Assembly: GCA_018303405.1 (NCBI GenBank)
Contig: JAGVYD010000002.1
Coordinates: forward strand, 1-60,504
Source of the DNA: Candidatus Woesearchaeota archaeon
Lineage (GTDB): Archaea; Nanobdellota; Nanobdellia; Woesearchaeales; JABMPP01
Direction: 5' to 3'
DNA length: 60,504 bases
The translations under genes and the position numbers were made by a program. How positions within the stretch are numbered: the stretch's first letter is position 1; the number at the start of each line of letters is the position of its first letter. Under the pieces are notes generated by a model. That model did no database searches and had not been told where the DNA came from. It saw only the letters and a program-made list of their open reading frames with translations. Of the stretch, positions 1-60,504 are shown one piece after another.

Positions 1-49
1 GAAGCTATGTAAGGTCAAGGCACATAAGAACGCAGGCAGCTGAGCTGTT

Positions 50-88
50 TTGTAGGCTGATAGCCTACAACATCGGCTGTCGCCGATG
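50..88. repeat. Two back-to-back perfect hairpins
   Basis: A 9-bp stem (TTGTAGGCT, 3-nt loop, AGCCTACAA at 50-70) is followed without a gap by a 7-bp stem (CATCGGC, 4-nt loop, GCCGATG at 71-88). It lies upstream of the pilin operon promoter. It could be a terminator of the gene to the left or one of the hairpin arrays typical of this genome; no T-run follows. Confidence 0.6.
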
Positions 89-120
89 GGATTTTCTACA
101 GAGCCCCTGGCAAGACAAAA

Positions 121-128
121 TTTATATA
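121..128 (+). promoter_or_regulatory. TATA box of the pilin-like operon
   Basis: TTTATATA lies about 27 nt upstream of the ATG at 151, the distance expected for a leaderless archaeal transcript starting at that codon. This favours ATG 151 over the TTG at 145. Confidence 0.6.
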
Positions 129-150
129 CTGAAAAGGCAAATTCTTGAAT

Positions 151-600
151 ATGAAAAAAGGGGAATTGGATTTGCATAGGGTTCAGGCCAGGCATAAGGG
201 CCAGGTTAGCATGGAATACCTCCTTGTAGTTGGCTTTGCCATGCTTATGACAATCCCTGTCCTCATTGTATTCTTCCAGCAGACAAATGAGCTTGGCAAT
301 ACCTTTGCAGTGTCACAGGCAAGGACCATTGTGGATGGCCTTGCCCAGAGCGCGGATGAAGTCTATTACCAGGGCTATCCCGCCCAAAAAACTATCAAGG
401 CCTATTTCCCTGAAAGCATTAATTCAATCACAATTGACGGACATGAAATCAACATTGAGATGAAAATGGGCAATGGCCTTTCAGACCTCTTTGCTGTCAC
501 AGCCGCCAATGTCACGGGAAATGTATCGACAGTGAGCGGCCCAAAATGGATTTTAATAAAAGCGAGTACTGAGACAGTCAACATCACGCAGGTGGGATAG
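151..600 (+). CDS. Type IV pilin-like protein, class III signal peptide
   Basis: About 149 residues. Near residue 18 a charged stretch runs into GQVSMEYLLVVGF, matching the archaeal class III signal motif QxSxExxxL, in which a prepilin peptidase (EppA type) cuts just before Q. The hydrophobic segment behind it would form the pilin helix. The rest is a short beta-rich region with NVT/NIT sequons, suggesting surface exposure and glycosylation. It is first in a run of five same-strand genes that all have a hydrophobic N-terminal helix. Family assignment rests on the signal motif; whether it is a major or minor pilin cannot be told. Confidence 0.8.
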   Translation: MKKGELDLHRVQARHKGQVSMEYLLVVGFAMLMTIPVLIVFFQQTNELGNTFAVSQARTIVDGLAQSADEVYYQGYPAQKTIKAYFPESINSITIDGHEINIEMKMGNGLSDLFAVTAANVTGNVSTVSGPKWILIKASTETVNITQVG

Positions 601-686
601 ATTGCCTATGCCCATCGGAAAATTATCTTCCATTCCAATGGTGGCTTTACATCAAGTGCCAGCGCGCAAGCTTGGCTGAACTGCAA

Positions 687-1073
687 ATGAAAAGGAAAGC
701 GCAATCAACAGTTGAATTCCTGATAATCTTCATGCTTGCCAGTTTTTTTTCCATTTTCATATTGTCATACACCGGCGGGCGGATCCAGGACATATTTTCT
801 GACAATGAGTATGCAGCATCGCGGGACCTGGCTTTGGCGCTTCAGCGGGAAATAACGCTGGCCGCATCTGTGGACCCCGGCTATTCCCGAAAACTCATGG
901 TTCCGCCTGATGCCAATGGCATATCATACACGACCCAGATCAAGGGCACTGTGCTGATTTTGTCCACTGAGAACTATGACCAGGTGCTGAACATCCCAAT
1001 GGCAACGGGAAACTTTGTTCCGGGGGAGCTCAACATGGTCAACAATTCAAACGGCACAATCTATGTCGGCTGA
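687..1073 (+). CDS. Type IV pilin-like protein, class III signal peptide
   Basis: 128 residues from ATG 687; a TTG at 672 is an alternative. The N-terminus MKRKAQSTVEFLIIF has the Q, E and hydrophobic spacing of the class III motif, followed by a transmembrane helix to about residue 27. The remainder is a small soluble domain with Asn-rich NNSNGT near the end. It follows the first pilin by 86 bp and is probably a minor pilin or pilus-assembly pseudopilin of the same operon. Confidence 0.72.
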   Translation: MKRKAQSTVEFLIIFMLASFFSIFILSYTGGRIQDIFSDNEYAASRDLALALQREITLAASVDPGYSRKLMVPPDANGISYTTQIKGTVLILSTENYDQVLNIPMATGNFVPGELNMVNNSNGTIYVG

Positions 1074-1150
1074 CGAAGGGAAAATGGTGCGAAGACTGAA
1101 AGCAGCGGGGCAACCACAATGCAATTAGAAAAGGGCAAAAGGAAAGGCAA

Positions 1151-1720
1151 ATGGACAAAATAAAAGCAAATGGACAAAATGAGACTTTAGCGGGAAGACC
1201 CCGCGCCTCCAGGAATGGCCAGGTCTGGTTCCCGGATTTCATGATAGCGTCATTTATTTTTGTTGTCATAGCGGTATTATTCACTGTCTTCCTTGCCAAT
1301 CAGGAAAGCCACGGCACGAACATTGATGTTTCTGCCATTGATGATGCAAATGCAATCAGCAACATGCTTATCACGCAGGGGAATCCAACCAACTGGACAG
1401 CCGGCTCAGTCAATTTTGTGGGCTTAACAAATCCGGGCAAACGCCTCAATTCTACAAAATTTGCCAGCCTCGCCGCGCTGGATTATAACCGTGCCAGGAC
1501 TATCATGGGCACGAAGCATGATTTCATCGTCTATTTCCAGGATGTTCAGGGGAACCAAATTACAGTCGGAGGGCTTGACGTGGCTGGCAAGGCCGGCGTG
1601 ACGCCCGGGAACATAGAATCCCAAGATGCAGGCGACATTGCCAGGGTCGGCAGGTTTGTCCTGCTGTCGCAGGGAACTCAATCAGACATTGTTGAAATGG
1701 TGATTTATGTATGGAACTGA
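1151..1720 (+). CDS. Pilin-like membrane-anchored protein
   Basis: 189 residues. A basic N-terminus (RPRASRNGQ) precedes one hydrophobic helix at about residues 29-50, with Gln before the hydrophobic stretch as in the neighbouring pilins but without the S-x-E part of the motif. The distal part carries NWT and NST sequons. It overlaps the next gene by 10 bp, so the two are likely translationally coupled. Probably a minor pilin-like surface subunit, inferred from context and topology rather than a recognised domain. Confidence 0.6.
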   Translation: MDKIKANGQNETLAGRPRASRNGQVWFPDFMIASFIFVVIAVLFTVFLANQESHGTNIDVSAIDDANAISNMLITQGNPTNWTAGSVNFVGLTNPGKRLNSTKFASLAALDYNRARTIMGTKHDFIVYFQDVQGNQITVGGLDVAGKAGVTPGNIESQDAGDIARVGRFVLLSQGTQSDIVEMVIYVWN

Positions 1721-4272
1721 GGAATGGATTTGGGAGACGGAACAGGAAGGGATTTTATTTCAGCACTGACGCCATGTTTGCCGCAACCCTGCTCATTGTC
1801 ACAGCCGTCCTCTTCAGCATTTACTTTTTTAAATCATCGCCTACAGCGCAAAGCGGTTATTATTCGCAGGATATCATTGACCTGCTCTCTGAAATGAAGG
1901 TCAGCGAGCTTAATGCGACATATCTTCAGCAGCTGATGGCAGCCAGCAACCAGACAAACCTATCCAATAGCATCATTGAGCAGATAGGCATTTACCAGGT
2001 CACAGGCGAAACCGAAAATGCGAGAAATCTGACTATGACGCTTCTGCAAAACATGATCCCTGCGCGTTATGGATTTTCTCTTGCGATTGACGATGTTGTC
2101 CTGTACCAGCGGGATTTGGACTCCAGCAAATCCGCATTTGATGTCCAATCAGGGAAAAGGTTTGTCTCGGGTATTTCCGCGGCCAAGCCTGTCAAGGGAT
2201 TTACGTCAAGGGCTTTCCTCTCAGGCGCCAGCAATCGCTATGTTTTTTCCTACATCTATTTTGGCGGCTATGTCGGCGACGGGAATTTTGTGCATTACCT
2301 CACGCTTCCAACGGTTTATACCAACATCAATGAGGCTTATTTTGAGGGAGTGATCCCTGAGGATTTTGACCTTTATGTAAATGACGCATATTCAGGCACA
2401 TTCCTGAAAACAAGCATTGATGATTTAATACCTGAGACGCAGTATGTTGATTCGGGGTACCTTTCCAATTTTGTGCCTGGCACCAACACCCTCAGGTTTA
2501 ACTTCACGTCGGGGAATGGCTATTTTGGCGGCGGGTTTTTCAGGGTCAGCACAAACACAACTGACATCAGCGATGTTTCCCTGGAGACAAGCGAAATCAA
2601 CAAGAAGATTGAGCTGCCCGGCATTTATGGCGTTATCAACTTATATTCATCATTCATTGTGCCAGGCAATTTAAGCTCGATGGAACTATTCCTCAATTAC
2701 TCCTCAGATCTCCCGGTTTTTGTGAATCTGGGTGGCAGGACAGTCTATGATTCCAACACCACAGGCCAGGTTGAAGTCACAATCCCCAACAATGACCTTG
2801 CGGCCCTGCTATACTATCCAAATTTAAGCCTGACCACAGTGCCTCTGAGGATTGGGCATTACCAGACAGTCAGCAGCAATCAGACTGGAAATGTCACAGA
2901 CGTGGTGATAACTACCAGCGTAGCCAAAACCATGGAAAATATGGACATACTGGGCACTAATTTAACCAGGCTCGGCGCGGCCAAGGAGCTGGACTACACT
3001 TTCATTGACATTGTCCTTAACAGTTCAGGCAACAGGATTGGGCTGGTTTCCTATTTTGCGGCAAATGCACAAAAGGACAGCTGGCTGGATATAGATGAAA
3101 CGGATTTGAATAACACAATCAAGGCCTATGATGAGAAAAATTCACCGAACAGGGCTTTGTGCAAAGGGATCAGGGAATCCAAGGAGATATTGCTTGGGCA
3201 AAGTGATTCCTCCAGAAAGCGAATAATCATGCTCATGACTGACGGCGACACAGATGACCCGTGCTCTCCGGCTGCGCCTGGCACTCCTGAGCAGCAGGCT
3301 ATTTGGGAAGCATGCAATGCAACTGCCTTGTATAAAATAAAGTTCTACGCCATTGGGTTTGGCGTGGGCGCGGACAACGATACAATGGAACAAATCGCTA
3401 ACTGCTCAGGCACGAAATACTACCAAAGCAACAATTTTTCGGAACTCGACCAGATTTATCGGGACCTTGCGACAGACATTGCAAACCAAAGCCTGACATT
3501 TGTCCAGCAAAAGTCCGTGACAGTCGGCGTTGCATCCCAATTGTACGAATCCAGCTATCTTGCGGTACAATACAACCAAACAGTGTATGACACATTCCAA
3601 AGGGTCCCTTTGACAATTGAAGACCCGGTTTTCAACAATACCATCAGCCAAGGAACCCTTGGCATTCCATCTGAGACGTCAATAGTCGATGCTAAAGTTG
3701 TGTCATATTCTGCAGATAAATGGACAAGCATGGTTGACTTGAACAATACATTCTACTCCTGGAAGCCATTGTTCGACCTTACAGACTTTGGCTCAGATTT
3801 CCTCCAACTGGGGGACCCATATGCAGTTTATGTGGATCCGGCTTTCATTGCCGACACAAATACGGTCAGGGTGAGGACCGCTGTTAATGCAACAGCCCTG
3901 GCAGGCGGTTCGGAATACAACAGAATCATCTACACAATACTTGCCAGGACTTTTTCAAGCTCAACCGGGATCGGCTCGCAGGCATCAGGCTGTAACTGGA
4001 ATATCCTTTTTGAAGACGGCTCCAACATGACCCTGACAATCCCTTCAAGCGCTGTCACAAACAACACCTGCAGTTTTTATGACGATGTTTACAACACAGA
4101 CGATGCAACTCAAAGCGCCATCTACAACCTTTTGCTGGAGTTGGACCTTGATGATGACGGATACATTGACATCAATGTTGGCTATCAGGGTTTCCTATTG
4201 TCCACGGCCACTGTTACAAGCGTCCCATACCTGTGGGGGCCTGCCACTGTGGAGGTGAGATTGTGGCAGTAA
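1711..4272 (+). CDS. Large membrane-anchored vWA-domain surface protein
   Basis: 853 residues. A short basic start and a helix at about 18-41 anchor the protein; the rest is a long, sequon-rich extracellular region. Residues about 395-600 resemble a von Willebrand factor A domain: NRIGLVSYFA, then MLMTDGDTDD (the TDG metal-ligand element) and FYAIGFGVG. The first metal-site motif DxSxS is not present; the equivalent stretch reads VVITTSVAKTM. A metal-independent or degenerate vWA adhesin is therefore likely. It overlaps the preceding pilin-like gene by 10 bp and the following gene by 10 bp. It may be a tip adhesin of the pilus encoded here, which is an inference. Confidence 0.72.
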   Translation: MELRNGFGRRNRKGFYFSTDAMFAATLLIVTAVLFSIYFFKSSPTAQSGYYSQDIIDLLSEMKVSELNATYLQQLMAASNQTNLSNSIIEQIGIYQVTGETENARNLTMTLLQNMIPARYGFSLAIDDVVLYQRDLDSSKSAFDVQSGKRFVSGISAAKPVKGFTSRAFLSGASNRYVFSYIYFGGYVGDGNFVHYLTLPTVYTNINEAYFEGVIPEDFDLYVNDAYSGTFLKTSIDDLIPETQYVDSGYLSNFVPGTNTLRFNFTSGNGYFGGGFFRVSTNTTDISDVSLETSEINKKIELPGIYGVINLYSSFIVPGNLSSMELFLNYSSDLPVFVNLGGRTVYDSNTTGQVEVTIPNNDLAALLYYPNLSLTTVPLRIGHYQTVSSNQTGNVTDVVITTSVAKTMENMDILGTNLTRLGAAKELDYTFIDIVLNSSGNRIGLVSYFAANAQKDSWLDIDETDLNNTIKAYDEKNSPNRALCKGIRESKEILLGQSDSSRKRIIMLMTDGDTDDPCSPAAPGTPEQQAIWEACNATALYKIKFYAIGFGVGADNDTMEQIANCSGTKYYQSNNFSELDQIYRDLATDIANQSLTFVQQKSVTVGVASQLYESSYLAVQYNQTVYDTFQRVPLTIEDPVFNNTISQGTLGIPSETSIVDAKVVSYSADKWTSMVDLNNTFYSWKPLFDLTDFGSDFLQLGDPYAVYVDPAFIADTNTVRVRTAVNATALAGGSEYNRIIYTILARTFSSSTGIGSQASGCNWNILFEDGSNMTLTIPSSAVTNNTCSFYDDVYNTDDATQSAIYNLLLELDLDDDGYIDINVGYQGFLLSTATVTSVPYLWGPATVEVRLWQ

Positions 4273-5279
4273 AAATCATCAGCCCAGCTGCATCCAGGGC
4301 AAAAGCCCAATCACTGTCATCTATGCAGTCTTCTAAAAACAGGAATAAGAAGGGATTTGTTTTCACCATGATGGCCATCTTTTTTGTTATTGTTGCAATG
4401 ACAGCCTCCATCCTTTTCAGCAAATACACAGAGCGGAGCCAGGCCATTTCAATTGAATCGCGAGTTTTTACAATTAACAATTTCATCCATGATTTAGAAA
4501 GGGATATGTCGCGTGCATTATACATCGCCAGCTTCCGTGCCTTGCTTGGCATGACAAGCTACATGTCTGAAAATGGAACCTACATCACCAACCTGAGCGC
4601 AAACTTTGCAGAGCTTGTGCTGAATGGGACAATTTACAACCAAACAACCGAGCCTACCAATGATTCATATGTCACTCTATGGCTTGCCAAGGTCCAGCAG
4701 GAAGCCCAGGATATCGGAGTTACAATCGACGCATATAATTACAGCCTTTCTCTTGTGCAGCGTGAAACATGGAATCTGGAAATTGAGATGAATTTAACCC
4801 TTGTTGTGCAGGATGCGGCTGGCCTGGCGACCTGGACCAAGGACGACACAATCCGGACAACAATCCCAATCACTGGCCTGGAAGACCCTCTCTATACTGT
4901 TGGAAGCGACGGGCTGATCAGCAATATTATCATCCAAACCCCGTTTGAATTTTTTGTTAACCAGACTACCAGCAATGTATCGAATCTGCAGCAGCATGCA
5001 ATTAACAGCTACTACATCGAGGACACTGATGCTCCGAGCTATGTCATGAGGCTGCAGGGCTTATTTTCATCATCTTCATTTGGCATAGAAAGCACAGTTT
5101 ATTCCCTGAGCCTCGTGCCGCTGGGCCAATACAAGAACAAGTCAGTGGTAGACCATATCTACTGGAGCACCAGCAATCCGGCACACAATGCAATACAGGG
5201 CATGCCTTCCTGGTACAGGCTGGATAATTTAACGGGCCACTTTGACTCCTACGAAGTAAGTGACCTTGTCATAAACTGA
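4263..5279 (+). CDS. Membrane-anchored surface protein of the pilin operon
   Basis: 338 residues from GTG 4263. This start is chosen because GGAGGTGA at 4251-4258 sits 4 nt upstream, inside the end of the vWA gene; ATG 4323 is an alternative. A basic stretch (KNRNKKG) precedes a transmembrane helix at about 32-54, then a beta-rich, Asn-glycosylation-rich ectodomain. No known family recognised. It closes the five-gene operon and shares the N-in, single-helix topology of its neighbours. Confidence 0.6.
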   Translation: MAVKIISPAASRAKAQSLSSMQSSKNRNKKGFVFTMMAIFFVIVAMTASILFSKYTERSQAISIESRVFTINNFIHDLERDMSRALYIASFRALLGMTSYMSENGTYITNLSANFAELVLNGTIYNQTTEPTNDSYVTLWLAKVQQEAQDIGVTIDAYNYSLSLVQRETWNLEIEMNLTLVVQDAAGLATWTKDDTIRTTIPITGLEDPLYTVGSDGLISNIIIQTPFEFFVNQTTSNVSNLQQHAINSYYIEDTDAPSYVMRLQGLFSSSSFGIESTVYSLSLVPLGQYKNKSVVDHIYWSTSNPAHNAIQGMPSWYRLDNLTGHFDSYEVSDLVIN

Positions 5280-5310
5280 GGCTGATGAAAAATTAATGTG
5301 AGGGATATCA

Positions 5311-5362
5311 ATTAAACTATAATAAGCTATAATAAACTAATAAGCTATAATAAACTATAATA
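5311..5362. repeat. AT-rich short tandem repeat in the 5280-5525 spacer
   Basis: The blocks CTATAATAAGCTATAATAAA and CTAATAAGCTATAATAAA alternate imperfectly over about 50 bp. The remaining spacer holds the helicase promoter (TATATAAATA near 5443-5452) and no convincing gene. Confidence 0.55.
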
Positions 5363-5525
5363 TACCCCATACCTCCCCATATTAACTTGGGGCGTTACTG
5401 CATGCTGGAATTTGGAGCAGCCTGGCTTTCGCAATAACAAAGCTATATAAATACCCCTTCAAGCATGGATTATTATAGATGATAACAATACCAATAGCAA
5501 AAAAGGAAATACAAGTTGATTATAT

Positions 5526-7010
5526 ATGGCAAAAGCATATTATGGAATAGAATTAAACGAGCCAGGTCAGGACGATAAAGCTGCTGATTCTGTTGTCAAT
5601 TTCAACCTTCCTCCGGACCTTGCGCAGGCAGTCCAGGAGCTTGGATTCACAGAATGGACAGATATCCAGCGAAAAAGCATCCCATTGGTCCAGCAAGGCC
5701 AGGATGTAATCGGGCAATCCAAGACCGGCTCTGGAAAGACTGCAGCATTTGGGCTCCCTCTGCTGGAAAAAATCAAGCATGGCAGGGGCCTGCAGGCATT
5801 GATACTTGTGCCAACACGGGAGCTTGCAGAGCAGGTCACAACTGAGATGAAGAAATTCTCCAAATTTCGGCCCATGAACATAATTTCAGTGTACGGCGGT
5901 GTTTCAATAAACCCACAGATAGACTACCTTCCCTCTGCTGACATTGTAGTGGGCACGCCTGGCAGGATTCTCGACCACACAGACCGCAGGACCATTGACT
6001 ATTCCAAGATAAGCATGCTTGTACTTGATGAGGCAGACAAGATGTTTGAAATGGGTTTTGTGGAGGATGTTGATGTAATAATCTCCCATATCCCTAAGAA
6101 TAGGCAAACCTTGCTGTTTTCAGCTACCATGTCTTCGGATGTCCTGAGGATAGTTGACAAATACATGAAAAAGCCAGTGAGTGTTAAGGTCCAGTCCTAT
6201 GTGGAGCAGGGTAAATTGGTCCAGCATTATTATGACGTTGATCAGCGCGACAAGTTTTCGCTTCTGGTCCATCTCCTTAAAAGCGAGACGCAGGACCTCA
6301 CAATGATTTTCTGCGCCACAAGGCGCATGGTGGATGTGCTGCACAGGAATCTGGAGAGGCAGGGAATAAGCTCCGAGGCATTGCATGGCGGCCTGACACA
6401 GGCGCAAAGAAAGGTATCCATTGACAAATTCCATAAGAAAGAGGCCAACATTCTGGTTGCAAGCGATGTTGCAGCGCGAGGCCTTGACATCAAGAATGTA
6501 TCGCACATCTATAATTATGACCTGCCCAAGACTTCAAAGGAATATATCCACAGGATAGGCAGGACTGCAAGGGCAGGCTCGCAAGGCAAGGTCATCAGCC
6601 TCCTATCTCATATGGACCATGATAATTTCAGCAGGGTTCTTGAGGACAGGAGCCTGATCGTGCAAAAATTGCCGTGCCCCAGTTTTGCCAGGGTCGCATT
6701 CTCCATGCCGCAAAGGGGGCCAAGGCCATCTGGCGGCAGGAGGTTTGGGGGAAGACCAGGCCACAGGATGCATTCCGGGCAGGGCCACCGCAGCCAGTCA
6801 CACAGCAGTGGAGGGCATCACAGAACCGGGCAATCAGGCTATTCGCACTCTTATTCCGGCCAATCCAGGCAAGGCTCACACAACAGGCACTCAGGCGGCC
6901 GCACAGGAGGCTCCAGCCATTCCGCAGCCCATTCTCAGCATCGAAGCCACAGCCAGGGAAATAATCGCGGAAACCCTGGTCATCAGGGAAGGCCGCAGCA
7001 TCACCAATAA
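5526..7010 (+). CDS. DEAD-box RNA helicase with His/Ser/Gly-rich tail
   Basis: 494 residues. ATP-dependent RNA unwinding enzyme. All core motifs are visible in order: Q motif region near 40-50, Walker A SKTGSGKT at 65-72, PTRELAEQ near 96-103, TPGRILDH near 144, DEAD at 168-171, SAT at 199-201, then ARGLDIKN and HRIGRTARAG in the second RecA domain. After about residue 390 the protein becomes a low-complexity tail rich in His, Ser, Gly, Arg and Gln, probably a disordered RNA-binding region. The gene stands alone behind its own TATA box with a leader of about 50 nt, in which cold-type regulation would be possible but is not shown. Confidence 0.95.
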   Translation: MAKAYYGIELNEPGQDDKAADSVVNFNLPPDLAQAVQELGFTEWTDIQRKSIPLVQQGQDVIGQSKTGSGKTAAFGLPLLEKIKHGRGLQALILVPTRELAEQVTTEMKKFSKFRPMNIISVYGGVSINPQIDYLPSADIVVGTPGRILDHTDRRTIDYSKISMLVLDEADKMFEMGFVEDVDVIISHIPKNRQTLLFSATMSSDVLRIVDKYMKKPVSVKVQSYVEQGKLVQHYYDVDQRDKFSLLVHLLKSETQDLTMIFCATRRMVDVLHRNLERQGISSEALHGGLTQAQRKVSIDKFHKKEANILVASDVAARGLDIKNVSHIYNYDLPKTSKEYIHRIGRTARAGSQGKVISLLSHMDHDNFSRVLEDRSLIVQKLPCPSFARVAFSMPQRGPRPSGGRRFGGRPGHRMHSGQGHRSQSHSSGGHHRTGQSGYSHSYSGQSRQGSHNRHSGGRTGGSSHSAAHSQHRSHSQGNNRGNPGHQGRPQHHQ

Positions 7011-7039
7011 ACATCAGATAAAAATAACATCAGATAAAA

Positions 7040-7657
7040 ATGCCAATTAAGAAAAAAAATACAGGAAAAGACAGTAAGCCAGGGCAGAAAAAAGGAAATA
7101 AAACAACATTTCTTTCAAAGAGCCAAAATGCAGTCAAGTATTTTATTGGCCTTGCAGTTTGCCTGCTTATCAGGCTAATTCCCAACCGAATCCCAAATGT
7201 TGAGCCTGTGATGACCACAATCATGCCATTTGGAAAAAAATTCAAGGCAATCTCAAGTTTTATTTTTGGCGCCCTCTCCATTGTCATCTACGATATAATC
7301 ACAAGGAAAGTCGGGGCCTGGACATGGGTAACGGCATTTATGTACGGCCTTGTGGGCCTGTTTGCCGCAGCCTATCTTTCAAAGAAGGCAAACAAGGCCA
7401 GATATTATGTTGGCTATTCAATTATAGCTACCCTTGTCTATGACGCCGTCACCGGAATTGGCACAGGCGTCCTGCTTTTCGGGCAGGGCCTGGTGGAAAC
7501 AATTTTGCTGCAGGTTCCATTCACATTGTGGCATCTCGGGAGCAACATAGTGCTTGCAGCCTTATTCAGCCCTCTAATCTACAAATGGGTCTTGGAGAAT
7601 CCCAGCCTGGAAACCTCCAATGTCTACCAGAAGTTCAGGTCACTCGTAGCTTCTTAG
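7040..7657 (+). CDS. Multi-pass membrane protein, ECF transporter S-component-like
   Basis: 205 residues: a Lys-rich cytoplasmic N-terminus (about 30 residues) followed by five or six hydrophobic helices. The pattern of a conserved RLIPNRIPNVEPV stretch between the first two helices and a late FTLWHLGSN segment recalls substrate-binding S components of energy-coupling-factor vitamin transporters. The fold assignment is inferred from topology; the substrate is unknown. It follows the helicase gene by 29 bp and may be cotranscribed. Confidence 0.55.
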   Translation: MPIKKKNTGKDSKPGQKKGNKTTFLSKSQNAVKYFIGLAVCLLIRLIPNRIPNVEPVMTTIMPFGKKFKAISSFIFGALSIVIYDIITRKVGAWTWVTAFMYGLVGLFAAAYLSKKANKARYYVGYSIIATLVYDAVTGIGTGVLLFGQGLVETILLQVPFTLWHLGSNIVLAALFSPLIYKWVLENPSLETSNVYQKFRSLVAS

Positions 7658-7738
7658 GGCAGCTTCTTAGGCAGTTGGTCCGATTAATTGCATCCTCCCA
7701 GAATAACCTTTAAAAACATGTCAGCATATCACTCTTGC

Positions 7739-8632
7739 ATGGCAGTTGCTAAATCTGGGATATACAATAGCATGGGCAATACCATGGGCGCGGCCATTTC
7801 GGGCATTTCATTATTTTGCATTGCCGCATTGGTTTCCCTGTCAGGCGCGTTTGGCCAATCTTCACCATCTTTATACTATGCAGATGTGGAGTTCACGATA
7901 AGCTCTGATGGCATTGTGGCAATCTCCGGCCTCGCAAACCATCCAGCGCTGGCAGCCCAGGCAACATCCATTTACACCTCAAAAAAAGCCCAGTACTGGA
8001 CATTCAATATGACTTTGGAAGAATCTTTTTCTGATTTTGCCTATGCAGTCCACTTGCCCGAAAAGGCTGTGATTAATTACATCAAGACTTCGACTCAGTT
8101 CAGGCTCGGCACTGACGGTGAAAAGCAATTTGTAAAAGCATCAGGGCAGGATGCTCCAATGTCAATAGTCATTCAATACACGCAGGATTCGCCGGAAACC
8201 AGCACAGCTCACAACATTGTTGCGTATGCTTTGCCTTTGGCCATTGCAGTTATTGTTTCATTATTTGCCTATTTTATCAAGTCGCGAGCGCACAAGAATC
8301 CAGCTGCAAAGGAATCCGGGAAGCCGGAAGATGAGCCTGGTGAATCCGCTGATGGAAAAATTGGCGCATCAGGTGAAAAGCCTGCAAGGCAATGGTACAA
8401 CAAGGACATGCTCCCGGAGAGGCAGAGGCAGATAGTGGAGATAATTGAAAGAAATAAAGGCCCGGTACCGCAGAAAAGGCTTGAAACCGAGATAGGCATC
8501 CCAAAATCATCATTGTCCAGGAATATTGATTCCCTGACGCGGAAAGGCATTATTAGAAAGGAAGGCAAAGGAATGAGCAACGTTATCTGCCTCAATGACG
8601 AGAAGCCCAGCCTATTGGACACTATTGGATAA
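7739..8632 (+). CDS. Membrane-anchored protein with cytoplasmic winged helix
   Basis: 297 residues from ATG 7739. This start is preferred because CTTTAAAAAC (7708-7717) lies about 27 nt upstream, fitting a leaderless mRNA; upstream in-frame ATGs would lie at or before the promoter. An N-terminal hydrophobic segment leads into a beta-rich extracytoplasmic domain of about 120 residues, then a second helix near 156-180, a charged linker, and a C-terminal winged-helix DNA-binding domain (RQRQIVEIIERNKGPVPQKR through SSLSRNIDSLTRKGIIRKEG). The topology suggests a one-component sensor that reads an external signal and binds DNA while tethered to the membrane. Ligand and targets are unknown. Confidence 0.7.
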   Translation: MAVAKSGIYNSMGNTMGAAISGISLFCIAALVSLSGAFGQSSPSLYYADVEFTISSDGIVAISGLANHPALAAQATSIYTSKKAQYWTFNMTLEESFSDFAYAVHLPEKAVINYIKTSTQFRLGTDGEKQFVKASGQDAPMSIVIQYTQDSPETSTAHNIVAYALPLAIAVIVSLFAYFIKSRAHKNPAAKESGKPEDEPGESADGKIGASGEKPARQWYNKDMLPERQRQIVEIIERNKGPVPQKRLETEIGIPKSSLSRNIDSLTRKGIIRKEGKGMSNVICLNDEKPSLLDTIG

Positions 8633-8782
8633 GTGAGCTTAAGTTTGTTCTAACATGGAAACTCCGATTTTAACGGTGTTAATGGCATTTTTACCTTGTT
8701 CCGCCCTGTTCCTCCTTGTTCCGGCATATTCCGGCGAAAATTATTATGCTGTTCCACCTTTCTACTGCCTACGCTAATAGTA

Positions 8783-8823
8783 AATTTATTAAAATGCAAA
8801 ATAATTTTTGCATAAACGGAGGT
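8783..8823 (+). promoter_or_regulatory. TATA-like box, palindromic operator candidate and ribosome site
   Basis: AAATTTATTAAA-type TATA sequence is followed by a perfect inverted repeat ATGCAAAA-TAAT-TTTTGCAT (8794-8813) at the expected transcription start, then GGAGGT at 8818-8823, 7 nt before the ATG at 8831. A protein bound to the palindrome would block initiation; as RNA it would be a small hairpin just before the ribosome site. Confidence 0.55.
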
Positions 8824-8830
8824 AAGCAAA

Positions 8831-10051
8831 ATGAAACTGAAGGATATATTGCTGCTCAGTGCGGTTGTTGCGGTGATGTTAATGCTGCCGCTGGCATTCG
8901 CTCAGGACGGCACAAATGAAACAGATGACAATGACTCGGATGCAAATGACACTTCTGATGTCAATGTCTCGGTCAATGTGACAATTGACACAAATGTCTC
9001 GGTCAATGTGACTGATACAAATACCACTGGCAATGCGACCATGGGGAACCAAACCAACCAGACTGGCATCAACCAGACCATTAATAACCAGACCGGTACC
9101 AACCAGACTGGCAACAATCAAACGCAGAATGAGACTGACGACGATTATGATGACGACACCCAGAATGAGACTTCCATAATGGGCAACTTGCACGGCGCAA
9201 GGGTCAGATTGCTCCAGCTTGAAAAATCGCTGACAAGGAACATCCTTGCAGGCTATGTGATTGTGGACGGAATCGAGGCGAGGAACCTGAGCGTCAATAC
9301 CACTGAGCTTAGGGCAATCCTGGCTGAGATGGAAATCCTCAGGGATGCTGTGCATGACACAGTCCCGCAGAACAATACTGCTGAGACTGCCCACCAGTTC
9401 GTGGAATTCAAGCACCAGGCAATTGATTTGTCCAAGGAATTCAGGGAAGCAGCCAGGGCAATTATAAATGGCCCGTTGAGGGAAGAATTCAAGGGCAGGA
9501 TAAGGCTAAAGCTTGATGATGACAGCTATTCCAGCATTTCAGAGCAGCTTAAGCTTGAGATTCGGGAGTACAATGCAAACCGGGTCAAGGAACTGCGGGA
9601 ATTGCTGAACGAGAACCTGGATGAGCTTGAAGACAGGATAAGGTCAGGAGAGCTTGATTCGGAAGAGATTAGGGAAATCGTCAAGAACAGGTTCAAGTCG
9701 CTGGAAAAGGACCTGAAAAAAGATGCCTTCTTTAACCTGAGGGAGGATTCTGCAAAATCAGCTGTCTTGAGCCTGGCCGCGCTTGAAAAGGCAAGGAAGG
9801 ATGACAAGATCCTCAGCCGGGAGCTGATACAATCCAGGAAAGACAATGCCAAGGATGCCCAGGCCAGGAAGCTCTTGGAGCTAAGGGAGAAGAAGCTTGA
9901 AAAGGAACAGGAAAGGCTGAACAAGGCGCAGGAAAAGCTGGCCGAGAAGCTGCAAAAACAAAATGGCAAGAACGGCAACAGTGGAAGCGATGATGACAAC
10001 GACGACGAAGATGATGACGACAATGGCAATGGCCGTTCAGGAAGGAGATGA
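8831..10051 (+). CDS. Secreted Asn-glycosylation-rich coiled-coil protein
   Basis: 406 residues. Signal peptide at 1-24 ending AFAQ. Residues about 27-115 are almost entirely sequons and acids (NVS, NVT, NQT, NET repeats), likely a densely N-glycosylated stalk. Residues about 120-385 are helical and charged, with strong heptad character towards the end (KLEKEQERLNKAQEKL). The C-terminus is an acidic, disordered tail ending in GRR. No enzyme motifs. Probably a cell-surface spacer or S-layer-associated protein; it shares an operon with the small lipoprotein downstream (11 bp gap). Confidence 0.7.
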   Translation: MKLKDILLLSAVVAVMLMLPLAFAQDGTNETDDNDSDANDTSDVNVSVNVTIDTNVSVNVTDTNTTGNATMGNQTNQTGINQTINNQTGTNQTGNNQTQNETDDDYDDDTQNETSIMGNLHGARVRLLQLEKSLTRNILAGYVIVDGIEARNLSVNTTELRAILAEMEILRDAVHDTVPQNNTAETAHQFVEFKHQAIDLSKEFREAARAIINGPLREEFKGRIRLKLDDDSYSSISEQLKLEIREYNANRVKELRELLNENLDELEDRIRSGELDSEEIREIVKNRFKSLEKDLKKDAFFNLREDSAKSAVLSLAALEKARKDDKILSRELIQSRKDNAKDAQARKLLELREKKLEKEQERLNKAQEKLAEKLQKQNGKNGNSGSDDDNDDEDDDDNGNGRSGRR

Positions 10052-10062
10052 GGTGAATCCAA

Positions 10063-10284
10063 ATGAAACTGACTAGCAACTTGCTGGCACTGCTGGTGGT
10101 CGCAGCTGTATTTGCTGGATGCACAACCCAGACCGGTGAGGAAAGCCCAACCCTTCCTGGAGATGACACCGCAGGAACCCAGGAGCCGGCTGTGACTCCA
10201 ACAGAGGAGACCCAGGCCTTGTCTGACATTGATTCCACAATTGTGGATGAGAACAGCGAGGTAGAAATAGGCGAGATGATTTAG
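10063..10284 (+). CDS. Small lipoprotein
   Basis: 73 residues with a signal peptide ending in a lipobox-like VFAGC, so Cys19 may be lipid-modified. The mature part is short, acidic and Thr/Pro-rich with no domain. A GGAG-like ribosome site overlaps the end of the previous gene. Confidence 0.6.
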   Translation: MKLTSNLLALLVVAAVFAGCTTQTGEESPTLPGDDTAGTQEPAVTPTEETQALSDIDSTIVDENSEVEIGEMI

Positions 10285-10345
10285 CATCTCGGTTTTTATT
10301 TTTTTACTTTTTATCTTATGCCTTTATCTTATGCTTTTTTATCTT
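10285..10345 (+). terminator. T-rich terminator between convergent genes
   Basis: Several T runs (up to 7) and three near-copies of TTTATCTTATGC occupy the space between convergent genes. T-runs of this kind are enough to end archaeal transcription; no strong stem is needed or seen. Confidence 0.5.
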
Positions 10346-10349
10346 ATTC

Positions 10350-11582
10350 TCATTCCTGTCTAAGCATGTAATCCTTAACAGCCTGCATATGCTTGCATTC
10401 CTTTTTGTGGTAGTAGAATGACGGGCATTCGCACCATTTTGTGTTCATGTCCACCATGTAATATTTCCCTTTCTCCTTCTTGGAGGCGACATTGAATTTG
10501 CCGTCGCCGAGTGCTACAATCTCTGATGAATGGATAGAATCGCCATCCACTTCAGGCTTTTCTTCCGGCACACTAAACACATTATGCACACCGGATATTT
10601 CTTCCTTTGTGAGCCTTGCCCCGACCTTCTCAACCACTTTTGCGCCCAGGAATGAGCCAAGGTTAGCAGCTTTTTCAAGGCCAAGCCCATTGGCAATGCC
10701 GTACAAAATGCCTGCAGCATACATGTCCCCTGCGCCTGTCGTGTCCACTGCATTTGCAAGCCTGCCCTCGACCATGCTCATCTTCCCATCCTGCACAATT
10801 ATCGAGCCTTCAGGCCCAAGCTTGACTGCGCAAATCTTGGAGTGGGATGACATCTCCATGGCCGCATTTTCCCTTTTCTTTCCTGTAAAGGCTTCTGCCT
10901 CTGCCTCATTGGCCAAAAGCACATCAACATATTTGTCAGCAACATAGACTAGATCGTGGAGGTTGCCCTTAATCACATTCACATCCGCAAGGTCCAGCGC
11001 AATCAATGTGCCATGCTTTTTTGCCAGCTCCATTGCATGCAGGCACGTTTTCCTTAAAAGCTCGTCCACCAATTCATAGGCGGTAATGTACAAAATCCTG
11101 CTGTCCCTGATGTCATTTTCAAGAATGCTTTCATGGCCAATTTTCGAGGCACAGCCTATATGCACCGCAAAAGTCCTTTGGGTGTCAGGTGTTATGAGGG
11201 TTATTGCCTTGCCTGTCATGCCTTCCTTCCTTCCAATCCTGGATTCAACGCCTGTCTCAATCAGCTTTTTCTCGTAGATGTCGCCATGCCTGTCTTTTCC
11301 AACTGTGCCGACAAAAATGACTTTGCTGCCGAGCAGGGCCAGGCATGAAAGCGTGTTGGCGCTGGCGCCCCCGGGCTCAAGGCTTTGTTCATGGCCAAGC
11401 AATTTTTCCTCGATTTCCTTGACCCTTGCCTCATTGACCAGGCTCATTGTTCCTTTCTCAATCCTGAAAGTCAGGAACTTTTCCTCAGGAAGGCTGACAA
11501 GAATGTCCATGAGCGCATTGCCTATCCCCATGACATCATACTTCTTCTGGTCTCTGCCTTCGCTGTCTTTTGCTTCAGCCAT
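10350..11582 (-). CDS. PfkB-family carbohydrate/nucleoside kinase with C-terminal SWIM zinc finger
   Basis: 410 residues. Ribokinase-fold kinase: the first PfkB signature is GGASANTLSCLALLG and the second is DTTGAGDMYAAG, whose Asp is the catalytic base. LANEAEAEAFTGK lies between them, as in adenosine/sugar kinases. The last 50 residues form a separate SWIM zinc finger (CxCx(n)CxH: CECPSFYYHKKECKHM). I know of no common PfkB-SWIM fusion. The start at 11582 is chosen because TTTTTAAAAG on the minus strand lies about 27 nt upstream, giving a leaderless mRNA divergent from cca. Substrate not determinable. Confidence 0.85.
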   Translation of the reverse strand: MAEAKDSEGRDQKKYDVMGIGNALMDILVSLPEEKFLTFRIEKGTMSLVNEARVKEIEEKLLGHEQSLEPGGASANTLSCLALLGSKVIFVGTVGKDRHGDIYEKKLIETGVESRIGRKEGMTGKAITLITPDTQRTFAVHIGCASKIGHESILENDIRDSRILYITAYELVDELLRKTCLHAMELAKKHGTLIALDLADVNVIKGNLHDLVYVADKYVDVLLANEAEAEAFTGKKRENAAMEMSSHSKICAVKLGPEGSIIVQDGKMSMVEGRLANAVDTTGAGDMYAAGILYGIANGLGLEKAANLGSFLGAKVVEKVGARLTKEEISGVHNVFSVPEEKPEVDGDSIHSSEIVALGDGKFNVASKKEKGKYYMVDMNTKWCECPSFYYHKKECKHMQAVKDYMLRQE

Positions 11583-11649
11583 GGCAATGCGAAGGCATTT
11601 TGCTTTTAAAAAGATAAGCTTTTTAACCCCTCCGCCACAACATGGCATC
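11583..11649. promoter_or_regulatory. Divergent promoters of the PfkB kinase and cca
   Basis: CTTTTTAAAAG near 11602-11613 (minus) and GCTTTTTAAC near 11617-11626 (plus) are TATA-like boxes facing apart, each about 25-28 nt from its start codon. The two boxes nearly abut, so the promoters probably compete. Confidence 0.5.
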
Positions 11650-12894
11650 ATGAAAAAGATGGGATTTCTCAGGGACATAGCGGATGAAATTGTGCCTGAC
11701 ATGGGCATATACAAGCATGTGGACGCAATGCTTGACAGGATTAATTCACGCATAAGGAAATTGAAGGTCAGGGCAAAGGCAGTTGCAGGCGGCTCAATAG
11801 CCAAGAACAATTTTATCAGGCATGACCATGACATTGACCTCTTTGTAAAGTTCGACAAAAAATACAAGAGCGAGGAGCTCAGCGACTATCTTGCCAAAAT
11901 ACTCTCCGGGATGAGGGCAGAGAGGATACACGGCTCGCGCGATTATTTTCGCATAAGGAATGGCCACAATTTTGAGATTGTTCCCGTGATGGACATCAGG
12001 AAAGGCCCAGAATCCCAAAATGTTACAGACATGTCGCCATTGCATGTCAATTGGGTGAATGCAATTACCAGGAAAAACCCAAAGCTGCTCAGCGAGATAA
12101 GGCTTACAAAGCAATTCTGCAAGGCACAGGGCGTTTACGGCGCTGAGAGCTACATCCGGGGATTTTCCGGGCATGTTATTGATATCATCACACTACACTA
12201 TGGGGGATTTCTGCCCCTGGCCCGCAATGCCAGCAAATGGAAGCCCGGGCAGGTGGTGGACTACCACAATGTCTACAAGGGCAAGGCGCGCCAGGTTCTC
12301 AATGAGTCAAAGCTCGGCCCATTGATTGTGATTGACCCAATCATGCCTGAAAGGAATGCATCTGCGGCGCTCAGCGAGGAGAAATTCCAGGGTTTTATTT
12401 CGGCATGCGACAGGTTCCTGGGGAATCCTTCAAAGCAATTTTTTCAGATTGCCAAAGTCACGCCAGAAACACTCAGGATGAAGCATAAGGGCAAAAAAGT
12501 CTTCTGTTTCAGCATCTCTCTTGTCGACGGAAAAGAGGACGTGGTCGGGGCCAGGCTCGCGAGAGGAGTAGAGTTCATGTCGCGGCAGGCTGAAAAATAC
12601 GGGTTTAAGCTTGCAGCTTCCGGCTTTGCCTATGACCGGAAAACAAGCGGCATGGCATATTTTGTAATGAACAATGATGCTCTTCCATCCAAGATGGTTC
12701 TGCAGGGCCCGCCATTGGCAAGCAGGGAGCACGTTGCCAGGTTTAAGAAGGTACACAGGAAAACATATGTGAAGGGCAAATCAATATATGCAATCGAGAA
12801 CAGGAAGATGACTAAATTTTCAGATTATGCCCTCTTCATCGCAAGGGATAAATTCTTCAAAGATAAAATAAAGAAATTCCAGCTGGCCAAATGA
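11650..12894 (+). CDS. cca: CCA-adding tRNA nucleotidyltransferase (archaeal class I)
   Basis: 414 residues, the usual length of archaeal class I enzymes. It adds or repairs the 3' CCA of tRNAs. The nucleotidyltransferase signature is GGS at 47-49 followed by the acidic pair in HDHDIDLFVKF (Asp61, Asp63). The remaining helical and C-terminal region (for example SYIRGFSGHVIDIITLHYGGF) matches the family tail. None of the three tRNA genes seen here encodes a full CCA, so this enzyme is needed. It overlaps the next gene by 4 bp (ATGA). Confidence 0.93.
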   Translation: MKKMGFLRDIADEIVPDMGIYKHVDAMLDRINSRIRKLKVRAKAVAGGSIAKNNFIRHDHDIDLFVKFDKKYKSEELSDYLAKILSGMRAERIHGSRDYFRIRNGHNFEIVPVMDIRKGPESQNVTDMSPLHVNWVNAITRKNPKLLSEIRLTKQFCKAQGVYGAESYIRGFSGHVIDIITLHYGGFLPLARNASKWKPGQVVDYHNVYKGKARQVLNESKLGPLIVIDPIMPERNASAALSEEKFQGFISACDRFLGNPSKQFFQIAKVTPETLRMKHKGKKVFCFSISLVDGKEDVVGARLARGVEFMSRQAEKYGFKLAASGFAYDRKTSGMAYFVMNNDALPSKMVLQGPPLASREHVARFKKVHRKTYVKGKSIYAIENRKMTKFSDYALFIARDKFFKDKIKKFQLAK

Positions 12895-13484
12895 AAAGGA
12901 TAATTTTTGACGTCGGGACTCCGGTAATCAAGTGGGATTATGCGATAACTTATGGCATACTTGAGCAGATGGGTGTAAAGCCAAAGAATGCCAGGAAATT
13001 CTACCTGAACGACGATTACCTTGAATTTTCCAGGGGAAACATAACCGGCCAGCAATTTTATGAGGCCCTGGTCACAAAGCACCTTAAGCGCAAATTGACT
13101 TTTCAGCAAGTCAGGGATTCCCATGATGCCGAGCTTTACGAGGTGGATTTTGAAACCCTTGACATCCTCAAGAAAATCCCGAGAGACAGGCTCGCATTCT
13201 TGACAGACACCAATGAATGGCAGACCGCCAAGGAGCGGATGATGGTCGACCTTACGGATTATTCAGATGAAATCTTCCGCTCGCATGAGATTCGGATGCT
13301 GAAGATAGATGAAGGGTGCTTTCCATTCATTGCAGGCGCGCTCGGCGCACTGCCCCATGAATTATTGCTGGTCGATGACAACCCGGAGAAGCTTGCCATG
13401 GCTGCAAACCATGGTTTTCGCACCCTGGAATTCAAGAATGCAGGCCAGGCTAAGCAGGAATTGACGAGGCTAAACCTGATCTGA
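12891..13484 (+). CDS. HAD-superfamily hydrolase (YihX-like subfamily IA)
   Basis: 197 residues. HAD elements: FDVGTPVIKWD at the N-terminus (the nucleophile Asp7; the second Asp of DxD is replaced, as in YihX-type FDLGN proteins), TDTN as motif II, a Lys in IRMLKID as motif III and LLVDDN as motif IV. Probably a small-molecule phosphatase; it is translationally coupled to cca, so a role in nucleotide or tRNA end metabolism is possible but unproven. Confidence 0.75.
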   Translation: MKRIIFDVGTPVIKWDYAITYGILEQMGVKPKNARKFYLNDDYLEFSRGNITGQQFYEALVTKHLKRKLTFQQVRDSHDAELYEVDFETLDILKKIPRDRLAFLTDTNEWQTAKERMMVDLTDYSDEIFRSHEIRMLKIDEGCFPFIAGALGALPHELLLVDDNPEKLAMAANHGFRTLEFKNAGQAKQELTRLNLI

Positions 13485-13735
13485 TTGAAAATCAAAGAAA
13501 AAAAGAAGAAAATATTCCCCTTTAGTCTTTATGGTTTATAAACCAATACCTAATCTTATTTATAAATATTATTGTTCTAAAAACTATACATCCTTCTGCG
13601 TCAAAATTTTTCCCGTCGATAAAAATTTTAGTTATATGGACTTATATGTATTAATCTATCCTCACTCTTTTATTTTTTGTCACAATTGTGTCGTTACGTG
13701 CTAAATTATAAAGTATATCCCTTCTATAAAAAGCC

Positions 13736-13917
13736 AATCAAAGCGGCCTTGTCCGAAAAGTTAGTTTGGGCATCAATTTTGCGAAGCCCATTCCCGGAGG
13801 GATTATGCATTTTTCGGGGTCGCAGAGGAGAAAAATGCAATGCATGGGAAGCTGCAATGCTGAGCGGATGCCCAAACCGAGCTGAAAGGCGAGTTTTCGG
13901 ACAAGGCCAATCAAAGC
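13736..13917. mobile_element. MITE-like element with 15-bp TIRs and 9-bp target duplication
   Basis: The element spans 13745-13908 (164 bp). Perfect 15-bp terminal inverted repeats (GGCCTTGTCCGAAAA at 13745-13759 and its complement at 13894-13908) are flanked by the direct repeat AATCAAAGC (13736-13744 and 13909-13917). Further nested pairs inside (TTTGGGCATC/GATGCCCAAA, TGCATTTTTC/GAAAAATGCA) make nearly the whole element one long stem. It has no transposase. The preceding spacer (13485-13735) is AT-rich, with only a weak AAAATTTTT stem. Confidence 0.75.
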
Positions 13918-13959
13918 AAAAAATTTAAATGCAGAGTGAGTTGCTGATTTCTGATAACA

Positions 13960-14508
13960 ATGGCCGGACTATATGATCCATCTTTGCTTCCTGTTTTGGG
14001 ATTTGGCGTCATTCTGGTAGCGTTGGCTTTCTGGCTGGACAGGCGCATACTGCATTATTTCTCGCGAAAAGGCACAGGCTCGGTGAACAAATTCATGAAA
14101 TTTGTCAGCAACAGCTATTTCATTGCTTTCATGGTGCTTTTGGCTGTCCTTGCAATGCTGCAGGCGGGCGCTGATTTTGCCCACACAGTCTACCATCTTG
14201 CCGTCGGCGCGGGAATCATGGCATTTAATGTCCTGATAAAATTCATTGTCAGGAGAGACAGGCCAGTCCATATGATTTATTTCCCTGTGATAAGATTGCC
14301 GGATTATTCTTTCCCTTCAGCGCACTCAACTGCTGTTTTTGCAGTTATGGGCATGATTGCAGGCTCCGGTGCGGCATTGAAGGTTTTCTGGCTCGGGTTT
14401 TCCCTGCTTGTCGCCTTCAGCAGGATTTACCTTAAGGAGCACTGGGCAAGCGATGTTGTTTCAGGCGCTGTGATAAGCTATCTCCTGATGACAATATTAA
14501 GCTATTGA
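13960..14508 (+). CDS. PAP2-family membrane phosphatase
   Basis: 182 residues, about five transmembrane helices. The phosphatase triad is present: KFIVRRDRP (motif 1), PSAHS (motif 2) and SRIYLKEHWASDV (motif 3 with the catalytic His). Likely dephosphorylates a lipid phosphate such as a polyprenyl diphosphate. A TATA-like AATTTAAATG lies upstream at about 13923. It is followed 48 bp later by a lipid-kinase-like gene, making a phosphatase/kinase pair for one lipid carrier plausible. Confidence 0.88.
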   Translation: MAGLYDPSLLPVLGFGVILVALAFWLDRRILHYFSRKGTGSVNKFMKFVSNSYFIAFMVLLAVLAMLQAGADFAHTVYHLAVGAGIMAFNVLIKFIVRRDRPVHMIYFPVIRLPDYSFPSAHSTAVFAVMGMIAGSGAALKVFWLGFSLLVAFSRIYLKEHWASDVVSGAVISYLLMTILSY

Positions 14509-14556
14509 ATTAGGGCAAATTAGTTAAATTGGGGCTGCTTTATTCGCCAATACAAT

Positions 14557-15141
14557 ATGGTACACTCACTTGAGATTAAGCGAAAGGTTGTGCACCTGTT
14601 CACCGGAATATTCATAGCGTTGGGCTATTATTTCGGCTTTGTCAGCTGGCAGCTGTTGCTGGCTGTTATTGTGGCGGGCTTTATTGTGAGCCATTACGCC
14701 AAGACAAAATTCATCCCTGTTGTTGACTGGTTTCTCGAGCACTTTGACAGGAAAGAGGACAGGAGGAATTTTCCAGGCAAAGGCGCTTTGACATTGGTTA
14801 TGGGGTGCTTTCTTGCCATTGTCCTGTTTGACAAAAATACTGCCTTGGCAGCGATGATGATTCTTGCTCTCGGCGACAGCATTGGGGCGCTGCTCGGCCC
14901 ATTCGGGAGAATACAGAATCCTCTCAACAAGCTCAAGTTTGTGGAAGGCATGGTGGCTGGCGCAATAGCCGGGTTTGTTGGCGCGGCAATCTTTGTCACA
15001 TGGGGCCAGGCATTCTGGGCCAGCGTCATAGCCATGACTGTGGAAGGCCTTGACCTTAAATTCCAGGAGATGGAAATGGACGACAATATCCTTGTGCCTG
15101 TTGTTGCCGGGATTGTAATCAAGGCAATGCAGGCAGTTTAG
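14557..15141 (+). CDS. Dolichol/diacylglycerol kinase-like membrane protein (SEC59/DGK1/VTE5 type)
   Basis: 194 residues, about six transmembrane helices. The N-terminal KRKVVHLFTG, the central LALGDSIGALLG and the C-terminal MEMDDNILVPVVAG are characteristic of CTP-dependent polyprenol, diacylglycerol and phytol kinases. It would phosphorylate a membrane alcohol at the inner face. Together with the PAP2 gene it may recycle a glycosylation carrier, which would suit the sequon-rich surface proteins nearby. Confidence 0.8.
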   Translation: MVHSLEIKRKVVHLFTGIFIALGYYFGFVSWQLLLAVIVAGFIVSHYAKTKFIPVVDWFLEHFDRKEDRRNFPGKGALTLVMGCFLAIVLFDKNTALAAMMILALGDSIGALLGPFGRIQNPLNKLKFVEGMVAGAIAGFVGAAIFVTWGQAFWASVIAMTVEGLDLKFQEMEMDDNILVPVVAGIVIKAMQAV

Positions 15142-15226
15142 GCTTAATCATGCCCAGCGCATCCTTATTTGAAATTGCTTAAGAAAAATATGGCAAATAT
15201 CAACACACTTGAGAGGTGCATTAAGG

Positions 15227-15466
15227 ATGGTGTCAGATAATGTATTGCGGGCAAGGCAGATTATTGCAAAGTATTCCGAAGTATTTGAGAGCCTGATGGA
15301 ATTTGAACGGACCAAGAAGCTGCCCAAGCTTTATAGGCGGAAGAGGCTGAACATTACAATAGATGAAAATGTGTTGCGCGATTTCAAAAAATACTGTGGC
15401 AAAAATGGCATTAACATGTCCCGTTGGCTGGAAAGAAAAATGGTGGATGCCGTGAAGACTGCATAA
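15227..15466 (+). CDS. Ribbon-helix-helix-like DNA-binding protein
   Basis: 79 residues from ATG 15227, chosen because GAGAGGTG (15211-15218) lies 8 nt upstream; a TTG at 15209 overlaps that site. After a basic segment the C-terminal 40 residues (LNITIDENVLRDFKKYCGKN, then a helix ending RKMVDAV) have the beta strand-helix-helix pattern of CopG/MetJ-type regulators. Target unknown. Confidence 0.6.
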   Translation: MVSDNVLRARQIIAKYSEVFESLMEFERTKKLPKLYRRKRLNITIDENVLRDFKKYCGKNGINMSRWLERKMVDAVKTA

Positions 15467-15529
15467 TTTACACACAAAATTTATATATACTCTCTGCTAT
15501 TTTTGCCTTATAAAAGAGGTCCAATCAAA

Positions 15530-16408
15530 ATGAGACTGTTGGTACTGATTATTGTCATGAGTTTAATTGCCATACCTGGTTCCCTCGCAGTGCTGAGCTG
15601 CAATATTGTCCTGGACAATCCTGCAGGGACCGGCTGTGCCGCGCCATCCATTGTCGTTTTCAGGATGATGGGCATGACAAATTCTCATGCAGGGGATTAT
15701 ACAGCCTCTGCAGCCACGCATCCATATGCAGTCTGCTGCAGCGCCTCTGCAGCCTTGACGCACGCCGGCGCAAATGTGGTAGAACTGGCAGCTACAAGCA
15801 ACTCAAATGTGTGGCAACCCGGGTCTTCTCAGCCAGTCCTGATTCAGCTCGGGCCCGCCCCGACAGTGCAATGCCAGGTAACTGCAGCTGCCTGCAGTGC
15901 AGGATACACAACCTTGGCATCAATGATTTCACCTGCAAATTCCCATGTTGGCCAGCCAGCTGATTATACCACAAAAATCTGCTGCACAGAAGGCGGGGCG
16001 GCATGTCCGCCAGACGGCACTGTCTGCTCTGTTGATGGTGATTGCTGCGCGACGAGTTATTGCTCGAGAATTAATCCTGATGAAGGGAGTGTGAGTCCGC
16101 ATTGTTGCCGAAAGGGATGGTATTGGAGCGATATAACTGGTACATGTCGTGAATCAGAACTTTGTTATGAGCCATCGGACCTGTATCCTTGCGACTTTGC
16201 ACCGCCCAACAACCCTCCGAACTGCCCGCCATGGAGCCCATGCCCAGCATACAATGCCAATTGGTGGCAGGATACAAATTGCATTTCCAATGCTTTGGGC
16301 GCGTGCTGCTATGTGCCAAAATACGGGCTTGACCCATTCTGGGAGACAACCGACGCCTCAGGCAACTCCAACATCAAAGTCTACAACCGAGTAGGCGGGA
16401 AAACTTAG
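15530..16408 (+). CDS. Secreted cysteine-rich protein
   Basis: 292 residues from ATG 15530, with AGAGGT about 12 nt upstream and a TATA box (TTTATATATA, near 15480). Signal peptide to about residue 20 (GSLAV). The mature protein has well over 20 cysteines, many as CC pairs, in a repeated layout (CNIVLDNPAGTGC, then CQVTAAACSAGY) and a distal disulfide-knot-like block (CSVDGDCCATSYC). No catalytic motif. Probably a disulfide-stabilised surface protein; the DsbA-like protein at 51993 could be relevant to such folding. Confidence 0.68.
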   Translation: MRLLVLIIVMSLIAIPGSLAVLSCNIVLDNPAGTGCAAPSIVVFRMMGMTNSHAGDYTASAATHPYAVCCSASAALTHAGANVVELAATSNSNVWQPGSSQPVLIQLGPAPTVQCQVTAAACSAGYTTLASMISPANSHVGQPADYTTKICCTEGGAACPPDGTVCSVDGDCCATSYCSRINPDEGSVSPHCCRKGWYWSDITGTCRESELCYEPSDLYPCDFAPPNNPPNCPPWSPCPAYNANWWQDTNCISNALGACCYVPKYGLDPFWETTDASGNSNIKVYNRVGGKT

Positions 16409-16425
16409 AGAATGAATCCCTGATT

Positions 16426-16836
16426 TTATAATCTTAATTTTATCGTGTCCTGCAATCTCCCTATTATTTTCCTAATATCCTCCTTTCTTCTGTTCAAATA
16501 ATCCGGCTTCAAGAATAACCCATCATACGCAATTTTATTGCGGATTATCCTTAACTCATCCATCAGCATAAGTTCTGCCTGGCTGAAAATCGCATATTCA
16601 TCACGTAAATATTGTATTTGTATTTTATGTGCGCCCTCACCATATGCTTTCCAGCCATCGAGAAGCAGCAGGACGCTTGCGAGTTCCCGGATTATCTCAT
16701 AATATTCTTTAGTGACATTTGATGGATATTTTTGACTATCAATATGCTCAATCATGTCAAGGGTTACCTTAATTATTTTGAGGATAGACTTGGCCCTTTC
16801 CCTGTTCGGAGTGACTTTTATTAAACCTTGGCTCAT
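16426..16836 (-). CDS. HEPN-domain protein, HepT-like toxin candidate
   Basis: 136 residues, all helical. Towards the end RIIRNKIAYDG corresponds to the HEPN RNase motif RNx3H, but with Tyr in place of His. It lies 1 bp downstream of a winged-helix nucleotidyltransferase, the standard MNT-HEPN order, in which the transferase neutralises the RNase by AMPylation. The Tyr for His change may lower or remove RNase activity. Confidence 0.75.
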   Translation of the reverse strand: MSQGLIKVTPNRERAKSILKIIKVTLDMIEHIDSQKYPSNVTKEYYEIIRELASVLLLLDGWKAYGEGAHKIQIQYLRDEYAIFSQAELMLMDELRIIRNKIAYDGLFLKPDYLNRRKEDIRKIIGRLQDTIKLRL

Positions 16837-16837
16837 C

Positions 16838-17377
16838 TTAAAAGATTTTTAGGTAACCTTTCAAGACTATGCCATTAGCAATATTATTCTTAAGCTCTTT
16901 GCTCAATTTTCCGAAATTCCCACTAAAAAACACATGAATTTTCCGACCCAATTTATTTTCGTAATTTTTCAAATTCAGGTTCGTTTCTTCGGACATCACA
17001 AATAAATCAATGTCACTTTGCTTTGTATCCTCCCCGAGTGAGGTAGACCCGAATAAGACTACAGCATTAGGCATACATTCCTCTGATATATAATCCATCA
17101 GGCCCGATTCATGGATGGACAGCAAGGTATGTATTTTCTTTCGCAGTGTAAAATCATTATTTTCTATATTTGCTGCATAAAGGGGATACTTTGTAGCCCG
17201 CTCTTCCTTTACAACGACCAATCCTTCGGTTATTAATTCTTTAAGGTATATCTTAATAGAGGTTGGCGCAACTCCAACGATTCGGCTTAATTCCCTCAAC
17301 CTATATCCTGTTCCATCAGCTATTGGGTCATGGAAAAATACGTTTAATAGTTTTTCTTTGTTAGTTGGTCTTAACAT
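16838..17377 (-). CDS. Winged-helix MNT-type nucleotidyltransferase (antitoxin)
   Basis: 179 residues. Residues about 1-80 form a winged helix (YRLRELSRIVGVAPTSIKIY). Residues about 103-135 contain the minimal nucleotidyltransferase signature VVLFGSTSLGEDTKQSDIDL, with the GS and the DxD acids that bind metal. First gene of an MNT-HEPN pair; the fused helix-turn-helix suggests it represses its own promoter, which lies in the AT-rich 17378-17420 region. Confidence 0.82.
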   Translation of the reverse strand: MLRPTNKEKLLNVFFHDPIADGTGYRLRELSRIVGVAPTSIKIYLKELITEGLVVVKEERATKYPLYAANIENNDFTLRKKIHTLLSIHESGLMDYISEECMPNAVVLFGSTSLGEDTKQSDIDLFVMSEETNLNLKNYENKLGRKIHVFFSGNFGKLSKELKNNIANGIVLKGYLKIF

Positions 17378-17479
17378 ATGTAATAAGTATATAACAACTG
17401 TTATAAAAATATTACGGCTTTTGTCCTGAACTGCTCTTTCTCCTTATTTATTAATCAGTGATGGTCGAATCTGCATTAA

Positions 17480-17500
17480 CCGGAAATCTTCCGGATTTTT
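17480..17500 (+). terminator. Hairpin followed by T-run
   Basis: CCGGAA-ATC-TTCCGG (17480-17494) followed by ATTTTTT. It looks like a factor-independent terminator but has no obvious plus-strand gene upstream; it lies in the divergent spacer 17378-17567, which otherwise holds the promoters of the flanking genes. Confidence 0.4.
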
Positions 17501-17567
17501 TGGGCAAAGGCTTATTAAAAACTGAAACCATTATATAGTAGTTACTTTAGTGACGGGGGTGTAAGAC

Positions 17568-17849
17568 ATGTTTTGGAAAAAGAAAGAGAGCAAAGGAGAA
17601 TATTATCCAAGCGAATACAATAACTTAACCTTAATCAATGATATCATTTATGGAATCATTCGTGAGAGACTCAGATCCATGCAGGCAGAGACAAAAAAGA
17701 TGACCGATCTGGTATATTCCAGAAAACACATTACATATGATGATGTTTCGCATAAAATAAGAGAAATTCAAAATAGGACAGAAGAAAAATTAGACGACAT
17801 TAGACAACGGACACATGCAGCAGCACATAGGATAATGTATGGCAAATAA
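17568..17849 (+). CDS. Small helical protein of unknown function
   Basis: 93 residues. GGGGGTG at 17555-17561 is a strong ribosome site, and a TATA-like ATTATATAGTAG lies near 17527. The product is basic at the start, then charged and helical with heptad-like spacing (KIREIQNRTEEKLDDIRQRT), suggesting a coiled coil. No family recognised. It sits between two HEPN-MNT modules. Confidence 0.6.
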   Translation: MFWKKKESKGEYYPSEYNNLTLINDIIYGIIRERLRSMQAETKKMTDLVYSRKHITYDDVSHKIREIQNRTEEKLDDIRQRTHAAAHRIMYGK

Positions 17850-17917
17850 AATGACTACGCAAGGTCCAAGCCTTATTCAGAAATTAATAAAAATATCCGA
17901 TCCGTTTGTATTTTTTG

Positions 17918-18403
17918 CTAAATGCTTTCAATAGTCCTCCTGAGTCGTTTTAATCTATTGGGTTGGATTGCGCCAATCAATACTTCGCATTCAAGCATAA
18001 AATCTTCAGCTTCCAACATGAACTGCTCGGAAGTTTTAACAATGCTAAGCAGGCCTATTTTATCCATAACGGAATATTGTTTACGAATCCGCTCTTTTTT
18101 GGCAATTTCCAGTTTCCCTTTCAAATCTGGTCTATTGAAAACGAAGCCAATCATCATACTTGTGGCTGAATGGTTAAGACTCTTTATTCCGGCACGATAA
18201 AGCATTGCCAATGCAGCATTGTACATGGCATAGTATGCTTCCCCAACTGAATTCTCATAAAGACGAGCCTTATATAGAATTTTTGCTGATCTGAGGCAAT
18301 TTTTTGATTTGATGACATAGGATTTGCATATCTCAACTGAAGGGCTAATCAGTATTACCTTCTCCTCCGATTTCATTTTCCTTAAATAATCCAAGCTTTT
18401 CAT
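17918..18403 (-). CDS. HEPN-domain protein (COG1895 type)
   Basis: 161 residues. The pattern SAKILYKARLYENSVGEAYY (residues about 39-58) and a later KERIRKQY match COG1895-type HEPN proteins, where the Arg and the aromatic residue of the Rx4-Y/H motif lie at the active site. It overlaps the upstream nucleotidyltransferase by 59 bp, so the two are translationally coupled. Likely toxin or stress RNase of an MNT-HEPN module. Confidence 0.8.
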   Translation of the reverse strand: MKSLDYLRKMKSEEKVILISPSVEICKSYVIKSKNCLRSAKILYKARLYENSVGEAYYAMYNAALAMLYRAGIKSLNHSATSMMIGFVFNRPDLKGKLEIAKKERIRKQYSVMDKIGLLSIVKTSEQFMLEAEDFMLECEVLIGAIQPNRLKRLRRTIESI

Positions 18404-18941
18404 AATATTCTTCCATGCCCTGTACTATGACATGATTCCTGATTATTTCCTTTGCCAATAAGGATGATTTGTTGAACATGCCAGTTTGTATGCTTAACCT
18501 GCTGTTTATGTTCTCAATTTGCTTTTTCAGCTTTATGTCATTAGTTTCGATGAAAACATCTATATCGCTGTTGTTTCTTGCGGAGAATTTCGCATAGCTT
18601 CCGAAGAGCAATATTATGCAGCCCTTTGTTTTTTCAATGATATCAGAGATAATTGGACCTAAATAAGGATAATGCCGGATCAACTTAATCAATTTATAAT
18701 TTTCAGCCATAAAAACGTATACTCGTGCTACCTTGTTTTTTTTCAAAAAATGCATTTTATTCCTGCCAATCTCCTCCCACGATGCGATATTGTCTTTATC
18801 CAATAAGCTTAAGCTCCGCTGTATGCTCGAAAGCGAAACTCCCAATTCCTTTGACAAGGCACGGCCGTGCATATCCTGGTTAAGCAAAGCGAGTATAATC
18901 TCATATTGGATATTGATTCTTTTTTGGTTCATATGATTCAA
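18345..18941 (-). CDS. Winged-helix MNT-type nucleotidyltransferase
   Basis: 198 residues. N-terminal winged helix (LSKELGVSLSSIQRSLSLLD), then the nucleotidyltransferase motif ILLFGSYAKFSARNNSDIDV at about 112-131 with the GSY and DxD elements intact. Partner of the overlapping HEPN gene. An alternative ATG three codons in would not change the domain content. Predicted antitoxin and autoregulator. Confidence 0.82.
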   Translation of the reverse strand: MNHMNQKRINIQYEIILALLNQDMHGRALSKELGVSLSSIQRSLSLLDKDNIASWEEIGRNKMHFLKKNKVARVYVFMAENYKLIKLIRHYPYLGPIISDIIEKTKGCIILLFGSYAKFSARNNSDIDVFIETNDIKLKKQIENINSRLSIQTGMFNKSSLLAKEIIRNHVIVQGMEEYYEKLGLFKENEIGGEGNTD

Positions 18942-18994
18942 TAATGAATCAGTATTAATAAATATTCCCTTTTTTTAAAGTATTCAAGAATCCC

Positions 18995-21850
18995 TCATGG
19001 ATTAAACCCTTTAGGCAAGTCCGGGAAAACACGGCCAGGCCCGCGGAAAGTGATGAATTGCTGGCGGCGGAGGTCTTGCGGATATATCCCTGCAGCATGT
19101 GTATCATACAAAGAAGGATAAAATATGGCACTTTCAACGCCGCCAAGAATCATTGACAGAGCTTCCTCGCCCATAACATTGAGAATTGCATCTTTGCTTA
19201 ATCCTTTGTTTATTGTTATATCGCCGCCTCTCACAGTCAGGCTGTCAGGCATAAAAAAAGTTCCATTGCTATTTGAGTTTGCAGGGCGAACAATAATATA
19301 ATCTCTTCTTACCTCCAAGTCAAGCGGTGCTGTGCCCTGCGGCACAGCATGCATATTTGAATAAGCAAATTTAGCTACGCTGTCTGGATGCGCAAAATTC
19401 GAATCTGCAATCGCAATGATTCGTCTGTTCTCACCAAAATAGCCATCAGTATCATTTTTTGTTGTTGTCATCATTTTTAGCGTATCATTGAAAAATTGCG
19501 CAGTTGCATTCAGTTGATCGACATTAATATAACCCTGGCTGGCAAGAGCTGGAATGTTGCCCAAAATCCAGATTGTATCTTTGACTGATGAATCAGTAAG
19601 TGCAACATATTTCTTGCTAGGTATCGTATTTCTCCTATATCCTCCTTCGACTATATCTGGCGTCACCAGCCCTTCAAAATACGCCGTGTCCAGCCCTTGA
19701 TCACTTGTATCTGCATTCGCAAGGTAGTGCAGCAATGTTGAATCCAATGTTCCTGGCGCCAAAATCAATCCTGAGCGCAAATGCCTTGGCCCGTTTGCAG
19801 CAATGTGCTCTTCATCAAATGAAGCTTTGAATGTCCTGCCAGCAGTTGCTTTCCCGGAATCCATGCTTGTTTTCACATACACACTGTCAACAGGAGTTCC
19901 TTTGAAATAATCCTCGAAATTCAATGTAACCAACCTGTAATTTGTCGGCGCAACAACCAAATTTCCAGTTGTGTCATCCAGCCCTGCAATGTAGATTGGC
20001 GTTCCCCATCCGCCGCCAGCTGCCAATCTCGCTCTGAGCGTGTCTCCATCGCTTGGATTCATCTGAAGGTGGAAAGCATTGTCAGCCTGCGGATTTGTTT
20101 TCCCTTTTCCGCTGCCAGAAGCGTTTACAACAGGATACTTGCTGTATGCCTGGCCTGTCCGTGCAATCACAGTATCCCCATTTGCATTTATTGCCATGAC
20201 ATAAGCATCAGCGGGATTGCCATGATTGTCCAAAACAGTTCCCTTAATATCACGCATAGGCCGGATTATAACTTTCTGGTCTGCATCAGCATAAGCCCCA
20301 TTCGGCGCAGTGGCCCTGATAACATACCACACTGTTCCATTTGAATCAGCAGCCAAGTCCCGCAGTTCAGTGTACCTGTTATTGACAATATCCAGTATTG
20401 CCTTTGAAGAATCAGGATTTACAAATGAAAATGCCAGAGCCGAATCAGGCACAGGATTTCCGTCATCATCCACATAGCTCACATGATCCCACAAATCGCC
20501 ATGCACGCCTGAAATAACATCCTCTTTCAGCACAATGTCATCCAATGGCGTGTCCCATCTTGGAGGCTTCAGAGCCAACGTGACATATTCCTTGATGGCA
20601 GTGTCTTTTGAAACATCAATCAGAAAAGTCTTGTCAAGTATCGGCGGCCGTGTCGCGTTCTGCCCGAGTATTAAGATTTGATAAGGCGTTAATGCATTTC
20701 CTTCTGCATTTTTCTTTGCCATTTCAGCGCTTGGCCCACCGATATAGCCAAACTCAGACTTTCCGCTTCCGCCGCCAAAGCTGACCATTTTTTTTGTCTG
20801 CTGTTCATCCCCGGATGTCAGCCTGTACAAATACACTCCCTGGCCAACAGGATTTCCTGCATCATTCTCGCCTGCCCACATTGCCCTGTATCTTCCTGGC
20901 TCCAAGTCTTGCGAGACAAGGGTCTTGATTTTCTGGCCAAGTGTATTGTAAACATCCAATGTAACCGGCCCGTGCTCGTTGACCATGAATTCGATGTTGG
21001 TTGTGGGGTTGAATGGGTTTGGATAATTCTGTTCCAGCTTGAAGTTGCCTGGCAAATTTGGATTATAGCCTTTAACGTCTGTTGTCGGCGCAAAAAGTTT
21101 CACAACAGTGCTGTCTCCTGATTGTGTTGAGTCAACTATAGCTCCATCCAGCTGCAATTTGGCGACATAATTCAGCACATCAACGGTGTCCCCTGTAAAT
21201 GTGTTGATTCCTTTCAAGTCTAAAGTAATTGTTGCGCCGTCGGCATTTGCCTTTCCAACGACTTGCTCCTGTGTCTGATGGTTTTGAGAATAAAAAATAT
21301 TATCAGCAGTCTGTTCTGCAGCAGGCAATTTCATCGGAATCATTCCAAGCGAATACAATGCCAAGGCCGTTGCCAGTTTCGGATGCTTCTGGTATAACCC
21401 TGCAAATTTCTCCATTCCCCTGTACTGCCTTGCCTGCTGGTTTTTCTCGGCAGCCGCAAGATTGCTTTGCCTCTTAACATAATTCAGCAGCTCGTTTTCA
21501 GCCATCTTGTGGAATGGCTTTGGTTTTCCGTCGCTGCCTACCTCACCTTCATCCACAAATTTCTGGTGCAGGAATTTTGCTTCCTCTGTTTCAAGCCATC
21601 CTGCATCCATCCAGAGTTTTAGGTTGTCATACTTGACTTTAGTATCAACTCCAGAAAATTCTGGGTCATTGTACAGAATGCCTGGCCTGAATCGCCAGGG
21701 TTGATCTTTTATGAATGCCAGCTTTTTGTCAAGGTCTTCATTCCTGCCAAGCGCAGATGAAAAATTTTCATAGCCCTGCCTGGCCTTGTCTTTTATTCTC
21801 CTCCAAGCATTTGCTACATTAGCCTTCACATTAGCATACTCCCTATTCAT
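18995..21850 (-). CDS. Large protein with an internal bacterial T9SS-type sorting domain
   Basis: 951 residues from ATG 21850, chosen because the minus-strand box GATTTAAATA (about 21873-21883) lies 28 nt upstream; ATG 21865 is too close to it. Residues 1 to about 150 are charged and helical (cytoplasmic in character), then a hydrophobic segment near 155-175 (LATALALYSLGMIPM). Residues about 268-350 are a near-textbook type IX secretion C-terminal domain: FKLEQNYPNPFNPTTNIEF, LDVYNTLGQKIKTL, GQGVYLYRL, KKMV. The remaining 600 residues look like beta-rich, Asp/Thr-rich extracellular domains. In Bacteroidota-like bacteria this domain is C-terminal; here it is internal. Probably a chimera with a horizontally acquired piece. 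Activity unknown. Confidence 0.75.
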   Translation of the reverse strand: MNREYANVKANVANAWRRIKDKARQGYENFSSALGRNEDLDKKLAFIKDQPWRFRPGILYNDPEFSGVDTKVKYDNLKLWMDAGWLETEEAKFLHQKFVDEGEVGSDGKPKPFHKMAENELLNYVKRQSNLAAAEKNQQARQYRGMEKFAGLYQKHPKLATALALYSLGMIPMKLPAAEQTADNIFYSQNHQTQEQVVGKANADGATITLDLKGINTFTGDTVDVLNYVAKLQLDGAIVDSTQSGDSTVVKLFAPTTDVKGYNPNLPGNFKLEQNYPNPFNPTTNIEFMVNEHGPVTLDVYNTLGQKIKTLVSQDLEPGRYRAMWAGENDAGNPVGQGVYLYRLTSGDEQQTKKMVSFGGGSGKSEFGYIGGPSAEMAKKNAEGNALTPYQILILGQNATRPPILDKTFLIDVSKDTAIKEYVTLALKPPRWDTPLDDIVLKEDVISGVHGDLWDHVSYVDDDGNPVPDSALAFSFVNPDSSKAILDIVNNRYTELRDLAADSNGTVWYVIRATAPNGAYADADQKVIIRPMRDIKGTVLDNHGNPADAYVMAINANGDTVIARTGQAYSKYPVVNASGSGKGKTNPQADNAFHLQMNPSDGDTLRARLAAGGGWGTPIYIAGLDDTTGNLVVAPTNYRLVTLNFEDYFKGTPVDSVYVKTSMDSGKATAGRTFKASFDEEHIAANGPRHLRSGLILAPGTLDSTLLHYLANADTSDQGLDTAYFEGLVTPDIVEGGYRRNTIPSKKYVALTDSSVKDTIWILGNIPALASQGYINVDQLNATAQFFNDTLKMMTTTKNDTDGYFGENRRIIAIADSNFAHPDSVAKFAYSNMHAVPQGTAPLDLEVRRDYIIVRPANSNSNGTFFMPDSLTVRGGDITINKGLSKDAILNVMGEEALSMILGGVESAIFYPSLYDTHAAGIYPQDLRRQQFITFRGPGRVFPDLPKGFNP

Positions 21851-22007
21851 GCAACAGTCTTTCATTTTGGAGTATTTAAATCTTTCTATTTCTTTGTTAC
21901 AATTTAGTAGTTACAAAATTAACATATGATTTACTAATTTTCTATAATGAAAATAATCTCGCTAAATTCCCATTAGCTTTATTAACGCCGACATAATACT
22001 TAAAAAT

Positions 22008-23003
22008 ATGTCAAGCCTGCTGCCAGTTGAAAAGGTGAAGCGTGAGATTCTGAACAGGATTGAAAATCCATCCATTTCTCCAAAATTCGGCGCTGACCCG
22101 GGCGCAAGGGCGATTCCTGCACTTTTAGATTATGGCATTGTCAACCTTGACAAGCCCGAGGGCCCGACAAGCCACCAGGTGAGCTACTATGTCCAGGAAG
22201 CATTGGGAATTTCCAAAAGCGGCCATTCCGGGACGCTGGACCCAAATGTCACAGGCGTATTGCCTGTTGCGCTGGGCAGGGCAACCAGGGTTGTCCAGGC
22301 TCTTTTGTCAGAAGGCAAGGAGTATGTTGGCATCATGCACCTGCATAAAGAGGTAACAAGGGAACAACTTGAAACCACAATAAAGTCCTTTGTCGGAAAA
22401 ATCAAGCAGCTGCCCCCGATCCGCAGCAATGTCAAGCGGCAGACAAGGTTCAGGAAAATTTACTATTTTGACATTCTTGAATTCAATGGCCAGGATGTGC
22501 TTTTCAGGACAGGGACCCAGGCAGGCACTTACATAAGGAAGCTCTGCCATGACATCGGCCAAAAGCTAGGGACAGGCGCGCACATGTCTGAGCTGAGAAG
22601 GACAAAGGTCGGCCATTTCAATGAGGGCAATATTGTGACGCTTCAGGACCTAAAGGATGCTTACTGGTTCTGGAAAAATGAGGGCAATGAAAAATTCATA
22701 AGGAAATGCATTTTGCCCATGGAGCAGGCATGCCTGGGCCTTGGGAAAATTTACCTGCTGGATTCTGCTGTTGACACAATCTGCCACGGCGCCAACCTTG
22801 CCGTGCCCGGCATTGCAAGGCTCGAAACAGGCATTGAAAAAGACAGCCAGGTTGCATTAATGACGCTGAAAGGCGAGCTTATTGCGCTTGGCAAGTCGCT
22901 GATGTCAAGCAAGGACATTCATTCTGCAGGGAAAGGGCTCGCGGTGAAAACAGACAAGGTGTTCATGCCAGCAGGCACCTACCCAAAAATGCAGAAGGTC
23001 TGA
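22008..23003 (+). CDS. cbf5: tRNA/rRNA pseudouridine synthase Cbf5 (TruB family) with PUA domain
   Basis: 331 residues, typical for archaeal Cbf5/dyskerin. It isomerises uridine to pseudouridine in H/ACA-guided rRNA sites and position 55 of tRNA. GHSGTLDPNVTGVLP holds the catalytic Asp78; IVNLDKPEGPTSHQ and GTYIRKLCHDIG are the other TruB motifs; residues about 250-331 form the PUA domain. A TATA-like CTTTATTAAC (about 21975) is roughly 30 nt upstream. No gar1 or nop10 is adjacent. Confidence 0.95.
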   Translation: MSSLLPVEKVKREILNRIENPSISPKFGADPGARAIPALLDYGIVNLDKPEGPTSHQVSYYVQEALGISKSGHSGTLDPNVTGVLPVALGRATRVVQALLSEGKEYVGIMHLHKEVTREQLETTIKSFVGKIKQLPPIRSNVKRQTRFRKIYYFDILEFNGQDVLFRTGTQAGTYIRKLCHDIGQKLGTGAHMSELRRTKVGHFNEGNIVTLQDLKDAYWFWKNEGNEKFIRKCILPMEQACLGLGKIYLLDSAVDTICHGANLAVPGIARLETGIEKDSQVALMTLKGELIALGKSLMSSKDIHSAGKGLAVKTDKVFMPAGTYPKMQKV

Positions 23004-23021
23004 TGCGGCATTTTCTGCAAT

Positions 23022-24149
23022 TCAATCTCCAGCCTGAAATGTGAATCCCCTTAGGTATTCCTGTCTCCGGTGCAATTTGTAGAGCATTTCATGCGCCTGT
23101 TCTGTCAGGGTATTGAACAAATCCCCTGTCACAACCATATGCTTGCTGTCAATATCCAATTTTTTGCCTGCAAGATTGTAAGCCTTCACAAACTCTGTGT
23201 AATTCATGCCTAGGATATGTGAGCAAACCTGCTCATAAGCATCGTCAGGCAGCGGCGGGCAAAAAACTGCACTTTCCGTGCCCATAAGCTTGCCTAATTC
23301 CTTTGCTTTTGCCATTCCATGCTGTTTTCCCATGAGATAGAGCTTGTCAATCCTCGGGTCATTCATCATCAGGTCCAGGCCAATTGTGTAGCACATAATG
23401 CTTCCAATGTAGGGTATGCCCGTTCTCATCCAGATATCCCTTTTCTTTTCGAGCTTCCGGTATTCCTTCTCAGCAAGGGCCTTGGTTTTTGTCCTTGCCA
23501 AAGTGTTCAATTCATCCTTAAAGTCATCAATTGCCTTTCTGTCGATTTTGATGGAGTAGCCATCATGGGTGGCAGCCTGCCTCTTTTTGAATTCAGCCAA
23601 GCCTTCCATCTGCATATTGGCAAAAGACATGAGCAGGAAAAGGTGCGAGAAATCGCTTATCTCCTCCAAGGGGGCATGCAGTTTTTTTGCCAAATCAAGC
23701 TCAAACTTGTTTTTGACAGTCAGGCTGTGCCAATGGTGCCACATCTGCGCAAAAAGAATCCTCTTGATGGCCGGCTCAATTGTCCTGTTGCCTTTTGTCC
23801 ACGGAACGGCAACTTTCTCCACGAGCCAATGCCCGTTAAATTCCAGGTATATGACATGCGCATTTGATATGTCCTCATAATAATAGACAAAGCTCTCATC
23901 AAATCTTTTTGTATCTGTTATTTTAATCTGGAATTCATACTTGCTTGAAGTAATCAGCTTTGGATTTTCATGCAATAGCTCCCTTGCCGCCTGCGAAAAT
24001 ATCAATTTAATTGATTTTAAAAATTGCTCAAAGGTTAGCAATGATCTGTACTTCCTGCTGTATTTGCCCTCCTGAAAATTCGAATAAATGAATGTGATGC
24101 TGAACTTTGTCCCATAAACATCAAATTCCATCCGTTCAACACTGCCCAT
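23022..24149 (-). CDS. Conserved-looking protein of unknown function
   Basis: 375 residues from ATG 24149, one base after the stop region of the upstream DUF357 gene; longer in-frame starts would lie inside that gene. Composition is soluble, alpha/beta, with a Lys-rich helical middle (KTKALAEKEYRKLEKKRDIW) and a hydrophobic stretch (IGSIMCYTIGLDLMM). I recognise no domain. Cotranscription with the DUF357 gene is likely. Confidence 0.6.
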   Translation of the reverse strand: MGSVERMEFDVYGTKFSITFIYSNFQEGKYSRKYRSLLTFEQFLKSIKLIFSQAARELLHENPKLITSSKYEFQIKITDTKRFDESFVYYYEDISNAHVIYLEFNGHWLVEKVAVPWTKGNRTIEPAIKRILFAQMWHHWHSLTVKNKFELDLAKKLHAPLEEISDFSHLFLLMSFANMQMEGLAEFKKRQAATHDGYSIKIDRKAIDDFKDELNTLARTKTKALAEKEYRKLEKKRDIWMRTGIPYIGSIMCYTIGLDLMMNDPRIDKLYLMGKQHGMAKAKELGKLMGTESAVFCPPLPDDAYEQVCSHILGMNYTEFVKAYNLAGKKLDIDSKHMVVTGDLFNTLTEQAHEMLYKLHRRQEYLRGFTFQAGD

Positions 24150-24150
24150 T

Positions 24151-24456
24151 CTAATCCACCGTGAATAATCTTGAGTCCTTTCCGACGTCAAACAGCCCAA
24201 GCCTGGCGCCCGCATCCAGCCATCCATGCGCATAATTCAGCGCTGCAAAGGCAGTGACTATCTCGCCCTTTTCCCGAAAATACCCGGCGTCAGCATAATA
24301 CCTTTTAGCCATGTCAAGAAAGTCCTCAGCAACAGCATTCCAGTCCTTTTCTTCCTCAAAATCCCCTGCTATTGAAATCCTGACCTTGCCGAGCGCCTCG
24401 CCAGTAACCCTGAAGTATTTTTCCAGCTTTTCATCCGTCACTTCTTTTGATGCCAT
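24151..24456 (-). CDS. DUF357 family protein
   Basis: 101 residues from ATG 24456, about 27 nt after a minus-strand TTATTTATAATG box (leaderless). The pattern DEKLEKYFRVTGEAL near the start and the later RYYADAGYFREKGEIVTAFA through LNYAHGWLDAGARLGLF match the small helical archaeal DUF357 family. Function unknown; first gene of a two-gene operon. Confidence 0.75.
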   Translation of the reverse strand: MASKEVTDEKLEKYFRVTGEALGKVRISIAGDFEEEKDWNAVAEDFLDMAKRYYADAGYFREKGEIVTAFAALNYAHGWLDAGARLGLFDVGKDSRLFTVD

Positions 24457-24525
24457 GGCATCAAATATACCCCTAATCATTATAAATAAGTTTCTATGCA
24501 AGTTTGTCCTCAAAAGGAATTTCCA

Positions 24526-24760
24526 CTGCAACAGGCTTAGCAGGAAAGTTTACGTTTTGCCATCAATTCTGCGAGCATCTGGAAATAAGGCAGACAGCAG
24601 TTTTCGGGGTGCGGTCACTCGCTCTGCTCGTTCGGCACTTAAGCGATTCCAAAAATCGTTAAGTTCCAGGGAGAAAACTGCCCTCATGAATAAGATGCCC
24701 ATGCGAGCCGATGGCAAAACCTGAGCCTTCAGGCGAAGTTTTCTGCTAAGCTCTGCAACA
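24526..24760. mobile_element. MITE-like element with TIRs and 8-bp target duplication
   Basis: Element 24534-24752. Terminal inverted repeats (24535-24550 and 24736-24751) match at 14 of 16 positions, starting GCTTAGCAG. Inner perfect pairs are GTTTTGCCATC/GATGGCAAAAC and GCAGTTTTC/GAAAACTGC. The direct repeat CTGCAACA flanks it (24526-24533, 24753-24760). No coding capacity. It shares TTTTCGGGGT in its interior with the element at 13745-13908. Confidence 0.68.
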
Positions 24761-24813
24761 CAGAAAAATATATATAACGCTGTGGCTAATTAAACAGCAA
24801 AAAGAGGCTGAAA

Positions 24814-26076
24814 ATGAAAAATTCAGGTCTATTGCTAGCGTGTCTTCTAGCTTTCACACTATTGTTTGCCTCCCCGGCATATCCAACAGAAATTATAAGG
24901 GAAATGCCGGCAAATGCAGTTGTCGATGAAGTTGTCACAGTGGTGCTCCTGCTTGATATGGTCACAGTCGGGGAAAAACTTGTCTACACAGAGACAATCC
25001 CTTCAGGATTCTCCTTTGGAAGCTGGGAAATTGACGGCTCAGAGGAATCAGCATCGCAGATTATTGTTAATGTGCAGGGAGACCAGTATACCTGGGAATT
25101 TACTCCAAGTGAGGAATTTGTCATATTGAACTACATCGCATTCGCGCCACAGGAGCCTGGAAATTTTATTTTCAGGGGCTACATGGAAGACAATGGGATT
25201 GGCTACAACGACCAGGCAGCAATGCAAATTACAGCCGAGGCTGTTGACCCCTGCGGTGACGGCGTGTGCGATATTGATGAGGATGAGTCCATATGCCCTG
25301 TGGACTGTTCAAGCCTTGGTTCAATTGAAGGTGAGCTTGAAATCACATTAACCCCTGACATGATAGAAAGCATCGAATATGGGGATGGCACCACTCCTGA
25401 AGTGCAAGAAATGGGCCAAAGCATTGAAGGAGTTGGTGAGGAAACACCCTCGCAAGGCCAGGCGCAGGCAAGCAACCTTCTCGACACGTCAACAACTCCT
25501 CCTCCTGCCTCAACCGCAAGCGCTGAAGATATCTTTGCCAGGAAAAAAACAGGGCCTGACCCTAAGGTAATAGTCCTTTTGGGCGCGTCGCTGGCAGTGC
25601 TTGGCCTGACTGTATATGGCATTTACGCGCAGATTAACAAAAAGAAATCAGGCGCCTCAGCCAATCCACTGCAACAAGCGCGGGATACAGCCGAGGAAGT
25701 TAAAGAAACCCTGGAAAGGATGCGGTCAAGGACACTGCCTAAAAATGCGCCGCCTGCACCATCTCGCCAAAGGATTTCGTCGGAACTGCCTTCATTTACA
25801 GATGGGACATCCAGCTTTGAGCTGCCGGCAATTCCAAAGGAACTCAGGAAAGACCAGGCCCGGATATTGTCCATCCCTCCTATTCCTGCTCCAAATTCAG
25901 CAAGGCCTGGCCTGGCCAGGCCAGGCACTCCTCCTCTTCCGCGGCGGGAAGCTTCTGCACAGCCCCAGTCCGCTGACTCCCGTCAAAATCTGGCCCAGCC
26001 CAAGGATATGGAGCAGCCTGTATCCAATGAAGATGTTGACAAGCTGCTCGACAGCGTGCTGAAAAATCAAAAATAA
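24814..26076 (+). CDS. Membrane-anchored surface protein with Cys-rich calcium-binding-like motif
   Basis: 420 residues. Signal peptide to about residue 24; a beta-sandwich-like ectodomain; CGDGVCDIDEDESICPVDC at about 146-164, a Cys/Asp motif common in archaeal surface proteins; a Ser/Thr/Pro-rich linker; a transmembrane helix at about 252-275; then a 145-residue Pro/Arg-rich cytoplasmic tail that is probably disordered. The tail is unusually long for a surface anchor and may contact cytoplasmic partners. Promoter AAATATATATAACG near 24766. Confidence 0.68.
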   Translation: MKNSGLLLACLLAFTLLFASPAYPTEIIREMPANAVVDEVVTVVLLLDMVTVGEKLVYTETIPSGFSFGSWEIDGSEESASQIIVNVQGDQYTWEFTPSEEFVILNYIAFAPQEPGNFIFRGYMEDNGIGYNDQAAMQITAEAVDPCGDGVCDIDEDESICPVDCSSLGSIEGELEITLTPDMIESIEYGDGTTPEVQEMGQSIEGVGEETPSQGQAQASNLLDTSTTPPPASTASAEDIFARKKTGPDPKVIVLLGASLAVLGLTVYGIYAQINKKKSGASANPLQQARDTAEEVKETLERMRSRTLPKNAPPAPSRQRISSELPSFTDGTSSFELPAIPKELRKDQARILSIPPIPAPNSARPGLARPGTPPLPRREASAQPQSADSRQNLAQPKDMEQPVSNEDVDKLLDSVLKNQK

Positions 26077-26132
26077 AGCTGAAAAATAAATTAAATATAA
26101 ACTCAAAGAAATAAAATAAATAAAATAAAAAA

Positions 26133-26149
26133 GAGCAATCAATGATTGC
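26133..26149. terminator. Palindromic hairpin between convergent genes
   Basis: AGCAATCA-A-TGATTGCT is a perfect 8-bp stem directly after the rpoK stop codon on the minus strand and after an A-rich stretch following the surface-protein gene. Likely bidirectional transcript end. Confidence 0.5.
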
Positions 26150-26407
26150 TTATTTCTTCTCTTCAGGCTTTGGCGCGCTGGTTCTATGGGCCACTTCCCT
26201 CCTGATTTCAATCGGGACCAGGCCTTGCTCATATTCCAGTTTTGCAATCTCCACCGGATTGTACCTAAGCTTAGCGAGCTCTTCCTGGCTGAGCTTTATC
26301 TTGAATGGAGCGCCCATTGAAATCTGGAGCGCCCTGCTTCCCAGTATCCTCGCTTTTTCATACCTTGAATACTTTACGATGGTTTCCTTCTTGCTCTTGT
26401 CTGTCAT
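26150..26407 (-). CDS. rpoK: DNA-directed RNA polymerase subunit K (Rpb6-like)
   Basis: 85 residues. YEKARILGSRALQISMGAPF and PVEIAKLEYEQGLVPIEIRR are the conserved core of archaeal RpoK/eukaryotic Rpb6, a small structural subunit needed for polymerase assembly. GGTGA lies before the ATG. It follows rrp42 by 10 bp, the place where many archaea carry L37Ae and rpoP instead. Confidence 0.93.
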   Translation of the reverse strand: MTDKSKKETIVKYSRYEKARILGSRALQISMGAPFKIKLSQEELAKLRYNPVEIAKLEYEQGLVPIEIRREVAHRTSAPKPEEKK

Positions 26408-26417
26408 CTTTGCTCAC

Positions 26418-27185
26418 CTACAGGAATTTCCTGAGCTCCCTGCTCTTCTCCATTGCCAGGGTTATCATTGCATCAACATCCTTGTCTGTAATCGGCATGT
26501 CGCCGCCCTTTTGCATGGCGCAAACGATATTTTTTTCAGTCAAGGCAACAGTCAGCCTTGCATCCACCGATCTCTCCTCTTCTGTGCTTGGGTCAACCAG
26601 CAGGTGGTTCCCAATCTTGGAAACTGTCACTGAGACCGGGGTTATCTTCATTGGAAGAGTCTTGGTTGTCAGCTTCTTGTAATTGACCTTGTCGCCGTCC
26701 AATTCCGGGAACTTGACTTCCTGGAGGGCTGCTATGGCTGCCAGCGCTGATGCGTCCAGCAAGTTGCCCTCATCATTGATTGAGACAATGTCTATATTTG
26801 CGCCCCAAACCTTCTCTCCCGGCGCAACAGCCAGCTTCTTGAGGTCGACTGATTTTGACTCCCTTATGCCCCTGTCCACGACCCTGGCCAGCTCAATTGC
26901 CTGTATGCCTGGCGGGCCGAGCTCAAATTCCGGGTTTGACATTGGCAGCAGTTCTGCGCCAACCATCAGCATTCCTTCGTCAGGAGTGTCCGGGAAAGGC
27001 TTCTCAAGGCTCATCTTGACCCCTGCAATAACCTCTGTGTTCCCAATCTTGACCCTTGCCGAGCCCTCTGCATTCTTGACAACATTCTTCTCCACAACAA
27101 TTGCCCTGTAATCAGTCAATTTTCTGCCGTCATACCTTAAGTTAAGGTTTAGGCTTTCCAAAATATGCTTTTTTTCATCACTCAT
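26418..27185 (-). CDS. rrp42: Exosome complex component Rrp42
   Basis: 255 residues from ATG 27185, which overlaps the rrp41 stop by 8 bp. RNase PH fold, catalytically inactive partner that alternates with Rrp41 in the hexameric ring. Visible features: LRYDGRKLTDYRAI at the start, PDEGMLMVGAELLPMSNPEF, and NLLDASALAAIAAL. It helps bind RNA in the 3'-5' degradation and tailing machine. Confidence 0.93.
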   Translation of the reverse strand: MSDEKKHILESLNLNLRYDGRKLTDYRAIVVEKNVVKNAEGSARVKIGNTEVIAGVKMSLEKPFPDTPDEGMLMVGAELLPMSNPEFELGPPGIQAIELARVVDRGIRESKSVDLKKLAVAPGEKVWGANIDIVSINDEGNLLDASALAAIAALQEVKFPELDGDKVNYKKLTTKTLPMKITPVSVTVSKIGNHLLVDPSTEEERSVDARLTVALTEKNIVCAMQKGGDMPITDKDVDAMITLAMEKSRELRKFL

Positions 27186-27894
27186 CTGAACCACCATTCT
27201 GATACTTCTCCTTAAGTGCCTGCCTTTGGACTGCATTTATGTCCTTGCAGACCTTTTTGGCATATTGTATCCCCTGCATCAACTCTTCCTTTGTGATTTC
27301 CCCGTCCATCTGGAGCAGGGTTATCTGCTCTGTCCTTGGCATCATTGCAACAGGGACATCCGCAACAGGGCCATCCTCATAGGCTTCCTCATCATAATTC
27401 AGGTCAACAACAATCTTGTCATCAACCCTTCCGACTGACACTGCAGCCACCATGTCCTTCATGGTTATGCCCGCGTCAGCAAGCGCAATTGAGGCTGCGC
27501 AAATTCCAGCGCATCTTGTGCCCGCGTCTGTCTCTGGCAGGTCGATAAAAATGTCAATCACTGAATTCGGGAACTCTTCCAGCTCCACAACAGGCAAAAG
27601 TGCTTTTTCTATGACCATAGACAGCTCCCTTGATCTCCTGTTTCCACCCGGCCTTACCCTTTCCCCGCTTCCGGAGAATGGCATCATGTTGTAATTCACC
27701 CTGAGGATTCCTTTTTCCGGATTCTGCATGAACCTCGGGTAAAGGTCCCTTGGGCCGTACACTGTGGCGTATGCCACTGTGTCGCCTATCTTGAAGTATG
27801 CTGAGCCGTCAGCCCTGCTGATCACTCCTGCTTTTGCTTCCATCTTCCTTGTTTCGTCGAATTTTCTTCCGTCGAATCTTTTAGTGTAACTCAT
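27178..27894 (-). CDS. rrp41: Exosome complex exonuclease Rrp41
   Basis: 238 residues from ATG 27894, preceded by GGTGAATGAT. RNase PH fold with the catalytic signature: RFDGRKFDE, GERVRPGGNRRSREL (phosphate-binding Arg residues) and the DLPETDAGTRCAG acids. Catalyses phosphorolytic 3'-5' RNA degradation and heteropolymeric tailing with Rrp42. Confidence 0.95.
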   Translation of the reverse strand: MSYTKRFDGRKFDETRKMEAKAGVISRADGSAYFKIGDTVAYATVYGPRDLYPRFMQNPEKGILRVNYNMMPFSGSGERVRPGGNRRSRELSMVIEKALLPVVELEEFPNSVIDIFIDLPETDAGTRCAGICAASIALADAGITMKDMVAAVSVGRVDDKIVVDLNYDEEAYEDGPVADVPVAMMPRTEQITLLQMDGEITKEELMQGIQYAKKVCKDINAVQRQALKEKYQNGGSDE

Positions 27895-27907
27895 ATCATT
27901 CACCTTG

Positions 27908-28624
27908 TTATTGGCTATCCTGCTGCGGCGCAGATGGCCTTGCACCTGATGCCTCGAGATATTCCTTTATCCTCTCGGTCAGGCCAGGCACATGAGACTC
28001 TGTCTCAATTTTCCTGATTGTGTTGACTGCCAGAAGCTCCTTTTCAGGAGTTCCCTGGATCCACACAACACCGTTCTGGCCGACTACAACCCTGCAGTCT
28101 GTATACTGCTTTATCATGCTGACCATGGAGCCTTGCTTTCCGATTATTCTCGGCACTTTATGCGGATTGACTTTGATTATCCTTCCGCCAACAAGCTTCC
28201 TGAGGCCCTGCCCTTTCATTGAAACATCAATCAGCTTCTGTGATGTGACATTTACAATTATTGAGACAGTATAGTCTCCAATGTCATAATACCTGGTCAG
28301 GTCAGCACCCCTCTGTATGTATTCAGAGGTTGCGTCCTTGAGCGACAGCATCGCCGGATAAGCGCTGTTTGTGTCAATTCTCCAGCCGCTGAACGCCACA
28401 TCAATCACCCTTCCGATGATCGTGTCCCCTTTCTTTGGCATGTACCTGCCTGTCAGGGGTATGACCTTCAATGCCCTTCCTTCAACAGCCAGCAATCCCA
28501 GCCGTGAGGCGATTATCTTGTCCTTGTCCCTATAAGTGCCCACTGCCGGCAGGTAATCTATCCCTGCGGCCAGCTCTTCTCCCGGCACTACTATGGTTTT
28601 GTCCTGTACTAACAGTTCACTCAT
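27908..28624 (-). CDS. rrp4: Exosome RNA-binding cap protein Rrp4
   Basis: 238 residues. An N-terminal beta region (VVPGEELAAG), an S1 domain (GDTIIGRVIDVAFSGWRID) and a KH domain (VPRIIGKQGSMVSMI) in the usual Rrp4 order. It caps the exosome ring and guides substrates. GGAGTGAT precedes the ATG. Thirteen bp upstream of rrp41. Confidence 0.94.
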   Translation of the reverse strand: MSELLVQDKTIVVPGEELAAGIDYLPAVGTYRDKDKIIASRLGLLAVEGRALKVIPLTGRYMPKKGDTIIGRVIDVAFSGWRIDTNSAYPAMLSLKDATSEYIQRGADLTRYYDIGDYTVSIIVNVTSQKLIDVSMKGQGLRKLVGGRIIKVNPHKVPRIIGKQGSMVSMIKQYTDCRVVVGQNGVVWIQGTPEKELLAVNTIRKIETESHVPGLTERIKEYLEASGARPSAPQQDSQ

Positions 28625-28683
28625 TTTATATCACTCCGTATTTTTCTTTTTTTGATAGCAATTTTCATGGCACGGCTTATTGC

Positions 28684-29409
28684 CTATTTTGTGCCAATTA
28701 CCTCTGTTTCCACATTGCCATGCGTCATGGCATTCAGCTTGTCATACAAATCCGGCTCAAGCCCTCCTGGAATCTCCACAACAGCAAGCCATGACCCGTC
28801 AGAAAGCCACTGGTCCTTCAGCATCTTCCCAAAGCCCTTGACAACTGAATAGCATTTTGCCCCGTATTGCGAGGGGATCCGGATCTGGATTTGCTTTGTC
28901 TCGAATTTTATTGGAAGGATAGGCCTGATTTGGTTAAGGACTTCCTCAACCTGCTCTTCCGCGCCCCGCCTTGTGTCTATCCGCACCTTGGCCTCTTCCA
29001 TGGCTCTTTCAATCCTGTCAATTGGATGGGGGATGTGGTTTCTCGGGTCCACAGCATTCCTGTGGATAATTCCGATGATCTTCCTCTTTTTCTCGTCCAC
29101 CAGCTTTGCCCTGTGCTCTGTAGTTTCCTGCACCTCGCCTTTCATGATTATGGTCCTTGCCACTTCCAATGGCTCGCTGGTTCCAAAAACTTCCTGCATT
29201 TTGTGCTCGGATGCCCGCAGCCCTTTCCTGGCTTCAGTGAAGACCATTTCATCTTTCAGGACATCATGCATGCTCACACTTTTTCCGCTTCGCAGCTCCA
29301 GGGCTAAATCCGGGTCGATAACAACTTCAAAGACATCCTTCCCCACTTTCATTCTTGCCACATTAAGGTGGATTTTTTCCCTGTCGAATGAATATCCGCT
29401 TCCGCTCAT
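28684..29409 (-). CDS. Ribosome maturation protein SBDS (Sdo1)
   Basis: 241 residues in the three-domain SBDS layout: an N-terminal FYSH domain (RMKVGKDVFEVVIDPDLALE), a helical middle, and a C-terminal ferredoxin-like domain. Releases the anti-association factor from the large ribosomal subunit. GGAGAT before the ATG. Position between psmA and rrp4 is the conserved archaeal order. Confidence 0.94.
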   Translation of the reverse strand: MSGSGYSFDREKIHLNVARMKVGKDVFEVVIDPDLALELRSGKSVSMHDVLKDEMVFTEARKGLRASEHKMQEVFGTSEPLEVARTIIMKGEVQETTEHRAKLVDEKKRKIIGIIHRNAVDPRNHIPHPIDRIERAMEEAKVRIDTRRGAEEQVEEVLNQIRPILPIKFETKQIQIRIPSQYGAKCYSVVKGFGKMLKDQWLSDGSWLAVVEIPGGLEPDLYDKLNAMTHGNVETEVIGTK

Positions 29410-29430
29410 CTTATCTCCTCATTGCAGCAT

Positions 29431-30168
29431 TCATTTCTTGCCCTTGCTCTTCTGGATAACCTTTGTAATCTCATCCTTTGATAGCCTTGTGAACTTTTTG
29501 TCCTTTATGCTGATGAATGCGCAGTCAATCCTTTCTGCGTTGAAATTCTTGTCGAGGAATTTTGCCAGTGAATTCACTGCCAGCTTCATTCCTTCATCTA
29601 TTGTCAGGTCTGTCTTGTATTCCTTGTGCAGGATTTCCTCAATTACAGTCTCTCCTTCGCCGATGACAGTTGCCTTGTACTGGAAATATATTCCTGTTGG
29701 GTCTGTCTCGAACAGCTTTGGAGTGCCGTTGTCAATTCCCGCTATAAGCACGCTCACGCCAAACGGCCTGAGGCCGCCTGATTGGGTGGTTATCTGCTTC
29801 AGATTGCAGATATCCTTTACTATTGTCAAAGTGTCGATTGGCGAGTCATACACAACCCTGTGCTGCTGCGCCCTGACCTGTGCCCTTTCAATCAAGACCC
29901 TGGCGTCGGACAGTATGCCTGATGCTGTTGAGCCTATATGGTCATCAATCTGGAATATCTTTTCCACTGCTTCCGGCACAACTAATTCATCCACTATCCG
30001 TTTGTCAGTTACCAGTATTACTCCGTCACTGCAGGTCATGCCGATTGCAGTTGAGCCCTGCTTGACTGTTTTTTTGGCATATTCAACCTGGAGCAGTCTT
30101 CCGTCCGGGCTGAACATTGTGATGGCCCTGTCATAACCCATTATCTGATGTGGCATTGGCTGTTGCAT
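29431..30168 (-). CDS. psmA: Proteasome subunit alpha
   Basis: 245 residues. YDRAITMFSPDGRLLQVEYA is the alpha-type signature with the gating N-terminus; GSTAIGMTCSDGVIL and FGVSVLIAGID follow. Forms the outer rings of the 20S proteasome and docks the ATPase. Preceded by GGAGG at 8 nt. No beta subunit in this window. Confidence 0.95.
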   Translation of the reverse strand: MQQPMPHQIMGYDRAITMFSPDGRLLQVEYAKKTVKQGSTAIGMTCSDGVILVTDKRIVDELVVPEAVEKIFQIDDHIGSTASGILSDARVLIERAQVRAQQHRVVYDSPIDTLTIVKDICNLKQITTQSGGLRPFGVSVLIAGIDNGTPKLFETDPTGIYFQYKATVIGEGETVIEEILHKEYKTDLTIDEGMKLAVNSLAKFLDKNFNAERIDCAFISIKDKKFTRLSKDEITKVIQKSKGKK

Positions 30169-30227
30169 TTTGTTTCCTCCGTTTTTTCGGTGTTATCTGT
30201 CCCCCTCAATTCAATGTGATAATGATC

Positions 30228-30596
30228 TTATTGAACATAATTCCTGTAGGCTTTTCCTAGCATGCCGCTGACGCCTATTGACCTGACAATCACATCCTGC
30301 GAATTTATTTTCTTGACCAGGGCAAGGCTCGCCTTCACATCATCCAGGCTTTTATTGCCTGTCCTGATGATGCCTTTTTGCTTCTCCTCGTTCCACTTGT
30401 CTGCCAAAAGCCACACTGCAGCTTTGGCTGCTCCTGCTTCGCCCATCAAGGCCAGGCAAGAATCCCAAATAGCGGACTGGACAGCAGAAAACCTGCCAAT
30501 CGGTTTGTCAGATATAACTTCAAAAGCGATGTAGCGTTTCTTTGCCTTCAAACTTGGCAACATAGGCTTCATCTTTTTCATGTTTGCCTTTTTCAC
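30228..30596 (-). CDS. RNase P protein component Pop5-like
   Basis: 122 residues from a GTG; ATGs at 30581, 30572 and 30563 are alternatives. LPSLKAKKRYIAFEVISD at the start, a central WDSCLALMGEAGAAKAAVWL and a C-terminal SQDVIVRSIGVSGMLGKAY agree with the Pop5/Rpp14 family, the core protein of archaeal RNase P, which matures tRNA 5' ends. First gene of the exosome-proteasome superoperon; a TTTTTAAAG box lies near 30675. Confidence 0.82.
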   Translation of the reverse strand: MKKANMKKMKPMLPSLKAKKRYIAFEVISDKPIGRFSAVQSAIWDSCLALMGEAGAAKAAVWLLADKWNEEKQKGIIRTGNKSLDDVKASLALVKKINSQDVIVRSIGVSGMLGKAYRNYVQ

Positions 30597-30825
30597 CCTT
30601 AACCTTATTGAGAAAAAAGTATGTTATTATCCGTTTCTTTTCTCTCGCACCCTCTAAGAAAAATCAGTGCTTTAAAAAGGTTATGGTTTGAATTGAAACA
30701 CATCCTATTTCCAAGCATTCCGGCTGGGCATTTGTTTCAGATACAATGGTTTTTTCTCTCCCCTTCGCTAATCGAGGGGTGAGAAAAAATCTGCATCATC
30801 AGACAAAAGTTCAAAAAACCATATC
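30597..30825. other. Gene-free spacer with long hairpin
   Basis: Contains the pop5 promoter and, at about 30752-30788, a stem formed by TTTTCTCTCCCCT and AGGGGTGAGAAAA. Outer copies of ATGGTTTTTT and AAAAAACCAT enclose it. No credible gene. Confidence 0.5.
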
Positions 30826-31019
30826 AATGGCAAATGCCTTAAGAATTCCCAATTAAAACTCTTTTCTTCATCCCCAATAGCCTTTACAAAGGCTATAATC
30901 CAAAGACGTCCTTTCTCCGAAAGGCAAAGACGTCCTTTCTCCGAAAGGACAGCTTTGCTTCGCAAAGCCAGAATGGCAAATGCCTTAAGAATTCCCAATT
31001 AAAACTCTTTTCTTCATCC
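30826..31019. repeat. Identical 48-bp direct repeats around a hairpin module
   Basis: Copies at 30826-30873 and 30972-31019 are identical. The right copy includes the last ten codons and stop of the small minus-strand gene at 30985-31140; the left copy is an extra gene end. Between them, 30874-30971 is a hairpin module: ATAGCCTTT/AAAGGCTAT (30877-30896), GTCCTTTC-TCC-GAAAGG twice in tandem (23-bp unit), and GCTTTGC/GCAAAGC (30952-30968). Confidence 0.8.
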
Positions 31020-31140
31020 GCATGAAGGTCATGCCGTCCCGAAACTCAACCTGCTTCCTGACCATGACATTATTCTTGATGCTGATTATGTCCAGAACAT
31101 TATTGTAAATAGAGATGGTCTGCATTTGCACTTGATACAC
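30985..31140 (-). CDS. Small basic protein of unknown function
   Basis: 51 residues from GTG 31140 (first in-frame ATG is codon 6). GGGGGTG lies just upstream and a CTTTAAATAG box further up. The product (QMQTISIYNNVLDIISIKNN, then a Met/Arg/Lys-rich end) has no known domain. Its 3' end is duplicated at 30826-30873. Coding status rests on the promoter, the ribosome site and an uninterrupted frame. Confidence 0.5.
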   Translation of the reverse strand: MYQVQMQTISIYNNVLDIISIKNNVMVRKQVEFRDGMTFMRMKKRVLIGNS

Positions 31141-31186
31141 CCCCGATATGCTAAAGGCATTATTAATCCTATTTAAAGATTGGCGA

Positions 31187-31891
31187 CTATCTTGTTAAAC
31201 TCGCTGGCCTGGCTTCAATGCCCTTCTCATGGAGCAATTCAACAAGCTTCTTCTGCTCAGGGCCATCTTGGTCAGCTATTCTCTGCTTTAGCATGTACTG
31301 GAATGCTGGCTTGCCCAATTGGCCAGCGACATCCAGGTAATGGATGGCTTTCTCGACTTCGCCTGGCCTGACGACCATTGTTGTCAGTGCATACATGGCA
31401 ATTCCAGCAATAACCCCCTGGTCAACCGATGACAAGTGCAATGCAGGAAGCCCTGTGTTATCCAGGCCGCGCCATTTCACATCAATTTCATTGACAGCCT
31501 CGCTGGCCTCAGCAGACTTTTCAATCAATGCCGCGCCTATGTTAAATGCATCATCAATTGACAATTGATTGGCAATCAAATAATCCCTTGTCGCTGCATA
31601 TGATTCTGAGAATAAATTTCCAGGCAATTCCTTGCCGTTTGCAGGAGCCAATGAAATTCCCGCGCCTGGCCTGGCAAAACCCTTTCGCCATTGGCGCTTA
31701 TTATAGGCGCTGTTCACAATTGTGCTCAAATGGGTCCTGTACCTTGAAGCGTTTTCAGGTGAGCCAATCTCAATGCCATTGCTGGTTATTCTGGCCATGT
31801 CTGGCATGGGGCTGATAAAAACAGCGCCAGGATGATAATCACTTTTGCCGCCAACTGCAGCTGATATGTCTTTTTCAGCAATATTACTCAT
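31187..31891 (-). CDS. Protein of unknown function
   Basis: 234 residues, soluble. The second half is helical with TPR-like spacing (AIHYLDVAGQLGKPAFQYML and QKKLVELLHEKGI), suggesting a protein-interaction repeat. No signal peptide and no catalytic motif recognised. The flanking spacer 31892-32077 is AT-rich and holds only promoter-type sequence. Confidence 0.55.
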   Translation of the reverse strand: MSNIAEKDISAAVGGKSDYHPGAVFISPMPDMARITSNGIEIGSPENASRYRTHLSTIVNSAYNKRQWRKGFARPGAGISLAPANGKELPGNLFSESYAATRDYLIANQLSIDDAFNIGAALIEKSAEASEAVNEIDVKWRGLDNTGLPALHLSSVDQGVIAGIAMYALTTMVVRPGEVEKAIHYLDVAGQLGKPAFQYMLKQRIADQDGPEQKKLVELLHEKGIEARPASLTR

Positions 31892-32077
31892 TTTTCACTC
31901 CCCCTTATTGTCAATTGTTAATCCGGGAAAATCCATTCCTTTTTAAAGTTTTTCATTTTAACCACAAGTAAGTGATTAAATATTAGTCCATTATTTTCAT
32001 ATACCTTTTATTTATTTTCATATATAATAGAAAATTAAAAACGTTAAGACATTTTTTTCATACAGCGAAGCGAAAGG

Positions 32078-32119
32078 TTTATAAATACTGGCATTTCAAG
32101 AAATGCAATAGGGGGATGA
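32078..32119 (+). promoter_or_regulatory. TFB promoter with palindrome and ribosome site
   Basis: TTTATAAATA (32078-32087) is followed at once by a perfect inverted repeat GCATTTC-AA-GAAATGC (32091-32106) ending at the expected transcription start, then AGGGGGATGAG (32109-32119). The palindrome is well placed for a repressor such as an autoregulating factor. Confidence 0.55.
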
Positions 32120-32127
32120 GTTAAAAC

Positions 32128-32220
32128 ATGGATGCCTGGCTTCGTGCTAAGGTTTTCTATGTAAAACGGGGATGGAACTATGTACCAAATGAAAGCACTC
32201 TACAAAACAGTATGCCCTGA
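32128..32220 (+). CDS. Possible 30-codon leader ORF overlapping tfb
   Basis: ATG 32128 has the best ribosome site of this transcript (GGGGGATGAG, 8 nt upstream). The frame (MDAWLRAKVFYVKRGWNYVP...) ends at 32220 inside tfb, in another frame. It may be a regulatory leader peptide; a chance ORF is the alternative. Confidence 0.3.
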   Translation: MDAWLRAKVFYVKRGWNYVPNESTLQNSMP

Positions 32221-33157
32221 ATGCGGCAATAAAAAACTTTCCCATAACAGGGAAAAAGGCGAAATTACATGCCCAGACTGCGGCTTAGTGATTGAAGACA
32301 GGATGGTCGACTTCGGCAAGGACTGGAGAGAGTTCGGCGAAGGCGGCGAAGGCGAATCCAACAGGCGCGGAGGCTCTCCTCTGACATACACCAAGGAAGA
32401 CATGGGCCTTGGGACACAGGTTGGAACCTCAGCAGACTTAAGCAAATTCGACAGAAGGACCAAGCAGAGATTCTACAGGTTCAGGAAATGGCAGAACAGG
32501 GTTGGCTCAGGTCTTGAGCATAACCTCAGGGAAGCCCTCTCTGAAATCAGGAGAATCGCAAGCAACCTAAACCTTCCAAAATCAGTGGAAGAGGAAGCCG
32601 CAAGGATTTACACCCTGGCTGCCCAAAGGGGCCTTGTCAAGGGAAGAAGCCTTGAGGATGTCGCAGCTGGCTCAGTTTACCTGGCCTGCAAGATCAACGA
32701 GCTTCCAAAGACGCTCGACGAGATTTCAGATGTCTCAGGCATTGAGAAGAATGAGGTCATCAAGAACTCAAAATTCGTCTCAAGGGAGCTGAACATCAGG
32801 GTCCTGCCAATAAATCCGAACAATTACATCAGCAAGTTTGCATCTGCATTGAAGCTTTCGCCAAAAGTGCAGACAATCGCAAACACCCTGATTGGAAAGG
32901 CGCAAAGAAGCGGCCTGACCTCGGGGAAAAGCCCGAAGGGAGTTGCTGCATCCGCGCTGTACACATCATGCCTGATGTGCGGCGAGAAAAGGACGCAGAG
33001 CCAGGTAGCAGACGTGACTGGTGTGACCGAAGTCACGATCAGGAACGGCTACAAGGAATTCCTGGACGAGCTCAAGCTGAAGAAGGAGATCGAGAAGGGC
33101 AAGAAAATCTTCAAGGTCGCAAAGGAAGGCAGGGAAATGGCTTCTGCTGAAGCGTAA
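32180..33157 (+). CDS. tfb: Transcription initiation factor TFB
   Basis: 325 residues; ATG 32189 is an alternative start. Zinc ribbon CPECG...CPDCG at about 12-35, a B-finger/linker with DWREFGEGG, then two cyclin repeats (about 125-215 and 220-305) ending in a helix-turn-helix (VADVTGVTEVTIRNGYKEFL) that reads the BRE. Recruits RNA polymerase to TATA-TBP. A separate 44-residue TFB-type ribbon protein is encoded at 33978-34112. Confidence 0.96.
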   Translation: MYQMKALYKTVCPECGNKKLSHNREKGEITCPDCGLVIEDRMVDFGKDWREFGEGGEGESNRRGGSPLTYTKEDMGLGTQVGTSADLSKFDRRTKQRFYRFRKWQNRVGSGLEHNLREALSEIRRIASNLNLPKSVEEEAARIYTLAAQRGLVKGRSLEDVAAGSVYLACKINELPKTLDEISDVSGIEKNEVIKNSKFVSRELNIRVLPINPNNYISKFASALKLSPKVQTIANTLIGKAQRSGLTSGKSPKGVAASALYTSCLMCGEKRTQSQVADVTGVTEVTIRNGYKEFLDELKLKKEIEKGKKIFKVAKEGREMASAEA

Positions 33158-33255
33158 GGTTATTTCTTATTTTTTTATTTTATCCTTTATTCTCTATTGT
33201 GATGCATTTGTTTGTTTTCATAAGCTTTATAAAATTGGCCTAAATATTTCTCTCC

Positions 33256-33621
33256 ATGGGGATAGAAAGATTATTTGGCGAGAATGTTGAGATCGTCCAT
33301 ATGCCCGAGCCAACACGTGATTCAATAAAAAAGGTAATAGAAAAAAGAATACGATTTGCTGAAGAACAAACTAAGATCCCCAAAGATCATGCATTGGTTG
33401 TTGATGAATCTGCATATGATACAATTTTTGAGATATCCCGCAATTCAATAGGCTTGGCATTATTGCTTTTGCGATTGACATTGGAAAACAGGCCAATTTA
33501 TCAAGGCAAACCCCCTTACAGGCTCACATCCGACCACGTCAGGAGCATGGGCTTCACTTATGAAAGTTTAGCTCAATACTGGGACAGTCCATTAAGGGAT
33601 GCAACTATAATCCACATGTAA
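33256..33621 (+). CDS. Orphan protein resembling an AAA+ ATPase lid
   Basis: 121 residues, leaderless start 27 nt after TTTATAAA (about 33226). The run VHMPEPTRDSIKKVIEKRI and the following helical region look like the sensor/lid portion of AAA+ proteins, but Walker A and B are absent. Either a remnant of a larger ATPase or an independent small protein. Low certainty on the family. Confidence 0.5.
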   Translation: MGIERLFGENVEIVHMPEPTRDSIKKVIEKRIRFAEEQTKIPKDHALVVDESAYDTIFEISRNSIGLALLLLRLTLENRPIYQGKPPYRLTSDHVRSMGFTYESLAQYWDSPLRDATIIHM

Positions 33622-33669
33622 AATCATCAAGAAAAATGATGGTAAATCTATTTTGTATCTTCTAGCTGA

Positions 33670-33966
33670 TTATTTATCTCTGAGCCTTATTTTATAAACT
33701 GGCGGCAGTATTCTTTCAGAATCACATTTTGGGCACTTGCTGGGTTTCTTGAAAATATTCTTGTCCTGCCTTTCCTTGAAAATAAAACTGCATTTCCTGC
33801 ACTGCGCCGGCAGCATGACAAGCTCCCTCCCGGGCTTTATGCTTTTCGCAATGTGCACCAAATCCTCGACAATGTCCTTTGTCTCGCAGCGGAAATGCGC
33901 AGCCAGGTCTATCAGCGTCATTTCACCTTGCGATAGAATTTGTATAATCTCATCCCGCCTGGTCAT
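33670..33966 (-). CDS. Predicted regulator: winged helix plus zinc ribbon (COG3357-like)
   Basis: 98 residues. Helix-turn-helix at 1-45 (DEIIQILSQGEMTLIDLAAH), then CRKC...CPKC at about 57-80, a zinc ribbon, and a basic end. Matches a small archaeal regulator family. Eleven bp downstream of a TFB-type ribbon gene, so cotranscribed. Confidence 0.75.
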   Translation of the reverse strand: MTRRDEIIQILSQGEMTLIDLAAHFRCETKDIVEDLVHIAKSIKPGRELVMLPAQCRKCSFIFKERQDKNIFKKPSKCPKCDSERILPPVYKIRLRDK

Positions 33967-33977
33967 TTTGCAAATAC

Positions 33978-34112
33978 TTATTCATCTATGATAAGGCCGC
34001 ATTTCTTGCAGAACAGCTCGCCGTTCCTGTAATCAAGGCTCTTGCTACCGCAATCCGGGCAGACAACAACCTTGTTCTCGTGCAGAATCGACTGCATTGG
34101 TACTTCGTTCAT
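33978..34112 (-). CDS. Stand-alone TFB-type zinc ribbon protein
   Basis: 44 residues from ATG 34112. Nearly the whole protein is a zinc ribbon, VCPDCGSKSLDYRNGELFCK followed by KCGLIIDE, very like the ribbon of the TFB encoded 1.8 kb away but lacking the cyclin domains. A box ATTTATAAATA lies near 34148. It might compete with TFB for the polymerase dock; this is inference. Confidence 0.65.
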   Translation of the reverse strand: MNEVPMQSILHENKVVVCPDCGSKSLDYRNGELFCKKCGLIIDE

Positions 34113-34330
34113 TTCAATCCCCAACTGTGTAAATTTGCTTATTTTGGTATTTATAAATATTGCTGTTTTTGAGGAACTATAACCTCCTTATTTTTCTGTT
34201 TATCGACGAAGAATTTCGAAATAGGTGACTTGATCCGGGATAGTGCGCTGCCAGCGTAGAGAATACCCGAAAATACCGGAAAAATGTTGGGCATTCATCA
34301 GAAATAAATAATAAATCAAAAAAAAAGAAA

Positions 34331-34362
34331 CACCTCGCCAAAGCGAGGCAACGAGTCCATCA
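34331..34362 (+). repeat. Partial copy of the tRNA-Leu anticodon and variable arms
   Basis: CACCTCGCCAAAGCGAGGCA then ACGAGTCCATC resembles 34436-34467 of the tRNA-Leu gene, with the anticodon arm changed to a perfect 6-bp stem (CCTCGC/GCGAGG). No acceptor or T arm. The surrounding spacer 34113-34410 contains no gene. Confidence 0.55.
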
Positions 34363-34410
34363 ATATTATCTAATTGTCGCAAGTATAAAAATTTTGTGAC
34401 TTTGTGCAAA

Positions 34411-34545
34411 GGCGGAGAAGTCTAGCCAGGTTTGACACCTCGCTCAAGACGAGGCGGCGAGTCCATCGCCTTGCGGGTTCGAAACTCAAAGAGCGAAAAA
34501 TTCGCAGTGGATGGAAGCGCTGCAACGGAATTCCCGTCTCCGCCG
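34411..34545 (+). tRNA. tRNA-Leu (CAA) with a 48-nt intron in the T loop
   Basis: Acceptor GGCGGAG/CTCCGCC is perfect; anticodon arm CCTCG-CTCAAGA-CGAGG gives anticodon CAA; long variable arm GGCGA/TCGCC as in type II tRNAs. The T arm starts GCGGG-TTCGAA and resumes at T-CCCGT after an insertion at 34484-34531. Splicing gives the standard loop TTCGAAT. A bulge-helix-bulge fits exactly: helix TTCG:CGGA with bulges AAA and ATT, cut after the second base of each, i.e. between positions 59 and 60. Oddities: A at position 8 and G at 73, whereas Leu tRNAs normally have U8 and A73. Confidence 0.82.
34484..34531 (+). other. Predicted T-loop intron of tRNA-Leu
   Basis: 48 nt between T-loop positions 59 and 60, including its own GCGAA/TTCGC hairpin. 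Removal needs the archaeal tRNA endonuclease with relaxed specificity for non-canonical positions. Confidence 0.75.
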
Positions 34546-34594
34546 CACAAAACCCATAAATTTATTAAGCAACTTTTTTGTTCTGACCATGCAC

Positions 34595-34667
34595 AGCCCC
34601 GTAGTGTAGCGGCCAATCATCCGACCCTCTGGAGGTTGGGACCCAGGTTCGAATCCTGGCGGGGCTA
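34595..34667 (+). tRNA. tRNA-Gln (CTG)
   Basis: Acceptor AGCCCCG/CGGGGCT (perfect), T8, anticodon arm CGACC-CTCTGGA-GGTTG (anticodon CTG, reading CAG), T arm CCAGG-TTCGAAT-CCTGG, discriminator A. CCA is not encoded. No intron. Its last 11 nt and the next 26 nt recur downstream at 35466 and 36801. Confidence 0.95.
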
Positions 34668-34693
34668 TAAAAACATAACTCGGAGAAACAAGC
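34657..34693 (+). repeat. tRNA-Gln 3'-end repeat, original copy (R0)
   Basis: TGGCGGGGCTATAAAAACAT then AACTCGGAGAAA. The first part is the tRNA acceptor end. It resembles an attachment-site core at a tRNA 3' end. Related copies are at 35466, 36594 and 36801. Confidence 0.75.
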
Positions 34694-34774
34694 TATTAGT
34701 CGTGTTCTACAAACCAAAACATTTATATATAAATATGTCTATTAGATATATTATTATATCAATATTATATAAAA

Positions 34775-35056
34775 ATGACACAAGCAACACAATCTTTGGT
34801 AACAGAACAAATCAAGCATTCTCCTACATTAAGCACTGTCTTAATGGTGGAAGATACATTAAAAAATGGCGGTTTGGTGAAACTGGCAGAATTAAAAAGA
34901 AAACTGCCAAGGAAGGTTATGCACCAAACATTGTTGCAAATACTTGATTATCTGCAATTAAGCGGAAAAATATTAATGGGGACAAAAGGGATTCTTTGGG
35001 TGTTTGCTGAAAGAAAAGAATTAGATGCATTTATAAATAGAGGAACTGAAGTATGA
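34775..35056 (+). CDS. Winged-helix antitoxin-like protein
   Basis: 93 residues. A winged helix (VKLAELKRKLPRKVMHQTLL then YLQLSGKILMGTKGILWVF). It overlaps the next gene by 4 bp (ATGA). TATA box TTTATATATAAA lies near 34720. In this place and pairing it is most likely the antitoxin and repressor of a RelE-like toxin. Confidence 0.68.
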   Translation: MTQATQSLVTEQIKHSPTLSTVLMVEDTLKNGGLVKLAELKRKLPRKVMHQTLLQILDYLQLSGKILMGTKGILWVFAERKELDAFINRGTEV

Positions 35057-35412
35057 ACAAGGTTACAAGGGTCATTCTTATAGATAAAGCTGATTTAGAA
35101 TATAAACTACTAAACGAATTAATAGGAAAGCAGATAAAGGAAGGGAAGAAAAATACAGATGAAATGCAGCTGCTAAGATCAATCCGGCAGAAGATTGATT
35201 TCATTAAAAGCAACCCATTCTATGGAGACAATATCCCAAAAGAGCAGATACCGAAAGAGTATAAGGTGCAAAATCTCTGGAGGGTTGAGCTTTCGCAATT
35301 CTGGAGGATGCTATATACTATCAAAGGTGACCAGATTGAGATAATATGCTTTGTCCTTGATATTTTAGACCATAAAAATTACGATAAAAAATTTGGCTAT
35401 AAGAAAAAGTAA
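35053..35412 (+). CDS. RelE/ParE-superfamily toxin-like protein
   Basis: 119 residues. N-terminal helices followed by a small beta sheet with NLWRVELSQFWRMLYTIKGD and a C-terminal VLDILDHKNYDKKFGYKK, the usual strand-turn and basic tail of RelE-type ribosome-dependent RNases. Translationally coupled to the upstream winged-helix gene. The pair occupies the whole first interval between tRNA-Gln 3'-end copies. Confidence 0.72.
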   Translation: MNKVTRVILIDKADLEYKLLNELIGKQIKEGKKNTDEMQLLRSIRQKIDFIKSNPFYGDNIPKEQIPKEYKVQNLWRVELSQFWRMLYTIKGDQIEIICFVLDILDHKNYDKKFGYKKK

Positions 35413-35418
35413 TTATCT

Positions 35419-35498
35419 GGAAGATTTTCGTGTTCCCAAAAAATATACAAATTTGCCCAGCATTTTGGCGGGGCTATTAAAGCATAGCTCTGAGAAAA
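35419..35498 (+). repeat. tRNA-Gln 3'-end repeat copy R1 with extended left arm
   Basis: 35419-35481 matches 36545-36607 at about 58 of 63 positions (starting GGAAGATTTTCGTGTTCCC). From 35466 it matches the tRNA-Gln 3' end and downstream flank (TGGCGGGGCTATTAAAGCAT). It separates the RelE-like cassette from the HEPN-MNT cassette. Confidence 0.75.
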
Positions 35499-35510
35499 AA
35501 CCAAATACCC

Positions 35511-35990
35511 TCACTTGAGGAGTAATTTTGCTTTTTTATTATATCCTTCAATTTCAGTTTTTTTGATTTTGTCAATGAAATTCTTTATCAGGCTGTTAAA
35601 CTCTTCCGCCTCTTTCACCCCTTCTTGTACATCTTTTTCAGTTGCCTTGAATTCTGTGTAGTATTGCTTGTCTATTCTTTCCTTCTTTGCATTTGTGATT
35701 GAAGTATTGTCAATTCTGAACAATTCTTTAAGCAGAATGATTGTTCCGGCATGATTTTCAGACTTGATCCCGCATCTGTAGAGAAGCGCAAGTGCCGAAT
35801 AATACATTGAATAGTATGTCAATGCGACAGCATCATCAAAATTGTGTATGCCTGACACAATTTTTGCGGACAGTAATGACTTTTGGGATTTTTCCATATA
35901 GGAATTTGCAACCACCTCGCTTGGTTCAACAATCTTAATCCTGCCTTCTTTTTGTAAAGTTTTAATGAACGAGTTCAAAGTACCTGTCAA
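35511..35990 (-). CDS. HEPN-domain protein (COG1895 type)
   Basis: 159 residues. Same layout as the protein at 17918-18403: SLLSAKIVSGIHNFDDAVAL then YSMYYSALALLYRCGIKSEN, and later KERIDKQYYTE. Overlaps its nucleotidyltransferase partner by 29 bp. Third HEPN-MNT module of the window and occupant of the second tRNA-Gln repeat interval. Confidence 0.8.
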   Translation of the reverse strand: MTGTLNSFIKTLQKEGRIKIVEPSEVVANSYMEKSQKSLLSAKIVSGIHNFDDAVALTYYSMYYSALALLYRCGIKSENHAGTIILLKELFRIDNTSITNAKKERIDKQYYTEFKATEKDVQEGVKEAEEFNSLIKNFIDKIKKTEIEGYNKKAKLLLK

Positions 35991-36495
35991 CTCCTTTTAT
36001 GATAATGTGACTTTTTATTATTTCTTTGATAAGGGGCATTTCTTTATCAAATTTGCCTATTTTTATGCTCAGCTTTGAGTCTGAAAATTCTATTAATTTT
36101 TTTATCTCTTTGTTTTCAGTTTCCAGGTATAAATCAATATCGCTGTCCTTGTCAATGCTCATTTTAGCATATGAGCCAAAAATCAATGCGAGATTGATTT
36201 CTTCATTTGCCTGGACTTTTTCTATTATTTGCCTTAGCCGCGGATATTTTTTAATGATCTCTAGAATTTTGTAAAGTTCAACGATTTTTCGGTATTCGTG
36301 GGATTCAAGCGATTTTCTTATAAAGTAAACCTTGTTTCTTCCTTCTTCCCTATAATCAAGAATATTTTGTTTTTCAAGTTCTGTGGCTTTTCGTGCAATT
36401 GTGGTTTGATTTGTACGCAATGCTTTTGCTAATCCCCTAATATGGTTATCCTGTTTTTCCAGCTCTTGAAATATATTGTAATTTATTTGTGACAT
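35962..36495 (-). CDS. Winged-helix MNT-type nucleotidyltransferase
   Basis: 177 residues from ATG 36495, about 30 nt after a minus-strand ATTTATATAT box; upstream in-frame ATGs would be before the expected transcript start. Winged helix (GLAKALRTNQTTIARKATEL), then ALIFGSYAKMSIDKDSDIDL with intact metal-binding acids. Predicted antitoxin of the overlapping HEPN gene. Confidence 0.82.
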   Translation of the reverse strand: MSQINYNIFQELEKQDNHIRGLAKALRTNQTTIARKATELEKQNILDYREEGRNKVYFIRKSLESHEYRKIVELYKILEIIKKYPRLRQIIEKVQANEEINLALIFGSYAKMSIDKDSDIDLYLETENKEIKKLIEFSDSKLSIKIGKFDKEMPLIKEIIKSHIIIKGVDRYFELVH

Positions 36496-36515
36496 ATGTA
36501 ACATAAATATTACAT
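36496..36515. promoter_or_regulatory. Inverted repeat at the MNT start, operator candidate
   Basis: ATGTAACATAAATATTACAT has perfect 6-bp arms and lies between the TATA box and start codon of the MNT gene, a natural site for autorepression by its winged helix. Confidence 0.45.
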
Positions 36516-36544
36516 TGATATATAAATATTTCGGTTTTGTCACC

Positions 36545-36607
36545 GGAGGATTTTCGTGTTCCCAAAAAATAGACAAAACTGCCCAGCATTTGGGCGGGGC
36601 TATTAAA
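36545..36607 (+). repeat. tRNA-Gln 3'-end repeat copy R2
   Basis: Second copy of the 63-bp unit, including CCCAGCATTTGGGCGGGGCT. It closes the HEPN-MNT cassette. A weaker copy (CCTGGCGGGACTAT) follows at about 36661-36674. Confidence 0.7.
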
Positions 36608-36800
36608 CGAAGTTTAAAGTCCAGACATGGTCACGAATGTAGCGAAGCGAAATGACTCGACCTGGCGGGACTATCCAAGTAATGCATTAAGCCTCGTTCG
36701 TGCAATAGCGAGGATTTGTGGATTCATTCCATGAGCGTGGTATGGCTTTATGCCATACTATTTTTTACGAGATTTTTTGTTAAAAAATCTCTTTGAATCA
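36608..36800. repeat. Hairpin-rich, gene-free interval with module C copy 3
   Basis: CCTCG/CGAGG stem near 36692; outer arms GTGGATTCA and TGAATCAC; GTATGGC-TTTAT-GCCATAC (36740-36758); and GAGATTTTTT-GTT-AAAAAATCTC (36769-36791). The last two stems are homologous to 47960-48010 and 48121-48170. No ORF of note. Confidence 0.72.
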
Positions 36801-36832
36801 CGGCGGGGCTATTAAACATAAACCTGAGAAAA
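36801..36832 (+). repeat. tRNA-Gln 3'-end repeat copy R3
   Basis: CGGCGGGGCTATTAAACATA then AACCTGAGAAAA; keeps the flank of R0 better than R2 does. It is the right boundary of the repeat array. Confidence 0.7.
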
Positions 36833-36873
36833 TACTGATGCTAAAATAAGAGATACATTAAGATTCTATCAAG

Positions 36874-36993
36874 CTAATCTTCCTTGGAGCTCTTGATCAC
36901 CAGCATGCTCTCTGTCCTGAATGCAGGATGGATCTTTACCAGGCCTGTTTGCTTGTTTTCAAGCATGTCTGTGAGGTCAGTGATTTTTTTCAT
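36874..36993 (-). CDS. Possible small or truncated Lrp/AsnC ligand-domain ORF
   Basis: 39 codons from ATG 36993. The open frame extends 5' without a start (VDWDIIAKVR before the Met) into the GNAT gene end. DIIAKVRMKKITDLTDMLEN and AFRTESMLVIK resemble the RAM domain end of Lrp/AsnC proteins. It could be a remnant, or a gene using a rare start such as ATT. Confidence 0.35.
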   Translation of the reverse strand: MKKITDLTDMLENKQTGLVKIHPAFRTESMLVIKSSKED

Positions 36994-37019
36994 CCTGACC
37001 TTTGCAATGATGTCCCAAT

Positions 37020-37418
37020 CTACTTCAATCTTTCCATGTAAGACACCCCATTTTCACGCGAGTATTCTTCAAAGCCATACTTCTGCAGTACCCTCATTGC
37101 CATCTCATTCTCGCGTTTTATCTTGGTATGGTATCTATGCGAAGGCTGCGTTCGCAGCAAGGTTTCAAGCATGGCCGAGCCAAGCATCCTGCCTGGCCGG
37201 ATAACAGCGCCGAGCCACATGTACACTCCATCTTCCTCGTACCACGCAGTAATCCCCTCAATTTTCTCTTCCTCCTTTGCAAGGATTATTCCATGCCTTT
37301 TGCCTTCCAGCCTTTCAACCACTTCAGCTTCACTTAGCCCTGCTTTTTCCGGTATTTTTTCCTTGATAAGTGGCAGGCATGCAAGAAGGTCATCGAGTGT
37401 GCCCTGGACTATTTGCAT
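37020..37418 (-). CDS. GNAT-family N-acetyltransferase
   Basis: 132 residues. GNAT fold: an N-terminal helix pair, IEGITAWYEEDGVYMWLGAV (strands before the acetyl-CoA site), PGRMLGSAMLETLL (the pyrophosphate-binding turn region, atypical), and NEMAMRVLQKYGFEEYSREN, the usual last helix and strand. It overlaps the aminotransferase gene by 10 bp. Substrate unknown. Confidence 0.75.
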   Translation of the reverse strand: MQIVQGTLDDLLACLPLIKEKIPEKAGLSEAEVVERLEGKRHGIILAKEEEKIEGITAWYEEDGVYMWLGAVIRPGRMLGSAMLETLLRTQPSHRYHTKIKRENEMAMRVLQKYGFEEYSRENGVSYMERLK

Positions 37419-38359
37419 AGTCCCACCCTCTCAGCAAGCTGCGACATCTGGCTATAGCTCCCAACTGCCACCCTGCAGAATCCCTGCCCTTCCAGGCCCG
37501 GCTCATTGTTTAGGTCCCTGACCCTGACATTCATGCCCCTCATTGCAGTGTACAAATTGCCTCCGGGCATTCTTGCCATGACAAAATTCGTCACGCTTGG
37601 CTTCACTTCGCAACCTAATCCATTTGCCAAAATATCCGTCAGGGCTTCCCTCCGCACAGCAACATCATATCTCGCAGCATCCTCATTTTTGCCGCCAAGC
37701 TTTCTTGCAGCGCGGTCCATTGCTGCCTGGCCGGGCTGGGTGATATTCAACCCGTCCAGTTCGCCATTTTTTGAAACTGCATAGGCCACTTTTCCAGGCT
37801 CATCAATACCATAGAACTTTGAGAAAGTCCTCACCACCACAATTCCTGGGTTTTCTGCTGCATGCTTTATCAGGGAAGCCTTGTTCCCTGCAAATTCCAT
37901 GTAAGCTTCATCAACTATAAGTAGCGCGCCATAGTTGTTTCCCTGTTCAATAATCTTCCCAGGATTCCTTAACCCGCCGCCCGGATTGCTTGGATTTGAG
38001 ACGACAATTGCTGAAATGCTGTTTTCCCTGACAGAATTTTGGCTCCCATCGCCAAGCCTGACAGTATCCAGGCCAAGCTCGCTGCACATCTTCCTGAAAA
38101 ATGAAAACTCAGGTGCGTACATCCCGATATTTCCGCTCCCTGCCTTGCCCAGCAATGCATTTACAAGATTCAGTGCGCTGTCTGCCAGCCTGACTGCTGA
38201 TGGATCAATCCCATTCCTCTCCGCAATCCTCTCGATAAGCGCAGCCTTGCCTGGATCAGATTCTCCCAGCTCGAAATTTGTCCTTAAATCTTCCAGGTTA
38301 ATCCCGCTTAGGGCAAAAGGGCCATTGCGGATGATAGCGCCGATGGGTAGCGGAGGCAT
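37409..38359 (-). CDS. PLP-dependent class I/II aminotransferase, HisC/CobD-like
   Basis: 316 residues, slightly short for HisC (about 350). VSNPSNPGGGLR, LIVDEAYMEF (PLP-contacting Asp/Tyr) and RTFSKFYGIDEPGKVAY with the Schiff-base Lys identify the fold; PSVTNFVMARM is the HisC-like C-terminal element. No histidine genes are near, so substrate assignment stays open. Coupled to a GNAT acetyltransferase. Confidence 0.85.
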   Translation of the reverse strand: MPPLPIGAIIRNGPFALSGINLEDLRTNFELGESDPGKAALIERIAERNGIDPSAVRLADSALNLVNALLGKAGSGNIGMYAPEFSFFRKMCSELGLDTVRLGDGSQNSVRENSISAIVVSNPSNPGGGLRNPGKIIEQGNNYGALLIVDEAYMEFAGNKASLIKHAAENPGIVVVRTFSKFYGIDEPGKVAYAVSKNGELDGLNITQPGQAAMDRAARKLGGKNEDAARYDVAVRREALTDILANGLGCEVKPSVTNFVMARMPGGNLYTAMRGMNVRVRDLNNEPGLEGQGFCRVAVGSYSQMSQLAERVGLCK

Positions 38360-38810
38360 CAGCTAATCTATCAATATTTTTGTCCTGTCCAGCTCTATTC
38401 CTATCTCTGTCCAAAATATCTCCATTATTCATTCTAACCACTCCTTGATGTGCCAATAATTTTGCACCTATGTATCACAAGTGTATATTGTTCCGCTCAA
38501 GAATTTTCCACTGGTTTCAAAATGGCATCGGACAAGAGTTTAGCTGCAGATCCTTGCCATGGATTATGCCAGTGGCACTTTTACTGCCAGTATGTGAAAC
38601 ACTTCAGAAAAATATGGCCAAAGCTAACAAAATCCAAATTCATGCTCGATAAAACCATATTTTCGCTTGCCATATTCAGTGGTAATAGTCATGACTATAT
38701 AAATTTATCGACGGTGAATATGAAAAAAAGTATTTTGCTATATGCTTAATTGAACATTTATTTTCTAATTTTTCAATAGCTTTTTATTCTATTGGCCATG
38801 CATCCGAAAA
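38360..38810. other. 451-bp spacer without a recognised gene
   Basis: Divergent spacer between the aminotransferase and taw1 genes. It holds an imperfect CCACTGG/CCAGTGG pair (38509, 38568) and a box-like ACTATATAAATTTATCG near 38693-38709, whose transcript would have no long ORF. A small RNA is possible; I see no known RNA motif. Confidence 0.4.
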
Positions 38811-39869
38811 ATGCTAACTCCCGAGGCAAAGCAGGCATTGGAAAAACAATCCTACATTGTTGTAGGAGAACATTCTGCTGTCAAGACATGTGGCTGGACC
38901 AAGAACATGCTGAGGGGCGAAGGCGGGTGCTACAAATTCAAGTTCTACGGCATAAGGAGCCACCAATGCATGCAGATGACAACAAGCATTTCCTGCGCAA
39001 ACCGGTGCTCATTTTGCTGGCGCGACTATAAGGCGCCTGTCTCAAAGGAATGGGCATGGGCTGTTGACGAACCTGACTTCATCATAGAGAATTCTATCGC
39101 AGCACACATGAAACTTTTGACTGGTTTCGGCGGCAACCCAAAGACAAGCAGGTACATGTGGGACCAAAGCAAGAAAGTGGGGCATGTTGCCCTTTCATTG
39201 ACTGGCGAGCCAATTACCTATCCAAGGATGAATGAGCTTGTCCAGAAATTCCACAAGCGAAAAATTTCAACCTTCATTGTGACAAATGCGCAGTATCCCA
39301 ACGCGATAAGGAATCTTGTCACATGCACCCAGCTTTATCTGAGCGTGGACGCGCCGGACAAGAAAACCCTGAAAAAAATCGATGTTCCCCTGTTCCATGA
39401 TTATTGGGAAAGGCTGCTCCTGAGCCTTGATTACTGCAACGAGAAAAGATACAGGACAACAATAAGGCTCACGTGCGTCAAGGGCGAGAACATGCACAAC
39501 CTGGAGGGGTACAAGAACCTGATCCTGCGCGGCGACCCTGATTTCATCGAAGTCAAAGGCTACATGTTTGTTGGCGCATCAAGGGAGCGATTGAAGCAGG
39601 AAAACATGCCAACCCATGCCGAAGTGAAGGATTTCGGCCTGCAGCTTCTTGAGCTTCTCCCGGAATATGAGTTTGCATCCGAGCACATCCCTTCGAGAGT
39701 AATCCTTCTTGCCAAGAAAAAATGGCATAAAAAAACATGGATAGACTATGACAGTTTCTTTGAAAAGATTAATGTCTCTCCATATCCGGAAAACCTGGAC
39801 GCAGAAGAATACACAGTTGGCACTCAGCAGGTCAAGGCAGGCACCAAGGATGAGATGAACCTTGACTGA
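38811..39869 (+). CDS. taw1: 4-demethylwyosine synthase Taw1 (TYW1)
   Basis: 352 residues. Radical SAM enzyme that uses pyruvate to build the tricyclic base at G37 of tRNA-Phe. The SAM cluster motif is SCANRCSFCWRD (CxxxCxxC) at about 62-71, with upstream Cys residues (TCGWTK, QCMQ) that can hold the second cluster. HVALSLTGEPITYPRMNEL and FIVTNAQYP are family hallmarks. Archaeal form without the flavodoxin domain. Confidence 0.95.
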   Translation: MLTPEAKQALEKQSYIVVGEHSAVKTCGWTKNMLRGEGGCYKFKFYGIRSHQCMQMTTSISCANRCSFCWRDYKAPVSKEWAWAVDEPDFIIENSIAAHMKLLTGFGGNPKTSRYMWDQSKKVGHVALSLTGEPITYPRMNELVQKFHKRKISTFIVTNAQYPNAIRNLVTCTQLYLSVDAPDKKTLKKIDVPLFHDYWERLLLSLDYCNEKRYRTTIRLTCVKGENMHNLEGYKNLILRGDPDFIEVKGYMFVGASRERLKQENMPTHAEVKDFGLQLLELLPEYEFASEHIPSRVILLAKKKWHKKTWIDYDSFFEKINVSPYPENLDAEEYTVGTQQVKAGTKDEMNLD

Positions 39870-39922
39870 TTTGCTTGCACGGCATCGCTAAGATTTATAA
39901 ATCTCCATCTGACGCCAATCTC

Positions 39923-40282
39923 ATGGCAGCAACAAATGATGCAGTCACTGCGAAACAGCCCGGCGTGGCAGTAATCCATGCTTCTGCCGAGCATTTGTAT
40001 AATATTGATCCCTCTGAGAGAATCGCAGCCGGGCTTAAGGTGGACCTGTCGCCTGATCAGGTGGCAATGCTCCGTGCATTGAAATTGGAGCAAAATGAAA
40101 CCTTGATGGTAGCGCAGGCAACCCGCCTTTTGGAGGAAAGGATAATGGATGAAACATTGAGGCTGGGCGGCTCTTTTGCCGTTGTTGAAACTGAAGGAGT
40201 GCGCGGCAGGAGCGATATGAAGGTCCTGATGCATTATGGGAAAATCTACGGCGGCTATGCCCATTTTGATGTGTACGCGTAA
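39923..40282 (+). CDS. Small protein of unknown function
   Basis: 119 residues from ATG 39923, 27 nt after the palindromic box AGATTTATAAATCT (about 39891-39904), so probably leaderless. Soluble alpha/beta protein: a Leu-rich middle (VDLSPDQVAMLRALKLEQNE) and a beta-rich end (VLMHYGKIYGGYAHFDVY). No family recognised. Confidence 0.55.
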   Translation: MAATNDAVTAKQPGVAVIHASAEHLYNIDPSERIAAGLKVDLSPDQVAMLRALKLEQNETLMVAQATRLLEERIMDETLRLGGSFAVVETEGVRGRSDMKVLMHYGKIYGGYAHFDVYA

Positions 40283-40371
40283 GCCAGCCAATTCTATTGG
40301 CTTAGTTTAGAAAACAAATTCCGGGCAGAAGTCCAAAGCTTAATTTTGCATTGGCTTCAAATTCTTCCTCA

Positions 40372-41139
40372 TCATGCAAACTCTGAAATAATCTTCGCAG
40401 CCAGTTTTGCTGTAATGCCATTCACATCCTTGCCGGGCAATACCTCAGAAACATCGACAATCCTGATATTCCTTAAGTTCCTCAGCCGCTGCACAAGTGC
40501 AATGATCTCCCTGGCGCCCAGCCCGCCCGGCTCCGGCGCCTCCACCCCTGGCGCAAATGCAGGGTCAATTGCATCCATGTCAACCGAAACCTGGACAGCA
40601 TCCCACTGCCTTGCATTTTCCATGATGGTGTCAGCTGTCTCATCAATCCCGTTTGAGAAGATTTGCCTCATGTCCAGCCGCCTTATCCTGTTGGATTTTA
40701 GGAAGTCTATTTCCTCCCCTGCAAATTTTCGCGCGCCGACAATCAAAATATTCTCCGGCCTGATAATCCCCTCGTCGACAATGCGCCGTATCCAGTCCTT
40801 TTTTCCATCGATGCTTTTGAGGCAGTCAGGATGCGCATCAATCAGGATTAGCCCTGGATTCCGGCTTTGCTTCGCTATCAATTCCGTCAGGAGAATGCTT
40901 GAGGCATGGTCCCCGACAAATGCATAGACTTTGCCTTGCCCTGCCAGAATCTCCCCTGCAATTTTCCCGAATCCGCTTTCTTCGCTTCCACTCCCGCTTT
41001 TATTTCCTGCAGGAGCCACCAGCTCAAGCCTTGTGAAAAATGAGTTTTCATTGACGGCCTCCTTTGGCAGGGCTTCAGCAGCTGCATAAGCTCCATTCCT
41101 CTTATCCTCATTTCCACTTGGCAGAACCAGGACTTTCAT
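40372..41139 (-). CDS. Agmatinase/arginase-family ureohydrolase
   Basis: 255 residues from ATG 41139; a minus-strand TTTTTATAAAG box lies about 27 nt upstream. Binuclear manganese motifs: GDHASS, LIDAHPDC and SVDMDAIDPAFAPGVEAPEP. Releases urea from agmatine or arginine. With the pyruvoyl arginine decarboxylase at 44554 the agmatinase role (arginine to agmatine to putrescine) is the most economical reading. Slightly short (about 255 versus 280-300). Confidence 0.85.
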   Translation of the reverse strand: MKVLVLPSGNEDKRNGAYAAAEALPKEAVNENSFFTRLELVAPAGNKSGSGSEESGFGKIAGEILAGQGKVYAFVGDHASSILLTELIAKQSRNPGLILIDAHPDCLKSIDGKKDWIRRIVDEGIIRPENILIVGARKFAGEEIDFLKSNRIRRLDMRQIFSNGIDETADTIMENARQWDAVQVSVDMDAIDPAFAPGVEAPEPGGLGAREIIALVQRLRNLRNIRIVDVSEVLPGKDVNGITAKLAAKIISEFA

Positions 41140-41238
41140 GGCACAGGGCATTTTTCCTGCTTTATAAAAATAATCATTTGTAGGGCCTGTCCTAAGGCTT
41201 GCTTTTGCCAAGATTTATAATATTCGGCATCCAGTTTT

Positions 41239-41925
41239 ATGCAACAACAAATTTATTTCCACCCTTTCCATTGCAGGCTTAATATGGCATACGGCTATAA
41301 CAGCGGATTGCTTCCGGCAAGGCCGGTCAGGATACACGGGCGAGTCTACATGCCTGACGTCCAGCCGGGCATGCTTGTCCATTACAGCATGTCGCACGAA
41401 TCAATAGAACAGCTTAAGCAAATTGTGGGCAGCTATCATGATGGCAGCCTTGATGATGACATGGCAAAGCAAATATTGCGCCTGCCAGCAACTGCTGATG
41501 TTGCTGATATCACGAATTGCCTGGATAAGCTTGTAGCAGCAGCTGCAAATCCTCCCTCATCGAGCATTGTTGTGAAACTTGGTTATAACCTAGATGAGTG
41601 GGTTGCAAGCTTGCACAACCATCCTATATCAGTTGCAATCCAAAATCTTGAAATCATTAAGGCCCCCGGAAAGAACTTCGTCGTGAGGCAGGGCGAAAAG
41701 TACCGGATTCATGTAACAGAGAATGGCAATAGCGGCCCCGACACAGCCATGCCATTCTGGGAGAGAGGCGGGGCCGGGCCGGAAGACACCTTGGCTGCTG
41801 AGGTGATGTCCACAACCAACATTCACCCGGACGGCGGGCTTGTTTACCTCGCAAGCCCTGAAAGGGACAAATTATTCACTGCCAACATGGTTGATGTTAT
41901 CCGCCTTAAGACTTTAACGCAGTAG
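41239..41925 (+). CDS. Protein of unknown function
   Basis: 228 residues, ATG 41239 lying about 23 nt after ATTTATAATA (leaderless); ATG 41284 is an alternative. The sequence is soluble; its middle (DWVASLHNHPISVAIQNLEI-like) and C-terminal PDGGLVYLASPERDKLF segments match no family I know. Divergent from the agmatinase-like gene, sharing a 99-bp promoter region. Confidence 0.5.
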   Translation: MQQQIYFHPFHCRLNMAYGYNSGLLPARPVRIHGRVYMPDVQPGMLVHYSMSHESIEQLKQIVGSYHDGSLDDDMAKQILRLPATADVADITNCLDKLVAAAANPPSSSIVVKLGYNLDEWVASLHNHPISVAIQNLEIIKAPGKNFVVRQGEKYRIHVTENGNSGPDTAMPFWERGGAGPEDTLAAEVMSTTNIHPDGGLVYLASPERDKLFTANMVDVIRLKTLTQ

Positions 41926-42060
41926 CATATCTTAGTCTTTTATGGCTTCCTTTCCCTGTGCCAGGTACCCTGCATTTGCCTAATGCAACTGCCCAACTTT
42001 AGGTTGCTCAACTTTATATACCGCGGCATTTGTCAGCTATCACTATCCGAGGTGATTTAC

Positions 42061-42222
42061 ATGGCAGCAACTCCCAAAGGCCCGCAAAAGATGAAGCTTG
42101 ACTTTAATGTCGATAGGGCAACATATGACCAGTTCATCAGAATGTGCGCACAGCGCGGCTATGCTCCTCAAATTGTCATTGAGAAGCTGATGACCAAATT
42201 CGTGCAGACCGGGCAAATGTAG
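42061..42222 (+). CDS. Small ribbon-helix-helix-like protein
   Basis: 53 residues from ATG 42061, with GAGGTGAT 4 nt upstream and a TTTATATACC box near 42012. KMKLDFNVDRATYDQFIRMC and QIVIEKLMTKFV give the strand-helix-helix pattern of Arc/CopG regulators. Longer in-frame starts precede the promoter. Confidence 0.62.
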   Translation: MAATPKGPQKMKLDFNVDRATYDQFIRMCAQRGYAPQIVIEKLMTKFVQTGQM

Positions 42223-42263
42223 TTTTGCCCTTTTTTATTGTCCAGATATTGCCCAACGCCAGC

Positions 42264-42326
42264 TCTAAGCTATCAGTTATTGTCTCTAATCTACCAGTTA
42301 TTATTTCTAAGCTATCAGTTATTATA
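42264..42326. repeat. Three tandem 21-bp units
   Basis: TCTAAGCTATCAGTTATTGTC, with two further copies at 42285 and 42306; copies 1 and 3 differ only at the last bases, copy 2 at about five positions. Located between the RHH gene and the 3' end of argS. Confidence 0.75.
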
Positions 42327-42359
42327 CTGAATATCAGTCAATATAACCCTCATCCGGCT

Positions 42360-44039
42360 CTACATCTTTTCAGGCGCTTCAATCCCGAGCAAATTCAGGC
42401 ACGTTTTCAGTGCATGCTTGACGCTTAGGGCAAGGGCAAGCCTTGCTTCCATGGTTTTCCCGTCAGCCTGCAGAATCGGGCAATTATGGTAGAACTCATT
42501 GAGCCTTTGCGCAAGCTCGCTGGCATATCCGGCTATTATGTGCGGCTTAAGGTCTTCACAGGCTTTGCTGATTGTTTCGTTGAATGCAGCCAGCTTTGTG
42601 ACAATTGCAGCTTCTTCCTTCTGGGTCAGAAGCTTTGCATCAATGTCTGATTTTGGCTTCTTGCCGTGCTTTGCAAGTATGGACGCAATCCTGGCATGGC
42701 TGTATTGTATGTACGGGCCTGTGTCCCCTTCAAAGCTCAAGGCCGAATCCCAGTCAAAATTCACATTCTTCTCCGGGCTGACCTTCAGAATTGCATACTT
42801 GACTGCGCCATAACCGATTGCCCTCGACAATTCAGCTATATGCGCGACTTCGCCGTGCCTTTTCCTGATCTCCTGCTCGGCTTTTTTCCTTGCCTCCTCC
42901 ATGAACTCTTCAAGAAGCACGATGTTGCCTTTCCGTGTGGACATTTTCCCTTCATTGAGCAGCACGAATGAATAATGCACGACCTTTGGCGCTTCAATGC
43001 CCAGCAGCTTCATTGATGCCTGGATTTGCTGGTAATACAGCTTGTGGTCTTCGCCAAGCACAACAAAATTGTTTTCGCTTTTTTCAGCCTTTTCCAGGTG
43101 GTAAGTCAGGTCCCTGAGCGGGTAAAGCGACGTCCCATCTGCCCGCGTCAGCACAAGCACCGGATTTTCCATCGGGATGTCAAATCCCTTCAGGTCCAGG
43201 ACTTTCCTGTTTTCCTCGTCGGTAAAAAGCCTGCCTGTCTTTTCCAGCTTCCCAAGGGTTTCGGCGGTCTTTTTGCTCCGCAGGTATTTTGACTCGTGGT
43301 CAAAATGGCCGTATTCAATCCCGAATTCAGAAAAAATCTTTTTTTGCCCGTCAATGCAGATTTCAACGACCTTTTCAAACTCATCCTTTGTCTTTTTGTC
43401 GCCTTCCTCGATTTTCTTGAGCATCGCGAATATTTCCTTCTCAATTTCAGGGTTTTTTTCCATTTCGCCGCTCATCTGGACATAGATGTCCAGCAGGCTC
43501 TTGAAATCAACATTCTTCCTGTCCCTGCAGCCAATTGCAAGCATTGCAATCTGCTTCCCCACATCATTGACAAAGTAATGCACTTCAACCTTGTACTTCT
43601 CAAACCTGAGGATGCGGGCCAGGCTGTCACCAATCATTGCATTTCTTGCCCTGCCAACATGCGGCGATGCATTGGGGTTGACGCTTGTGTGCTCAATAAG
43701 CGCGTTCTTGCCTTTTCCAAGGCCATTGCTTCCAAACTGGTCTTTTTTCTTGAGAATTTCTGCAATGATGTCTGCAGCAAGGCCTGATTTGTTGACTTTG
43801 AAATTGAGGTACGGCCCGGCAGCTGCAATTTCTGTAATGTTGCCCGATGCATGCATCTTTGACGCAAGCCCAATCGCAATTTCATCAGGCCTTTTTTTTA
43901 AGCGCTTGGCCAGGATAAAGCATGGAAACGCATAATCCCCGTATTCGGGATTTTTTGGCACTTCCAGCGCAATCTCTTCAGTTCCCAGGCCGGTGGCCTT
44001 GTGCAGCGTTTCCTTTATCTCTCCGATATATTGGCTCAT
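42360..44039 (-). CDS. argS: Arginyl-tRNA synthetase
   Basis: 559 residues. Class I synthetase charging tRNA-Arg: N-terminal Add1 domain (about 1-100), HIGH-like NASPHVGRARNAMIGD, KMSKS-like GKMSTRKGN, and the C-terminal all-helical anticodon domain (YIQYSHARIASIL onward). RTDGTSLYPLRDLTYHL-type residues bind arginine. Standard gene with no oddity. Confidence 0.97.
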   Translation of the reverse strand: MSQYIGEIKETLHKATGLGTEEIALEVPKNPEYGDYAFPCFILAKRLKKRPDEIAIGLASKMHASGNITEIAAAGPYLNFKVNKSGLAADIIAEILKKKDQFGSNGLGKGKNALIEHTSVNPNASPHVGRARNAMIGDSLARILRFEKYKVEVHYFVNDVGKQIAMLAIGCRDRKNVDFKSLLDIYVQMSGEMEKNPEIEKEIFAMLKKIEEGDKKTKDEFEKVVEICIDGQKKIFSEFGIEYGHFDHESKYLRSKKTAETLGKLEKTGRLFTDEENRKVLDLKGFDIPMENPVLVLTRADGTSLYPLRDLTYHLEKAEKSENNFVVLGEDHKLYYQQIQASMKLLGIEAPKVVHYSFVLLNEGKMSTRKGNIVLLEEFMEEARKKAEQEIRKRHGEVAHIAELSRAIGYGAVKYAILKVSPEKNVNFDWDSALSFEGDTGPYIQYSHARIASILAKHGKKPKSDIDAKLLTQKEEAAIVTKLAAFNETISKACEDLKPHIIAGYASELAQRLNEFYHNCPILQADGKTMEARLALALSVKHALKTCLNLLGIEAPEKM

Positions 44040-44266
44040 ACACTAGGCTACTGGTTATTCCTATATAATTATTTCGACACTTGATAGGCCCCCTGCTGGC
44101 AAAGCGCCATCAGCTTCTAAATCACCTTAATCCCATCAGCAGGTTGAAACTGTATTAACCATCTAACCGCATTAACCCTATAACTGTCAAATTACGGCCA
44201 GTGTAAAACCAAATCAATAAGAACACATCCATTAAATGGGCAATTTGTAAGAATCCTCAGCCGCAG
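44040..44266. other. 227-bp spacer
   Basis: Between the argS start and the end of a small acidic-protein gene on the same strand. Contains an imperfect stem CCTGCTGG/CCATCAGCAGG (about 44092-44142) and AT-rich promoter sequence. No gene seen. Confidence 0.4.
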
Positions 44267-44467
44267 TCACTCTTCTGTCTCTTCTTCTCCAGCGTCCTTT
44301 TCCTTGTAGCCTTCCTCTTCTGCCTCGTCATAGCCCTCAAGGAAGCCTTCCTCTTCAGAGGATATCTCATCGTCGTCCCTCATCTCTTTCCTGCCTTTTT
44401 GGCTGTAGGGATCCTCGTCGTCAAATTCCTCTTCCACATCCTCAGTGAATTCTTCTTCTTTTGCCAT
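44267..44467 (-). CDS. Small, highly acidic protein
   Basis: 66 residues, more than half Glu or Asp, with Tyr and Gly spaced through the second half (GFLEGYDEAEEEGYKEKD). Probably disordered. Short acidic proteins of this type often bind basic partners such as histone-like proteins or RNA-protein complexes; nothing here shows which. Confidence 0.6.
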   Translation of the reverse strand: MAKEEEFTEDVEEEFDDEDPYSQKGRKEMRDDDEISSEEEGFLEGYDEAEEEGYKEKDAGEEETEE

Positions 44468-44553
44468 AGGCGGGTATCTGAAGCAGCTTATTTAAAAATT
44501 TTTTGTTTCAGCAGGGATTAGATTTTTAAGCGGGCCGCCGTTATACACTCAGC

Positions 44554-45144
44554 ATGTACGTACCTGATAAAATGTTTTTCACAAAGGGGGTTGGCAGGCA
44601 CAAGGATTACCTGCAGTCTTTTGAGCTGGCGCTGCGCGATGCCCAGATTGAAAAATGCAATCTTGTGACAGTCTCGAGCATCTACCCTCCGAACTGTGAA
44701 CGGATTTCCCTAGAAGAGGGCGTCAGGCGTATCCAGCCTGGTGAAATCACCTTTGCAGTCATGGCAAGGAACGCCACAAACGAGCCCAACAGGCTTGTTG
44801 CCGCATCAATTGGCTATGCCCTGCCTGCTGATCCGAGCCAGTACGGCTACCTTTCCGAGCACCATCCTTTTGGCGAGACAGACGAGAAGGCGGGCGATTA
44901 TGCCGAGGACCTTGCCGCCACAATGCTGGCAACGACATTGGGTGTGGAATTTGACCCCAATACAGCGTGGGACGAGCGCGAGAAGCAGTTCAAAATGTCC
45001 GGGAAAATAGTCAAGACCTACAATGTCACGCAATCAGCTGAAGGCGATAAGAACGGCCTATGGACAACAGTGATTGCAGCTGCCATACTCCTCCCTCCTG
45101 AAGAGCGTGGCCTGGTGGAAAAGCTCCAGAAAGGGAAAGCATAG
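44554..45144 (+). CDS. pdaD: Pyruvoyl-dependent arginine decarboxylase
   Basis: 196 residues (typical 150-195). Makes agmatine from arginine. [15 protein letters not shown] contains the Ser-Ser self-cleavage site, where the second Ser becomes the pyruvoyl cofactor; [20 protein letters not shown] and [11 protein letters not shown] also fit. Together with the ureohydrolase at 40372 it completes putrescine synthesis. Upstream of bud32 by 11 bp. Confidence 0.94.
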
Positions 45145-45155
45145 GTGGTCATGGC

Positions 45156-45764
45156 ATGGATATTTTAGCCAAAGGCGCTGAGGCCACAATAATAAGGGAC
45201 AATGAAACAGTTCGAAAAAACCGTGAGAAAAAAAGCTACAGGCTCAGCCAGATAGACGACCGGCTTCGCTCAGCCAGGACAAAAAAGGAAGCAAACATCT
45301 TGAGGAAGCTGCAGTCCAGCTCATTTCCATCCCCAAAAATAATCTCCTCGACCCCTGAATCAGGCATGCTTGTCATGGAGCATATCCCGGGCCCGAAAAT
45401 CAGGGACATCCTGGAAAATTCAGATTACACTTCAATCGCCAGGGAGATCGGGGAAAGGGTTGCGCGCCTGCACAATATGGGCATCATCCACGGCGACCTG
45501 ACAACCTCCAACATGATCCTGAAGCAGGGGCATGTTTATTTCCTGGATTTCGGCCTGAGCTATACATCGGAAAGGGTGGAGGACCGCGCAGTTGATTTGC
45601 ACTTATTCCGCCAGGCGCTTGAATCAAAGCATCACACGATTTGGCAAAAGGCGTTTGCAGCATTTGGCGACAGCTATTCAAGGCATGCCGGGCGCGCAAG
45701 GGAAATCCTCGCAAGGTTCGAGATTGTTGAAATGCGAGGCAGGTACAAGCAGAAGGGAAGCTGA
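45156..45764 (+). CDS. bud32: KEOPS-complex kinase/ATPase Bud32
   Basis: 202 residues. Minimal eukaryotic-type kinase fold without the large insertions: GAEATI at the start, ATP-site Lys in KSYRL, LVMEHIPGPKIRD, catalytic loop HGDLTTSNM and DFGLS. With Kae1 it is required for t6A37 in ANN-decoding tRNAs. In many archaea it is fused to Kae1; here it is separate, and Kae1 is not in the window. Confidence 0.93.
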   Translation: MDILAKGAEATIIRDNETVRKNREKKSYRLSQIDDRLRSARTKKEANILRKLQSSSFPSPKIISSTPESGMLVMEHIPGPKIRDILENSDYTSIAREIGERVARLHNMGIIHGDLTTSNMILKQGHVYFLDFGLSYTSERVEDRAVDLHLFRQALESKHHTIWQKAFAAFGDSYSRHAGRAREILARFEIVEMRGRYKQKGS

Positions 45765-45834
45765 AGTTTCATCCAGGTTTTTAAATTAAGGGATAGGTAT
45801 TTAAACACTGTATGCTCCTTTTTCCCTGAACAAA

Positions 45835-47064
45835 ATGGCGAAGATTGTAATTCTGGGAGGTGGATTTGCAGGCATGCATGCAGCCAGAAAGCTCCTGGCA
45901 AACCTTGATCAAAAAACGCACAAGGTTGTCATGATCAGCAAGCATTCTGATTTTGTCTTCACTCCCCTTTTGCCCGAAGTTGAGATAGGCTTATTGGAGC
46001 CTTCTGAAGTAACACAGGATATACCCTCGGTCCTCAGGAAAAGAAATTTTGAATTCAGGAAGGCCGAAATAAAGTCAGTTGATTTTGAGAAAAAAATTGT
46101 GCATACGGACGCGGGCGATGAAAATTATGATTTCCTGTTTATCAGCATGGGCTCTGTGATAAACAAATCAGCCATTTCCCACCTTAAGATCCCTGATGAG
46201 AATGTCTATTGCCTGAAGAATATCAATGATTCCCTGAGAATTCTGAACAAGATAAATGACCTCGCTGCAAAGTATGAGGCATCCGCCAGCGCAAGGAAGC
46301 AAATCAACATTGTTTTTGTTGGCGCAGGGGCAACTGCCATTGAAGTCGCAGGCGAAATAAGGGACCATTTTAAGAGGCATTTTGCCAGGGCCGGGAATCA
46401 TGAGGCAATCAAAGATGTGCATATCCACATGCTTGAAAAATCCGGCAAAATCCTGCCGCAGGTCCCTGACTCATTTCGGGATGAAGTGCTTTCCAGGCTG
46501 AAATCCGGGAGCATTGAGATTCTTTACAACTCAAAAATCCTCAGCTATGAGAAAGGCAGGATAGAAATTGAAACAGCTGAAGGGCCAATGAAGCTTGGCG
46601 TGAGCCTTTTCTTCCTGTCTGCTGGCGTAAATCCAGCCCCATGTGATACAGGTAAAAGCATTAAGGATGGAAGGGGATGCATAGTTGTTGATGAGCACCT
46701 GCAGGTCAAGGGAGTGGAGGATGCATGGGCAGCTGGCGACATTGCCTGCATCAACAACCCAAAGGACGGCACACCTGTGCCCATGCAGGCCCAATCAGCA
46801 GTTTCCGGCGGAAAAATAGCAGGATTCAACATAATTGCAAAAATAATGAACAGGCCCCAGCTCCAGTTTTCCTTTGAATCAAAGGGTTTCTTGCTCTCAG
46901 TCGGCCAGGGAAATGCAGTTGGCGAGATATTTGGCCGGATTTACACAGGTTACTGGGTCTGGTGGCTCAAAAGGACTGTTTACTGCAATGAGTTCTTTGG
47001 GATTTGGTGCAAGATGGGGAAATTTTTCAGCATCAGCCTTTTTTCCATTTTTAGGAAAAAATAA
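45835..47064 (+). CDS. Type II NADH dehydrogenase-like FAD oxidoreductase
   Basis: 409 residues. N-terminal FAD Rossmann motif ILGGGFAGMHAA, second dinucleotide motif VFVGAGATAIEVAGE, and FAD-binding WAAGDIACINN. FTPLLPEV matches NDH-2 and sulfide:quinone reductases. The C-terminus (WVWWLKRTVYCNEFFGIWCK) is the amphipathic membrane anchor. Transfers electrons from NAD(P)H to quinone or another acceptor; a partner is not visible. Confidence 0.88.
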   Translation: MAKIVILGGGFAGMHAARKLLANLDQKTHKVVMISKHSDFVFTPLLPEVEIGLLEPSEVTQDIPSVLRKRNFEFRKAEIKSVDFEKKIVHTDAGDENYDFLFISMGSVINKSAISHLKIPDENVYCLKNINDSLRILNKINDLAAKYEASASARKQINIVFVGAGATAIEVAGEIRDHFKRHFARAGNHEAIKDVHIHMLEKSGKILPQVPDSFRDEVLSRLKSGSIEILYNSKILSYEKGRIEIETAEGPMKLGVSLFFLSAGVNPAPCDTGKSIKDGRGCIVVDEHLQVKGVEDAWAAGDIACINNPKDGTPVPMQAQSAVSGGKIAGFNIIAKIMNRPQLQFSFESKGFLLSVGQGNAVGEIFGRIYTGYWVWWLKRTVYCNEFFGIWCKMGKFFSISLFSIFRKK

Positions 47065-47124
47065 TGTCATTCTGATCTCTTTTAAGTTTCAGTCAAGAAA
47101 TAAACAAAAAAAGAAAAAATGGGA

Positions 47125-47544
47125 TTACCATTCCTTCTTGAAAATTGTTGCTTCCAGCGAAAGCTTTCCCGGCCCGGAAAGCATCAATGCCACTGCAATG
47201 GCCAGTAAAGCCAGGTCCAGCTCATAGCCACCAACAAGCGGCATTCCCCACTTCGCACGGAATATTGCAACAAGCATAACAATTCCAATTAGCGTTGCTG
47301 CATATCTTGTGAACAGCCCAAGCAAAACCAGTATGCCGCCGAAGAATTCCACAATGGCAGCAACATATGCCATGAATGCAGGCATGCCCAGTCCGACCAC
47401 CATTCCGGTGAAGGCTTCCATGCCAGGTGCCCCTCCCCACAATTTGCCATAACCATGCGCAATAAACACAATGCCGAGCACGACCCTGAGGACAGTGGGC
47501 GCCCAGTCACTGCATTTTGCAAACCATTTGCTCATTCCTGCCAT
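47125..47544 (-). CDS. DoxX-family membrane protein
   Basis: 139 residues from ATG 47544, with GGGGGTGATT about 8 nt upstream. Four transmembrane helices; RVVLGIVFIAHGYGKLWGG and FFGGILVLLGLFTRYAA are DoxX hallmarks. These proteins associate with oxidoreductases in redox stress; it is convergent with the NDH-2-like gene. Confidence 0.88.
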   Translation of the reverse strand: MAGMSKWFAKCSDWAPTVLRVVLGIVFIAHGYGKLWGGAPGMEAFTGMVVGLGMPAFMAYVAAIVEFFGGILVLLGLFTRYAATLIGIVMLVAIFRAKWGMPLVGGYELDLALLAIAVALMLSGPGKLSLEATIFKKEW

Positions 47545-47748
47545 TCTCAAATCACCCCCGAATGCACAGTTCAAACCTATAATTAAGCCTGATATACTAC
47601 CTGGGAGTATTAAAACCTTTGCTTTGAATATGGAACAGAGAATTGTGGATTACTAATATCATGACTCCATAAGAAGGAAAACCTTTAATAGCGGTTTCTT
47701 TTTGCATAATCTGCGCAAATCACTCACTATAGCGTATAGCGAATATCG

Positions 47749-47844
47749 CGTTTGCATGGAGTTCAGGGGATTGAGCGAAGCGAAATCCCCTCAAGACTAA
47801 TTCAAGTATCAAATGATCGTGTCATTTGCTCCGCTAGTGCAGTC
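47749..47844 (+). repeat. Module A copy 1, ending in a tRNA-Glu 5' fragment
   Basis: 96 bp matching 48281-48376 except the loop of one hairpin (GAGCGAAGCG versus GAGCTTTGCG, between GGGGATT and AATCCCC arms) and one base near the end. Its last 17 nt (GCTCCGCTAGTGCAGTC) correspond to the first bases of tRNA-Glu. The preceding 47575-47748 holds the DoxX promoter and no gene. Confidence 0.8.
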
Positions 47845-47923
47845 AACGGATAGCCTTTTAACAAAGGCTATCATCCAAAAATGTCCTTTCTCCGAAAGGA
47901 CGGATTTGCTTGCGCAAATCAAC
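47828..47923 (+). repeat. Module B copy 1: tRNA-Glu 5' fragment plus triple hairpin
   Basis: After GCTCCGCTAGTGCAGTC come three stems: GATAGCCTTT/AAAGGCTATC (47849-47872), GTCCTTTC-TCC-GAAAGGAC (47883-47901), and GATTTGC-TTGC-GCAAATC (47903-47920). Copies at 48169-48264 and, without the tRNA part, 30874-30971. Confidence 0.8.
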
Positions 47924-47951
47924 GTATAGCAATCATCTCGATTACCAGTAA

Positions 47952-48010
47952 ATTGCGTCGAGGGACTTTATGTCCCTCTTGTTTTTACCAGATTTTTTTA
48001 AAAAATCTGC
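47952..48010 (+). repeat. Module C copy 1: two hairpins
   Basis: GAGGGAC-TTTAT-GTCCCTC (47960-47978) then CAGATTTTTT/AAAAAATCTG. Followed by CCGCGGAGC, which contains the seven 3' acceptor bases of tRNA-Glu. Confidence 0.78.
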
Positions 48011-48013
48011 CGC

Positions 48014-48070
48014 GGAGCTGACCTCAGCTCGCACGGAAGGTAGGGAGACGTTCCTTCGGAAGTCTCCCGA
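48014..48070 (+). repeat. Two further perfect stems between modules
   Basis: GAGCTGA-CC-TCAGCTC near 48015-48030 and GGGAGAC...GTCTCCC with an inner TTCC/GGAA near 48043-48068. Not found elsewhere in the window. Confidence 0.6.
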
Positions 48071-48111
48071 ACTGCGTCACAGAACGGAGTCATGGGATTA
48101 GAATGATAGCG

Positions 48112-48170
48112 AATTGCGTCGAGAGGCTTTATGCCTCTCTTGTTTTTACCAGATTTTTTTTAAAAATCTG
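48112..48170 (+). repeat. Module C copy 2
   Basis: GAGAGGC-TTTAT-GCCTCTC (48121-48139) and CAGATTTTT/AAAAATCTG. Same flanks as copy 1 (AATTGCGTC left, TTGTTTTTAC between stems). Runs directly into the next tRNA-Glu 5' fragment. Confidence 0.78.
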
Positions 48171-48264
48171 CTCCGCTAGTGCAGTCAACGGATAGCCTTT
48201 TAACAAAGGCTATCATCCAAAAATGTCCTTTCTCCGAAAGGACGGATTTGCTCACGCAAATCAA
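48169..48264 (+). repeat. Module B copy 2
   Basis: Same as 47828-47923 apart from the loop of the third stem (TCAC for TTGC). Begins with the tRNA-Glu-like GCTCCGCTAGTGCAGTC. Confidence 0.8.
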
Positions 48265-48280
48265 GTTATAATATTCATAA

Positions 48281-48376
48281 CGTTTGCATGGAGTTCAGGG
48301 GATTGAGCTTTGCGAAATCCCCTCAAGACTAATTCAAGTATCAAATGATCGTGTCATTTGCTCCGCTAGTGTAGTC
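48281..48376 (+). repeat. Module A copy 2, running into the real tRNA-Glu
   Basis: The last 17 nt are the first bases of the intact tRNA-Glu gene, so this is the chromosomal context from which copy 1 derives or vice versa. Confidence 0.8.
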
Positions 48377-48434
48377 CGGCCAATCATACAGCCCTCTCGA
48401 GGCTGTGACCCGGGTTCGAATCCCGGGCGGAGCA
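48360..48434 (+). tRNA. tRNA-Glu (CTC)
   Basis: Acceptor GCTCCGC/GCGGAGC, T8, anticodon arm CAGCC-CTCTCGA-GGCTG (anticodon CTC, reading GAG), T arm CCGGG-TTCGAAT-CCCGG, discriminator A. CCA not encoded, no intron. Confidence 0.95.
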
Positions 48435-48438
48435 TTTT

Positions 48439-48954
48439 ATGGAGAAGAAATATATTTCAGCCGTGCTTGGCAGCATTCCTGTCACTGGATTTGTGCTTAT
48501 CTGCTATTTTGCAGCTGTGTCCGGCACCCTTACCGAAGTCCGGGCCAACTACGCGCTTTTTTATCTTGACTGGGTTTTCCTTTTTTTCAATCTGCTCCTG
48601 CCCTATGCAATTGGCATAAAGTGGCGCAGGGTTTTCATATTCTATATTCCCTCCCTTGCAATTTTGTTTGCCATCCAGTATTCGTGGGACTGGCTTGGCC
48701 CTGTCGGGCTTGTCCACTTGGCAATAATGCCTTTGGAGGCAGCTTTGTTCATATCAATGATTTTGGCCGAGCCTGCCAACCTGAAGGCTTATGTCATCGC
48801 CATGCTTTTTCCCGCTGCATATTTTCTCTCTGCACTTTTTGTTGTCATCTTCATCTACAGCCGCGGCACAGACTGGATTGAAATATCCCTTGACGCATTG
48901 GGCCTTGCCATCATAATGCTAAGGTTATGGCATCTCTCTTCCTCCCGCAGGTAA
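48439..48954 (+). CDS. Multi-pass membrane protein of unknown function
   Basis: 171 residues, five likely transmembrane helices, hydrophobic throughout and short loops (LFYLDWVFLFFNLLLPYAIG). No family recognised. The ATG is only 4 nt after the tRNA-Glu gene, so the mRNA is either leaderless from a promoter within the tRNA or produced by tRNA 3' processing. Confidence 0.62.
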   Translation: MEKKYISAVLGSIPVTGFVLICYFAAVSGTLTEVRANYALFYLDWVFLFFNLLLPYAIGIKWRRVFIFYIPSLAILFAIQYSWDWLGPVGLVHLAIMPLEAALFISMILAEPANLKAYVIAMLFPAAYFLSALFVVIFIYSRGTDWIEISLDALGLAIIMLRLWHLSSSRR

Positions 48955-49104
48955 ACCATTAGCTTTTTATGCGGGCAGGCTTACATTTACTCCTTCTCAA
49001 AGGGGTGTGGCAGGATCGGCAGGAATTTTTTAGTGGCACAGCGGGCATGGCTATAATCATGCAGAAAATTTCCATTGGCATTTGGGCGCATATGGGTGAA
49101 ATTG

Positions 49105-50037
49105 ATGGAATCATACAAACTGATGAAACAGGGGCTTTTTGTGGCTGACACAGAGTTTAAGCTGGAAATACATTATGAGCTCCCGCATAAATTATTTTCA
49201 AGGCCCATTTTCTTTCTTTCCTACATGCTGAGGAGGCCTGATGGCACAACAGCTGATTCCGGCAAAATGAGGCTCCCATTTGGAACTGCCTATGGACCAT
49301 GGCTCAGGAAAAAGGCAGCTGAGAAAAACATAAGGCTATACCATCGCAATGGAAAGTTTCACCCAGGGGATGATGTCAATAAATTAAGGCAAAAGGATAA
49401 ATTCTTGCTCAGGGAAATAGGCCCGCTGCAGCACGCGCTTGTTGATGCCAAGATGCGCGCCTTCAACGCCATTGCGAAGGTAACCACCATTTATCCTTAT
49501 GCTGTCACCCGCTTGTCTCAGCACAACCCATATTTTCCTGGCCAGGCTGTGCCCCCCCAGATTGATGAAGCCAACAATACAGAGCCTGGCCAAAGCAATC
49601 TGTTCGATTCGCCTGAACCAACCGCTGCAAATCCCCTGGAGCTTCAACAGGCCAGGCCTGACGATCATACAATGCGGCTCAACCTAGTTTATCTTGTGAT
49701 GCAATACCGTTCCGCTGACAGGATGTCAGAAGAATGGGACACTCCCCTGGAAAAGACTGAGGCATACCTTGTCGGCCGCCTTGGCACAGGGCGAAGAAAC
49801 ACACCGCTCCTGCGGACGTATCTGCCCGTAGTATGGGACCCGGCATTGGCCCGGCAGGAATTTTTTGCATTGGACGCTGCAGTCAAGGACCAGATGATTC
49901 ATGAAAACTTGCGCGGCGTTCCGGATGACTTTGGCAGGCAGGAGGCTTTTCCTGATTTGGAAAGGCGCCTGCATGTTATGCTTGCTGAGCATTATAATCT
50001 CATGAGAAATGACCTGCTTCTGCCTGGCGTTTTTTGA
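49105..50037 (+). CDS. Protein of unknown function
   Basis: 310 residues from ATG 49105, chosen for GGGTGA 5 nt upstream; TTG 49075 would add ten residues. Soluble, with a Pro/Asn/Gln-rich linker near the middle (PEPTAANPLELQQARPDD) between a beta-rich N-terminal half and a helical C-terminal half. No known domain. Confidence 0.55.
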   Translation: MESYKLMKQGLFVADTEFKLEIHYELPHKLFSRPIFFLSYMLRRPDGTTADSGKMRLPFGTAYGPWLRKKAAEKNIRLYHRNGKFHPGDDVNKLRQKDKFLLREIGPLQHALVDAKMRAFNAIAKVTTIYPYAVTRLSQHNPYFPGQAVPPQIDEANNTEPGQSNLFDSPEPTAANPLELQQARPDDHTMRLNLVYLVMQYRSADRMSEEWDTPLEKTEAYLVGRLGTGRRNTPLLRTYLPVVWDPALARQEFFALDAAVKDQMIHENLRGVPDDFGRQEAFPDLERRLHVMLAEHYNLMRNDLLLPGVF

Positions 50038-50116
50038 GATTGAAAACATCTATTCTGCTAAACTTATGTGGCACTTTTCGCGAATCTTTAAAAAGAAATC
50101 TGCCTGTCATGCTCCT

Positions 50117-51070
50117 ATGTTCAAAACAGCGGATTCAGTTGCAATCTCGGGGCTTGTAAAAATCTTCAGCCGCGGCAGGAAGACAGTGAAAGCCCTGGAC
50201 AATGTGTCTTTTAGCATCCGCAAAGGCGAAATATTTGGCCTGCTGGGGCCCAATGGCGCAGGGAAAACCACCCTCATAAGCGTGCTGTGCGGCCTTCTGG
50301 AAAAAAATGCAGGAAGGGTTGAAATATTGGGGAAAAATGTTGATAGGGACATGTCTGGAATCCAGAAGCGCATCAACCTTGTGCTGGGTTTCACCGGCAT
50401 TGGCATGAGCCTGACTGTCTACGAGTTTCTAAAATACTATTGCATGCTTTATGGCCTGGGCAACAAGGATGCGCGAATTGCTTCTGCAATGAAGTCCGTT
50501 GATATTGAGGACAAGAGGGACACCATCACTCTTGAATTGTCATCCGGCTACAAGCAAAGGCTGCTTCTCGCAAAGGCATTGCTCAATGAGCCAGAGGTCC
50601 TCCTTCTGGATGAGCCTACAGTCGGCCTTGACGTGGAAATTGCCATCAAGATCCGTTCCCTGATAAAGGAATTGCAGAAAAAAGGCACTGCAATCCTGCT
50701 TACAACCCACAATATGTACGAGGTTGAGGAGCTCTGCGACCGGATTGCCCTGATTTCCAAAGGCAGAATAATCGCGCTGGGCACAGTTGATGAGATAAAG
50801 AAGATGATTAAGGTGGACAAGGTGATTGAGGTTGACGTCGACAGGCTTGCGGATTTTGCAGGGGAAATGAAAAGGCAGAAATACGTTGTCTCCAGCAGGA
50901 TAGTTGATGATGTTGTGCATGTCAAGGTTGTCAGCTACGGGAATGTCAGGAAAGTCATGGATTTCCTGTCCAAGTCTGATTTTTTGATTTATTCTGTCAG
51001 GCTTGTCGAGCCGACCCTTGAGGAGGCCTTCCTGAAGATAATGCGCAAGGATGCCGGAGGGAAAAAATGA
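50117..51070 (+). CDS. ABC-2 type exporter ATP-binding protein
   Basis: 317 residues from ATG 50117, about 27 nt after CTTTAAAAAG (leaderless). Walker A GPNGAGKTT, a signature variant ELSSGYKQR (LSGGQ-like), Walker B EVLLLDEPTVGLD and switch His in LLTTHNM. The C-terminal 80 residues match the DrrA/NatA-type regulatory tail. Overlaps its permease by 4 bp. Exports a lipid, drug or polysaccharide; substrate unknown. Confidence 0.93.
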   Translation: MFKTADSVAISGLVKIFSRGRKTVKALDNVSFSIRKGEIFGLLGPNGAGKTTLISVLCGLLEKNAGRVEILGKNVDRDMSGIQKRINLVLGFTGIGMSLTVYEFLKYYCMLYGLGNKDARIASAMKSVDIEDKRDTITLELSSGYKQRLLLAKALLNEPEVLLLDEPTVGLDVEIAIKIRSLIKELQKKGTAILLTTHNMYEVEELCDRIALISKGRIIALGTVDEIKKMIKVDKVIEVDVDRLADFAGEMKRQKYVVSSRIVDDVVHVKVVSYGNVRKVMDFLSKSDFLIYSVRLVEPTLEEAFLKIMRKDAGGKK

Positions 51071-51837
51071 TAGCCTTCCTCAACCGCGTCTATTCGCAGG
51101 TTTACAAGAACATCCTTGTGATGTGGAGGAATTATTTCAGGCTTTTTGATGTCACAGTCTGGCCTTTGATACTCCTGTTTTCAATAACCCTGTTCGTCAA
51201 TTTTGTGCAGGGGGATGCAAGCATTGTGGCAATGGTCATCCTTGGCGTCACAGGATGGAGGGCGGTGTACCACATGCAGATAGACATGACAACAAGCTAC
51301 ATGGAGGAATACTGGAGCCATTCCCTCAACCATTTTTTGATATCCCCTCTCCGCATGGTTGAATTTATCCTGGGCAACATAATCACCGGCCTGCTGAAAT
51401 TTTTCTTTGTGCTTGCCCTGTATCTCATAATCGGCAAGCTCATATTCGCATTTTCAATTGCAAACATGTGGCTATTTGTCCTTGGAATATTCTCCCTGTC
51501 TATTTTTGGCATTGCCATTGGAATGTTAAGCATGGGGATCATTATCATTTACCACGAAAATGCCTATACAGCATCCTACATCATCCCTGACCTGCTGGTC
51601 TTGCTGTCCGGAGTGTATTATCCAATCTCTATTTTTCCGGAAGCTGTCCAGTCAATTGTAAAGTTCATACCGGCTGTTTACGGGTTTGACATCCTGAAAA
51701 GCATCATCGGCCTTGCCGAGGTGAATTATGCAATGCTGATAGCCACAACTTTAATCTGGCTTGCCGCGTCTCTTCTTTTTTTCTCAGCCTGCTATCGCTA
51801 TGCCAGGAAAAATGGAAAGCTCGGCAGGATGAGCTAA
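51067..51837 (+). CDS. ABC-2 type exporter permease
   Basis: 256 residues, six transmembrane helices. The conserved ABC-2 motif is near the end of helix 5 (LLVLLSGVYYPISIFPEAVQ). It dimerises and pairs with the upstream ATPase, to which it is translationally coupled. Confidence 0.9.
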   Translation: MIAFLNRVYSQVYKNILVMWRNYFRLFDVTVWPLILLFSITLFVNFVQGDASIVAMVILGVTGWRAVYHMQIDMTTSYMEEYWSHSLNHFLISPLRMVEFILGNIITGLLKFFFVLALYLIIGKLIFAFSIANMWLFVLGIFSLSIFGIAIGMLSMGIIIIYHENAYTASYIIPDLLVLLSGVYYPISIFPEAVQSIVKFIPAVYGFDILKSIIGLAEVNYAMLIATTLIWLAASLLFFSACYRYARKNGKLGRMS

Positions 51838-51992
51838 ATGCCATTTGTCCGTTTCCCTGCCTTTCCTTTCACGCTCAACAATTGTTAATGGATACATTTT
51901 AATACTACCTCAAATTCAAGCTTTACAAGATTTGTAAATATTAAAAATAAGACGGCAGGCCCGGAAAAACCTGCCATGTTGGAGGGATGGAA

Positions 51993-52703
51993 ATGGTGAA
52001 AGTGAACTTATGGAATGTCCTGATTGTCATTGTGCTTGTGCTGACGCTGGCAAACCTGGCGATGACATATAATGTCTATTCCAGGATAACCAAGGGAGAG
52101 GCAGGCTTTCCCACGGAGAAAAAAGGCTCAACTGAATCGCAAATATTGCTGATGGATGATGACCCTGTAATGGGCGATGATTCAGCCCCTGTGACAATAG
52201 TGATGTACTCTGACCCTTCATGCCCGTTCTGCGCAGCAGTTGCAGGCGCGCCAAGCATGGTGAGCTATATGAAAGGAAGGGATGCCAGCTGGGAGCCTTC
52301 CATGCCTAATATTGAAAAGGATTTTGTGGAAACCGGCAAGGTCAGGCTTGCCTATCGCTATACAGTCGGGCATGGAACAGGCGGCGAGGCAATGAAGATA
52401 ATGCTGTGCGCAAATGAGCAGGGCAAGTTCTGGGAAGTGCACGACCAGGTGTATCTGCACCAGGACCAGGTTGAGGATATCGCAGCAGTTAAGAAGTTCG
52501 CAATTGATGCAGGCGCAGATAGCGCAGAGCTGGACAGCTGCCTTGCAAGCGGAAGGCCAGATGCAAAAATGGCAAAAGACCAGGCAGAGGCCAGAAAAGC
52601 AGGCGTGCAGGGCACTCCTGCAATGCTGATTGAAGATGAGCTTATTGGCGGGGCAGTTGGATATGCCCAAATCAAGCCAATTATTGAAGGAAAGCTGGCA
52701 TAG
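51993..52703 (+). CDS. DsbA-like thiol oxidoreductase, membrane-anchored
   Basis: 236 residues from ATG 51993 (GGAGGG 6 nt upstream; ATG 51987 overlaps that site). N-terminal anchor at about 5-27, then a thioredoxin fold with an inserted helical domain: YSDPSCPFCAAV is the CxxC active site and VQGTPAMLIEDELIGG holds the cis-proline. Would introduce or shuffle disulfides outside the membrane; Cys-rich secreted proteins such as 15530-16408 are possible substrates. A T-rich terminator follows. Confidence 0.9.
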   Translation: MVKVNLWNVLIVIVLVLTLANLAMTYNVYSRITKGEAGFPTEKKGSTESQILLMDDDPVMGDDSAPVTIVMYSDPSCPFCAAVAGAPSMVSYMKGRDASWEPSMPNIEKDFVETGKVRLAYRYTVGHGTGGEAMKIMLCANEQGKFWEVHDQVYLHQDQVEDIAAVKKFAIDAGADSAELDSCLASGRPDAKMAKDQAEARKAGVQGTPAMLIEDELIGGAVGYAQIKPIIEGKLA

Positions 52704-52749
52704 GATTTTTTTATTATTTTTTTTCTTAAATTTTCTGTCTTTTATTCCA

Positions 52750-55095
52750 TCAAAGAGTGCCGAGCGCTTTTTGCGCAGAATACTGGAATGAAGGGTAAAA
52801 CCGCCTGCCTTCCAATATAATTCTTCCAGCTGTATTGTCAGGGGAAAATTTAAATCCACCATGCCCTTCAATTTCAACCCTGGCGCCATGGATCGGGCCT
52901 ATGCTCACAAAATTGTGTGAATGGTTTTTGCCCAGAAGCTTGATCAGGCCTCCTGTGGCATCCTTAGCCACCTGATTTTCACCAAGCCACAGCGTACCCT
53001 CAACAATAATATAAGTTTCAGGGCCGGAGAGCCTCTCGCCCAGACGCAGGCCATAATGCGAAATCTTGTCGCCGTTCAATCGGAAAGTGCAGATATTGCC
53101 TTTTGTGGATCTTGCGTCCTTGGCAACTTCGCTTTGGTGTGTCCGGCCATAAAGCTCGAATTTGCTGTCTTCAGCGCCCCTGCCAATCTCTGAATATTCA
53201 ATAGCCTGCCGCAATCTGAACTCAGAATTTCTTGCTCCATCCCCTATTTTGGAATGGCCAATATCCCCTACAATCCCAACCTTTAATTTGCTGGCGTATG
53301 CCCCTACTGCTGATTTTTTGATATTGCCAAAAATGCTGATGATGCCTCCAGTTGCCCGTTCGGCTGCTTCCAGTTCCGCCAGGCTGTCAATATTTTCACC
53401 GGTTTCCAGCGTGATATGGCCGCCGCTCATCAACTCTCCGATTCTCGACTTATAACCAACATCAGTTTTTTCAAGGGAGGGAGTGCCATCATATCTAACC
53501 GACACTTTTGCTTCGCCTCCTTCCATCTTGTGGCCGACATTCGGCATTGGCCAGTCCGTGCCTTCCAGGTCAGAGATAACCACATTAACAACCAGCTTTC
53601 CGCCCCTTTGATGCACTCCGATGCTGTCTTTGCCTGAGGTTGTAATTGCAATTTCGCCCCCGGACTGGTATGCCCCATACATGTTGCCGTCAGTTCGCAG
53701 TTGTTCACTTGTGCGGTTGCTTTTGCTTATGAATGTCAGGGAGCCTTTGGAAAGCCCTGTGCCCAAAAAGTTAAAGGCAGAATTGCTGAGCCGATGATAG
53801 TCATTGGCGTCTATCCTAATGTTCTCAAAAGGCCCTGTATATTTGTTTATTAGCATACTCAAATATAATCCGGCTCCTTCCTGGTTGCCTGTTCGGTCCG
53901 GCAAAAGATTCAGGAATTCTGGAATAAATGCCGATATTGGAAGCCCATGGGCCAGCTCGGGGACTTCTTCCGGTGATGGTGTGCTGATGCTGCTTATTGA
54001 ACTTGGAATATCATCACCGCTCGGCCCATAATGGAAAGGTCGTGTTCTCAGCTCATATTCACTTTCCACAAAAAATCCACCCGCAAACTTGCCCGTGTAT
54101 TGGCTCATGATGCTTTCCAGGTCTGCAGCATAATTCAGAACATCTGCATCATCAGGAGCCATGGCATCCCGGGCATGGCCTTGCCTTGTGCCTTTTGCCT
54201 TTCCAAACAGTCTCTCGAATGAGGAAAACAGGTCCTTAAAATCCCTGACAGGTTCCCGTATATATGCCCTCCACCTCTGAAGCTCAGGGATATCGGAAAA
54301 TCCCCACTTCTCTGCTGTCAGGAATGATTCAGCAGCAGCTTTGTATTTTCCTTTATTGTAAAATCCCTTTCCCGCCTGGTGGTGATGCTGCATTTCCATT
54401 TGATGATGGCGCACGTACAGGCTGTCCAAAAGGCCTTTCATCTCATACAATTCAGTTTCCAATAAGCCATCGCCATGAAAATATGCCCTCAGGTATTTCA
54501 CAGGGTCAATCCTTTTCTCGGAATCTGCCTGGGCTTTCAGGTGGCCTTGCCATGCGCCGAGGAGCTGTTTTTTGGCCTCCTCAATTGAGCCAATCACCTT
54601 TCCATCCTTGCTCAGTATTTTCGCATTGTTCAATTCTTCGAGTATTTTTTTGAAGTCAGGAAGGAGATGCTTGTTGTCCTGGTACCACTTTTGGCCATAT
54701 GGATGTGAATGGGTGTGCCATGTTTCAGGAGTTATCTGGTCAAGTGGAACAGCAGGGGGCATGCGCACAATATCGGTTTTACGGATTGACTCCAGCGCAT
54801 TTATGCTGGTATATTTTATGTACCGCAGGGCAATCTCTGTGGATTCATCCTCATATCCTCCTGCGGCAGGAGGATTCAGCCTTTTGGCTGCATCAATCCT
54901 CATCCTGATGGCCACTAAATTTGAATAGTCATTTGCATAGGCCAAGCCATGGGCTTCATGGATGTGCTGTTCTGCCCTTTCCGGGTCAATAAGAATTTGT
55001 GTTCCAGTGTCCAGCCTGCTTAATTCGCCCTCAAGTGAGCGGGCAGGCGCCTGGCTGTCCAGTTTTCTGAATAAACCCGTGATATCATCTTTCAT
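52750..55095 (-). CDS. Large protein with C-terminal beta-helix-like repeats
   Basis: 781 residues, no signal peptide. Residues 1-300 are helical with a TPR-like patch (KGKYKAAAESFLTAEKWG). From about residue 450 to the end come repeated strand-turn units such as VGHKMEGGEAKV, IGELMSGGHITLETG, IGDGARNSEFRL and IGRGAEDSKFELYG, which recall the GXGXG right-handed helix of glutamate synthase and formylmethanofuran dehydrogenase subunit C. No catalytic residues of those enzymes are visible. Last gene of a three-gene operon; overlaps the previous gene by 4 bp. A scaffold role is inferred. Confidence 0.6.
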   Translation of the reverse strand: MKDDITGLFRKLDSQAPARSLEGELSRLDTGTQILIDPERAEQHIHEAHGLAYANDYSNLVAIRMRIDAAKRLNPPAAGGYEDESTEIALRYIKYTSINALESIRKTDIVRMPPAVPLDQITPETWHTHSHPYGQKWYQDNKHLLPDFKKILEELNNAKILSKDGKVIGSIEEAKKQLLGAWQGHLKAQADSEKRIDPVKYLRAYFHGDGLLETELYEMKGLLDSLYVRHHQMEMQHHHQAGKGFYNKGKYKAAAESFLTAEKWGFSDIPELQRWRAYIREPVRDFKDLFSSFERLFGKAKGTRQGHARDAMAPDDADVLNYAADLESIMSQYTGKFAGGFFVESEYELRTRPFHYGPSGDDIPSSISSISTPSPEEVPELAHGLPISAFIPEFLNLLPDRTGNQEGAGLYLSMLINKYTGPFENIRIDANDYHRLSNSAFNFLGTGLSKGSLTFISKSNRTSEQLRTDGNMYGAYQSGGEIAITTSGKDSIGVHQRGGKLVVNVVISDLEGTDWPMPNVGHKMEGGEAKVSVRYDGTPSLEKTDVGYKSRIGELMSGGHITLETGENIDSLAELEAAERATGGIISIFGNIKKSAVGAYASKLKVGIVGDIGHSKIGDGARNSEFRLRQAIEYSEIGRGAEDSKFELYGRTHQSEVAKDARSTKGNICTFRLNGDKISHYGLRLGERLSGPETYIIVEGTLWLGENQVAKDATGGLIKLLGKNHSHNFVSIGPIHGARVEIEGHGGFKFSPDNTAGRIILEGRRFYPSFQYSAQKALGTL

Positions 55096-55922
55096 TTTTC
55101 TGCTCTATTTTTTCCAATCCTTTTGAGCGTCTCGACCTGCCTCATTTTGAAGGCAGCATAAACAGCATGGTAGGCCAGCGACCCAAATGTCGGGTCCAGG
55201 TTGCTGATGAAATCCTTCATCTCCCCAAATTCCTGGTCATTCAAAGGCACTTTTTCTTCCCTTAATTTTTCAATCAGGGTTTGCGTAGCCCTGCTGTCCT
55301 CTTCCAATTCCCTTTCCATTTTTTCCTTCAGCATCAGCGTGAGGTAGAATCTCCCGTTTATCATGTGGTCTATCTTGTAGCCAGGCAGCTCTGCCACAGT
55401 GTTTTCAATTTTCAGGCTGTCCTTGCCGCCAATCTGTGCCAGGTAATCAACAACAAAATCCTGCGCCTTGGCATGCCTTTTTTCCGGGTCCTGGATGAAA
55501 TAATAGTTGCCCATGAGCTGTTTTACATAATTGTCAAGAGAGGATATTTTGCTTCTCGTATGCTCGACATCGATTTCCGCCTCTCCGGCTTTTTCCATCA
55601 GTTCCATCCTTGTGCGGTACTTCACAAACTTGTCGAGGCCATCCTGGTTGAGGCCTTCCACCCCTGACTTTGACAGGTAAAGAATTATCCTGCGGTGCAG
55701 GTCAATCAGGTCATTGAATGATCCCCATTGAAACTTCCATGCATCCAGCTGGGCAATCAGGGAGTCGCCCAGGTCGCCCCTCTCCACTTTCAGGGCATGG
55801 TAAGAATTCTGCGGAATGTTGGCAATCATCCTGTCCTTTTCAGCCTGTATTATCACGGCCAGGCCCTGCCCGACTTTTGCCGGCAGTTCACTCCTCTGTT
55901 GCAATTGTGCATCGTCTGTCAT
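55092..55922 (-). CDS. Helical protein of unknown function
   Basis: 276 residues, charged and mostly helical, no membrane segment and no signal. Middle gene of the operon, 10 bp after the first gene and overlapping the third by ATGA. Features: DYLAQIGGKDSLKIENTVAE, KEKMERELEEDSRATQTLIE. No known family. Confidence 0.55.
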   Translation of the reverse strand: MTDDAQLQQRSELPAKVGQGLAVIIQAEKDRMIANIPQNSYHALKVERGDLGDSLIAQLDAWKFQWGSFNDLIDLHRRIILYLSKSGVEGLNQDGLDKFVKYRTRMELMEKAGEAEIDVEHTRSKISSLDNYVKQLMGNYYFIQDPEKRHAKAQDFVVDYLAQIGGKDSLKIENTVAELPGYKIDHMINGRFYLTLMLKEKMERELEEDSRATQTLIEKLREEKVPLNDQEFGEMKDFISNLDPTFGSLAYHAVYAAFKMRQVETLKRIGKNRAEK

Positions 55923-55932
55923 TTTAAGTCAC

Positions 55933-56862
55933 TCATTTCAAAGGCACCTGCGGCCCCTTGTGGATTTCGCCATCATACATTTTGCATACTCTTTCCCTGC
56001 CTCCTGGGAAATTCTTGAAAATTTGCTCATAAATATTGCCGCTGTCCTTCAGCGGGCAGTTGGCCTGTTCCAATAAATTCTGGTTGAGTATCTTCATCCT
56101 AAGCACGCTCCTGTCCTGCGCTGATCTTGCCAATGCGCAATACTTAGATGTGACTCCGTCTGCTGTCACATATGAGACAACCACATGGTCAGGCCCCTCG
56201 CCAAGGACGCAATGCTCAGTTGTGGTTGTTATGGCCGGAAGCATCTTCTGCGACTGCTCCTTTAGATACCCTGCAGCCTCTTTTTGCGCATTTGCAGCAT
56301 CCCTGCTCGCATTAGCTGTTTCCCTTGCTGCAGAAAGCATCTGGGAATCAGTGTTCATCCTTCCCTTTACATATCCCTTCATGACACCTGTTCTTTCATC
56401 TTCAATCCTGGTGCGCTGCTCAAGCTCTTCGCTCCTAATCCTATTATCATTATGGACTGCAATCCTGGCAACTTCTTCCATGGAAAGATTATGTTCCCTC
56501 ACAGCCCGTAAATAGGCAGCCTTATAGTCAATATCAATTTGCCTCCAGGCTTTTTCTGTTTCTCTGGCAAATGCCAGGTTCTCGCCATGCATCTCCTTCG
56601 CAGCCTCGATTTCCATGGTCTTGAGCCTTGTATACAGGCTGTCCATCCTGTCAAGCCTTTGCCTTTCCAGCCTCTCTTCCCTTGCTTCAGTATGTCTCTG
56701 GTTCATTGTTTCAACTGTTCCTGCCAGAAAAGCCATCTTGAAATATGGGCTGCCAATCCGGTCCCATTGAAAATTCCCAGCCCGTTCGAGTTGCCCGCGT
56801 TCCTCAGGGCTTAATGTAATCCAGAATTCATCCAGCAGCTTGTCCAAATATAGTTCCTGCAT
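55933..56862 (-). CDS. Coiled-coil protein of unknown function
   Basis: 309 residues from ATG 56862 (GGGGAT about 8 nt upstream; TTG 56877 adds five residues). A minus-strand CTTTATATAG box lies near 56920. Residues about 55-215 form a long Glu/Arg-rich coiled coil; the C-terminal 100 residues contain four Cys and a compact beta-rich part (DHVVVSYVTADGVTSKYCAL). First gene of the three-gene unknown operon. Confidence 0.58.
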   Translation of the reverse strand: MQELYLDKLLDEFWITLSPEERGQLERAGNFQWDRIGSPYFKMAFLAGTVETMNQRHTEAREERLERQRLDRMDSLYTRLKTMEIEAAKEMHGENLAFARETEKAWRQIDIDYKAAYLRAVREHNLSMEEVARIAVHNDNRIRSEELEQRTRIEDERTGVMKGYVKGRMNTDSQMLSAARETANASRDAANAQKEAAGYLKEQSQKMLPAITTTTEHCVLGEGPDHVVVSYVTADGVTSKYCALARSAQDRSVLRMKILNQNLLEQANCPLKDSGNIYEQIFKNFPGGRERVCKMYDGEIHKGPQVPLK

Positions 56863-56987
56863 CAATTTTATCCCCAATTGTCGCGTCTCCCATCAAAAGC
56901 AGTGTTAAACAAACACCCTATATAAAGATTTGCATCTTTACTACTTTGTGATGGTGTAAATTCTTGCACGGCAATAGCTAAAAATGA

Positions 56988-57337
56988 CAGGGCATTTTGC
57001 ATTCCAATGTGCGGCCGTATGACTCATCCAAAATGGCCATGCCTTCAACAAGGCTGATATTGCTGAAGGTTGTCACAAGAGGGAGAAGGATTACGAGGAT
57101 ATTGAGTCAATTGCCCTGGTTGAGAAGGAGCTGGACTGGAGGAAGATTGTACAAAAGGCAATTATTATGCGCCCGAAGATTCCGTGGATACTGATTGATT
57201 TGGAGGAAAAGATACGAATGCTTCGCAAAAAAGTCTTTATCAAGAAAGAAATCTTAGACATGATTTATGACGAAGAGGAGAAGGGGAGGAAGACGACGCA
57301 AAAATTCCGGAAAAAGAGGGCAAAGCTTTATATATAA
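56988..57337 (+). pseudogene. Frameshifted C-terminal remnant of a DUF6036-like nucleotidyltransferase
   Basis: Two frames together give a coherent protein end. The first reads YDSSKMAMPSTRLILLKVVT then RGR; the second continues EKDYEDIESIALVEKELDWR and later IPWILIDLEEKIRMLRKKVF to the stop at 57335. The switch is near 57085. The pattern (Met/Pro before LLK, then RxKDYEDI) matches the tail of AbiEii/DUF6036-type nucleotidyltransferases. The catalytic half is missing. Probably a decayed antitoxin or defence gene. Confidence 0.55.
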
Positions 57338-57368
57338 CCAACTATAAGGTATATATAGGTGATATATA

Positions 57369-57596
57369 ATGGCTCAGGCAACAACAATACAAATCGACAA
57401 GACAATCTTGAAATCATTGCAGGAGGCTAAGGATTACCCTAGGCAGACATATGCGGAGCTTATAAAAAAAATGCTCAGTCTATACAGGAATTCGAAGAAA
57501 AACAACCAGTATGATGCTTTTCTGCACAAGATACAGCAGTCCAAAATGAAGGAGCTGTGGGATAATAAGGAAGATGAGGCATGGGAAAATGCTTAA
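57369..57596 (+). CDS. Antitoxin-like protein (MazE/RHH type)
   Basis: 75 residues. TIQIDKTILKSLQEAKDYPR then TYAELIKKML is a ribbon-helix-helix-like N-terminal DNA-binding part; the rest is a charged helix suited to wrap a toxin. TATA-like TATATATAACC near 57328 and TATATATAGG near 57350. Overlaps the toxin gene by 23 bp. Confidence 0.72.
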   Translation: MAQATTIQIDKTILKSLQEAKDYPRQTYAELIKKMLSLYRNSKKNNQYDAFLHKIQQSKMKELWDNKEDEAWENA

Positions 57597-57903
57597 GGCA
57601 GGGGATGTTGTTTTAGCCAATGTGCAGTTCGCTGACACATTTGAGATAAAGAAAAGGCCGGCTTTGGTGCTGTTTGAAGAATTTGGGAATGTTGTTGCAG
57701 CGGGAATAACCAGCAATCTTGAGATGAAAGGTATTGCATTGACCAGAAAGGAGGGCGCTGTTAAGGACAGCGTGATTAAGCTAAATTACATATTCACTAT
57801 TTCTAAAATAATGATTGAAAAAAACCTTTTTTCATTGTCAAAAGAAAAGAAGAAAAAGGTGTTTGACGCATTTGTAGATAAGTTAAATGGGCTGAATGAG
57901 TGA
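57574..57903 (+). CDS. MazF/PemK-like toxin
   Basis: 109 residues; ATG 57589 is an alternative start. KAGDVVLANVQFADTFEIKK then RPALVLFEE is the characteristic beta-barrel start of PemK/MazF endoribonucleases, and SVIKLNYIFTISK the later strand with the usual catalytic-side residues. Partner of the overlapping antitoxin-like gene. Confidence 0.8.
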   Translation: MRHGKMLKAGDVVLANVQFADTFEIKKRPALVLFEEFGNVVAAGITSNLEMKGIALTRKEGAVKDSVIKLNYIFTISKIMIEKNLFSLSKEKKKKVFDAFVDKLNGLNE

Positions 57904-57904
57904 A

Positions 57905-58195
57905 TTATAGCCTGCCATTTCTAAAGAGCCAGTAAATTGTAAATGTGGATAATATGATGATTAAGACATGAAACAAAAAAATAAGCCAGAAGGATGTGTC
58001 TTTTATGTTTTTGGCTAAGCCAGTCCATTTGAAGTAAAATTCAATCTTCCCCGTTTTGAACCCCCTGGCAATGCCGTACAGCGAAATCAAAACTAAAACA
58101 AAGAGAACGACCGAGGTCCAAAGGGCGAAGAGCATGGCAATCATTAGCAATGATGGTAATAAAAATGTTTGGGAGAATGGATAAAGCGAAGGCAC
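57905..58195 (-). CDS. Small membrane protein
   Basis: 96 residues from GTG 58195 (ATG 58144 is an alternative that loses part of the first helix). Two or three hydrophobic helices with a short basic loop (ARGFKTGKIEFYFKWTG). No family recognised. Six bp downstream of the next gene on the same strand. Confidence 0.5.
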   Translation of the reverse strand: MPSLYPFSQTFLLPSLLMIAMLFALWTSVVLFVLVLISLYGIARGFKTGKIEFYFKWTGLAKNIKDTSFWLIFLFHVLIIILSTFTIYWLFRNGRL

Positions 58196-58201
58196 ATTAT
58201 T

Positions 58202-58498
58202 TTACAGCATCAACAGAATCGGTATTATCGAACTGCTGCCTTTCTCCTTTATTATCTCCTTGATTTTGTCATATCTTTCCATATTAAGATAATATTTCCA
58301 GCCATGCTCCTTCTTTTTTTTGCCGCAGATACGCTGCTTAACCAATGCTTCTAGCACTTCCTTTGCTATTGCAGCATTTGGAAGTCCGGCAATAACATTA
58401 CCCTCATACATTGAGCCTTTGCCATAGCAGGTTGCCGTGTGAAGCCTCCTCACAATGAACCTGCTGTATTTTATGTAATCACTCTTGTAAACTTTCAT
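58202..58498 (-). CDS. Small basic protein of unknown function, possible winged helix
   Basis: 98 residues. IAKEVLEALVKQRICGKKKK then HGWKYYLNMERYDKI suggests a winged-helix arrangement (recognition helix, then a beta wing). Its start is divergent from the regulator at 58609 across an AT-rich spacer with several TATA-like boxes. Function unknown. Confidence 0.55.
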   Translation of the reverse strand: MKVYKSDYIKYSRFIVRRLHTATCYGKGSMYEGNVIAGLPNAAIAKEVLEALVKQRICGKKKKEHGWKYYLNMERYDKIKEIIKEKGSSSIIPILLML

Positions 58499-58608
58499 GA
58501 CTTTATCGAGATAGGCAAGCTTATATAGCTTTTCTTTTTAGGTATATACCTATATCCCTTGTGGTATAAATACAAATCTTTATATACCACCACCACTACC
58601 ACCAGTTT

Positions 58609-58989
58609 ATGAAAGAAAAAAGCGCATTTTTGGAAAGAGAAGGATATTCACCCAAAAATAAAGTCCTTGATTTTTTGATTATAGCGCAGGATTTTGACTA
58701 TTCACTTAAAGATATTGCGAAATATTCAAAAATAAGTTATCCATGCATTAAACAATTAAAGAAAGAATTAGTTAATGATAAATGGATATTCCTGACAAGG
58801 AAGGTTGGAAAAGCCCAGATGTACAAATTAAACATAAAACTCAGTAAGGTGCAAAAATTCATTGATTTTTATTGGGCTGTTGTTAATGAGGAAGTTGAAA
58901 ATAAATTAGGAATCAAGAATAAAGAAACAAATGCTAGCGAAACCTATAGGTCTGCTGCCCCGATATCTATTTCTGCAAGACAGTGTTAG
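58609..58989 (+). CDS. Helix-turn-helix regulator
   Basis: 126 residues; CTTTATATACC lies about 30 nt upstream. LKDIAKYSKISYPCIKQLKK is a helix-turn-helix and WIFLTRKVGKAQMYKLN the following wing. The C-terminal 25 residues are Ser/Ala-rich and may be out of family. Likely a local repressor in this accessory region. Confidence 0.65.
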   Translation: MKEKSAFLEREGYSPKNKVLDFLIIAQDFDYSLKDIAKYSKISYPCIKQLKKELVNDKWIFLTRKVGKAQMYKLNIKLSKVQKFIDFYWAVVNEEVENKLGIKNKETNASETYRSAAPISISARQC

Positions 58990-59350
58990 CTTCACATCCC
59001 TCGCATCCTTCGCTAGCCTGCCTCATTCAGGACACTATTTAGTTATTCTCATTTTGCGGTCTTGAACATGGATATAGGATTAAAACAGGAGGTTCATTTG
59101 AGCCCATTACTTTCTGCATATATTTTAGCATCCCAAAGAAGCAGTGGCTATGATTATATTTAAGCCGAACGGCCATTTTTGGCCATCCGGCGTTTAAGCT
59201 GAAAAAGGACGCCGCGGCCCGACATTCAAAATCAGTTTAAACAAATGCTATTTCTTTTTAATTATTATTTTAGAAAAGCATCCTATTATTTAATTTTTTC
59301 TATTTTTTCTCCGAGTTAAGCGTAAATATTTTCATGGCTTTAAGCTTATT
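58990..59350. other. 361-bp spacer with one strong hairpin
   Basis: At 59163-59192 GCCG...CGGC arms enclose GGCCA-TTTTT-GGCC, framed by TTTAA on both sides. No gene, and no pair of similar blocks differing at adenines (as a retroelement template/variable repeat would) is seen here. Confidence 0.5.
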
Positions 59351-59548
59351 GTGGTAAAAAATTATTTGATAAAATTTTTGGTAGATGAAATTCAGTTTGA
59401 GAGAATAAAATTAAATGCATCCGCAAAAGGTCATAAAACAATTTCGTCTTATCTGCGGGATGTAACGATGAATAAGGATCGGAAAATAGAAACAATGATA
59501 GTTGAAATTCATAACGAGGTTGTCAAAAATGGAAGAGCAAGAGCTTGA
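59351..59548 (+). CDS. Small MobC-like/RHH protein
   Basis: 65 residues from GTG 59351. FERIKLNASAKGHKTISSYL then RDVTM follows the pattern of plasmid mobilisation (MobC-type) ribbon-helix-helix proteins. It lies next to the reverse transcriptase on the opposite strand. Confidence 0.5.
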   Translation: MVKNYLIKFLVDEIQFERIKLNASAKGHKTISSYLRDVTMNKDRKIETMIVEIHNEVVKNGRARA

Positions 59549-59609
59549 AATCCCTGAATGGGTAAAATTAGTAAATCAATTATTAGAAATAGCAAAAGCT
59601 AATGTCTAA
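59529..59609 (+). CDS. Possible 26-residue protein
   Basis: ATG 59529 overlaps the end of the MobC-like gene; the frame (MEEQELEIPEWVKLVNQLLE...) stops at 59609. Amphipathic helix. Similar tiny partners follow RHH proteins in mobile regions, but coding is unproven. Confidence 0.3.
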   Translation: MEEQELEIPEWVKLVNQLLEIAKANV

Positions 59610-59624
59610 CTTGGAGAATTAGCA

Positions 59625-60504
59625 TTAAATTATATTTTTTAGCCATCTGTCTATTTCCATGCTGGAAATTTCATTGGGAAAATAATCTTCTATGCTTTTG
59701 CATAACCTCATTCTCAGCTTGTAAGTTTTAGCATGCTCTGCATAGGCAAACCAGCCTTGAAAACTCTCGTAAATTTTGTCGTAATGCCCCCCCCCTTGCG
59801 AATATAATACATGAAATTTTTCCAGCGTTCTTTTCATCTTTTTTATATTGGATTTCTTGAGCAAGTTATAATGATAAAAGACACGAAATCCAAGATACCC
59901 TGTTCCTTTGCCTATATTTATTATCCTTGATTTTTTTGGATGAAGCTCTATTTTCAGATTTTTACCGAGAAATTCATCTATTTGTTTTTTATATTCTACC
60001 AACTTTTCTTTATCGTTATGCAAAATAACAAAATCATCAACATATCGGATATAAGACTTAACTTTCAAAGTGTGTTTTATAAAATAATCCAGCTCATTAA
60101 GGTAAACATTCGCAAAAAACTGAGAAGTAAGGTTGCCAAGAGGCATTCCTTTTTGCTCTTCTTTGGTGTTATGATTGGTGAGAATGAGTTTAATGAGCCA
60201 TAAAATATTTTTGTCTTTAATCCGCTTTTTTATTATTTCAATAAGAATTTGCTGGTCAATGTTTTCAAAATATTTTTTTATGTCAGCTTTCAATACATAG
60301 CAAGATATTGTATTATTTTTACTTACTTTCCTCTTGAAATAATCAAATCTTTGCAATGCTTTCAATGTTCCTTTGTCTTTCCTGTTTGCATAAGAGTCAT
60401 AGATGAATGTTTTTTCAAATATTGGCTCAATAATGTTGCATAAAGCATGATGCACAACCCTGTCACGAAAATCTGATTTGCTTATCTTCCTTGTTTTCGG
60501 GTCG
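59625..60504 (-). CDS. Reverse transcriptase of diversity-generating retroelement type (5' end outside window)
   Basis: Open frame runs off the right edge; upstream of an internal GTG (60455) it reads SKSDFRDRVVHHALCNIIEP, so that codon is not the start. Reverse transcriptase blocks: IYDSYANRKDKGT, KADIKKYFENID (first catalytic Asp), GMPLGNLTSQFFANVYLNEL, YIRYVDDFVIL (catalytic DD), LKIELHPKKS and GYLGFRVF. The SQ in the GNLTSQ block is typical of diversity-generating retroelements, in contrast to the QGG-type block of group II intron enzymes. The C-terminal FQGWFAYAEHAKTYKLRMRL also fits. Template repeat, variable repeat and target gene are not seen and probably lie to the right. Confidence 0.85.
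   Translation of the reverse strand, partial: DPKTRKISKSDFRDRVVHHALCNIIEPIFEKTFIYDSYANRKDKGTLKALQRFDYFKRKVSKNNTISCYVLKADIKKYFENIDQQILIEIIKKRIKDKNILWLIKLILTNHNTKEEQKGMPLGNLTSQFFANVYLNELDYFIKHTLKVKSYIRYVDDFVILHNDKEKLVEYKKQIDEFLGKNLKIELHPKKSRIINIGKGTGYLGFRVFYHYNLLKKSNIKKMKRTLEKFHVLYSQGGGHYDKIYESFQGWFAYAEHAKTYKLRMRLCKSIEDYFPNEISSMEIDRWLKNII

Follow-up and report, generated by a model that had tools for sequence, protein, structure and literature searches.

Putative toxin-antitoxin cassettes stacked between copies of a tRNA-Gln 3' end in a Woesearchaeota genome

The tRNA-Gln locus and its tail repeats

The window analyzed here is a 60.5-kb stretch of DNA that makes up one contig (C2) of a 1.6-Mb genome, which is assembled in 23 contigs and is 95% complete. 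The closest named kin of the host are Woesearchaeota; against GTDB, the best hits of its general transcription factor TFIIB reach no more than 61% identity. A tRNA-Gln(CTG) gene, recognized by ARAGORN and Rfam, lies on the plus strand at 34595-34667 and anchors a series of repeats of its own 3' end. The repeat at the gene itself (R0, TGGCGGGGCTAT, 34657-34668) is followed on the same strand by an exact 12-nt copy (R1, 35466-35477) and by two copies with 11 exact nucleotides (R2, 36593-36603; R3, 36799-36812), with a degenerate copy containing one mismatch in 14 positions at 36661-36674. The 11-mer GGCGGGGCTAT starts at 34658, 35467, 36593, and 36802, always on the plus strand, and has no other exact copy in the window; a one-mismatch version, GGCGGGACTAT, is found at 36664 on the same strand. 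A sequence-only reading of the locus had placed tail copies at 35466, 36594, and 36801 and a weaker one near 36661. The three are indeed present on one strand with exact cores, and the weaker copy is also found, though the third core counted from the tRNA gene begins at 36593 rather than at 36594.

Chance similarity between GC-rich sequences is ruled out as the source of these repeats by the match counts in the window and by the masked upstream/downstream control described below. With up to two mismatches, TGGCGGGGCTAT matches the window at 10 places, where 4.6 would be expected. With one mismatch or none it has five, all on the plus strand and all inside the 2.2 kb between 34657 and 36812. 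Similarity also extends beyond the 11-mer, over 42 nt at 81% identity between R0 and R1 and over 63 nt at 92% between R1 and R2, 48 nt of which lie upstream of the tail (BLAST E 1.8e-20). As in tRNA/tmRNA-anchored accretion arrays, same-strand direct repeats of the 3' end are found downstream of an intact gene. The array at tRNA-Gln is real and is not a product of chance.

Two putative toxin-antitoxin cassettes

The repeats border two coding cassettes, both poor in GC relative to the window (45%). Cassette 1 (34669-35477, plus strand, 809 bp, 32% GC) encodes a 93-aa protein (34775-35056, plus strand) whose gene overlaps by 4 bp the start of a gene for a 119-aa protein (35053-35412, plus strand). 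The latter is a putative YoeB-like toxin of the RelE/ParE superfamily; its match to Pfam YoeB is weak (E 0.0017), and its AlphaFold model (mean pLDDT 81) has its best Foldseek hits in YoeB and ParE. The 93-aa putative antitoxin has no Pfam match and stands next to the toxin in all 29 homologous loci examined. Given the modelled fold and this conserved adjacent partner, the pair is classed as a putative type II toxin-antitoxin system of the RelE/ParE superfamily. The sequence-only reading had called it a winged-helix/RelE-like pair. The second half of that description holds in the form of a YoeB-ParE fold with a conserved partner, while the winged-helix label, for a protein lacking a Pfam hit, remains that reading's own.

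Cassette 2 (35478-36603, 1126 bp, 33% GC) carries its genes on the minus strand. A UPF0332-like HEPN protein (35511-35990, minus strand; Pfam HEPN E 3.4e-8; PDB 2hsb E 2e-4) is the putative toxin, and a protein combining a winged helix with an MNT nucleotidyltransferase (35962-36504, minus strand; Pfam Polbeta E 2.7e-9) is the putative antitoxin. The MNT protein also matches PADLOC PDC-M05A (E 1.7e-12), with a sub-threshold match to MntA, and its translation contains the motif GSYAKMSIDKDSDID (GSYAK...DSDID). In the HEPN protein, which is of a UPF0332-like subtype, an R and an H occur (RCGIKSENH) 7 residues apart, as compared with the catalytic Rx4-6H motif. The presence of HEPN together with an MNT protein bearing the GS...DxD motif assigns cassette 2, on its sequence, as a putative HEPN-MNT (type VII) toxin-antitoxin system. 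An oppositely facing HEPN-MNT pair had been anticipated in this interval, and both Pfam matches do fall on the minus strand.

Although their cargo is unrelated and oppositely oriented, the two cassettes have a common right end of 63 nt. These ends (35419-35481, including R1, and 36545-36607, including R2, both on the plus strand) are the two 92% identical segments noted above. The shared end lies 3' of the toxin gene in cassette 1 and ahead of the MNT gene in cassette 2, and this position on different gene sides, read from the sequence, marks it as part of the cassette and not of a gene. No further copy was found in the whole host genome, and the 352 other genomes of the order contain no credible one. 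The shared end therefore does not represent a wider family: only these two copies exist here, and the remaining matches are short and weak. An integron attC site at the Gln right ends was likewise rejected, as the 45 nt preceding R1 and R2 show no more folding than shuffled sequences.

A gene-less interval with hairpins

Between R2 and R3 lies a third interval (36604-36812, plus strand) in which no ORF of at least 50 aa is wholly contained and which folds better than its shuffles (z -2.6). The claim that this last interval holds only hairpins is borne out to the extent that it is a structured segment without a complete gene. Within it, a two-hairpin element (element H, 36735-36791, plus strand), delimited by a genome search and alignment of its copies, has about a dozen relatives in the genome, which with few exceptions directly adjoin a tRNA end or a tail copy. 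Among the short intervals (50-200 nt), many lack genes. Interval 3 is of a different kind from cassettes 1 and 2, being one of a distinct class of hairpin elements. No Rfam family was matched by the hairpins. A hairpin ahead of each repeat does not hold as a general rule, being true of the short gene-less units and failing for the coding cassettes; the mean folding z before repeats is -0.9 as compared with -0.4 in controls (p 0.05).

tRNA-end copies and integrases in the same genome

A scan of 37 tRNAs of the host genome found downstream copies of the 3' tail at tRNA-Cys (two), Phe (four), Leu-CAA, Ser-GGA, Glu-TTC (two), Arg-CCT, and Ala-GGC, and a weak copy at Pro-CGG. The tRNA-Cys units encode an RHH-like (DUF2683)/ParE pair and, in reversed orientation, an MNT protein paired with a HEPN-like one. 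The tRNA-Phe array begins with a 9-kb integrase element bounded by a perfect 40-nt repeat and continues with three integrase-free units, among whose cargo are an MNT/HEPN-like pair and a TrmB + ParE pair. The unit at tRNA-Ala-GGC encodes a Fic protein. The genome has three ParE-family matches; two are within tail-bounded units and the third is located just past the last Phe repeat. For NTP_transf_2, 3 of 15 matches are in such units.

Six tyrosine integrases exceed the Pfam cut-offs (five PF00589 and one PF16795), and each lies directly downstream of a tRNA, one of them within the tRNA-Phe array, where an integrase element and integrase-free units are mixed. At Phe and Leu-CAA, the integrase frame crosses the tRNA tail, such that the catalytic part starts at the tRNA and the N-terminal part ends in the distal copy. 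The frame continues through the tail at both ends, the layout of a suicidal integrase, at these two loci and not in the Gln array. Integrase-made arrays therefore exist in this genome. Two further Phe copies are preceded by peptides 41-68% identical to the RHH-like N-terminal integrase peptide of the Leu element, and a 38-nt trace of such a relic is found at R1 of the Cys array. The Gln array has no integrase, as had been remarked from its sequence, and no integrase relic, and the arrays of relatives show no relic traces. Accretion arrays are described in which some units lack an integrase of their own, so that the absence of a site-specific integrase within the Gln array lowers, but does not exclude, its membership among them. 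The six tRNA-adjacent integrases and the mixed Phe array explain in principle why Gln has none, and an integrase presumably made the Gln array as well.

tRNA-end copies in related genomes

The association of end copies with tRNAs was measured by searching 12-mers in flanks of the same length on both sides (up to 3 kb), after masking all other tRNAs and pooling the host genome with its relatives. This upstream/downstream comparison was used since a control with mismatched tRNAs was inflated by similar tails and by neighbouring arrays. Copies of the 3' end occur downstream of 16 of 88 tRNAs and upstream of none (0/88); copies of the 5' end occur upstream of 11 of 88 and downstream of none (0/88). 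An independent second sample gave 9/51 against 0/51. When 151 tRNAs from the order are taken together, copies of the 3' end are found downstream only (27 tRNAs) and those of the 5' end upstream (16). Their break points fall in the D and T arms, with 5' copies ending mostly at tRNA nucleotides 13-19 and 3' copies starting mostly 13-22 nt before the 3' end.

The search for homologues covered 353 genomes of the order, the relatives compared all belonging to other families. The toxin of cassette 1 has homologues in 204 of these genomes and the MNT protein in 266; across families, toxin identity reaches 78%, where TFIIB identity is at most about 61%. Comparison of related genomes, proposed as a check on the array, reveals different cargo between the same repeats. 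At tRNA-Gln(CTG) of genome G278, the cassette-1 toxin pair is inverted and bordered by a 17-nt tail copy, after which come a BRO-like protein (so named from sequence reading rather than a family scan) and another tail copy. In G035, a tRNA-Gln is followed by PIN + AbrB-like genes, and in G029 by wHTH + DUF6036 with a duplicated tail and then by an MNT gene paired with a HEPN-like one. Cassette 2 has its closest homologue at a different tRNA, the tRNA-Glu(TTC) of G042, where a BRO-like protein precedes MNT-HEPN and tRNA-Glu tails occur at +986 and +2110. A tRNA-Glu of G027 is associated with a methyltransferase-like and a TrmB-like protein. Such reshuffled units support the proposal of serial cassette insertion at one tRNA 3' end, and the differing orientations and tRNAs point to what would be independent acquisitions.

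The modules are not confined to such sites. Among 20 homologous loci examined, 18 are without tRNA tails and two are in tRNA arrays, which rules out that the toxin-antitoxin homologues are restricted to tRNAs and indicates that the modules are not tRNA-specific and spread in other ways too. The tRNA-Gln genes of relatives, all of them from other families, mostly lack tail copies.

How the array may have formed

In general, serial insertion at tRNA 3' ends by tyrosine integrases is the best account of these arrays and very probably the right one. For the Gln locus in particular, the chances are about even that it consists of tandem minimal, non-autonomous cassettes, each moved as such by an integrase acting in trans. 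Each unit would comprise one toxin-antitoxin operon and a recombination site formed by the last tRNA bases and an upstream arm, the latter corresponding to the 48 nt common to cassettes 1 and 2. The tyrosine recombinase would come in trans from elements that target tRNAs at other places in the genome, and the unit would enter by a crossover at the T arm/3' end of the tRNA. This would restore the tRNA and push its old 3' end to the far side, allowing successive insertions to stack, after which the toxin-antitoxin cargo could guard the units against loss. This scheme supposes that an integrase of the Phe/Leu type acted on the Gln units, and did so in trans, and that the units were mobile when already this small and are retained by toxicity. 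It is favoured by the repeats and the common right end on unrelated cargo, the low GC of the units, the kindred arrays at Cys and Phe, the integrases next to tRNAs with frames crossing the repeat at Phe and Leu, the reshuffled units in other families, the outward-only end copies with their D- and T-arm break points, and toxin identities above those of TFIIB. Counting against it are the lack of an integrase or relic at Gln, the 18 of 20 homologous loci outside tRNA arrays, and the confinement of the 63-nt end to two places.

The same repeats could instead border eroded leftovers of larger elements, such as archaeal plasmids or viruses with suicidal integrases, which integrated serially and were then deleted down to attachment sites and a toxin-antitoxin operon kept because its loss is harmful. 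At the end of two integrase-free Phe units stands an N-terminal integrase relic; the two relics and that of Leu are about 40-68% identical among themselves, and cassette 1 of Cys has the 38-nt match to this relic. That the units at Phe, and possibly at Cys, keep such relics speaks for erosion over entry in minimal form, as does the compact, mostly toxin-antitoxin content of every unit. The units at Gln and in G278, G042, and G035, however, are free of relics and end near the operon, selection would not keep the cores intact in dead remnants, and it is not evident that the BRO cargo would be addictive. Erosion is the less likely, though still plausible, origin of the Gln array. Less probable again, with only a slim chance, is that the direct repeats are target-site duplications left by a transposase or casposase inserting at tRNA ends, with survivors only where the duplication regenerates the tRNA. 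The length of the copies (11-25 nt), their presence at both tRNA ends, outward of the gene only, and the many short duplications abutted by hairpin elements would agree with it. Against it, Cas1 is absent from all five array-carrying genomes, which also dismisses a casposon origin, no terminal inverted repeats are seen on the Gln cassettes, the integrase frames cross the repeats at Phe and Leu, and the break points are concentrated in the D and T arms.

Tandem duplication of tRNA genes followed by decay would offer another route to the repeats, toxin-antitoxin genes having landed by chance in permissive tRNA flanks. Relatives L003 and L025 do have true tandem tRNA copies, L100 and L112 have tRNA-Ser variable-arm fragments downstream, and most toxin-antitoxin homologues sit elsewhere. 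Yet decay would not always spare the outward end alone (the reverse arrangement being found at 0/88 and 0/88), nor would it yield a common 63-nt end on two unrelated cassettes, and this origin is very improbable. A bolder extension of integrase-mediated insertion, offered here as speculative, is that the tRNAs of Woesearchaeota work at both ends as docking platforms, in the manner of integrons. Cassettes of a single operon (toxin-antitoxin, BRO, Fic), as well as hairpin cassettes without genes, would recombine into the T arm (3') or the D arm (5'), restoring the tRNA, and be moved in trans by the integrases of unrelated elements.

Relation to known elements and significance

Arrays of this kind are already known in bacteria as tandem ssrA islands (PMC3146451) and additive tRNA-tail islands (PMC10872708). 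In Dehalococcoides, several tandem islands lie downstream of the single tRNA-like gene ssrA, with repeats of its 3' end of ~20 bp, many per strain, and the T-loop as the insertion site (PMC3146451). The Gln array resembles them in its tandem units and 3'-end repeats, and the T-arm break points found across the order accord with their insertion site. The ssrA islands, however, are kilobases long and many have their own integration module, whereas the Gln units are archaeal, integrase-free single operons of 0.8-1.1 kb. The additive flexible genomic islands of Methylophilaceae are variable blocks, the smallest of 330 bp, between repeats of the last 20 nt of tRNA-Lys (PMC10872708). Here too blocks are parted by tRNA-tail repeats, but those islands are bacterial with mostly unknown cargo, while the present units carry toxin-antitoxin genes, BRO genes, or gene-less hairpins at many tRNAs and at both tRNA ends.

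Among archaeal systems, the gene of a suicidal tyrosine integrase holds the attachment site and is split upon integration, so that excision then needs an integrase in trans (PMC8371274). This layout is matched at tRNA-Leu and tRNA-Phe, whereas the Gln units have no integrase piece. Archaeal integrons, and attC clusters lacking an integrase, comprise small cassettes with toxin-antitoxin cargo and a site at one end (PMC9668308). The Gln cassettes share the small size, the cargo, the one-end recombination site, and the possible absence of an integrase, but their site is a tRNA tail without an attC-like fold and they occur in both orientations. Casposons and other archaeal integrated elements target tRNA or protein-coding genes and can stack in tandem (PMC6563490). 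The tRNA target and tandem stacking are found here as well, without the Cas1 and terminal inverted repeats of casposons. Units limited to toxin-antitoxin genes, together with copies at both tRNA ends, were not found for DPANN archaea in the literature searched.

The number of tRNA-end copies flanking tRNA genes on both sides raises the question of why these archaea hold so many. If the proposed mechanism is true, it would add an integron-like capture route with tRNA tails as docking sites, and tRNA tail copies would provide a simple signature by which cassettes could be sought in genomes of any kind. Uncultured DPANN archaea, with their very small genomes, would then collect toxin-antitoxin genes and retain them in the form of minimal cassettes stacked behind tRNAs.

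A structured element with copies at tRNA ends

The gene-less third interval of the tRNA-Gln array contains a two-hairpin element (36735-36791), and this element shares a common architecture with loci L171-L187: a stem of the form GxGGC-TTTATG-GCCxC is followed by a GATTTTT/AAAAATC hairpin. The element, for which Rfam returned no match, is present in about 12 copies in the window's genome. Nearly all of these adjoin a tRNA 5' end, a tail copy (a repeat of a tRNA 3' end) or, in inverted orientation, a tRNA 3' end.

Other tRNA-associated loci

Close to tRNA-Gln lies a tRNA-Leu(CAA)-like gene (34414-34552) that was missed by ARAGORN and is recognised after removal of about 40-45 nt from its T arm. 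The stretch 34330-34361 holds an incomplete second copy of the anticodon and variable arm of this gene. In G029, a relative from another family that carries wHTH and DUF6036 genes behind tRNA-Gln, a 258-nt block comprising the tRNA-Gln 3' part and the end of the DUF6036 gene is present twice (L188, 8725-8982 and 10043-10300; 94% identity, 1318 bp spacing).

Elsewhere in the window's own genome, the first tRNA-Cys unit (L046, contig C9) encodes, beside a DUF2683/ParE pair, a 130-aa ORF (4741-5133) with no match in Pfam, NCBIfam or PADLOC. Behind tRNA-Ser(CGA) (L070, C14:16675-20617), a XerA-like integrase is followed by HEPN-like and MNT-like ORFs and a Fic-like ORF; no tRNA tail copy was found within 20 kb.

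Copies of tRNA 5' ends

Repeats are also found upstream of tRNAs. In the window (47829-48360), the first 13-18 nt of tRNA-Glu(CTC) are repeated twice upstream of the gene, at 47829 and 48168, the two repeats being separated by strong hairpins. Across all tRNAs examined, upstream 5'-end copies occur at 16 of 151. No tRNA in the window's own genome was seen to combine an upstream 5' copy with a downstream 3' copy; among relatives, five tRNAs carry an upstream 5' copy (L090, L098, L108, L112 and L127), and every one of them has a downstream 3' copy as well. These paired copies look as if a split tRNA enclosed an intact tRNA of the same kind.
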